32,614 nt of DNA from Pararhodospirillum photometricum DSM 122 (GTDB taxonomy: Bacteria > Pseudomonadota > Alphaproteobacteria > Rhodospirillales > Rhodospirillaceae). Shown here one piece after another: positions 1 through 32,614 of the stretch. A program made the translations under genes and the position numbers. The notes beneath the pieces are model-generated. The model worked only from the letters and a program-made list of their open reading frames with translations. It was not told the DNA's origin and searched no databases. Within the stretch, counting starts at the first letter, position 1; each line of letters begins with the position of its first letter. The stretch is taken from NCBI RefSeq assembly GCF_000284415.1, contig NC_017059.1, positions 1,235,011 to 1,267,624 on the forward strand. The letters are read 5' to 3'.

Positions 1-732
1 GCCTTGCTGTCGGGCGGCGGCTATGCCGAGTATGTGGTGGCCGAGGCGCCGTTGTGCCTGCCGGTGCCGCGCGGCCTGAGCTTGACCCAGGCCGGTGCCC
101 TGCCCGAAACGGTGTTCACGGTGTGGCACAACGTGTTCGAGCGGGCCCAGTTGGCCCCCGGCGAGAGCTTTTTGGTGCATGGGGGCTCCAGCGGCATCGG
201 AACGATCGCGATTCAGATGGCCAAGGCGCGGGGCGCCCGGGTGTTTACCACGGCAGGCAGCAAGACCAAGTGCGACGCCTGCGTGGCGCTTGGGGCTGAC
301 CGGGCCATCAATTACCGCGAGGAGACCTACGAGGACGTGATCCGGGCCACCACCGAAGGCCGGGGCGTGGACGTGATCTTGGACATGGTCGGTGGCGACT
401 ATGTGGCGCGTGACATTGGCATCATGGCCGACGACGGGCGGCGGGTCAGCATCGCCTTTCTCAACGGCTCACGGGTCAGCTTCGACATGATGCGGGTCAT
501 GCTGAAGCGGTTGGTGCTCACCGGCTCGACCTTGCGCGCGCGCCCCGTGGCCGTGAAGGCAGCCATCGCGGCGGCGGTGCGTGAACACGTCTGGCCCTTG
601 CTGGAAAGTGGTCGTGTGTATCCACCGATCCACGCCGAGTTTCCCCTTGACCAAGCGGTGGCCGCCCATCGCCTGATGGAAGACTCCAGCCATATCGGTA
701 AAATCGTTCTGGCCGTGAAAAAAAGCGCCTAA
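1..732 (+). CDS. NAD(P)H quinone oxidoreductase, PIG3-like (5' partial)
   Basis: C-terminal ~243 residues of a zinc-independent medium-chain dehydrogenase/reductase. The reading frame is open to the first base, so the start and the N-terminal catalytic domain lie outside the window. The Rossmann nucleotide-binding loop is visible as HGGSSGIGTIAIQ (about residues 59-71 of the visible part), followed by the ALGADRAINY and GVDVILDMVGG segments typical of the quinone oxidoreductase/PIG3 family. The family transfers electrons from NADPH to quinones or enones in the cytosol. No zinc-binding cysteine cluster is present. The stop TAA at 730-732 is followed by 284 bp before trcR on the same strand. 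The family assignment is firm; the physiological substrate is unknown. Confidence 0.88.
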   Translation, partial: ALLSGGGYAEYVVAEAPLCLPVPRGLSLTQAGALPETVFTVWHNVFERAQLAPGESFLVHGGSSGIGTIAIQMAKARGARVFTTAGSKTKCDACVALGADRAINYREETYEDVIRATTEGRGVDVILDMVGGDYVARDIGIMADDGRRVSIAFLNGSRVSFDMMRVMLKRLVLTGSTLRARPVAVKAAIAAAVREHVWPLLESGRVYPPIHAEFPLDQAVAAHRLMEDSSHIGKIVLAVKKSA

Positions 733-1016
733 GGAAGGATGGGCGGCATTTGACCCGGGAGGCAAGCGGGGCTATATGCTTAGGGGTCGCCGGTGGCGTG
801 GGCGCCGGGCGGGAGTCGTGCGCGCTTGACCGCGCGGGTGAGCCCGAGCCGCCCGTCAACCGGGAAAGTTTTTCCCTTCTTCGTGGACCCGAAGGGCTCC
901 GCCCGTCTGTTGAGAGATGGGCGGCGGTGGCCCCCCCATCGCTCGACGGTGCCCCGGGACCCGATACTGATTGCACCGCTTCCTTTTTGGAGCGGCAACG
1001 CACGCGAGGAGAACCC
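733..1016. other. Intergenic region with two small hairpins
   Basis: No convincing gene is seen, although the trcR frame stays open upstream to about 750; this reads as GC-bias openness because the conserved protein begins at 1017. A perfect 6-bp hairpin (gggaaa 862-867, tttccc 871-876) ends in pyrimidines and could be a weak terminator for the oxidoreductase. A second hairpin pairs 899-908 with 915-924 (ccgcccgtct / agatgggcgg, one G-T pair). No clear -35/-10 pair was found for trcR. Confidence 0.4.
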
Positions 1017-1604
1017 ATGGCCCTGCCTCTGATGCCCAAGGCGACCGCCGTCTGGCTGGTGGACAACACCACCTTGAGCTTTGAACAGATCGCCGAATTT
1101 TGCGGCATGCATGCCCTGGAGGTGCAAGCCATCGCCGATGGCGAGGTTGCCATCGGCATCACCGGCCTTGACCCCGTGGCCAAGGGACAGGTGATGATGG
1201 CGGAGATCAAGCGGTGCGAAAAAGACGCGTCGGCTCGCCTGCGCCTCAAAATGACCGATGATCCCCTGCCCCAGGCCCGCAACAAGGGCACGCGCTACAC
1301 CCCGGTCTCAAAGCGCCACGACCGCCCCGACGGCATTGCCTGGATCTTGAAAAACCATCCCGAGATTTCAGAAGCGCAGATCTGCAAGCTGCTGGGCACG
1401 ACCAAGCCGACCATTCAGGCCATCCGCGACCGGACCCACTGGAACGCCGCCAACATCAAGCCGCGCAACCCGGTGACCCTGGGCCTGTGCACCGAGGCCG
1501 ACTTGGAAAAAGCAATCATCTTGTCGCCACGCCGGCCAGCCCCTCCGGTCGCCGCCGACCTGTCCCCTCGCTCGGCCGTGCTGGAAAACGACGACGAGGA
1601 ATAA
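1017..1604 (+). CDS. trcR: Cell-cycle transcriptional regulator TrcR-like (DUF1013)
   Basis: 195-residue protein matching the alphaproteobacterial DUF1013/TrcR family, which is thought to act as a DNA-binding cell-cycle regulator. Diagnostic segments are the opening MALPLMPKATAVWLVDNT, the helix-turn-helix-like stretch LSFEQIAEFCGMHALEVQAI (about residues 20-39) and a second similar unit, ISEAQICKLLGTTKPTIQAI (about residues 119-138). The tail is proline-rich and then acidic. The ATG at 1017 is preferred over an upstream in-frame start at 750 because GCGAGGAGA lies 4-12 bp ahead and the family begins here. Its terminator is the palindrome at 1625-1659, shared with the convergent gene. The family call is strong; the regulatory role is family knowledge only. 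Confidence 0.85.
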   Translation: MALPLMPKATAVWLVDNTTLSFEQIAEFCGMHALEVQAIADGEVAIGITGLDPVAKGQVMMAEIKRCEKDASARLRLKMTDDPLPQARNKGTRYTPVSKRHDRPDGIAWILKNHPEISEAQICKLLGTTKPTIQAIRDRTHWNAANIKPRNPVTLGLCTEADLEKAIILSPRRPAPPVAADLSPRSAVLENDDEE

Positions 1605-1624
1605 GCCCTTCGCCGTCGGCAATC

Positions 1625-1659
1625 GAGGGGTCTGGGGAGGCCGCGCCTCCCCAGACCTT
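1625..1659 (+). terminator. Palindromic terminator, repeat copy 1
   Basis: Perfect 13-bp stem (1629-1641 with 1645-1657) and a three-base CGC loop, preceded by GAGG and followed by TTC. It sits between the convergent stops of trcR (1604) and the receiver-like gene (1673). This is the plus-orientation form of an element repeated about ten times in the window. Confidence 0.75.
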
Positions 1660-1672
1660 CATTCCAAAGACG

Positions 1673-2434
1673 TCACATCAACCCAAACCGCTGCAACTCG
1701 TTGGACAAATCGACTCCGAAATTACCGCCTTTATGCAAGTAGCCGCAACTTTTCGGCAACTTGACCAGGAAAGGATGATCCCGGTCAAAGCTGGTGAGAA
1801 TGCAAAACGCAATAGACTCGGTCGAGGGCATGGCAGCCAGAGCGCAGCCCAGGTCCACACCAGACAAAATGTCGAGCACTGCCGACGAGATCACCAGATC
1901 GGGCCGGGTTCGGGCGGCGAGGTCGAGCCCTTCCCGGGCTGTGCGGGCGTTGGTGACCTTATAACCGCACTGATGCAATTCACGCGCGATGATGTTGGCG
2001 CTGGAGCGCTGAGGCTCAACAAGAAGCACTTCGACATTCAGGTGCTCCACATCGCCCAAATCGACGGGACGGCGGGCCGGCAACGAGCGGAAGAACTCGG
2101 CTTCGTTAGCGGCCGCGTCGATCTCCCCGACGAGCAACCCGCTCAAAATATCGGCAAAGATCGCCAAGTCGTCGAGATTGCGGTCGGTCGGTTCGTCGAG
2201 ATCGTGCATGTAGTCGGTGAAGCGCCGCAAGGTCAGGGATAACAGGGAAAAGTCCATGGCCACGGAAAGCCGGTTGATGCGGGCCACGATGGAGCGGACC
2301 CGCGTTGCGCCCTGCCGAAGAGGGACCGCGGCGGACCGAAGGTTGCCAACCGTAACCTCCAGTTCACTGATATTGTCCCTCAGTTCCTCGCGGAACTCTG
2401 CTTCGATCAGGGCGTTGTAATCGTCACGCGCCAT
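1673..2434 (-). CDS. Receiver-like protein lacking the phospho-acceptor Asp
   Basis: 253 residues. The N-terminal ~125 residues are helical and hold no H-x-x-K-G, so they are not a canonical histidine phosphotransfer domain. Residues ~134-253 form a CheY-like receiver: LLVEPQRSS at the first strand, then DLVISSAVLD where the phosphorylated Asp should be. Position 184 is Ser instead of Asp, and the usual acidic pair is E140-P141. The conserved Thr (ILTS, 214) and Lys (HK, 235) remain. By sequence it should not accept phosphate in the classical way and may work as a protein-interaction module. The start has GGAG 8 bp ahead (minus strand). It follows purK by 91 bp on the same strand and could be cotranscribed. 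Confidence 0.75.
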   Translation of the reverse strand: MARDDYNALIEAEFREELRDNISELEVTVGNLRSAAVPLRQGATRVRSIVARINRLSVAMDFSLLSLTLRRFTDYMHDLDEPTDRNLDDLAIFADILSGLLVGEIDAAANEAEFFRSLPARRPVDLGDVEHLNVEVLLVEPQRSSANIIARELHQCGYKVTNARTAREGLDLAARTRPDLVISSAVLDILSGVDLGCALAAMPSTESIAFCILTSFDRDHPFLVKLPKSCGYLHKGGNFGVDLSNELQRFGLM

Positions 2435-2525
2435 GGTTCCGTCTCCCGGATTCGCGGTAGGGGATCTCGAGTTTAACGAGCAGCAGCCCCTTCAAGAAGA
2501 GAGAAAGCACGCGAGTCGGGCGATC

Positions 2526-3641
2526 TCAGGGCGTTGGGGGAAAATTGACGTGCCCCATCTTTCGCCCCGGACGACTCTCGTGCTTGCCATAAAGATGCAG
2601 TCGGGCCCCCGGGCGCGCCAGATGGCTGACCCAGTCGAGGACGTCGTCGCCGATGAGATTGAGCATACGCAGGGGCCGGAAACGGCCAGGATCACCCAGC
2701 GGCAAGCCGCAAACAGCGCGCACGAGTTGCTCGAACTGGTCAGTGTGGCAGGCATCCATGGTCCAGTGCCCACTGTTGTGGGGACGCGGTGCCATTTCGT
2801 TGGCGATGATTTGGCCATCCATGGTGAGAAACATCTCGACCGCCAGAAGGCCCACCAGATCGAGGGCTTGGGCGGCACGAATCGCAACGCGGCAAGCGGC
2901 CTCGGCTTCGTCCTCGGACAGCGCGGCCGGCACGGTGCTGGTGTGCAAGATGCCGTTGCGGTGAACGTTTTCCGTGGGATCAAAACAAGCCACGGCGCCA
3001 TCAAGGCCTCGCGCCACGATGACCGAGACCTCGCGACTAAACGACACCAATCCTTCGAGAACGGCGGGCACCTGCCCCAGACTCCGCCAAGCGTCCTCGG
3101 GATCGCTCGTGGGATCAAGGCGGAGCTGGCCTTTGCCATCGTAGCCCAGGCGGGCGGTCTTGAGGAGGGCGGGGCCGCCGAGATGGGCCAAGCCGTGGCG
3201 CAGATCGTCGGCCCCATGGACCGGCACCCACGGGGCGGTGGGAATGCCAAGGTCAGCGAAAAAACTCTTTTCGCTAATCCGGTCTTGCGCAATCTCCAGA
3301 GCCCGGGGCCCGGGGCGCAAGGGGCGACGCCCGGCCAGCGAGGCCAGACTGGCGGCGGGGACGTTCTCGAACTCGAAGGTAATGACATCCACGCTGTCGG
3401 CCCAGCGGGCCAGAGCGTCCAGGTCTTCATAGGGAGCGACAGTGACCCGGGAGGCCACCTGCCCCGCCGGCCCTTCAGCCTCGGGCGTGTAAATGTGACA
3501 ACGCAAGCCCAGGCGGGCCGCCGCGAGGGCGGTCATGCGTCCCAATTGCCCGCCCCCCAGAATGCCGATCCAGCCTCCCGGCCCGATCATGGCCGATCCT
3601 GCCTCTCTCCCCTCCGACGCGTGCGCGGTCATGACGGACAT
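2526..3641 (-). CDS. purK: N5-carboxyaminoimidazole ribonucleotide synthase PurK
   Basis: ATP-grasp enzyme of de novo purine synthesis. It makes N5-CAIR from AIR, bicarbonate and ATP, the substrate for PurE. Seen: the N-terminal IGILGGGQLGRM loop (about residues 25-36), the FEFENVPA segment, the ATP-grasp LGYDGKGQ region and the PurK hallmark NEMAPRPHNSGHW. The first ATG (3641) is only 3 nt after the purE stop. ATG 3632 has GAGGG nine bases upstream, and ATG 3590, next to the conserved start of the fold, has AGGA six bases upstream, so the true protein may be 3 or 17 residues shorter. Translational coupling to purE is likely. Length (~355-371 aa) is normal for the family. Confidence 0.95.
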   Translation of the reverse strand: MSVMTAHASEGREAGSAMIGPGGWIGILGGGQLGRMTALAAARLGLRCHIYTPEAEGPAGQVASRVTVAPYEDLDALARWADSVDVITFEFENVPAASLASLAGRRPLRPGPRALEIAQDRISEKSFFADLGIPTAPWVPVHGADDLRHGLAHLGGPALLKTARLGYDGKGQLRLDPTSDPEDAWRSLGQVPAVLEGLVSFSREVSVIVARGLDGAVACFDPTENVHRNGILHTSTVPAALSEDEAEAACRVAIRAAQALDLVGLLAVEMFLTMDGQIIANEMAPRPHNSGHWTMDACHTDQFEQLVRAVCGLPLGDPGRFRPLRMLNLIGDDVLDWVSHLARPGARLHLYGKHESRPGRKMGHVNFPPTP

Positions 3642-3644
3642 CCC

Positions 3645-4208
3645 TCACGCTTCGTCGAGAGGAAGCGGGCTGACCGCATTGGTCTGAGCCTCGCGCCAAG
3701 CGATGAGGGCGGTATCAACCTCGGGCAAAGAGGGCGCCAAAATGGCGGCGGCCAACAAAGCGGCATTGATCGCCCCGGCCTTGCCGATGGCCAGAGTCCC
3801 GACCGGCACGCCGCCTGGCATCTGTACAATGGACAGCAAACTGTCGAGGCCCGAGAGGGTCTTGCTTTGCACCGGCACGCCAAGGACAGGGACGGTGGTC
3901 ATGGCGGCCACCATGCCCGGCAGATGGGCCGCGCCCCCAGCCCCGGCGATGATCACCCGCAAGCCGCGTTCCCGCGCGGTGGTGGCGTAGTCCACAAGAC
4001 GCTGGGGCGTGCGATGCGCCGAAACGATGCGCCGCTCGGCGGGAACGCCCAGGGTCCCCAGGATTTCCCAGGCATGACACAAGGTGGTCCAGTCCGATTG
4101 ACTGCCCATGATGACCCCGACCAGCGGACGGTCGGACGACGGATCGGGCATCTCGGTCATGGGCGGTAATCCTGACGAAACCAACGGGTCAAAGAGAAGA
4201 TCCCTCAT
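3645..4208 (-). CDS. purE: N5-CAIR mutase PurE
   Basis: Class I PurE converts N5-CAIR to CAIR in purine biosynthesis. Seen: [11 protein letters not shown], the VSAHRTP active-site segment and [14 protein letters not shown]. The longest frame starts at 4208, but a consensus TATAAT at 4224-4229 predicts transcription beginning near 4217, leaving almost no leader. The internal ATG at 4160 (protein beginning [12 protein letters not shown]) has AGGA nine bases upstream and gives ~171 residues, closer to the usual PurE length, so it is the likelier start. First gene of purE-purK and probably of the downstream receiver-like gene. Confidence 0.95.
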
Positions 4209-4223
4209 TTTGAGGGGCCGACT

Positions 4224-4253
4224 ATTATAGCAAAAACCCTTGTGGCCCGTCGA
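4224..4253 (-). promoter_or_regulatory. Predicted promoter of purE-purK
   Basis: On the minus strand, a perfect -10 TATAAT (4224-4229) lies 18 bp from TCGACG (4248-4253; four of six match TTGACA). No PUR-box-like operator was recognised beside it. Confidence 0.55.
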
Positions 4254-4383
4254 GAGACTTTCTCAAAGGGGGAGGCCGCTCCGACGCGCCGCCTTCCCTC
4301 GAAGAGTTGAAGCCCGCGACCAACAAGGGTAGCGTCATCTCCCCCTCATCCGCCCGGAGCCGGGCTCCACGAGAGACACCATC

Positions 4384-5337
4384 ATGATATCAAGGACCTT
4401 CAAGAAGCGCGTTATGGTGACGGGGGGAGCAGGTTTCCTCGGATCTCACCTGTGCGACCGCCTGCTCCGAGAGGGATGCGAAGTTCTTTGCGTGGATAAT
4501 TATTATACTGGAAGCCGACAGAATATCACACACCTCCTCAATAGCCCCAGTTTTGAGGCCATTCGCCACGACGTGACCTTTCCTCTTTATGTCGAAGTGG
4601 ATGAAATCTATAACCTTGCTTGCCCTGCCTCCCCCATTCACTATCAGCGTGACCCGGTCCAAACAACCAAGACCAGCGTCCATGGGGCCATCAACATGCT
4701 GGGCTTGGCCAAGCGCCTGGGGGTGCGCATTTTCCAGGCGTCCACCAGCGAGGTCTATGGCGATCCGGCCATTCACCCGCAGCCCGAGACCTACTGGGGC
4801 AACGTCAACCCCATTGGCCCGCGCTCGTGTTACGATGAAGGCAAGCGCTGCGCCGAAACCTTGTTTTTCGACTACCACCGCCAGCACGGCCTCTCGATCA
4901 AAGTGGCGCGCATTTTTAATACCTATGGCCCCCGCATGCACCCCAACGACGGTCGCGTGGTTTCCAATTTTATCATGCAGGCGCTGCGCGGGGAGCCAAT
5001 CACGATCTATGGCGAGGGTCAGCAGACCCGCAGTTTTTGTTACGTCGATGACCTGATCGAGGGCTTCTTGCGCTTCATGGAGTCGGAAGCCGCGCATACC
5101 GGCCCCCTCAACCTCGGCAATCCGGGGGAGTTCACGATTCTGGAACTGGCCGAAACGGTGCTGCGCCTCACGCGATCGTCCTCGCGCCTGGAGTTCAAGC
5201 CCTTGCCCCAAGACGACCCCCGTCAGCGCCAACCCGACATCAGCCACGCCCGGGCCCTGCTGAACTGGACCCCCACACTCTCCTTGGAAGAAGGCCTGGA
5301 CCGCACCATCGCCTATTTCCGCGCCCTCGTCTCCTGA
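4384..5337 (+). CDS. UDP-glucuronate decarboxylase (UDP-xylose synthase)
   Basis: 317-residue extended short-chain dehydrogenase that converts UDP-glucuronate to UDP-xylose with bound NAD+, feeding surface polysaccharide synthesis. Seen: nucleotide-binding [17 protein letters not shown] (residues 12-28), VDNYYTGS, the [11 protein letters not shown] segment typical of this subfamily, TSEVYGDP, the catalytic Y-x-x-x-K inside [10 protein letters not shown] (about Y150, K154), and [11 protein letters not shown]. PRSxYDEGKR distinguishes this subfamily from GalE or RmlB. No other sugar-nucleotide or glycosyltransferase gene is nearby, so it stands alone rather than in an exopolysaccharide cluster. 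A hairpin (4352-4357 with 4360-4365) lies just upstream; the ribosome site GAGAGA is modest. Confidence 0.92.
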
Positions 5338-5562
5338 CCTCCGTCTCGAGTCGCGCCCCTCCCGCCCCGGCTCGTTTGCACGCCCCGGGACGGCCACGAT
5401 AAAGTCGTCCCAAAGTGCCGCGCTCTTGCCCCGGACAAACGGCCGATCGTTTCATCTGCCCGTTTTCGGGTAGAACAGAGCGCTTGACCTTCGTGCCTTG
5501 CCCCCAAGACTGCTATGCTGGAGTAGGGAGAGAAACTCCCGGACGAGACGAGGAGATCCAGG
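5338..5562. other. Intergenic region, no feature recognised
   Basis: 225 bp between the UDP-xylose synthase and the degenerate GGDEF gene. TTGACC (5484-5489) and TATGCT (5514-5519) are both promoter-like hexamers, but the 24-bp spacing is too wide for a normal sigma-70 promoter. No gene or strong terminator hairpin was seen. Confidence 0.3.
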
Positions 5563-6372
5563 ATGGCCGACGACATTCAAGGTCCCGAGCACATACCCGG
5601 CCCCGTCCGCTGGACAGCGGATCATGACGCCCCGGGATCATCCACCCTGTTTCATCGCCGCTTTAGTGGGCAGACCTGGGATCCGCCCCCACCCTTTCCC
5701 AACGACGATCAAGATCAGGTGGATAGCCTTATCCTGGACTTGCCGGCTCACCTGATGACCCCTCGGCTTCAACGAGCCCTTGATGCGATCATGGGAGAAG
5801 TGGACCGGTTGCGAGCTGCCTTGCGCCTCGCCCATGGTCGCGAGGCCTATTTGTCCTCCCTGGCCGATGGCGACGCCCTGCTGCCCATCCTCAATCGCCG
5901 CGCCACCCTCTTGGCGTTGGGGCGGTTGATGCGTGAGCACCGGGGACGGGCCCAAGGCATCGTGGCCGCCCTCTTCCACCTGGAGAACCACGACACCTTG
6001 CGCCGCCTCGAGGGGCCGGGGATGGCCAATGCCGCCCTCGTCCATGTGGCGCTGGTCCTGCTGGGCGCGGGAGGACTCCCCGCCTTGGTGGGCAGCCTGG
6101 GGGGCGTCACCTTGGTGGTGGCGCGCGGCCGCGATCCCGGGGAATCGGCGCCGCTGGCCCTGGATGCCCTGCGCACCTGGGCCCAGGACCGCCGCCGCGA
6201 CTTGGTCTCGCATCCCTGGGAACGCACCGGCACCAGGGTTCCCCTTGAGCTGTCGATCCAGGTCGAGGCGAGTGGCCCGGGAGAAAGCTTGGGCGAGTTC
6301 TGCGGCCGGCTGGAGGGGCCACGCCCCGCCGCCCCGCCGCCCCGCCCCTCCTCCTCCTGGGGGGCTTCCTAA
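5563..6372 (+). CDS. Degenerate GGDEF-domain protein
   Basis: 269-residue soluble protein with no signal peptide or membrane segment. After a proline-rich N-terminus and a short predicted helix (about residues 66-95), residues ~100-190 follow the diguanylate cyclase layout: DALLPILNRRA matches the D-x-LT-x-L-x-NRR start, LFHLENHDTLRRLEG matches the L-D-x-F-K metal/substrate strand, and LGGVTLVVARG sits where GGDEF should be. The catalytic signature therefore reads GGVTL, so cyclase activity is not expected. The C-terminus is low-complexity Pro/Ser. GAGGAG lies 7 bp before the ATG. Its stop TAA overlaps the stop of the convergent DUF465 gene by 3 bp. Fold assignment is from my own alignment; function unknown. 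Confidence 0.65.
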   Translation: MADDIQGPEHIPGPVRWTADHDAPGSSTLFHRRFSGQTWDPPPPFPNDDQDQVDSLILDLPAHLMTPRLQRALDAIMGEVDRLRAALRLAHGREAYLSSLADGDALLPILNRRATLLALGRLMREHRGRAQGIVAALFHLENHDTLRRLEGPGMANAALVHVALVLLGAGGLPALVGSLGGVTLVVARGRDPGESAPLALDALRTWAQDRRRDLVSHPWERTGTRVPLELSIQVEASGPGESLGEFCGRLEGPRPAAPPPRPSSSWGAS

Positions 6373-6575
6373 GCAATGATATCAGGGATCAGGCGGTTCT
6401 CCAGCCGAGTGATTTGATCCTTGAGGGCCAGCTTACGCTTTTTGAGGCGCTGCATCTGAATCATGTCGAAAGGAGCCGACTCCAGGACCTTTGCGATGAC
6501 TGTGTCTAGGTCGCGGTGTTCAAGGCGCAGTTCTCCGAGTCTCGCCTTCAAGTTCTCGATTTCGTGAGCATCCAC
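6369..6575 (-). CDS. DUF465/YdcH-family small protein
   Basis: About 68 residues, an amphipathic two-helix protein: EIENLKARLGELRLEHRDLD, then MIQMQRLKKRKLALKDQI, the layout of the DUF465 (YdcH) family of unknown function. The frame is open to an ATG at 6692, giving 107 aa, but those extra 39 codons have low third-position GC and no family similarity. The GTG at 6575 (AGGA 11 bases upstream) gives the normal family length and is preferred; the upstream start remains possible because AGGT lies 8 bp before it. Divergent from the phosphofructokinase. A second DUF465 gene lies downstream of that gene at 8050-8217. Confidence 0.75.
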   Translation of the reverse strand: MDAHEIENLKARLGELRLEHRDLDTVIAKVLESAPFDMIQMQRLKKRKLALKDQITRLENRLIPDIIA

Positions 6576-6756
6576 GGCTTGGGGGTTCCTCGGCTGGGCG
6601 CCGCTCGACTTGCCTCCAGGAGTCACCTTGTTGACACTGGTGGAAACGGGCGGACAACGATTACGCTGGGATCGACAGCAGACGCGAGTCATGCTGGGTC
6701 ACCTGCCGTTATACCATTATCGGCATCGGTGACGAACCTAAACAGAAGAGGGGCAC

Positions 6757-7854
6757 ATGAGCGACATCCGACGCATCGGCGTCCTCACCAGCGGTGGGGA
6801 TTGCGCCGGTCTCAACGCCGTGATCCGGGCGGTGACCCATCGCGCGGTCGGTACCTATGGCTGGAAGGTGCTGGGTATTCTCGATGGCACCTTGGGCCTC
6901 ATGGACCGGCCCTTGCGCTACACCGAACTCGATCTCGACGGTTTTGCCGGTCACGATATCCTGCGCGCTGGCGGGACGGTGCTGGGTACCATCAACAAGG
7001 GCGATCCCTTCAACTTCCCCATGCCCGATGGCGGTTTCATGGACCGCTCCTTGGATTTCGTCGATGGGTTCCATCGGCTGGAACTTGATGGCCTGATCGT
7101 GATCGGCGGCGACGGCTCCATGCGCATCTTGAAAAAGCTCTGCGACAAGGGATCCATCGGCATGGTGGGCGTTCCCAAGACCATCGACAACGACGTTGAG
7201 GGGACCGAGTATGCCGTGGGCTTCTCGACGGCCGTCAACGTAGTGACCGAGGCTCTGGACCGCCTTCAGGCCACGGCGGCCAGCCATCACCGCGTGATGA
7301 TCTTGGAGGTCATGGGCCGCGACGCCGGCCACATTGCCATGAACGCCGGGATCGCCGGAGGAGCCGACGTCATCTTGGTGCCCGAGATGCCCTACACCCT
7401 GGACGGCATCACCCAGCGCATCCGCACGGTCCAGGCCGAAGGCCGCAGCCACGCCCTGATTGTGGTGGCCGAGGGCGTCAAGACCCTGGACGGCCAAAGC
7501 GCCATGCAGCGCCACACCGGCGGCGAGATGCGCTATGGTGGCATCGGCGCCTATCTTTCGGACCATATCGAGCAGGCCACAAACATCGAAACCCGCGTCA
7601 CCATCTTGGGCCATGTCCAGCGCGGCGGCATCCCCTCCATGCGCGACCGCCTTCTGGCCTCGGTGTTCGGCGTCCACGCCGTGGACCTCCTGGCCCAGCG
7701 CCGCTTTGGCCGGATGGTTGCTTGGCAAAACCGGGGCGCCATCGACCTGCCCTTGGAGGATGTGTGCATTGGCCCGCGCTGCCTTGACCCTAAGGGCCCC
7801 CTGGTTCACACGGCCCACGGCCTTGGCATTTACGTGGGCGAGGCTGGCTGCTAG
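6757..7854 (+). CDS. pfkA: 6-phosphofructokinase, mixed ATP/PPi signature (group III)
   Basis: 365-residue phosphofructokinase that phosphorylates fructose 6-phosphate, the committed step of glycolysis. Seen: VLTSGGDCAGLN (residues 9-20), IGGDGS (116-121), PKTIDND with catalytic Asp (140-146), the MGRDAGHIA substrate loop and GHVQRGG. The two positions that separate phosphoryl donors disagree: Gly120 (E. coli 104) is the ATP-type residue, while Lys141 (E. coli 124) is the residue of PPi-dependent enzymes. The donor cannot be decided from sequence; this combination fits the mixed-substrate group III. GAGG is near the ATG (6757). Flanked on both sides by DUF465 genes. Confidence 0.93.
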   Translation: MSDIRRIGVLTSGGDCAGLNAVIRAVTHRAVGTYGWKVLGILDGTLGLMDRPLRYTELDLDGFAGHDILRAGGTVLGTINKGDPFNFPMPDGGFMDRSLDFVDGFHRLELDGLIVIGGDGSMRILKKLCDKGSIGMVGVPKTIDNDVEGTEYAVGFSTAVNVVTEALDRLQATAASHHRVMILEVMGRDAGHIAMNAGIAGGADVILVPEMPYTLDGITQRIRTVQAEGRSHALIVVAEGVKTLDGQSAMQRHTGGEMRYGGIGAYLSDHIEQATNIETRVTILGHVQRGGIPSMRDRLLASVFGVHAVDLLAQRRFGRMVAWQNRGAIDLPLEDVCIGPRCLDPKGPLVHTAHGLGIYVGEAGC

Positions 7855-8049
7855 GCGACTTGTCAGCGACGTAGGGGGGGGGCGGGCTCGTCAGCACGTC
7901 CTACATTAAAATTATTATAGTTGCAGGACAGAGGGGATCTGCCCCATCCCCCAAGCGCCGGGAACCGCCCCCTTCCCGGCTTTCCCGCTTGTTCCAGACC
8001 AAGAAGGTGCTAGGGTTGACGTGTCGACACTCTCTAGGGAGGACCTGCC

Positions 8050-8217
8050 ATGGGTCAGGATGCTCGCAAGGATGCCCTTCGCACCCGTCATGCCGAGATT
8101 GATCTGCTTGTCGAGAAGGAGGAGGCCCGCCCGGTTCCCGATCTTCTGATGGTGGCGCAACTGAAACGCCAGAAGCTGCGCATCAAGGATGAAATTGCCA
8201 GCATGGAGGCCCCATAA
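8050..8217 (+). CDS. DUF465/YdcH-family small protein (55 aa)
   Basis: A 55-codon gene that is easy to miss. It reads MGQDARKDALRTRHAEIDLL, then a stretch ending VAQLKRQKLRIKDEIASM: two charged helices, the second with the L-K-x-x-K-L-x-x-K-D-E-I pattern of DUF465 proteins. A strong ribosome site, GGGAGGA, lies six bases before the ATG. A compact hairpin (8232-8238 with 8244-8250) and then a strong terminator (8272-8299) follow, so it is probably monocistronic. Function of the family is unknown. Confidence 0.82.
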   Translation: MGQDARKDALRTRHAEIDLLVEKEEARPVPDLLMVAQLKRQKLRIKDEIASMEAP

Positions 8218-8527
8218 AGGTTTTCCCCGGCGCCGGGCCTCTTGCCCGGCCCCTGAAACGCGACGATTGAGAGCCCCGTGCCGGTCCCGGCGCGGGGCTT
8301 TGCTGTATCGAGGCCGGCTCTTTGCGCCGTCACGGCAGGGGGGCGCGAAATAAAATTACATAAACCCCGATTCAAGGGCTCGTTCCTTTCATCGCAGGCT
8401 TTGCAAACGACATCTCTTGCCCCACACTGCGCCTTCCCCGACTTCCCTAGGGGAAGGGGGGGCGCGCGGGGATCGACCGCAAAGGGGATCCCAATAACCG
8501 GAACGGACCAGGGGACAGCAAGAGACC
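8218..8527. other. Long leader region upstream of prpE
   Basis: 310 bp with no gene recognised. It starts with a 7-bp GC hairpin (8232-8250) and the terminator at 8272-8300. It then holds an AT-rich patch (aaataaaattacataaa, 8348-8364), unusual in this genome and a candidate promoter area. Close to prpE are two mutually exclusive hairpins: 8432-8439 with 8450-8457, or 8442-8447 with 8451-8456. These could form a leader structure. Confidence 0.4.
8272..8300 (+). terminator. Strong hairpin terminator after the 55-aa DUF465 gene
   Basis: Nearly perfect stem: 8272-8284 pairs with 8287-8299 with one T-G wobble. It is followed by TTTGCTGT. The innermost pairs probably open to give a four-base loop. 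It isolates prpE from the upstream gene. Confidence 0.7.
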
Positions 8528-10438
8528 ATGGGCAACGCATACGAAGAGGCCTACGCACTCTCGATCAACGACAAGGCCGCCTTCTGGGGCAAGGCCGCCG
8601 AGGACATTGTCTGGACGCGCCGCTGGGAGACGGTGCTCGACGACTCGCGCGCGCCCTTTTATCGCTGGTTTGCTGGCGGTGAGTTGAACACCTGCTACAA
8701 TGCCGTTGACCGCCACGTGGAAGCGGGCCGGGGCGAGCAGGCCGCCATCATCTATGACAGCCCCCTGACCGATACCAAGCGCACCGTCACCTATGCCCAG
8801 CTCCAAGACCAAGTGGCACGCTTTGCCGGCGTGCTGGCCGCCCAAGGGGTGACCAAGGGCGATCGGGTCATCATTTACATGCCGATGATCCCGGAAAGCT
8901 TGGTGGCGATGCTGGCGTGCGCGCGCCTGGGCGCGGTTCACTCGGTGGTTTTTGGCGGCTTTGCCCCCCACGAGCTGGCGACCCGCCTCAACGACGCGAC
9001 CCCCAAGGTGGTGGTGGCGGCGTCGTGCGGGATCGAGCCCAACCGCGTGATCGCCTACAAGCCGCTCCTTGAGGATGCCATCAGCCAGGCGGCCCACAAG
9101 CCGGAAACCGTGATCATCTTCCAGCGCCCTCAGGCCTTGGCCATCTTGGACAAGCCGGGCGACCTGGATTGGGAAGCGGAAGTACAAAAGGTCGAGCCGC
9201 ACCCCTGCGTGCCGGTGGCGGCGACCGATCCCTTATATATTCTCTACACCTCGGGAACCACGGGCAATCCCAAGGGCGTCGTGCGCGACAACGGCGGCCA
9301 TGCCGTGGCTCTCAAGTGGACAATGAGCGCGATTTACGACATCAAACCGGGCGAGGTCTTCTGGGCCGCCTCGGACGTGGGCTGGGTGGTCGGTCACTCC
9401 TACATTTGTTACGCCCCCCTGCTGCACGGCGCCACCACGGTGGTCTTCGAGGGCAAACCGGTGGGCACCCCGGACCCCGGCACGTTCTGGCGGGTGATCG
9501 CCGAGCACAACGTGGTGACCTTGTTCACCGCGCCGACCGCCTTTCGCGCCATCAAGCGCGAGGACCCGGACGCGACCTACCTGAAGAAGTACGATCTCTC
9601 CCACTTCCGCACCTTGTTCCTGGCGGGTGAGCGCTGCGATCCGGCCACCATTGAGTGGGCCGAAAAGGTTCTGGAAGTGCCGGTGATCGACCATTGGTGG
9701 CAAACCGAGACCGGCTGGTCCATTGCCGCCAATTGCAAGGGCTTGCACCTGTTCCCGGTCAAGCACGGCAGCCCGACCCGGGCCGCGCCGGGCTGGGACA
9801 TCCGCGTCCTGGACGAAAACGGCCTGGAACTGGAACCCGGCAAAATCGGCGCCCTGGCCTGCAAGCTGCCCCTACCTCCGGGCACCTTGCCCACCTTGTG
9901 GAACGCCGACGACCGCTTCCGCCAATCCTATCTGGCCGAATTCCCGGGCTATTACAAAACGGGCGATGCCGGGTTTATTGATGATGACGGTTATGTCTAC
10001 GTCATGACCCGCACCGACGACATCATCAACGTCGCTGGCCACCGCCTGTCCACGGGCGCCATGGAGGAAGTGCTGGCGGCCCACCCCGATGTTGCCGAAT
10101 GCGCCGTGATTGGCGTTGCCGACGACCTCAAGGGTCAGGTGCCGCTTGGCTTCGTCTGCCTTAAGGCCGGTGTGACGACGGCGCCCGACAAGATCGCCGC
10201 CGACTGTGCCCGCATGGTGCGCGAGCAAATTGGCCCGGTGGCGGCTTACAAGCAGACCGTGGTGGTGCATCGCCTGCCCAAGACCCGCTCGGGCAAGATC
10301 CTGCGCGGCACCATGCAAAAGATCGCCGACAACCAGGACTTCAAGATGCCAGCGACCATTGACGACCCCGGCATCCTGCCCGAAATCCGCGAAGCCCTGG
10401 AAGACATTGGCCTCGCCGGTCACCGCGTCTCGGCCTGA
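8528..10438 (+). CDS. prpE: Propionyl-CoA synthetase PrpE
   Basis: 636-residue acyl-adenylate-forming enzyme: propionate + ATP + CoA to propionyl-CoA via propionyl-AMP. Seen: the N-terminal acetyl-CoA synthetase-like domain, the P-loop YTSGTTGNPKGVVRDNGGHA (about residues 239-258), ASDVGWVVGHSYI, the motif DHWWQTETGW, YYKTGDAG and the C-terminal PKTRSGKILRG, whose Lys is the catalytic residue and the usual acetylation site. The RDNGGHAVA and SDVGWVVGHSY stretches favour PrpE over Acs. No other prp (methylcitrate or methylmalonyl) gene is adjacent, so the downstream route is not visible. The ribosome site before ATG 8528 is weak. Ends in a palindromic terminator at 10445-10484. Confidence 0.92.
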   Translation: MGNAYEEAYALSINDKAAFWGKAAEDIVWTRRWETVLDDSRAPFYRWFAGGELNTCYNAVDRHVEAGRGEQAAIIYDSPLTDTKRTVTYAQLQDQVARFAGVLAAQGVTKGDRVIIYMPMIPESLVAMLACARLGAVHSVVFGGFAPHELATRLNDATPKVVVAASCGIEPNRVIAYKPLLEDAISQAAHKPETVIIFQRPQALAILDKPGDLDWEAEVQKVEPHPCVPVAATDPLYILYTSGTTGNPKGVVRDNGGHAVALKWTMSAIYDIKPGEVFWAASDVGWVVGHSYICYAPLLHGATTVVFEGKPVGTPDPGTFWRVIAEHNVVTLFTAPTAFRAIKREDPDATYLKKYDLSHFRTLFLAGERCDPATIEWAEKVLEVPVIDHWWQTETGWSIAANCKGLHLFPVKHGSPTRAAPGWDIRVLDENGLELEPGKIGALACKLPLPPGTLPTLWNADDRFRQSYLAEFPGYYKTGDAGFIDDDGYVYVMTRTDDIINVAGHRLSTGAMEEVLAAHPDVAECAVIGVADDLKGQVPLGFVCLKAGVTTAPDKIAADCARMVREQIGPVAAYKQTVVVHRLPKTRSGKILRGTMQKIADNQDFKMPATIDDPGILPEIREALEDIGLAGHRVSA

Positions 10439-10444
10439 CGACCC

Positions 10445-10484
10445 GAGGGGTCTGGGGAGGCATGCCTCCCCAGACTTTCCTTTT
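10445..10484 (+). terminator. Palindromic terminator, repeat copy 2
   Basis: Perfect 26-bp palindrome (10450-10475) centred on GCATGC, preceded by GAGGG and followed by TTTCCTTTT. It lies between the convergent prpE and uracil-DNA glycosylase genes. Confidence 0.8.
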
Positions 10485-10488
10485 GAGT

Positions 10489-11106
10489 TTAAAGCACCCG
10501 CAGAAGCCCCTGAACCGCCTCACGAAACGAGTCCGGCGTTAGGCGTCCAGTGTTTTGGTTGTAGCGCGAGCAATGGTAGCTGTCGCCCAGGCGCACGCCG
10601 TCGGGCAGGGCATGAACCACGCCATGACCAAAGGGAAACGCCTTGAGCGGCAAACCACGCGCGCGCAACACCGCCTCGTGGGCTACCCGTCCCAGGGCCA
10701 ATATTCCCGCCAGGGCCGGCATTGAGGCCATCTCGGCGGCGAGAAACGACCGACATGCGGCCTGCTCCGCCGGGGTTGGCTTATTCTCCGGCGGCACGCA
10801 GCGCACGGCATTGGTGATGCGCACGTCCAGCGGCACGAGACCATCGTCGGGTCGTTCGCCGTAAACGCCGACCATCAAGCCGCTGCCGATCAGGGTTTCA
10901 TAGAGAAGCAGGCCGGCGAAATCCCCGGTGAAGGGGCGCCCGGTGCGGTTGGCGCCGCGTGCCCCAGGGGCGAGCCCCACCACTAGAAGACGCGCGGCCG
11001 TTGGCCCGAACGCGGGAACAGGGTTGTTATGCCCACCGGGGTCCTGGCGCCTCAAGTCCTGGCGGTAGGCGACCAGACGCGGGCAGAGAGAGCAGTCGGG
11101 AATCAC
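10489..11106 (-). CDS. Uracil-DNA glycosylase family 5 (UDGb type)
   Basis: 205-residue Fe-S DNA repair enzyme that removes uracil, and in this family often other deaminated bases, from DNA. Seen: cluster cysteines C5 and C8 (PDCSLCPRL), C103 and C118; motif 1 GLAPGARGANRTGRPFTGD (residues 44-62); motif 2 DSYHCSRYNQNTGRLT (about 175-190), characteristic of family 5 rather than family 4. The start is a GTG at 11106 that overlaps the TGA of the NYN gene upstream (GTGA), which implies translational coupling. The two genes form a minus-strand pair; whether the NYN protein acts in the same repair process is unknown. Confidence 0.88.
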   Translation of the reverse strand: MIPDCSLCPRLVAYRQDLRRQDPGGHNNPVPAFGPTAARLLVVGLAPGARGANRTGRPFTGDFAGLLLYETLIGSGLMVGVYGERPDDGLVPLDVRITNAVRCVPPENKPTPAEQAACRSFLAAEMASMPALAGILALGRVAHEAVLRARGLPLKAFPFGHGVVHALPDGVRLGDSYHCSRYNQNTGRLTPDSFREAVQGLLRVL

Positions 11107-11735
11107 AGGAGATCCGCGAGATCATCCCCCTCATCCGGGTGGGCTGGGGCGGGAGGAGGCGGGGTGCGGGCCTCGCGGGCCTCGCCACGCGTATCGTCGC
11201 GATGCAGTGGGGCGCGAGAAATAGAGGGCTCCAGGTCGAGCAGTTCGACAAAGCTGTCGGCTTGGCGACGCAACTCATCGGCAACCATGGGAGGCTGGGA
11301 GCGCACGGTGCTGACAACCGTTACACGCAGTCCCTTGCGCTGGACGGCCTCGACCAGACGGCGAAAATCCCCATCCCCCGAGAACAAGACAATGTGATCA
11401 AGACACGGAAGCATTTCCATGACATCGATCGCGAGTTCGATGTCCATGTTTCCCTTGATCTTTCGCCGCCCGGTGGCGTCGGTGAACTCTTTGGTCGGCT
11501 TGGTGACCATGGTGTACCCGTTGTAATCGAGCCAATCGACCAACGGCCGAATGGGCGAGTACTCCTGATCTTCGACCAGGGCGGTGTAGTAGAAGGCGCG
11601 GATCAGACGGCCCTTGGCGGCGAACAATTCCAACAGGCGCTTATAGTCGATATCGAACCCCAGCGAGCGGGCCGCCGCGTAGAGGTTGGAGCCGTCGATG
11701 AACAAGCCGATGCGTTCCTGTGGATAAAAGATCAT
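11103..11735 (-). CDS. NYN-domain (LabA/DUF88-like) protein, putative ribonuclease
   Basis: 210 residues. Residues ~1-170 form a PIN-like NYN domain: GLFIDGSNLYAAA near the N-terminus, KGNMDIELAIDVM in the middle and VLFSGDGDFRRLVE, giving the acidic residues expected to bind metal in this nuclease-like fold. The C-terminal ~40 residues are low-complexity Pro/Ala/Asp and probably disordered. Cytosolic, no signal peptide. NYN proteins are usually RNA-processing nucleases, but no substrate can be named. Transcribed divergently from folK across 143 bp and overlapping the downstream glycosylase start by 4 nt. Confidence 0.85.
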   Translation of the reverse strand: MIFYPQERIGLFIDGSNLYAAARSLGFDIDYKRLLELFAAKGRLIRAFYYTALVEDQEYSPIRPLVDWLDYNGYTMVTKPTKEFTDATGRRKIKGNMDIELAIDVMEMLPCLDHIVLFSGDGDFRRLVEAVQRKGLRVTVVSTVRSQPPMVADELRRQADSFVELLDLEPSISRAPLHRDDTRGEAREARTPPPPAPAHPDEGDDLADLL

Positions 11736-11878
11736 GAGAGCCTCACATAAAACGATTTTGCACTATGGCATTTGGGGATAGGAAAGAAAGCCGTTGCGAA
11801 ATGCGAGCGTCTGTTCCCTACTATCTCAGTGGTAATCTTAGTTTCCCGGGTTCGCAAGCACGCGATTGGACGAAGCCA

Positions 11879-12361
11879 ATGATTCTCATTGCTCTGGGGA
11901 GCAATCTTCCCAGCCCGGCAGGACCACCGCGCGAGACCCTGGTCCAAGCGTTGGCCGCTTTGGATGAAGCCGGGGTGAGGGTTGAGATCTGCTCGGAGTT
12001 TTACCTGACCGCTCCTGTACCGCCCTCAGGACAGCCCGATTATGTCAACGCCGTGGCCCGAGTGGCCACCGATCGACCACCGGAGGCCTTGTTGACCCTC
12101 CTTCATGCGATTGAGGCCCGCTTCGATCGCGAGCGCACGGCCCTCAACGCCGCCCGGACCTTGGACCTCGACCTTCTCGATTACCATGGACGGTGCCAGG
12201 AGGGACCGCCGTGCCTGCCCCACCCCCGGCTTGCCGAGCGCGCGTTTGTGCTGGTTCCCCTGGCCGACATTGCCCCCACGTGGATCCACCCCCACTTGCA
12301 GCGCGACGTACACCAGCTTCTTGCCGCGCTGCCCCCGGGCCAAGACATCCGCCCGGCCTGA
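11879..12361 (+). CDS. folK: HPPK, dihydropterin pyrophosphokinase FolK
   Basis: 160-residue folate enzyme that transfers pyrophosphate from ATP to 6-hydroxymethyl-7,8-dihydropterin. Seen: ALGSNL at the N-terminus, SEFYLTAPV, PDYVNAVARV, the Mg-binding signature RTLDLDLLDY and PHPRLAERAFVLVPL. ATG 11879 places the start directly at the family N-terminus (MILIALGSN); an in-frame ATG at 11765 would add 38 residues with no similarity. The ribosome site is weak. No folP or folB is adjacent; instead it heads the alphaproteobacterial order folK-rpoZ-rsh. Confidence 0.93.
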   Translation: MILIALGSNLPSPAGPPRETLVQALAALDEAGVRVEICSEFYLTAPVPPSGQPDYVNAVARVATDRPPEALLTLLHAIEARFDRERTALNAARTLDLDLLDYHGRCQEGPPCLPHPRLAERAFVLVPLADIAPTWIHPHLQRDVHQLLAALPPGQDIRPA

Positions 12362-12407
12362 CCGACCGATGCCCACCCAACGCCCGAAGAAAAAAGACCT
12401 CTTGATC

Positions 12408-12436
12408 TTGCCAAGGCGGATCCTTCTCTCTATGAG
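12408..12436 (+). promoter_or_regulatory. Predicted promoter of rpoZ-rsh
   Basis: TTGCCA (12408-12413, five of six to TTGACA), a 17-bp spacer, then TATGAG (12431-12436, four of six). Transcription would begin ~50 bp before the rpoZ ATG. Confidence 0.55.
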
Positions 12437-12493
12437 TATCGGTTCCGCGCTGGCCGCCTGGCCAGCGCCCGCATCGTTTTGTCGGAGGGGTTG

Positions 12494-12916
12494 ATGGCCC
12501 GCGTCACCGTCGAGGATTGCATTCTCCAAATCCCCAACCGCTTCGAGTTGGTGCTGATCGCCGCCCAGCGCGGACGCCAGATTTCAGCCGGCGCGCCGCT
12601 GACCCTGGATCGGGACAACGATAAGAACCCTGTCGTGGCCCTGCGCGAGATCGCCGACGAAACCGTCGATATCGTCTCGCTCAAGGAAATGGCGATCCAA
12701 GGCCTGCAAAAGCACGTCGAGATCGACGAGCCGGAGGACGACGAGTTCGATGCCATGGGCATGGAACGCGAGTTCACCCGCGAGAACACCGGCGCCGATT
12801 TCGAGGAAGAGCTGATCGCCGATGGCCTCAGCATCCAAGACGCCGAAGGCGACGACCTGGATGCCGCCCTGGAGCCCTTGGGGCTTGATGATGCCGGCGA
12901 CGCCGACGAGGAGTAA
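12494..12916 (+). CDS. rpoZ: RNA polymerase omega subunit with long acidic tail
   Basis: 140 residues. The first ~70 are the omega fold that supports beta-prime assembly: [31 protein letters not shown] and [12 protein letters not shown]. The rest is a strongly acidic tail rich in Asp/Glu, ending [12 protein letters not shown]. coli omega has about 91 residues, so this is a marked C-terminal extension. The ATG at 12494 has GGAGGGG immediately upstream; an in-frame TTG at 12479 is less likely. rsh follows 30 bp downstream, the same neighbour relation as in many proteobacteria, where omega is linked to the ppGpp response. Confidence 0.95.
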
Positions 12917-12946
12917 GTCACACGCCCAGCAAAGGAGGGGCCGGTC

Positions 12947-15085
12947 ATGATGCGCCAGTTTGAACTGGTGGAGCGTGTCAGGGCCTACGACCCCAACGTG
13001 GATGAGGACGCCCTCAATCGCGCCTACGTCTACGCCATGAAAATGCATGGCTCGCAGACGCGAGCCTCCGGGGATCCCTACTTTGCCCACCCGCTGGATG
13101 TTGCGGGCATCCTCACCCAGTACAAGCTGGACTCTTCTTCCATCATCACTGCCCTCCTCCACGACACCGTGGAGGACACGGCGGCGACCTTGGAGGACAT
13201 CCGCACCTTGTTCGGCCCCGAGGTCGCGCGGCTGGTCGATGGGGTGACCAAGCTCAGTCGGCTGCAAATATCCTCGGACCACGCCAAACAGGCCGAGAAT
13301 TTCCGCAAGCTCCTGCTGGCCATGAGCCAGGACATCCGCGTGCTGCTGGTCAAACTGGCCGACCGGCTGCACAACATGCGAACCTTGCATTTTATCAAGA
13401 ACCCCGAAAAGCGCAGCCGCATCGCCGCCGAGACCATCGAGATCTACGCGCCCCTGGCCGAGCGGATCGGCATGGCGGCGATCAAGACCGAGCTGGAAGA
13501 TCTCGCGTTTCGCGAGCTGCATCCCGACGCCAAGGCGGCCATCGAGACGCGCCTTGCCTTCCTGCGCAAGCAGGGCGAGGCGGTGGTCCCCAAGGTCATC
13601 GCCCAACTCCAGGCCACGTTGCACGAGCACGGCCTGGAGGCTGATGTCACGGGACGCGAAAAGACGCCCTACTCCATCTGGCAGAAGATGGGGCGCAAGA
13701 ATATTAATATGGAGCAGCTCACGGATATCCTGGCCTTTCGCATTCAGGTCCAGGACCTGGAAAGCTGTTACAAGGCGCTTGGGATTATTCACGCGAGCTA
13801 TCCGATGATCCCGGATCGCTTCAAGGACTACATTTCGACCCCTAAGCGCAACGGCTACCAGTCGATCCACACCGCAGTGATCGGGCCGGAAAAACTGCGC
13901 ATTGAGGTGCAAATCCGCACCAAGAACATGCACGAGGTGGCCGAGTTGGGTGTGGCCGCCCACTGGTCCTACAAGCAGGGCAGCCCGGCCATGGACGGGC
14001 GGCAATATCGCTGGATTCGCGAACTGCTGGAAATCCTCGACCACACGGCCAGCCCCGAGGAGTTTCTGGAGCACACCAAGCTGGAGATGTTCTCCGACCA
14101 GGTGTTTTGCTTCACCCCCAAGGGCGAACTGATTTCCCTGCCCAGCGGGGCCACACCGGTTGATTTTGCCTATGCGGTGCACACGGAGGTGGGGGACCGC
14201 TGCGTTTCGGCCAAGGTCAATGGTCGGCTGGTGCCCTTGCGTCAAGTGTTGCGAAACGGCGATCAGGTGGAGATCGCGACCAGCAAGGCCCAGACTCCCA
14301 GCCCCGAATGGGAGCGCTTTGCCGTCACCGGCAAGGCCCGGGCGCGGATTCGCAAGTTCGTGCGGTTGCGTCGGCGCGACGAGTACTTGGCGCTTGGACG
14401 CCAGCTGCTGGAACGGGCCTTCCGCACCGAGGGATATGTGTTGTCGGACAAGGCCCTGGACGGGGTTTTGAAGATTTTCCGTCACACGGCCGTCGAAGAT
14501 CTCATTGCCGCCGTGGGCGAGGGCGTGCTCCCGGCGCGCGAGGTGCTCCAGGCCGTCTACCCCGGGCTTAAAGTTCTGCCCCGCTTGGCGACCATGGTCA
14601 CCAACGCCCGCACGCGCAAAAAAAGCGACACGGCGGAGCGCCTGACCATCAAGGGCATGATCCCGGGAATGGCTATGCACTTCGCCAAATGCTGTCACCC
14701 CTTGCCGGGCGACCGGATTGTTGGCATCGTCACCACGGGCAAGGGGATCACCATCCACACCATTGACTGCGAGCAGTTGGAGCAGTTCAACGACGAGCCC
14801 GAGCGTTGGCTTGATTTGGCGTGGGATGACGAGATCAACGGGCAGGTGCACGTGGGGCGGGTCAATGTGGTCATGACCAACGAACCGGGCAGCGTCGCGG
14901 CTATGACCACGGTCATTGCCAAAAACAAAGGGAATGTGACCAATCTCAAGACCACCAGCCGCCAGCGGGACTTCTGCGACATAATCGTTGATGTGGAAGT
15001 CCAGGACTTGCGCCACCTTACCAACATTATCGCGGCGTTGCGGGCCACTCCAGCCATCAACTACGTTGAACGCGCGAGGCACTGA
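12947..15085 (+). CDS. rsh: Bifunctional (p)ppGpp synthetase/hydrolase (RelA/SpoT homologue)
   Basis: 712-residue stringent-response enzyme. Seen in order: HD hydrolase domain with H48, HDTVED (72-77) and LADRLHNMRTL; synthetase domain with RFKDYISTPKRNGYQSIHT (from about 290); TGS domain (about 380-445, FTPKGELISLPSGATPVDFA); a conserved Cys/His segment, HFAKCCHPLPGD; and a C-terminal ACT domain (about 640-712). The intact HD motif plus RFKD, rather than the EFDD of hydrolase-dead RelA, indicates both activities. GGAGG lies 8 bp before an ATGATG start. The stop is one base from the DUF2062 start. Confidence 0.95.
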   Translation: MMRQFELVERVRAYDPNVDEDALNRAYVYAMKMHGSQTRASGDPYFAHPLDVAGILTQYKLDSSSIITALLHDTVEDTAATLEDIRTLFGPEVARLVDGVTKLSRLQISSDHAKQAENFRKLLLAMSQDIRVLLVKLADRLHNMRTLHFIKNPEKRSRIAAETIEIYAPLAERIGMAAIKTELEDLAFRELHPDAKAAIETRLAFLRKQGEAVVPKVIAQLQATLHEHGLEADVTGREKTPYSIWQKMGRKNINMEQLTDILAFRIQVQDLESCYKALGIIHASYPMIPDRFKDYISTPKRNGYQSIHTAVIGPEKLRIEVQIRTKNMHEVAELGVAAHWSYKQGSPAMDGRQYRWIRELLEILDHTASPEEFLEHTKLEMFSDQVFCFTPKGELISLPSGATPVDFAYAVHTEVGDRCVSAKVNGRLVPLRQVLRNGDQVEIATSKAQTPSPEWERFAVTGKARARIRKFVRLRRRDEYLALGRQLLERAFRTEGYVLSDKALDGVLKIFRHTAVEDLIAAVGEGVLPAREVLQAVYPGLKVLPRLATMVTNARTRKKSDTAERLTIKGMIPGMAMHFAKCCHPLPGDRIVGIVTTGKGITIHTIDCEQLEQFNDEPERWLDLAWDDEINGQVHVGRVNVVMTNEPGSVAAMTTVIAKNKGNVTNLKTTSRQRDFCDIIVDVEVQDLRHLTNIIAALRATPAINYVERARH

Positions 15086-15086
15086 G

Positions 15087-15668
15087 ATGTTCAGGCGGCG
15101 GGTCAGACCATCCCTCTGGGCTCGGCTCCGGGAGTGGGTGGCTCCGCGCATGGGCTGGCGCCGGCAGGTCCGGTATCTGGGGCGGCGCATGGCCCGGCTC
15201 CCGGGAAGCCCGGGGTCGATTGCCCTGGGGTTTGCCTGCGGGACCGCCGTGGCCTTTACCCCCCTGATGGGCTTTCATATCGTTTTGGGGGTGGTGCTGG
15301 CCTTCCTGGTGCGGGGCAATGTGCTGGCCGCCGCCTTGGGCACCTTGGTGGGCAATCCCTGGACCTTTCCGGTCATTTGTGTGGGGACGTACGCCCTGGG
15401 GGCCCCCTTGCTGGGCGGCCTCAGCGCGCCGGTCCCGCCTGATCTGGCGACCGAGTTGTCGGGCGTGGGGCCGGCCCTCCTGGCCCTTGATGGCCAGAAG
15501 TTGATCGACCAACTTTGGCCGGTCCTTTTGCCCATGCTGGTGGGAGCCGTTCCCCTGGGATTGGGGGGGGGGCTACTGGCCTATGTCCTGGTACGCCAAG
15601 CGATCACCCGGGCGCGACGCCTGCCTTCGGCTGGCCCCTCTTCCGCCCCGGCCGTGCCACGGTCCTGA
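15087..15668 (+). CDS. DUF2062 membrane protein
   Basis: 193 residues with a basic N-terminus (MFRRRVRPSLW) and several hydrophobic segments (about 45-60, 62-80, 88-112 and 145-165). The DUF2062 core is visible as GSIALGFACGTAVAFTPLMG and LGTLVGNPWTFP. Function is unknown; the family is inner-membrane. The ATG at 15087 begins one base after the rsh stop, with GAGGC before it, so it is translationally coupled. In many alphaproteobacteria this gene is followed by pdxJ, as here, though here pdxJ is cut short. Confidence 0.88.
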   Translation: MFRRRVRPSLWARLREWVAPRMGWRRQVRYLGRRMARLPGSPGSIALGFACGTAVAFTPLMGFHIVLGVVLAFLVRGNVLAAALGTLVGNPWTFPVICVGTYALGAPLLGGLSAPVPPDLATELSGVGPALLALDGQKLIDQLWPVLLPMLVGAVPLGLGGGLLAYVLVRQAITRARRLPSAGPSSAPAVPRS

Positions 15669-15744
15669 CCCTTCCTGAGTGTCTCTGTCAACGGCCGCCG
15701 TTGGAGGTGGGCCGGGTTTTATTACCTGAGCAACGAGGTTTTCC

Positions 15745-15840
15745 ATGACCCGCACGCTTCGGCTTGGTGTCAACATTGATCATGTGGCGACTCTGCGCAA
15801 TGCCCGGGGGGGCTGTCTTCCCGACCCGGTGGCGGCGCCG
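15745..15840 (+). pseudogene. pdxJ: pdxJ 5' remnant (pyridoxine 5'-phosphate synthase)
   Basis: The first ~31 codons read as Pdx[21 protein letters not shown], then PDPVAA. PdxJ normally has about 240 residues and makes pyridoxine 5'-phosphate from 1-deoxyxylulose 5-phosphate and 3-amino-2-oxopropyl phosphate. After about 15837 the frame loses all resemblance to the family, becomes Arg/Gly/Pro-rich and stops at 16086. The missing part carries most of the barrel and active site, so this copy cannot work. GAGG before the ATG and the position after DUF2062 match the ancestral order. The DNA beyond the break is cobN on the other strand. Confidence 0.85.
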
Positions 15841-16327
15841 GGTGGCCGATCAGGCTGGCGGCGTAGCGCAGGAACTGTCCGGCGTTGTCCACGCCGCCCT
15901 CGACCCAGTAGCGCCACAGCCGGTGCAAGGCGGCGGGCGGCAAGGTGGAGTGCACGGCGAGGTCGAGGTCGGGATGGGCGTCGCCCGGCAACAAGGCGAC
16001 CTGGGGGCCGCCATCGCGGGCCAGGGCGTGCAGGCGCTCGACGCCGTGCAGCCAATAGCCCTTGCCGCCCAGCAGGCGCACAATGACCAGCCGGGCGCCG
16101 GCGGCGACCCGATCGATCCACAGATCAACGCTCATGGGGTGGCCGAGGAGGCCCAGGTTGGCGGCACGCACACTAGGCGCGCCGGGCCAAGCGGCGCGGG
16201 CGGTGGACAGGCAGGCGAGTTCGGTGTCGGCGGCGGACAGGAAGACGATCTCGGCCGGATCTTGGGCCAGATCGACGGCCTCGCTGCCATCGGTGATCAC
16301 GCCGGGTTGGGCGGCCAGAAGGTGCAT
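15770..16327 (-). pseudogene. cobN: cobN 5' remnant (cobaltochelatase large subunit)
   Basis: Starting at ATG 16327 the minus strand reads [64 protein letters not shown] and [20 protein letters not shown], the N-terminal part of CobN, which inserts cobalt into hydrogenobyrinate a,c-diamide in aerobic B12 synthesis. CobN normally has ~1,200 residues or more; similarity ends near residue 165 (about 15830), where the pdxJ 5' end is read on the opposite strand, and the frame stops at 15770. AGGGG lies just before the start. The rest of cobN is not in this window, so this copy is non-functional as read. Confidence 0.82.
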
Positions 16328-16370
16328 GCGCCCCTGACGAACTGTTGAACCGGTTGCTGCCCTAAGTTTC

Positions 16371-16416
16371 GAGGGGTCTGGGGAGGCCGCGCCTCCCCAG
16401 CCTTCTTTCTTTTTTT
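16371..16416 (+). terminator. Palindromic terminator, repeat copy 3
   Basis: Plus-orientation copy: GAGGGG, then a stem (16378-16389 with 16391-16400) and a T-rich tail 16403-16416. It forms a long inverted pair with copy 4 immediately following. Confidence 0.75.
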
Positions 16417-16451
16417 AAGGCTGGGGAGGCGCGGCCTCCCCACGACCCCTC
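16417..16451 (-). terminator. Palindromic terminator, repeat copy 4 (after lepA)
   Basis: Same element in minus orientation, 12 bp after the lepA stop on that strand; on the minus strand its stem is followed by a run of A before the next copy. Copies 3 and 4 together are a ~34-bp imperfect inverted repeat around a T-rich spacer. Confidence 0.65.
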
Positions 16452-16463
16452 CGAAAATAGAGG

Positions 16464-18269
16464 TTATTCGTCGTTCATGCGCAGGGCGCTGATGAAGGCG
16501 GACTGGGGAATTTCCACCTTGCCGAACTGGCGCATGCGCTTTTTGCCGGCCTTCTGCTTTTCCAGCAGCTTCTTCTTGCGCGAGATGTCGCCGCCATAAC
16601 ACTTGGCGGTCACGTCCTTGCGCAGGGCGGCAATGGTCTCGCGGGCGATCACCCGTCCACCGATGGCGGCCTGGATCGGCACCTTAAACATGTGGCGCGG
16701 GATCAGATCCTTGAGGCGGGCGCAGATGGCGCGGCCCCGGTATTCGGACTGGGAGCGGTGGGCAATGAACGACAAGGCGTCGACCGGCTCGGCGTTGACC
16801 AGGATGGAAATGCGCACCAAGTCGCTTTCCTGGTAGTCGGACATTTCGTAGTCGAAGCTGGCGTAACCCCGGCTGATCGACTTCAGACGGTCGTAGAAGT
16901 CGAAGACGATTTCGTTGAGCGGCAGCTTGTACACGGCCATGGCGCGGTTGCCGGCATAGGTCAGGTCCATCTGAATGCCGCGCCGCTCGGTGCACAGGGC
17001 CAGGACTTGGCCCAGGTAGTCGTCGGGCACCATGATGGTGGCCTTAACCCAGGGCTCTTCCATGCGGTCGATTTTGACGACATCGGGCATGTCGGCGGGG
17101 TTGTGCAACTCCTCCATCGTGCCGTCGGTCATGTACATGCGATAGACCACGCTGGGCGCCGTAGTGATGAGGTCGAGGTCGAACTCACGCTCCAGACGCT
17201 CCTGGATGATCTCCATGTGCAGAAGACCCAGGAAGCCGCAGCGGAAGCCAAAGCCCAGGGCGGCCGAGGTGTCGGCCTGATACTCAAACGAGCTATCGTT
17301 AAGCCGCAGCTTGGCCAAGCTCTCGCGCAGCACCTCGAAATCGCTGGTATCGACCGGAAACAGGCCGCACCACACCACGGGCACCGAAGGCTTAAAGCCG
17401 GGCAGCGGGGAGGCGGCCGGGTTGCGCTCGTCGGTCAGGGTGTCGCCGATCTGACAGTCGGACACGCTTTTGATGCCGGCCATGATGAAGCCCATCTCGC
17501 CGGCCGACAGGGAATCGGTTTCGATAAGCTTGGGCGTGAACACGCCGACCTTGTCCACCAGATGCACCGCCCCGGTCGCCATCATGCGTACGCGCATGCC
17601 CTTGCGGAACACGCCCTCGCGCACCCGCACCAAGGTGACGACACCCAGATAGGAGTCGTACCAGCTATCGACCAGCAAGGCCTGGGGCGGGGCGTCAATG
17701 TTTCCCTTGGGCGGCGGCAGGCGCTGCACCAGGGCTTCCAGGACCTGCTCGACGTTGAGGCCGGTCTTGGCCGAGATGCCCACGGACTCGGAGGTATCGA
17801 GGCCGATCACGTCCTCGATCTGCTGCTTGATGCGCTCGGGCTCGGCGGCCGGCAGGTCGATCTTGTTGAGAACGGGGATGATCTCGTGGCCGGCGTCGAT
17901 GGCCTGATAGACGTTGGCCAGGGTCTGCGCCTCCACGCCTTGGCTCGCGTCCACCACCAGCAAGGAGCCCTCGCAGGCGGCCAGCGAGCGCGAGACCTCG
18001 TAGGCGAAGTCCACGTGGCCCGGGGTGTCCATCAAGTTGAGCTGATAGGTGCGTCCGGTCGAGGGCGAGACATAACTCAAGCGCACGGTTTGCGCCTTGA
18101 TGGTAATGCCGCGCTCGCGCTCCAGATCCATGGAGTCGAGCAACTGCTCCTTCATGTCGCGGGCTTCCACGTTCCCGCAAAGCTGGATCAGCCGGTCGGC
18201 CAGCGTGGACTTGCCGTGGTCGATGTGGGCGATGATCGCGAAGTTGCGGATATGAGAAAGATCGCTCAT
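16464..18269 (-). CDS. lepA: Elongation factor 4 (LepA)
   Basis: 601-residue translational GTPase that acts on the ribosome. Seen: G1 AHIDHGKST (residues 14-22), [13 protein letters not shown]3 DTPGH, G4 NKID, G5 SAKTG, the domain 2-4 core including [13 protein letters not shown], and the LepA-specific C-terminal domain ending [23 protein letters not shown] 18269 (GGAG four bases upstream) is preferred over longer in-frame starts because [20 protein letters not shown] is the family N-terminus. Length is standard. A good promoter lies ~65 bp upstream. It is followed by the palindromic repeats and the cobN fragment. Confidence 0.97.
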
Positions 18270-18333
18270 GGGACTCCGGTCTGCGGCTGGGCAGTGGGAA
18301 AGGAAAGACGAGGGCACAAACGTGCAAACGCGG

Positions 18334-18362
18334 ACCATAGGGCTAAATCTGTTTGGGTTCAA
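18334..18362 (-). promoter_or_regulatory. Predicted promoter of lepA
   Basis: On the minus strand: TTGAAC (18357-18362), 17-bp spacer, TATGGT (18334-18339); four of six matches at each hexamer. The leader would be about 58 nt. Confidence 0.5.
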
Positions 18363-18386
18363 CCGTGACCGGAGGCTGGGAAGGAC

Positions 18387-18427
18387 GGGGTCTGGGAAGG
18401 TCCCACCTCCCCGGCCTTCCTTTTTTC
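18387..18427 (+). repeat. Palindromic repeat, degenerate copy 5
   Basis: Diverged member of the family: GGGGTCTGGGAAGG, a spacer, CCTCCCCGGCCTT, then CCTTTTTT. Imperfect stem. It lies upstream of both lepA and nrdJ, so it ends no adjacent gene. Confidence 0.55.
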
Positions 18428-18635
18428 TCACGGCTCGGAGTCGCGCTCTCGATACGAGAGGACCCAAAACAGCTCTCGTTCCGGCTGGGACCAAGCGACT
18501 CGGGCCCCGGAGTCGTCGGCGTTTTTTCCCAACCCCGGCGAGTCATTTTTCTGCGAGGGACTCGACCTCGGGGTAAAAAAAACGCTTCAGCCTTCTCGAG
18601 AGAATCGCATACCTAGGCCTCCCGTCCGGCTGGGC

Positions 18636-18651
18636 CCACCATATATAGGGT
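18636..18651 (+). promoter_or_regulatory. NrdR box upstream of nrdJ
   Basis: CCACCATATATAGGGT matches the NrdR consensus ACACTATATATAGTGT at 13 of 16 positions. NrdR is the (d)ATP-sensing repressor of ribonucleotide reductase genes. The box overlaps the TATATA that may serve as -10, suiting repression. NrdR usually binds paired boxes ~31 bp apart; I see no good second box. Confidence 0.65.
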
Positions 18652-18725
18652 TCGTTAACGGGAAAGGCGGACGATTGCCTTCCCCCCGACCCAGGGCCGG
18701 ACCATTTGAGGCGAGGACGACGAGC

Positions 18726-21700
18726 ATGCGGATTGAGCGCCATTTTACCCGGAGCGGCCAAGACCCCTACGAGGGCCTTGCCTTTCGCGAAGCCACCAGC
18801 GAGATCCGTAATCCCGATGGGTCCGTGGTGTTCCGGGCCGAGGCACTCCAGGTGCCCGAGCGCTTCAGTCAGGTGGCCACCGACGTTCTGGCCCAGAAAT
18901 ATCTGCGCAAGGCCGGGGTGCCGGCCCGCCTGAAGCCGGTGCCGGAAGAGGACGTGCCGGCGTGGCTGTGGCGGCGCACCGCCGACACCGAGGCCCTGGC
19001 CGCCCTGCCGCCCGAGGCCCGCCACGGCGCCGAGACCGACAGCCGGCAGGTGTTCGACCGCCTGGCCGGCACCTGGGCCTACTGGGGCTGGAAGGGCGGC
19101 TATTTTGATGCCGAGGCCGACGCCCGGGCCTTTTATGACGAAATCCGCTACATGCTGGCCGACCAGCGCGCTGCCCCCAACTCGCCGCAGTGGTTCAACA
19201 CCGGCCTGTTCTGGGCCTATGGCATCGACGGCCCCGGCCAGGGCCACTATTACGTGGAGTACCGCACCGGCGAGACCCTGGCCTCGACCAGCGCCTACGA
19301 GCACCCCCAGCCCCATGCCTGCTTCATCCAGTCCATCAGGGACGACCTCGTCAACGAAGGTGGGATCATGGACCTGTGGGTGCGCGAGGCCCGGCTGTTC
19401 AAGTACGGCAGCGGCACCGGGACCAACTTCTCTTCCCTGCGTGGCCTGGGCGAGCCCCTGTCGGGCGGCGGGCGCTCGTCGGGGCTGATGAGCTTCCTCA
19501 AGATCGGCGACCGGGCGGCCGGCGCCATCAAATCGGGCGGCACCACCCGGCGCGCCGCCAAGATGGTGATTTGCGACATCGACCATCCCGACATTGAGGA
19601 TTTCATCGACTGGAAGGCCCGCGAAGAACGCAAGGTCGCGGCCCTGGTCACGGGATCCAAGGTGGTCGAGCGGGCCTTGCGCGCCGTTCTGGCGGCCACC
19701 CAGCCGACCCCGGGGCTGGCCGAGGCCGATCGCTGCGAGCCCACCCGCAACAAGGCGCTGCGCAAGGCCATGCTGGCCGCCCGGCGCGACCTAGTGCCCG
19801 AAAACAGCGTGCAGCAGGTGCTCCAACTGGCGCGCCAGGGCATCACCGATCTGGTGTTCGATGTGTTCGATACCGATTGGGACTCGGAAGCCTACCTGAC
19901 CGTCTCGGGCCAGAACTCCAACAACACGGTGCGCGTGACCGACGCCTTCCTCCAGGCGGTGCTCGACGACGCGCCCTGGACGCTGCGCGAGCGCACCACC
20001 GGCAAAACCAAGGAAGTCGCGGCGCGCGCCTTGTGGGACCGCATTGCCCAGGCTGCCTGGGCCTCGGCCGATCCCGGTTTGCAGTTCGACACCACCATCA
20101 ACGAGTGGCACACCTGCCCGGCCTCGGGCCGGATCAACGCCTCCAACCCGTGTTCCGAGTACATGTTCCTCGACAACACGGCGTGCAATCTGGCCTCGCT
20201 CAATCTCGTGACCTTCCAGTCCGAGGGCAGCGCCTTCGATACCCCGGCCTTTGTCCATGCCTGCCGCTTGTGGACCGTGGTGCTGGAAATCTCGGTGCTG
20301 ATGGCCCAATTCCCCTCGCGCGAGATCGCCGAGCGGTCCTTCCGCTATCGCACCTTGGGGCTGGGCTACGCCAACCTGGGCGGCCTGTTGATGGCCAACG
20401 GCTTGGCCTATGACAGCGACGCCGGCCGCGCCTTGTGCGGGGCACTCAGCGCCTTGATGACCGGCGTGGCCTACGCCACCAGCGCCGAGATGGCCGAGCT
20501 GATGGGGCCCTTCGCCGGCTTTGCCGACAACCGAGAGGCCATGCTGCGGGTCATGCGCAACCATCGCCGCGCCGCGCTCGGCGAAGCCGAGGGTTATGAG
20601 GGCCTCTCGATCCTGCCGGTGCCGCTCGACAGTGCCGCCTGCCCCGAGCCCTCGCTGGTTGCCGCCGCCCGCGCCGCCTGGGACAAGGCGGTGATGCTGG
20701 GCAGCGAAGCCGGGTTCCGCAACGCCCAGGTCTCGGTGGTCGCCCCCACCGGCACCATCGGGCTGGTCATGGATTGCGACACCACCGGCATCGAACCCGA
20801 CTTCGCCCTGGTCAAGTTCAAGAAGCTGGCCGGCGGTGGCTATTTCAAGATCATCAACCGGCTGGTGCCGCGCGCCCTGCGGGCCCTGGGCTATGCGCCG
20901 GAGGAAATCTCGGCCATCGAGCGCCACGCGGTCGGCCACGGCACCTTGACCGGAGCGCCGGGCATCAACCACAAGGCCCTGATCGAGCGCGGTTTCACCC
21001 CGGCCGCCCTGACCCGGATCGAGGAAGGCTTGGCCTCGGCCTTCGACATCCGCTTTGTCTTCAACAAGTGGACCCTGGGCGAGGACTTCCTAGTCGACAC
21101 CTTGGGCTTTTCGGCCGAGCAACTGGCCGATCCGACCCTTGATGTCCTCTCGACGCTCGGCTTCTCGCGCGCCGACATCGAGGCGGCCAATACCTATGTG
21201 TGCGGCGCCATGACCGTGGAAGGGGCGCCGGGCCTCGATCCCGCCCACCTGCCGGTCTTCGACTGCGCCAGCCTGTGCGGCCGCACCGGCACCCGGGTGC
21301 TGTCCTCGATGGCCCACATCCGCATGATGGCCAGCGCCCAGCCCTTCATCAGCGGCGCCATCTCCAAGACCATCAACATGCCCAACACGGCCACCATCGA
21401 GGACTGCCAGGAGGCTTATCTCGCCTCGTGGCGCCTGGGCCTGAAGGCCAATGCCCTCTACCGCGACGGCTCCAAGCTGTCCCAGCCCCTGAGCGCCCAG
21501 GTGCTGGAAGAAGAAGAGTCCCTAGAGGACGACGCCCCCCTGGTCGAAACCCTGGCCGCCAAGCCGGCGATCGCCAAGGCCGAGATCCTGGCCGAGCGCA
21601 TCGTCAACCGGGTCATCGCCCAGCGCACCCGCCTGCCCCACCGGCGCAAGGGCTATACGCAAAAGGCCATCGTCGGCGGCCACAAGGTCTATTTGCGCAC

Positions 21701-22355
21701 CGGCGAATATGAGGACGGCCGCCTGGGCGAGATCTTCATCGACATGCACAAGGAAGGCGCCGCCTTCCGCAGCCTGATGAACAATTTCGCCATCGCCATC
21801 TCGATCGGCCTGCAATACGGCGTGCCGCTGGAAGAGTATGTGGAGGCCTTCACCTTCACCCGCTTCGAACCCCAGGGCATCGTCGAGGGCAACCAAGCGA
21901 TCAAGATGGCGACCTCGATCCTTGATTACATCTTCCGCGAGGTGGCCATCAGCTACCTCGGCCGCAACGACCTCGCCCACGTCGAGCCCCAGGACCTGAC
22001 CCCGGATACCCTGGGCGACGGCCACGAGGAAGGCGACTTCCCCGAGGTCTGGGAAGAAGACCACCGCAGCCAAACCGTCAGCGCCGGCTACGTCCGCTCC
22101 AACCTGTATGTGTTGCGCCAGAAGAGCCGTGAAACCGGCTTGATGCGCGGCACCGGCACCCACGGCGCCGTCGTGGCCTCCACCGCCCCCGTTGGCACCG
22201 CCCCCGTTGGCACCGACACCCAGGCCCGCATCCGCGAGGCCCGGCTCAAGGGCTACGAGGGCGATAGCTGCCCCGAGTGCGGTAACTTCACCTTGGTGCG
22301 CAACGGGACGTGCTTGAAGTGTGACACCTGCGGTAGCACGACCGGCTGTTCGTAA
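18726..22355 (+). CDS. nrdJ: B12-dependent (class II) ribonucleotide reductase NrdJ
   Basis: 1209 residues. Reduces ribonucleotides to deoxyribonucleotides using adenosylcobalamin, with no need for oxygen or a separate radical subunit. Seen: [12 protein letters not shown] (family-specific), [21 protein letters not shown], the conserved [20 protein letters not shown] (from about residue 474), [30 protein letters not shown] and a C-terminal zinc-ribbon pair CPECGN...CLKCDTCG (from about 1182). ATG 18726 has AGGA eight bases upstream and fits the family start; an ATG at 18675 is unlikely. An exact 15-bp tandem duplication (22182-22211) lengthens the linker before the zinc ribbon. Probably NrdR-repressed. 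Dependence on cobalamin matters because cobN is broken nearby. Confidence 0.96.
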
Positions 22356-22357
22356 GG

Positions 22358-22393
22358 AAAAAAGGCTGGGGAGGCGCGGCCTGCCCCGACCCG
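22358..22393 (-). repeat. Palindromic repeat copy 6
   Basis: Minus-orientation copy with an imperfect stem and six T on that strand (22358-22363). In orientation it could terminate the convergent chemotaxis receptor gene, although it is nearer nrdJ. Confidence 0.6.
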
Positions 22394-22410
22394 CCAAGGA
22401 TCAAGGGGGC

Positions 22411-22445
22411 GTGGGGGACGACTGTCCCCCACCCTTCCCTTTTTC
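22411..22445 (+). terminator. Hairpin terminator after nrdJ
   Basis: Perfect 9-bp stem (22411-22419 with 22424-22432), GACT loop, then CCTTCCCTTTTT. Unrelated in sequence to the repeated palindrome. Confidence 0.75.
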
Positions 22446-22448
22446 CCC

Positions 22449-24533
22449 TCAAACCAACCGCACCCGAGCTACAAAAGAATCGACCTCCTGCTGCAAGACG
22501 TCACTCTGCCGGGTGAGGTCTTGAGCGGCGTCGAGAGTTTGGCGGGCGGTGGCGCCGGAACGGGTGGCGGTGGCTTGCACGCCCTCGATGGCCTCGCCGA
22601 CCTGACGGGTGCCCTGGGCAGCCTCGCCGACGTTGCCGGAGATCTCACGCGTGGCGGCGGCTTGTTGTTCGACGGCGGCGGCGATGGCCTGGGTGATCTC
22701 GCTCAGGCGGCCGATGGTTTCGCCGATGCCGGTGATGGCCTCGGCCGCGTCGCGCGAGACCTTTTGCACCTCACCGATTTCGCTGGCGATCTCGCCGGTG
22801 GCCCGCGCTGTCTGGCTGGCCAGATGCTTGACCTCGCCTGCGACCACGGCGAAGCCCTTGCCGGCCTCGCCGGCCCGCGCCGCCTCGATGGTGGCGTTGA
22901 GGGCCAGGAGGTTGGTTTGGGCCGCCACGTCGTTGATCAACTGGACAATCTGGCCGATGCGCCCGGTGCTGGTGGTGAGGCTGGTCATGATGGCGCCCAC
23001 GTCGGTGGCCTGGGTCACGGCGTCTCCTGAGACCGTGGAGGCGGCCCCGACCTGACGGGCGATTTCCTGGATGGAGGCGGCCAGTTCCTCGGCGGCGGCC
23101 GCCACGGTCTCGACGTGCTCGTTGGCTTGGAGGGAAACCCGGGTGACGGCGCCCGACTGGTCGGCGGTTTCGCCGGCCATCCGGACCATGGCGGCGGTCT
23201 GATCGTGAACCTGGGCGGCGCGCTCGGCCACGCCGCGCACCACCGAGCGCACCTGAGCCTCGAAGCTGTCGGCGACGGCGCCAAGAGCTTCGTGCTTTTC
23301 CGCTTCCAGGCGCTCCTTGGCGCGGGCATCGGCGGCGGCCTGGGCCTCGGCTTGGCGCAAACCGTCGTTCAGCACGGTGACGGCACGCACGATGCGGCCG
23401 ATCTCGTCGTCGCGGGGACTGTTGGGCAGAACGATATCGCGCCCGCCCTCAGCCATCTGGTGGAGCCCCTCGCTGATGCCTTGCAGGGGCCGGATCACCC
23501 GGCGCACGAAATAAACGTAAATTCCAACGCCCAGCAGCACCGCCAGGGCCAAGCCGCCGCCGGTGACGGTGAGGCGAGCAAGGGCTTGGGCGCGGGCATG
23601 AGCGGCGACGGCCTGGGCTTGGGCCAGGGCCGCATCGCGGATTTTGAGGGTGGACTGGATCTGGTCGCGTTGCTGGGCACGGAAGTCGGCCACGGCCAAG
23701 CCGCTTGCTCCGGTTTTGGCGTAGCTGTCGAGAACCCCGCCATAGAGGCGCTCGCTGGCCTCGACGTAGTCCTTTTGCACCGCGAGCAGGGCGGCGCGGA
23801 TGCTGGGGGGATCGCCCAGACGGGCGCTCAACACCCCGAGATAGCGCCAGTTTTCGTCCACCCGCCCTTTGGCCGCTGCCAGGAGCGCCCGGGTGTCGGC
23901 CTCGGGGGGCTTGGCCGCCGCCACCACGTTGGTGAACAAGACGGCCCGCGCCCCCACCGCCTGACGCAAGTCCATGGCAAGGCGGGCGATGGCCACCGAC
24001 GCCGCCACGTCGGCCGAGGCGGCGCGAATGTCGCGCTCGACCCCGTCCAGCGACTGCAACAGCGTGCCTTGCAAGGCCAGGGTTTCGGGGCCGAAGGCCT
24101 TGACGAAAGCGCCGTCGCGCCCGTCTTTCGCCACGTCCAAGGCGCGATCAGCCTTGACGCGCATCTCGGCCAGGGTGCGCATCATCGTTTCCAGCGCCGC
24201 CAGGGCCGGCCCGCTCGACGCGCCCGGACTGGTGGCCAGCGCCGCCGTAGCGGCGGCAAAAATCTGGTCCGTGGCGAGGCGGCGCTCCTGAACGGTGGCT
24301 TTGAGGCGGACGTCGGCGGCGTCGGGGGCCAGGAGGCCGGCGTTGGTGTCGCCACGCTCCAGGGAAAAAATCTCGTCCACTCGGGCCATCGCCGCCGCCG
24401 TGCTGGTCAGGGCCTGGGCCCGCCCATTGGCCTCGTAAATCCCCACATCCACCGATAAAAACAAAACGCAGGCCACGCCGGCGATCCCGCCCAGCGCGGC
24501 AACGCAAAGGCTGAACGCCTGTTGTACCTTCAT
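22449..24533 (-). CDS. Methyl-accepting chemotaxis protein
   Basis: 694-residue inner-membrane chemoreceptor. Membrane segment 1 is about residues 6-28 ([19 protein letters not shown]), followed by a ~290-residue helical periplasmic sensor, membrane segment 2 about 320-342 ([16 protein letters not shown]), HAMP about 343-395 ([10 protein letters not shown]), and the signalling domain with tip [20 protein letters not shown] at ~535-554. It ends ...FVARVRLV, with no NWETF-type pentapeptide for CheR/CheB docking. ATG 24533 has GGGAGG four to five bases upstream; an upstream start is less likely. No che gene is adjacent, so it is an orphan receptor. Ligand unknown. Confidence 0.93.
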
Positions 24534-24667
24534 GACGACCTCCCGAGCCCCTGATCTGGTGAGGAAGGCTACCGCACGAGCAGCCGTAAATCGAGGAGGT
24601 CCCCGAGACACCCGGATTACGGCATTTATGCACCCTAAAGCTTTTTAGGAAGAAGACCGTTATCGGG

Positions 24668-24703
24668 AAGGCTGGGGAAGCAGGGCCTCCCCAGACCCCT
24701 CCT
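24668..24703 (-). repeat. Palindromic repeat copy 7
   Basis: Minus-orientation copy (AAGGCTGGGG ... CCTCCCCAGACCCCTCC) in the divergent gap between the chemoreceptor and prmA. No T-run follows the stem on the minus strand and no gene ends here, so it is not an ordinary terminator. Confidence 0.65.
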
Positions 24704-24795
24704 TTCCTGGGGACCTGCCTCACTTTGTGCTGGCTTTCCCTGGCTTGCAAAAAAAGTCTAAACTCCCCCCTTGCGCCGACCGAGGAGATCGCATC

Positions 24796-25704
24796 ATGAC
24801 CACGACGCCCAGCGCCGCCCCTTCCTTTTGGCAAGTGGAGGTGACCCTGCCCCGCTCGGCGCTGCCCGCCCTGGAAGCGGCCCTGGAGCCCGTCAGCGTG
24901 GCGGTGTCGTGGGTCGAGGCCGACGAAGCCCGCGACCTGTGGACCTTGCAAGCCCTGTGCGCGGAGCGCCCGGACAACGCCGTGCTGCTGCCCGCCGTGG
25001 CCCTGGCCGCCGCCACCGCCGGCATCGAGGAACCCGAGCCGGTCATCGTGCGGATCGAGGCCCGCGACTGGCTGGCCCAGTCGGCCATCGCCTTTCCGCC
25101 CCTGCGGGTGGGCCGCGTTTACATTCACGGCTCGCACCACGAGGAGGCCCCCCCGGTCGGCTCCTGGCCCTTGCGCCTTGATGCCGCCACCGCCTTTGGC
25201 TCGGGCGATCACGAGAGCACCAAGGGCTGTCTTCAGGCCTTCAACGCCCTGGCCCGCCGGGGGCGCAAACGCAATGTCCTTGATGTGGGCTGTGGCTCGG
25301 GCATCCTGGGCCTCGCCGCCGCCCGGGGGTGGGCGGTGCCGGTGCTGGGCGTGGACATCGACCCGGAGTCGGTGCGCGTGGCCCGCTACAACACCCGGCG
25401 CAACGGCCTGCGCGCCTTCTTGCGCGTCGAGCCCGGGGTGGGGGTGGGGGGGCGTCTGGTCCAGGCCCGCGCCCCCTATGACCTGATTTTCGCCAACATC
25501 CTGGCCCGGCCCCTGTGTGCCCTCGCCGCCCCCTTGGCCCGCCTGTTGGAACCGGGCGGCCATGTGGTGCTGGCCGGCCTCTTGACCCGGCAGGCGGCCC
25601 AAGTGCTTTCGGCCTACCGCCGCCAGGGCTTGCACCTAGAGCAGCGGTTGGTGCTGGGCGCCTGGACCACCTTGGTGCTCACCCGCCGGGGGGAACGGCC
25701 ATGA
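24796..25704 (+). CDS. prmA: Ribosomal protein L11 methyltransferase PrmA
   Basis: 302-residue SAM-dependent methyltransferase acting on ribosomal protein L11. Seen: AFGSGDHESTKGC (about residue 133), SAM motif I VLDVGCGSGILGLAAA (from about 162), VDIDPESVRVA, the NILARPL loop (about 234) and a C-terminal LLEPGGHVVLAGLL. The ATG at 24796 has GAGGAG eight bases upstream; an earlier in-frame start at 24727 would add residues outside the family. The stop overlaps the next gene's start as ATGA (25701-25704), so the two are coupled. Confidence 0.94.
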   Translation: MTTTPSAAPSFWQVEVTLPRSALPALEAALEPVSVAVSWVEADEARDLWTLQALCAERPDNAVLLPAVALAAATAGIEEPEPVIVRIEARDWLAQSAIAFPPLRVGRVYIHGSHHEEAPPVGSWPLRLDAATAFGSGDHESTKGCLQAFNALARRGRKRNVLDVGCGSGILGLAAARGWAVPVLGVDIDPESVRVARYNTRRNGLRAFLRVEPGVGVGGRLVQARAPYDLIFANILARPLCALAAPLARLLEPGGHVVLAGLLTRQAAQVLSAYRRQGLHLEQRLVLGAWTTLVLTRRGERP

Positions 25705-27510
25705 ACGCTCCCTCTCCCCTGCCGGCCCGCGCCGCCCGCTTGGCCGCTGTGCGGGCCTGGATGCGCGAGGAAGGGCTGGAGGCCTTTTTTCCTCGCCCAT
25801 GGCGACGCCTTTCAAAACGAGTTTCTGCCGCCCTCGGCCGAGCGGCTGGCGTGGCTTACCGGCTTTACCGGCTCGGCCGGCGAGGCGGTGATCTTGCCCG
25901 ATCAGGCGGCCTTGTTCGTCGATGGCCGTTATACCCTTCAGGCCGCCGCCCAGGTTGACGCCGCGCTGTTCACCTGCCGCCATCTCCTCGACGATCCGGC
26001 CCCGCGCTGGCTGGAAACGGTTCTGCCCCCCGGGGCTCGCCTGGGCTACGACCCCTGGCAGCTCACCCCCGACGCCCGCGAGCGCCTGCACCGGACGGGC
26101 GACCCCCGGGGCGTGGTCCTGGTCGCCTGCCCGGTCAACCCCATCGATCTGCTGTGGGCCGATCGCCCGGCGCCGCCGGCCTCGCTGGCCCGCCCCCACC
26201 CCACCGCCTGGGCCGGGCGCGACAGCACCGCCAAGCGGGCCGAGATTGCCGCCTTGCTCCAGGCCCGGGGCCAAGCGGCGGTGGTCCTGGCCAGCCCGGA
26301 CAGCGTGGCGTGGCTGCTCAACATCCGGGGCGCCGACGTTCCCCACACCCCGCTGGCCCTGGCCCGGGCCGTGCTCCATGCCGATGCCTCGGTCGATCTG
26401 TTCCTGGCCGAAAGCCGGGTCTCGCCTTTGCTGGTCGAGCACCTGGGGCCGCAGGTCCGCCGCCACGACCCCGAGGCCTTGGGCGGACTTCTCGATACGC
26501 TAGGCGAGCGGGGCAAGGTAGTGCGAGTCGATCGCAGCCGGACCCCGGCTTGGATCCATGACCGGCTGGAAGAAGCCGGGGCGGGTCTGGTGGTGGCGGA
26601 GGACCCGTGCTTGCTGCCCAAGGCTTGCAAGAACGCCACCGAACTGGCCGGAGCCCGCGCTGCCCATCGCCGCGACGGCCTCGCGGTGACGCGCTTTCTC
26701 CACTGGTTGGCCGAGACGGCACCGCGCGGCGGCCTCACCGAAATGGCCGCCGCCGACGCGCTGGCGGGGTTTCGGGCGCAAGACCCCTCCTTGGTGGACC
26801 TCAGCTTTCCCACCATTTCGGCGGCCGGACCCAACGCCGCCATCGTGCACTACCGCGCCACGCCGGCCACCGACCGCCTCCTGGAGCCCGGGCAGATCTA
26901 TTTGGTGGACAGCGGCGGCCAGTACCCGGACGGCACCACCGACATCACCCGAACCATCGCCATCGGTCCGGCCGTCCCCGGGGTGCGGCGCTGTTTCACC
27001 TTGGTGCTGCGCGGCCACATTGCGCTGGCGCGGGCGCGCTTTCCCAAGGGAACGACGGGCAGCCAGCTCGACAGTCTGGCGCGGCAATTCCTGTGGGCCG
27101 AGGGTCTGGATTACGACCATGGCACTGGGCACGGCGTGGGCAGTTTTCTCGGCGTTCATGAGGGCCCGGCCCGCCTCAACCGCACCGGCAATGGGATCGC
27201 CCTGGTGCCGGGGATGATCTTGTCCAACGAGCCCGGGGTTTACCGCGAAAACGCCTTTGGCATCCGCATCGAAAACCTGATGGCGGTTCAGGAGATCACC
27301 CCGACGCCCGAGGGCGCCACGCGGCCGTTCCTGGGCTTCGAGACCCTGACCCTGGCCCCGCTGGATCGCAGTCTGATTGAGGTCGGGCAGTTGCGCCCGG
27401 GTGAGCGGGCTTGGGTGGATGCCTATCATGCACGGGTGCGCGAGGCCCATGCCCCCCATCTTGAGGCGTCGGCCCGGGCTTGGCTGGAGGCGGCGACGGC
27501 TCCTTTATAA
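25701..27510 (+). pseudogene. Xaa-Pro aminopeptidase (M24B), frameshifted
   Basis: Metallopeptidase that releases N-terminal residues before proline. ATG 25701 overlaps the prmA stop and encodes the normal beginning (RAARLAAVRAWMREEGLEAF). At a run of six T (25785-25790) the frame is lost: continuing in the next frame gives FFLAHGDAFQNEFLPPSAER, LAWLTGFTGSAGEAV and the whole remaining enzyme. One T fewer would restore a ~602-residue protein. Metal ligands are intact in the second frame: DSGGQYPDG, TTDITRT, GTGHGVGSF, SNEPGVY and IRIENLM. The downstream part could start at GTG 25888 but would lack ~60 residues. Either a real recent mutation or a homopolymer sequencing error; the rest shows no decay. 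Confidence 0.88.
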
Positions 27511-27513
27511 GAG

Positions 27514-27548
27514 AAGGCTGGGGTGGCAGGCCTCCCCAGACCCCTCGT
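27514..27548 (-). repeat. Palindromic repeat copy 8
   Basis: Minus-orientation copy between two plus-strand genes (peptidase ending 27510, kinase starting 27599). Its terminator polarity is opposite to the transcription of both neighbours. Confidence 0.7.
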
Positions 27549-27598
27549 TCCTTGGGGTGTCATGGCCGACGTGACCCCTGCTCGCAAAGGCTGGTGCC

Positions 27599-28864
27599 AT
27601 GGACCAAGCCCCTCCCCTGCGTTTGCTGCGTGCCTTGTTCGATGCCGCCGTGGCGGCGGCCGATCCGGCCTTGGTGGTGCCGCCCCATCTGCCGCCGCGT
27701 CCGGTCGGACGCACCGTGGTGGTCGGGGCCGGCAAGGCCGCCGCCGCCATGGCCCGGGCGGTGGATCTGGCCTGGGACGGCCCGTTAAGCGGTCTGGTGG
27801 TCACGCGCTATGGCTACGGCGTGCCCTGTCCCCGCCTGGAGGTCGTGGAGGCCGGCCACCCCTTGCCAGACAGCCGGGGCACGGAGGCGGCCCGGCGGAT
27901 CCTGGCTCTGGCCAGCAGCCTGGGGCCCGACGATCTTTTGCTCTGCCTGATCTCGGGGGGAGCCTCGGCCTTGCTGGCCTTGCCGCCGCCCGACCTCAGC
28001 CTGGAGGACAAGCGGGCAGTGACGGCGGCCTTGTTGCGCAGCGGCGCGCCCATCCAGGATATCAACACGGTGCGTCGGCATTTGTCCTTGCTCAAGGGCG
28101 GACGGCTGGCGGCGGCGGCGCGGCCGGCCCGGGTGGTGACGCTGCTGATTTCCGATGTGCCAGGGGATGATCCGACGGTCATTGGCTCGGGACCCACGGT
28201 GGCCGATGCCTCGACACCGGCCGATGCCCTCGACATCCTGTGCTGCCATGGGATCAGCGAACCCGAGCGGGTCTTGCGCTTTCTGGCAACACGTCGCGCC
28301 AGCACGCCGGACGCGCAGGCCCTGGAGCGAACTGAGACCGTGCTGGTGGCCACGCCGCGCCAAGCCCTGGTGGCGGCGGCCGAGGTGGCCCGCCATGCCG
28401 GGGTCACGCCCCTGATTCTGGGCGATGCCCTGGAGGGTGAAGCGCGGGAGGTGGCGCGCGCCCTGGCGCCGATGGCGTTGTCGTGCGCCCGCTTCGGGGA
28501 TCCGGCCGCCCCGCCGTGCGTGCTGCTGTCCGGGGGAGAACTGACGGTAACGGTGCAAGGCGCGGGACGGGGGGGACCCAACAGCGAGTTTGCCCTGGCC
28601 TTGGCCCGAGCGCTCGACGGCGCGCCATCGGTGTGGGCCCTGGCCGGTGATACCGATGGCATCGACGGCACCGAGACCAACGCCGGCGCGATCGTCACCC
28701 CCGACACCCTGGCCCGGGCCCGGCGCCGGGGCCTGTCGGCACGCGGCTTCCTAGCCGACAACGATGCCTATTCCTTTTTTGCCGCCCTGGACGATCTGGT
28801 GATCACCGGCCCCACCCTGACCAATGTCAACGACTTCCGCGCCATCCTCATCGCCCCCGCCTAA
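27599..28864 (+). CDS. Glycerate 2-kinase (GckA/TtuD, MOFRL family)
   Basis: 421 residues. The family phosphorylates D-glycerate to 2-phosphoglycerate; older annotations call it hydroxypyruvate reductase (TtuD). Seen: TVVVGAGKAAAAMARA (about residues 39-54), EAGHPLPDSRG, LISGGASALLALP, the DINTVRRHLSLLKGGRLA segment, LISDVPGDDP, GSGPTVAD and the C-terminal MOFRL part LSGGELTVTV, AGDTDGIDG, NVNDFRAILI. It would feed glycerate from glyoxylate or serine metabolism into lower glycolysis. AAGG lies 8 bp before the ATG. A palindromic terminator follows directly. Confidence 0.9.
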   Translation: MDQAPPLRLLRALFDAAVAAADPALVVPPHLPPRPVGRTVVVGAGKAAAAMARAVDLAWDGPLSGLVVTRYGYGVPCPRLEVVEAGHPLPDSRGTEAARRILALASSLGPDDLLLCLISGGASALLALPPPDLSLEDKRAVTAALLRSGAPIQDINTVRRHLSLLKGGRLAAAARPARVVTLLISDVPGDDPTVIGSGPTVADASTPADALDILCCHGISEPERVLRFLATRRASTPDAQALERTETVLVATPRQALVAAAEVARHAGVTPLILGDALEGEAREVARALAPMALSCARFGDPAAPPCVLLSGGELTVTVQGAGRGGPNSEFALALARALDGAPSVWALAGDTDGIDGTETNAGAIVTPDTLARARRRGLSARGFLADNDAYSFFAALDDLVITGPTLTNVNDFRAILIAPA

Positions 28865-28874
28865 CCCCCTGCCC

Positions 28875-28917
28875 CGAGGAGCCTGGAGGGGCCGAGCCTC
28901 CCCAGCCTTGTTTTTTT
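28875..28917 (+). terminator. Palindromic terminator, repeat copy 9
   Basis: Plus-orientation member after glycerate kinase, with CCTGGAGGGG / GCCTCCCCAG arms and a T8-rich tail (28909-28917). Imperfect stem but the strongest T-run of the set. Confidence 0.72.
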
Positions 28918-28947
28918 CCTGTTATTTCTCTGACGAACGAGTGTCCC

Positions 28948-29541
28948 ATGACCTCCTTAACTTCCTTAAGCGTCTTTTGTGGTGCGGCCGCCGGTCACGA
29001 CCCGCGTTATCTCAACGAAGCCCAGCGCCTGGGCGCCCTGCTGGCCCAAGCGGGCGTGACCGTGGTGTTTGGAGCGGGCAACGTCGGCTTGATGGGAGGC
29101 GTTGCCTCCGCCGCCCTGGAAAACGGCGGTAAGGTGATTGGCGTCATTCCCGAACATCTGACCCGGATCGAAACACCGCACGGCGACTTGATGGAACTGC
29201 ACGTCGTGGGCTCAATGCACGAACGCAAGCGCCTGATGTTCGACCGCTCGGAGGCGGCGTGCATCCTGCCCGGCGGTTTCGGCACCTTGGATGAGGCCTT
29301 CGAGATCCTGACGTGGCGACAGTTGGGGCTGCATGACCGGCCGATCGTTCTCGTCAATATCGACGGCTTCTGGGATCCCTTCGTCGGGCTGGTTGACAGC
29401 ATCATCGCCAACGGCTTTGCCCGGCCCCAGTCCCGCGCCTTGGTCACGGTGGTTGAGGACGTGGGGCAAGTTCTGCCGGTTCTGCACGCCGAGTTAGCGG
29501 GGGGCGAGGCCCGCACAGGGACCGATACCGGCCGTTTTTGA
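28948..29541 (+). CDS. LOG family protein (nucleoside 5'-monophosphate phosphoribohydrolase)
   Basis: 197 residues of the TIGR00730/LOG family, which cleaves the base from nucleoside 5'-monophosphates, including cytokinin ribotides. Seen: SVFCGAAAGHDPRY at the N-terminus, FGAGNVGLMGG (41-51), GVIPEHL, MHERKR with the conserved Arg (90-95) and the signature LPGGFGTLDE (107-116) with catalytic Glu. The nucleotide loop reads GAGNVGLMG where GGGNVGLMG is more common. The ribosome site is weak (GAGTG). A cytokinin role is not implied; bacterial members may work in nucleotide salvage. Confidence 0.88.
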   Translation: MTSLTSLSVFCGAAAGHDPRYLNEAQRLGALLAQAGVTVVFGAGNVGLMGGVASAALENGGKVIGVIPEHLTRIETPHGDLMELHVVGSMHERKRLMFDRSEAACILPGGFGTLDEAFEILTWRQLGLHDRPIVLVNIDGFWDPFVGLVDSIIANGFARPQSRALVTVVEDVGQVLPVLHAELAGGEARTGTDTGRF

Positions 29542-29688
29542 CGCACCTTCCCACTGATCCCAAAGGTTGCGAGGTTGCAATCACGTAACGCCCCCCACAT
29601 ATAAGGGAGCCATCGGCACAGGAGACTGAACGCGAGGGAGATCGCCTGAGCCCCTGCCCCTTGGCGAGGGGCCCAGGACACCAAAGGG

Positions 29689-30171
29689 ATGAAAATTGAC
29701 AAGGACTATGAGGCGGCCATCAATCGCTTGATGCAACGCGCCAAGATTTCAGACCATCGCTTGGTGATGGGTGGCAAGCATTTGCGCCTTGTCTTCACCC
29801 GCGATGGCCGCGAACACCGCTACACAGTCCCCGTCTCCCCCTCTGATCACCGCGCAATCAAAAACATGGAGCGCGACCTGCGCCAGCTTCTCGGCCTGAC
29901 CGTGGTCAGCACGCCCCCCCAGGAAATTCTTCCCCCCGTCGAACTTGTTGAGGCCGTGCGCGAGCGCATCTCCCGCACGCCGCCCACCCACCCCACGCCC
30001 AAGGACAGCCGGGCGCTGGACCTGCTCGACCAAACCTTCACCTCCGCCGTCACCATCGGCCAACGCGCCGGCGCCCAGGACCCCATGGCCTGGGGCGTCG
30101 AACGACTGGAACGACTGCGTGCCCTCGGCCTCGCCGAAACCGACGGATCCGGGCGCTATCGGGTGCCGTGA
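29689..30171 (+). CDS. Unrecognised 160-residue protein
   Basis: I do not recognise this gene. Residues 1-70 look like a small alpha/beta domain: a helix ([13 protein letters not shown]), then [18 protein letters not shown] and [19 protein letters not shown], a GG-K-H strand-turn pattern recalling HicA or dsRNA-binding-like small proteins of phage and plasmid origin, followed by [12 protein letters not shown]. Residues ~105-160 are helical and end [18 protein letters not shown], resembling half a winged helix. No membrane segment. A hairpin (29656-29661 with 29667-29672) lies 17 bp before the ATG, and AGGA is 10 bp upstream. It sits 155 bp before icd on the same strand. Third-position GC is high, so it is a real coding region. 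Confidence 0.7.
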
Positions 30172-30326
30172 GGCGAAGCACCCCGCCCTCTTCCCAACGC
30201 GGCCGCCCCGGGTGTATCGTCCTTTTGTCCGCATGGACGCGAGGTGTCTCGTGTCCCACTCAGGCCCGGGGCACACCCCGCCGGACACCGCGACCTTCTC
30301 ATCCTTTCACGGCTGGACTCTCGAAC

Positions 30327-31544
30327 ATGAGCAAGATCAAGGTGAAAACCCCCGTCGTCGAGCTTGATGGCGACGAAATGACCCGGATCATCTGGCGTTT
30401 CATCAAGGACAAGCTGATTCTGCCCTACCTTGATATCGACCTGAAATACTATGACCTTGGCATTGAGAAGCGCGACGAGACGGCGGACCAGATCACCATC
30501 GACGCGGCCAATGCCATCAAGACCTATGGCGTGGGCGTGAAATGCGCCACCATTACCCCCGACGAAGCCCGCGTCGAGGAGTTCAATCTGGCCAAGATGT
30601 GGAAGTCGCCCAACGGCACCATCCGCAACATCCTGGGCGGCACCGTGTTTCGCGAGCCGATCATCTGCAAGAACGTGCCGCGTTTGGTCCCCGGCTGGAC
30701 CCAGCCCATCGTCATTGGCCGTCATGCCTTTGGCGACCAGTACCGCGCCACCGATGTGAAGATCCCGGGCGCCGGCACCTTGACCCTGCGCTTTACCCCC
30801 GACGATGGCGGCCCGGGCCTGGACCTGGAGGTCTTCAAGTTCCCGGACAGCGGCGTGGCCATGGCCATGTACAACCTGGATGAGTCGATCCGGGGCTTTG
30901 CCCGGGCCTGCTTCAATTATGGCCTGACGCGGCGCTGGCCGGTTTATCTCTCGACCAAGAACACGATTTTGAAGGCCTATGACGGCCGGTTCAAGGACCT
31001 GTTCCAGGAGGTGTTCGACGCCGAATTCGCCGATGCCTTCAAGGAGGCCGGCATCACTTACGAGCACCGGCTGATCGACGACATGGTGGCCTGCGCCATG
31101 AAGTGGTCGGGCGGCTTCGTGTGGGCGTGCAAGAACTACGACGGCGACGTGCAATCCGATACCGTGGCGCAGGGCTTCGGCTCGCTGGGCCTGATGACCT
31201 CGGTCCTGATGACGCCCGATGGCCAGACCATTGAGGCGGAAGCGGCCCACGGCACGGTCACGCGCCACTACCGCCAGCATCAGCAGGGCAAGGAAACCTC
31301 GACCAACCCCATTGCGTCGATCTTTGCCTGGACCCAGGGTCTCAAGTACCGGGGCACCTTCGACGATACCCCCGATGTGGTGGCCTTCGCCAACGCCTTG
31401 GAAAGGGTCTGCGTCGAGACCGTCGAGGCCGGCTTTATGACCAAGGACTTGGCCATTCTGATCTCCCCCGATCACCCCTGGCTCACCACCACCGCCTTCC
31501 TCGACAAGCTCGACGAGGGCCTGCAAAAAGCAATGGCCGGCTGA
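30327..31544 (+). CDS. icd: NADP-dependent isocitrate dehydrogenase (eukaryote-like type)
   Basis: 405 residues. Converts isocitrate to 2-oxoglutarate and CO2 with NADP+ in the TCA cycle. Seen: [14 protein letters not shown] at the N-terminus, [19 protein letters not shown] (substrate Ser and Arg), [29 protein letters not shown], the metal-binding [20 protein letters not shown], the family signature region [19 protein letters not shown] (from about 269) and [15 protein letters not shown]. This matches the homodimeric eukaryote-like class common in alphaproteobacteria, not E. coli Icd. ATG 30327 begins the family N-terminus; the frame is open upstream, but without similarity. A palindromic terminator follows. 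Confidence 0.96.
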
Positions 31545-31555
31545 AACAAACAGAC

Positions 31556-31596
31556 CGAGGGGTCTGGGGAGGCCGCGCCTCCCCAGCCTTGTTTTT
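31556..31596 (+). terminator. Palindromic terminator, repeat copy 10 (after icd)
   Basis: Near-consensus plus-orientation copy: GAGGGGTCTGGGGAGG, CGC loop, CCTCCCCAGCCTT, then GTTTTT. Its T-run overlaps the stop codon (31595-31597) of the convergent phage-like gene. Confidence 0.8.
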
Positions 31597-32614
31597 ATTG
31601 GAATTCAGACGCCCGAATGGCCAGATAAGCGTAAGAAGCGCCACTTGCATTGAGCCCCTCCCAAGTCGTGGTCAGGGTAAACCCGGGCGCCGCCAGAACG
31701 GGATCGGGCGCTGTGCCCTGCCCCCCTTCGATCCCTGTGGTATTGGCGGCCAACTCACAAGGACCAGCCCCCCGGGCCTGTTGACGCACCCTGTCGTAGA
31801 TCAAGGTGTTACCGCCACTAACGCGGCGGATCATCAGCCACTGGGGATCCCAGCCGGTGCCGCAGGTCACGCTTAACGGCGTGGCCGAGCCGGTCCCGAC
31901 ATAGGTGCCGGCCGCGATGAGACGCGGAGCGTCGGCCCAAAGATAGGCGATGTAAGGAACGCCGGACTGATTGGCATAATAGGCCTGCGATCCCCCCTGA
32001 AACACGGCGCGGGTATGCTCCGTGCCCAAAAACTGCCCCTGGCTCTGCCACGCGTTGGTGGTATTGAACTCCACACTATTGACCCCGGCCGCGACCCCCT
32101 TGTGCCACGCAACCCAGTTAGCCTCGCTGCTGGTATTGCGTAGGAGAATGAAGGCCGGCGCCGTCTTGAGACCGTGGGCAATCAAGGTTCCGGCGACCCC
32201 TGTGCCGGTATAAGAAACGACATCGAAAAACCCCGGCGCTCGACGGAACGACCACAGAACATAGGACAACCCACTTTTATTGACGTTATAGGCCGACGAC
32301 CCCAGTGTGACGCCCTTGGTCGTAAAGGCACTCAGGAAGTCGGTGGCTGTATACTGATAACTGGTGCTGTTGGTTTGAAGATAGGCGTTGGGCCCGCGCA
32401 GGGTGTCGAACAAAAAATGGGAGCTGCTTGCCGAACGCCCCTTGTTCCACACAAGTCCCCCGGTGGACGCCAGATCGACCCCGGTCACCACCTCCCCCGC
32501 CGTCGCGGTGCCGGTGTACAAGGTGGTGGCAAACAGGCTGGAAAGGTCCTCGGGCCCGACCAAGCCGATCGACCCGCTGGGGGCAAAACGCCGCCGCCCC
32601 TGGGCGGAAGGGGG
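31595..32614 (-). CDS. Phage-like DUF7483 repeat protein (5' partial)
   Basis: 340 codons visible and the frame is open to the window edge, so the start is outside; a TTG at 32563 is possible but 17 in-frame codons precede it. The protein is a string of beta-rich modules seen in phage tail-fibre or structural proteins: GGLVWNKGRS with HFLFDTLRGPNAYLQTNS; FFDVVSYTGTGVAGTLIAHG with WVAWHKG; and GTYVGTGSATP with LIYDRVR. I associate this pattern with DUF7483 by memory. It is rich in Ser, Thr, Tyr, Asn and Trp, unlike its Ala/Arg/Pro-rich neighbours. This may be the edge of a prophage or phage remnant lying against icd. Confidence 0.75.
   Translation of the reverse strand, partial: PPSAQGRRRFAPSGSIGLVGPEDLSSLFATTLYTGTATAGEVVTGVDLASTGGLVWNKGRSASSSHFLFDTLRGPNAYLQTNSTSYQYTATDFLSAFTTKGVTLGSSAYNVNKSGLSYVLWSFRRAPGFFDVVSYTGTGVAGTLIAHGLKTAPAFILLRNTSSEANWVAWHKGVAAGVNSVEFNTTNAWQSQGQFLGTEHTRAVFQGGSQAYYANQSGVPYIAYLWADAPRLIAAGTYVGTGSATPLSVTCGTGWDPQWLMIRRVSGGNTLIYDRVRQQARGAGPCELAANTTGIEGGQGTAPDPVLAAPGFTLTTTWEGLNASGASYAYLAIRASEFQ

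Follow-up and report, generated by a model that had tools for sequence, protein, structure and literature searches.

Very probable assembly misjoin between truncated pdxJ and cobN genes in the deposited genome of Pararhodospirillum photometricum

The window, that is, the whole stretch of 32,614 nucleotides analysed here, corresponds to C1:1235011-1267624 in the genome of Pararhodospirillum photometricum DSM 122, which is available as a single contig (C1) of 3,876,289 bases. Near its middle, two ordinary vitamin-biosynthesis genes, pdxJ and cobN, meet in opposite orientation, and both are incomplete. The plus strand carries a gene for a DUF2062 protein (15087..15668; PF09835, E 2e-35), followed by its downstream neighbour, the 5' fragment of pdxJ (15745..15837), which comprises codons 1-31. 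The minus strand carries the 5' fragment of cobN (15834..16327), of approximately 164 codons, and, upstream of this fragment, an open reading frame (16464..18494) which is presumably lepA, to judge from its translation. The DUF2062 protein also scored 131 bits against the family NF047382 ("type IV secretion system effector BspA"), for which the cut-off is 300, and this name is not transferable.

The match of the plus-strand frame at 15745 to the PdxJ profile of Pfam (PF03740) is limited to positions 1-26 of 234 (E 6.3e-8), and six pdxJ models of NCBIfam match the same frame, the best of them (NF003624, positions 3-32) with an E value of 7e-12. On the minus strand, the frame 16327-15770 matches only the beginning of two NCBIfam cobN models, NF008973 (positions 1-167 of 1105, E 7.4e-47) and TIGR02257 (positions 1-164 of 1226, E 1e-41), and has no match in Pfam. 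The exact limits lie at 15837 for pdxJ and 15834 for cobN, which leaves four bases, GGCG (15834-15837), common to the two sides, with the join at or within them, and neither an N nor any other gap mark is present there. These profile matches bear out the original prediction that the first ~31 codons of pdxJ and the first ~165 codons of cobN are truncated at one point. The accompanying description of the genes as meeting "tail-to-tail" needs one correction, in that two 5' fragments meet here by their truncated ends.

The missing parts of both genes are found elsewhere in the genome, as had been suggested by the proposal to look for pdxJ from codon ~32 and cobN from codon ~166. The remainder of pdxJ begins at C1:908413, 342 kb from the window, and the remainder of cobN at C1:1972842, 722 kb from the window, with PdxJ profile positions 17-234 at C1:908414-909067 and CobN positions 157-1214 at C1:1972844-1976071, both on the plus strand. 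When window positions 15745-16327 were used as a DNA query against the genome, only two short matches were recovered besides the query itself. The first aligns window 15807-15841 with 908413-908447 at 97% identity, and has an exact core of 31 bp (15807..15837, plus strand; C1:908413-908443) at the very start of the displaced pdxJ part. The second aligns window 15834-15867 (minus strand) with 1972842-1972875 at 100%, so that 34 bp of cobN are repeated exactly at the start of its displaced part. Both short copies are read here as overlaps between contig ends.

The profile search of the genome recovered no intact second copy of pdxJ or of cobN, although the original prediction had allowed for one. 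Further CobN-like matches at 90.8-93.7 kb, in a frame of 1282 amino acids, score under the family cut-off, and probably represent the magnesium chelatase subunit BchH. The genes downstream of the displaced pdxJ part at 908 kb read as lepB, rnc, and era from their translations, in line with the expectation that these three genes would have moved away from the 5' part of pdxJ. For acpS, the remaining gene of the predicted acpS-lepB-rnc-era block, the single ACPS-family match in the genome lies at 3.39 Mb.

When the overlaps are counted once, the separated parts give a complete PdxJ of 244 amino acids and a complete CobN of 1240 amino acids, and the halves are thus complementary, with no loss. 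The joined PdxJ aligns with that of Pararhodospirillum oryzae, a member of the same genus (genome G001), over residues 1-243 at 74% identity with one gap, and the joined CobN aligns over residues 1-1236 at 78% identity with nine gaps, none of which, in either protein, falls at the join. The DNA of P. oryzae is in the same order across each break, and is uninterrupted there. On its contig C27, of 50,353 bases, window positions 12476-15370 and 15742-15863 are followed in order by positions 10012-13169 of genome stretch L010, which holds the displaced pdxJ part; no DNA similarity was reported between window positions 15371 and 15741. On contig C103, window positions 15834-18270, from the putative lepA into cobN (aligned in one stretch to L141 8598-11006), are found in order with positions 10000-13249 of stretch L011, which holds the displaced cobN part.

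The split of pdxJ is also peculiar to this genome among the 21 that were compared. PdxJ is represented by a single match (positions 1 to 232-234) in 18 of them and by none in two, and only P. photometricum has two partial matches. A full-length cobN is present in eight of the 21, that is, in P. oryzae (with two weaker partial matches in addition) and seven others, while ten have no match, G012 has the gene on two contigs, G006 has several stretches, and P. photometricum has it in pieces. A protein search with PdxJ, in which 7996 of 8000 scored candidates were above the cut-off and the best 120 were listed, returned a single 100% match among these 120, the truncated PdxJ of 216 amino acids on the contig of 3,876,289 bp. 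The other listed proteins (best 120 of 7996) are 64-77% identical, and none of the 120 matches listed is a complete PdxJ from another, independent assembly of P. photometricum.

The DNA that precedes each displaced part is itself cut. Phage DNA that includes a lambda-type portal gene (PF05136) lies directly before the 3' part of pdxJ and stops in mid-frame at the join. Its last 418 bp recur at 2,805,451-2,805,868 with 100% identity and are followed there by a different continuation, in which an open frame that matches no Pfam family crosses the end of the repeat. Before the 3' part of cobN, the last 541 bp of the adjacent open reading frame, which also stops in mid-frame at the join, recur at 1.56 Mb with 98.5% identity, and the recurring frame there extends into a nuclease domain of the Mrr type (PF04471, positions 2-114 of 115). 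In the deposited sequence, the Mrr-type frame runs in frame into cobN, to form a fusion of 1248 amino acids (L011 9516-13262; C1:1972358-1976104), which is probably an artefact of the same misassembly. The 541-bp copy could be a real second element. The Mrr-type fragment is itself preceded by what we take to be a repressor-like frame, and the DNA on this side of cobN is phage-like, by appearance only.

Similar joins are also found elsewhere in the genome, including places far from pdxJ and cobN. A second example lies near the displaced pdxJ part, at C1:905,079-905,088 (L010 6666-6675), where a Mu-type gpT major head gene breaks off after 111 of 289 profile positions and abuts a phage gene in reverse orientation, presumably a head decoration gene to judge from its appearance, in what is probably a further misjoin. 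The 452 bp before this join recur at 3.17 Mb with 100% identity, there as part of a full-length head gene (1-289 of 289), and the 389 bp after it recur at 2.983 Mb with 99.2% identity, next to a frame, itself incomplete, that has a match to capsid E (positions 2-166 of 329). A survey of 52 stretches, made up of the window, 11 targeted stretches, and 40 that were roughly evenly spaced (1,052,614 bp, 27% of the genome), was conducted for repeats of at least 100 bp with at least 95% identity. Twelve positions were found at which two repeated segments whose other copies lie at different loci stand directly side by side, their BLAST ends being 0-3 bp apart in 11 of the 12 and 9 bp apart in the other; one of them, at 2,476,467, involves an inverted repeat. 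The twelve abutments are not a count of proven misjoins, because several involve transposases or other multicopy sequences, in which the end of a contig is not easily told from a genuine repeat, and not all were sorted. In 16 adjoining stretches (320 kb) of the relative G002 there were no repeats of at least 100 bp at 95%, a control that is weak because it covers one block of a genome which is itself a draft.

Taken together, the suffix-to-prefix overlaps, the joins in mid-gene that share few or no bases, and the complementary halves argue for contigs that were set in the wrong order and left unmerged. The junction of pdxJ and cobN is thus very probably an assembly artefact, a reading that draws on sequence comparison and on features seen directly, namely, the overlaps, the fit between the halves, the DNA order shared with P. 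oryzae, and the similar joins. One contig would end inside pdxJ at ~15837 and an unrelated, reversed contig would begin inside cobN at ~15834, while the true neighbours of both ends would have ended up at 908 kb and at 1,973 kb, where they would retain the shared 31 and 34 bp. The single sequence of 3.88 Mb would then consist of contigs set end to end, and we infer that an assembler or finisher concatenated them. The original prediction had offered an inversion, a translocation, or a misjoin, and it is the misjoin that is favoured by the overlaps and the complementary halves. In the living bacterium, pdxJ and cobN are most likely intact, and the junction is most likely an artefact of the database and not a rearrangement of the genome.

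The arrangement resembles that of a misordered draft assembly, with gene halves that complement each other exactly, overlaps between suffix and prefix, little or no sequence common to the two sides of a join, and the continuation elsewhere. It differs from such an assembly in being a single contig in which no N spacers mark this join, and the unmarked join also counts against a misjoin, as do the incomplete genes at some of the partner places and the length of the overlaps, which is 31 and 34 bp here versus 389-562 bp at other joins. None of these points gives any pointer to a real rearrangement, and the idea that a minimum-overlap rule of the assembler produced the short overlaps is only a guess. 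The reading of the 389-562 bp duplicates as gap-bridging pieces taken from two contig ends was considered and dropped, because plain suffix-prefix overlaps fit better with which copy continues each frame. The title "shotgun genome sequence", which the reference list of PMC7714858 gives for the likely source sequence, also speaks for a misjoin. In the literature library searched, no paper on the misassembly of this genome turned up, and nothing useful on the concatenation of contigs as a general practice.

If the sequenced strain had truly undergone an inversion or translocation that disrupted both genes and brought their 5' parts together, two truncated housekeeping genes would likewise meet in opposite orientation. 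Such an event agrees with the existence of the join in the deposited sequence and with the collinearity of the flanks of each break with P. oryzae. An inversion, however, would have joined the missing parts to each other, as the original prediction pointed out, whereas the 3' parts of pdxJ and cobN lie 1.06 Mb apart, each beside unrelated DNA, and the reciprocal join is missing. It is not a simple inversion, then, because the missing halves are not joined to each other; nor would a simple inversion make the exact duplication of 31-34 bp that flanks each break. The DNA preceding each 3' part terminates in a duplicated segment as well, and a rearrangement of this type would leave no intact pdxJ or cobN, all of which makes it highly improbable.

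A chimeric read or clone, formed through the 4-bp GGCG homology, may instead be the reason why pdxJ and cobN were linked during assembly. The four bases common to both sides of the join are in its favour, but five other joins (L010 6675, L010 9999, L020 10867-10869, L146 8345/8346, and L145 10292) share only 0-3 bp exactly, as expected for blunt concatenation, and chimera formation appears even less probable than a chromosomal rearrangement. The junction would likewise be an artefact in this case, with the cause alone being different.

The presence of a phage portal gene just before the 3' part of pdxJ, and of an Mrr-type nuclease fragment before that of cobN, recalls a further scenario, in which mobile elements or prophages were inserted into both genes and the host halves were joined by later deletion or recombination. 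The 31- and 34-bp copies do at first resemble duplicated attachment cores, but the two putative cores share only 4 bp, and no such foreign DNA is found at the join in the window. At both displaced sites, moreover, it is cut genes and not the ends of elements that lie at the joins, with their continuation elsewhere in the genome, and insertion into pdxJ and cobN does not account for the joins far from either gene. The probability of this scenario is close to negligible, and the 31-bp copy, which was considered as a phage attachment core, was dropped as such. Just as close to negligible is the probability that the chromosome of the strain was really shattered and religated, with many genes, including pdxJ and cobN, broken and bluntly rejoined and with short duplications of the broken ends.

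The finding is very probably an ordinary misassembly, and its only interest lies in the caution that it advises in using this reference genome. Near such joins, the gene order, the fused or truncated genes, and the prophage content are not to be trusted, as exemplified by the fusion frame that runs into CobN and by the truncated PdxJ, and the same signature should be looked for in other findings from this genome. If the sequence is the 2012 shotgun sequence of the strain (HE663493.1), as is most likely, at least one comparative study (PMC6292899) has treated it as a genome of one chromosome; in a table of that study, as its columns were interpreted, P. photometricum is listed at 3.88 Mb with one chromosome.

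A number of other features were observed in the sampled stretches. Many near-identical copies of 0.4-1.3 kb, some of them back to back, are found in L147 2600-15750 (C1:42.6-55.7 kb), L175, and L176, and resemble strings of short contigs. The 1.05 Mb of the 52 stretches contain 69 single N bases, one of them, for example, inside an open reading frame (L011 8296), and one run of 2501 N. A frame with a DUF7483 match (PF24299, E 2.7e-53) lies at the right edge of the window (31595-32563, minus strand). A short, palindromic, GC-rich element with a GGGGAGGCGCGGCCTCCCC core is present in many stretches of the genome, including window positions 1624-1659, 16370-16451, 24667-24712, 27513-27557, 28874-28915, and 31556-31590; part of it matches several contigs of P. 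oryzae, and it resembles a REP-type or terminator-like family of repeats within the genus.
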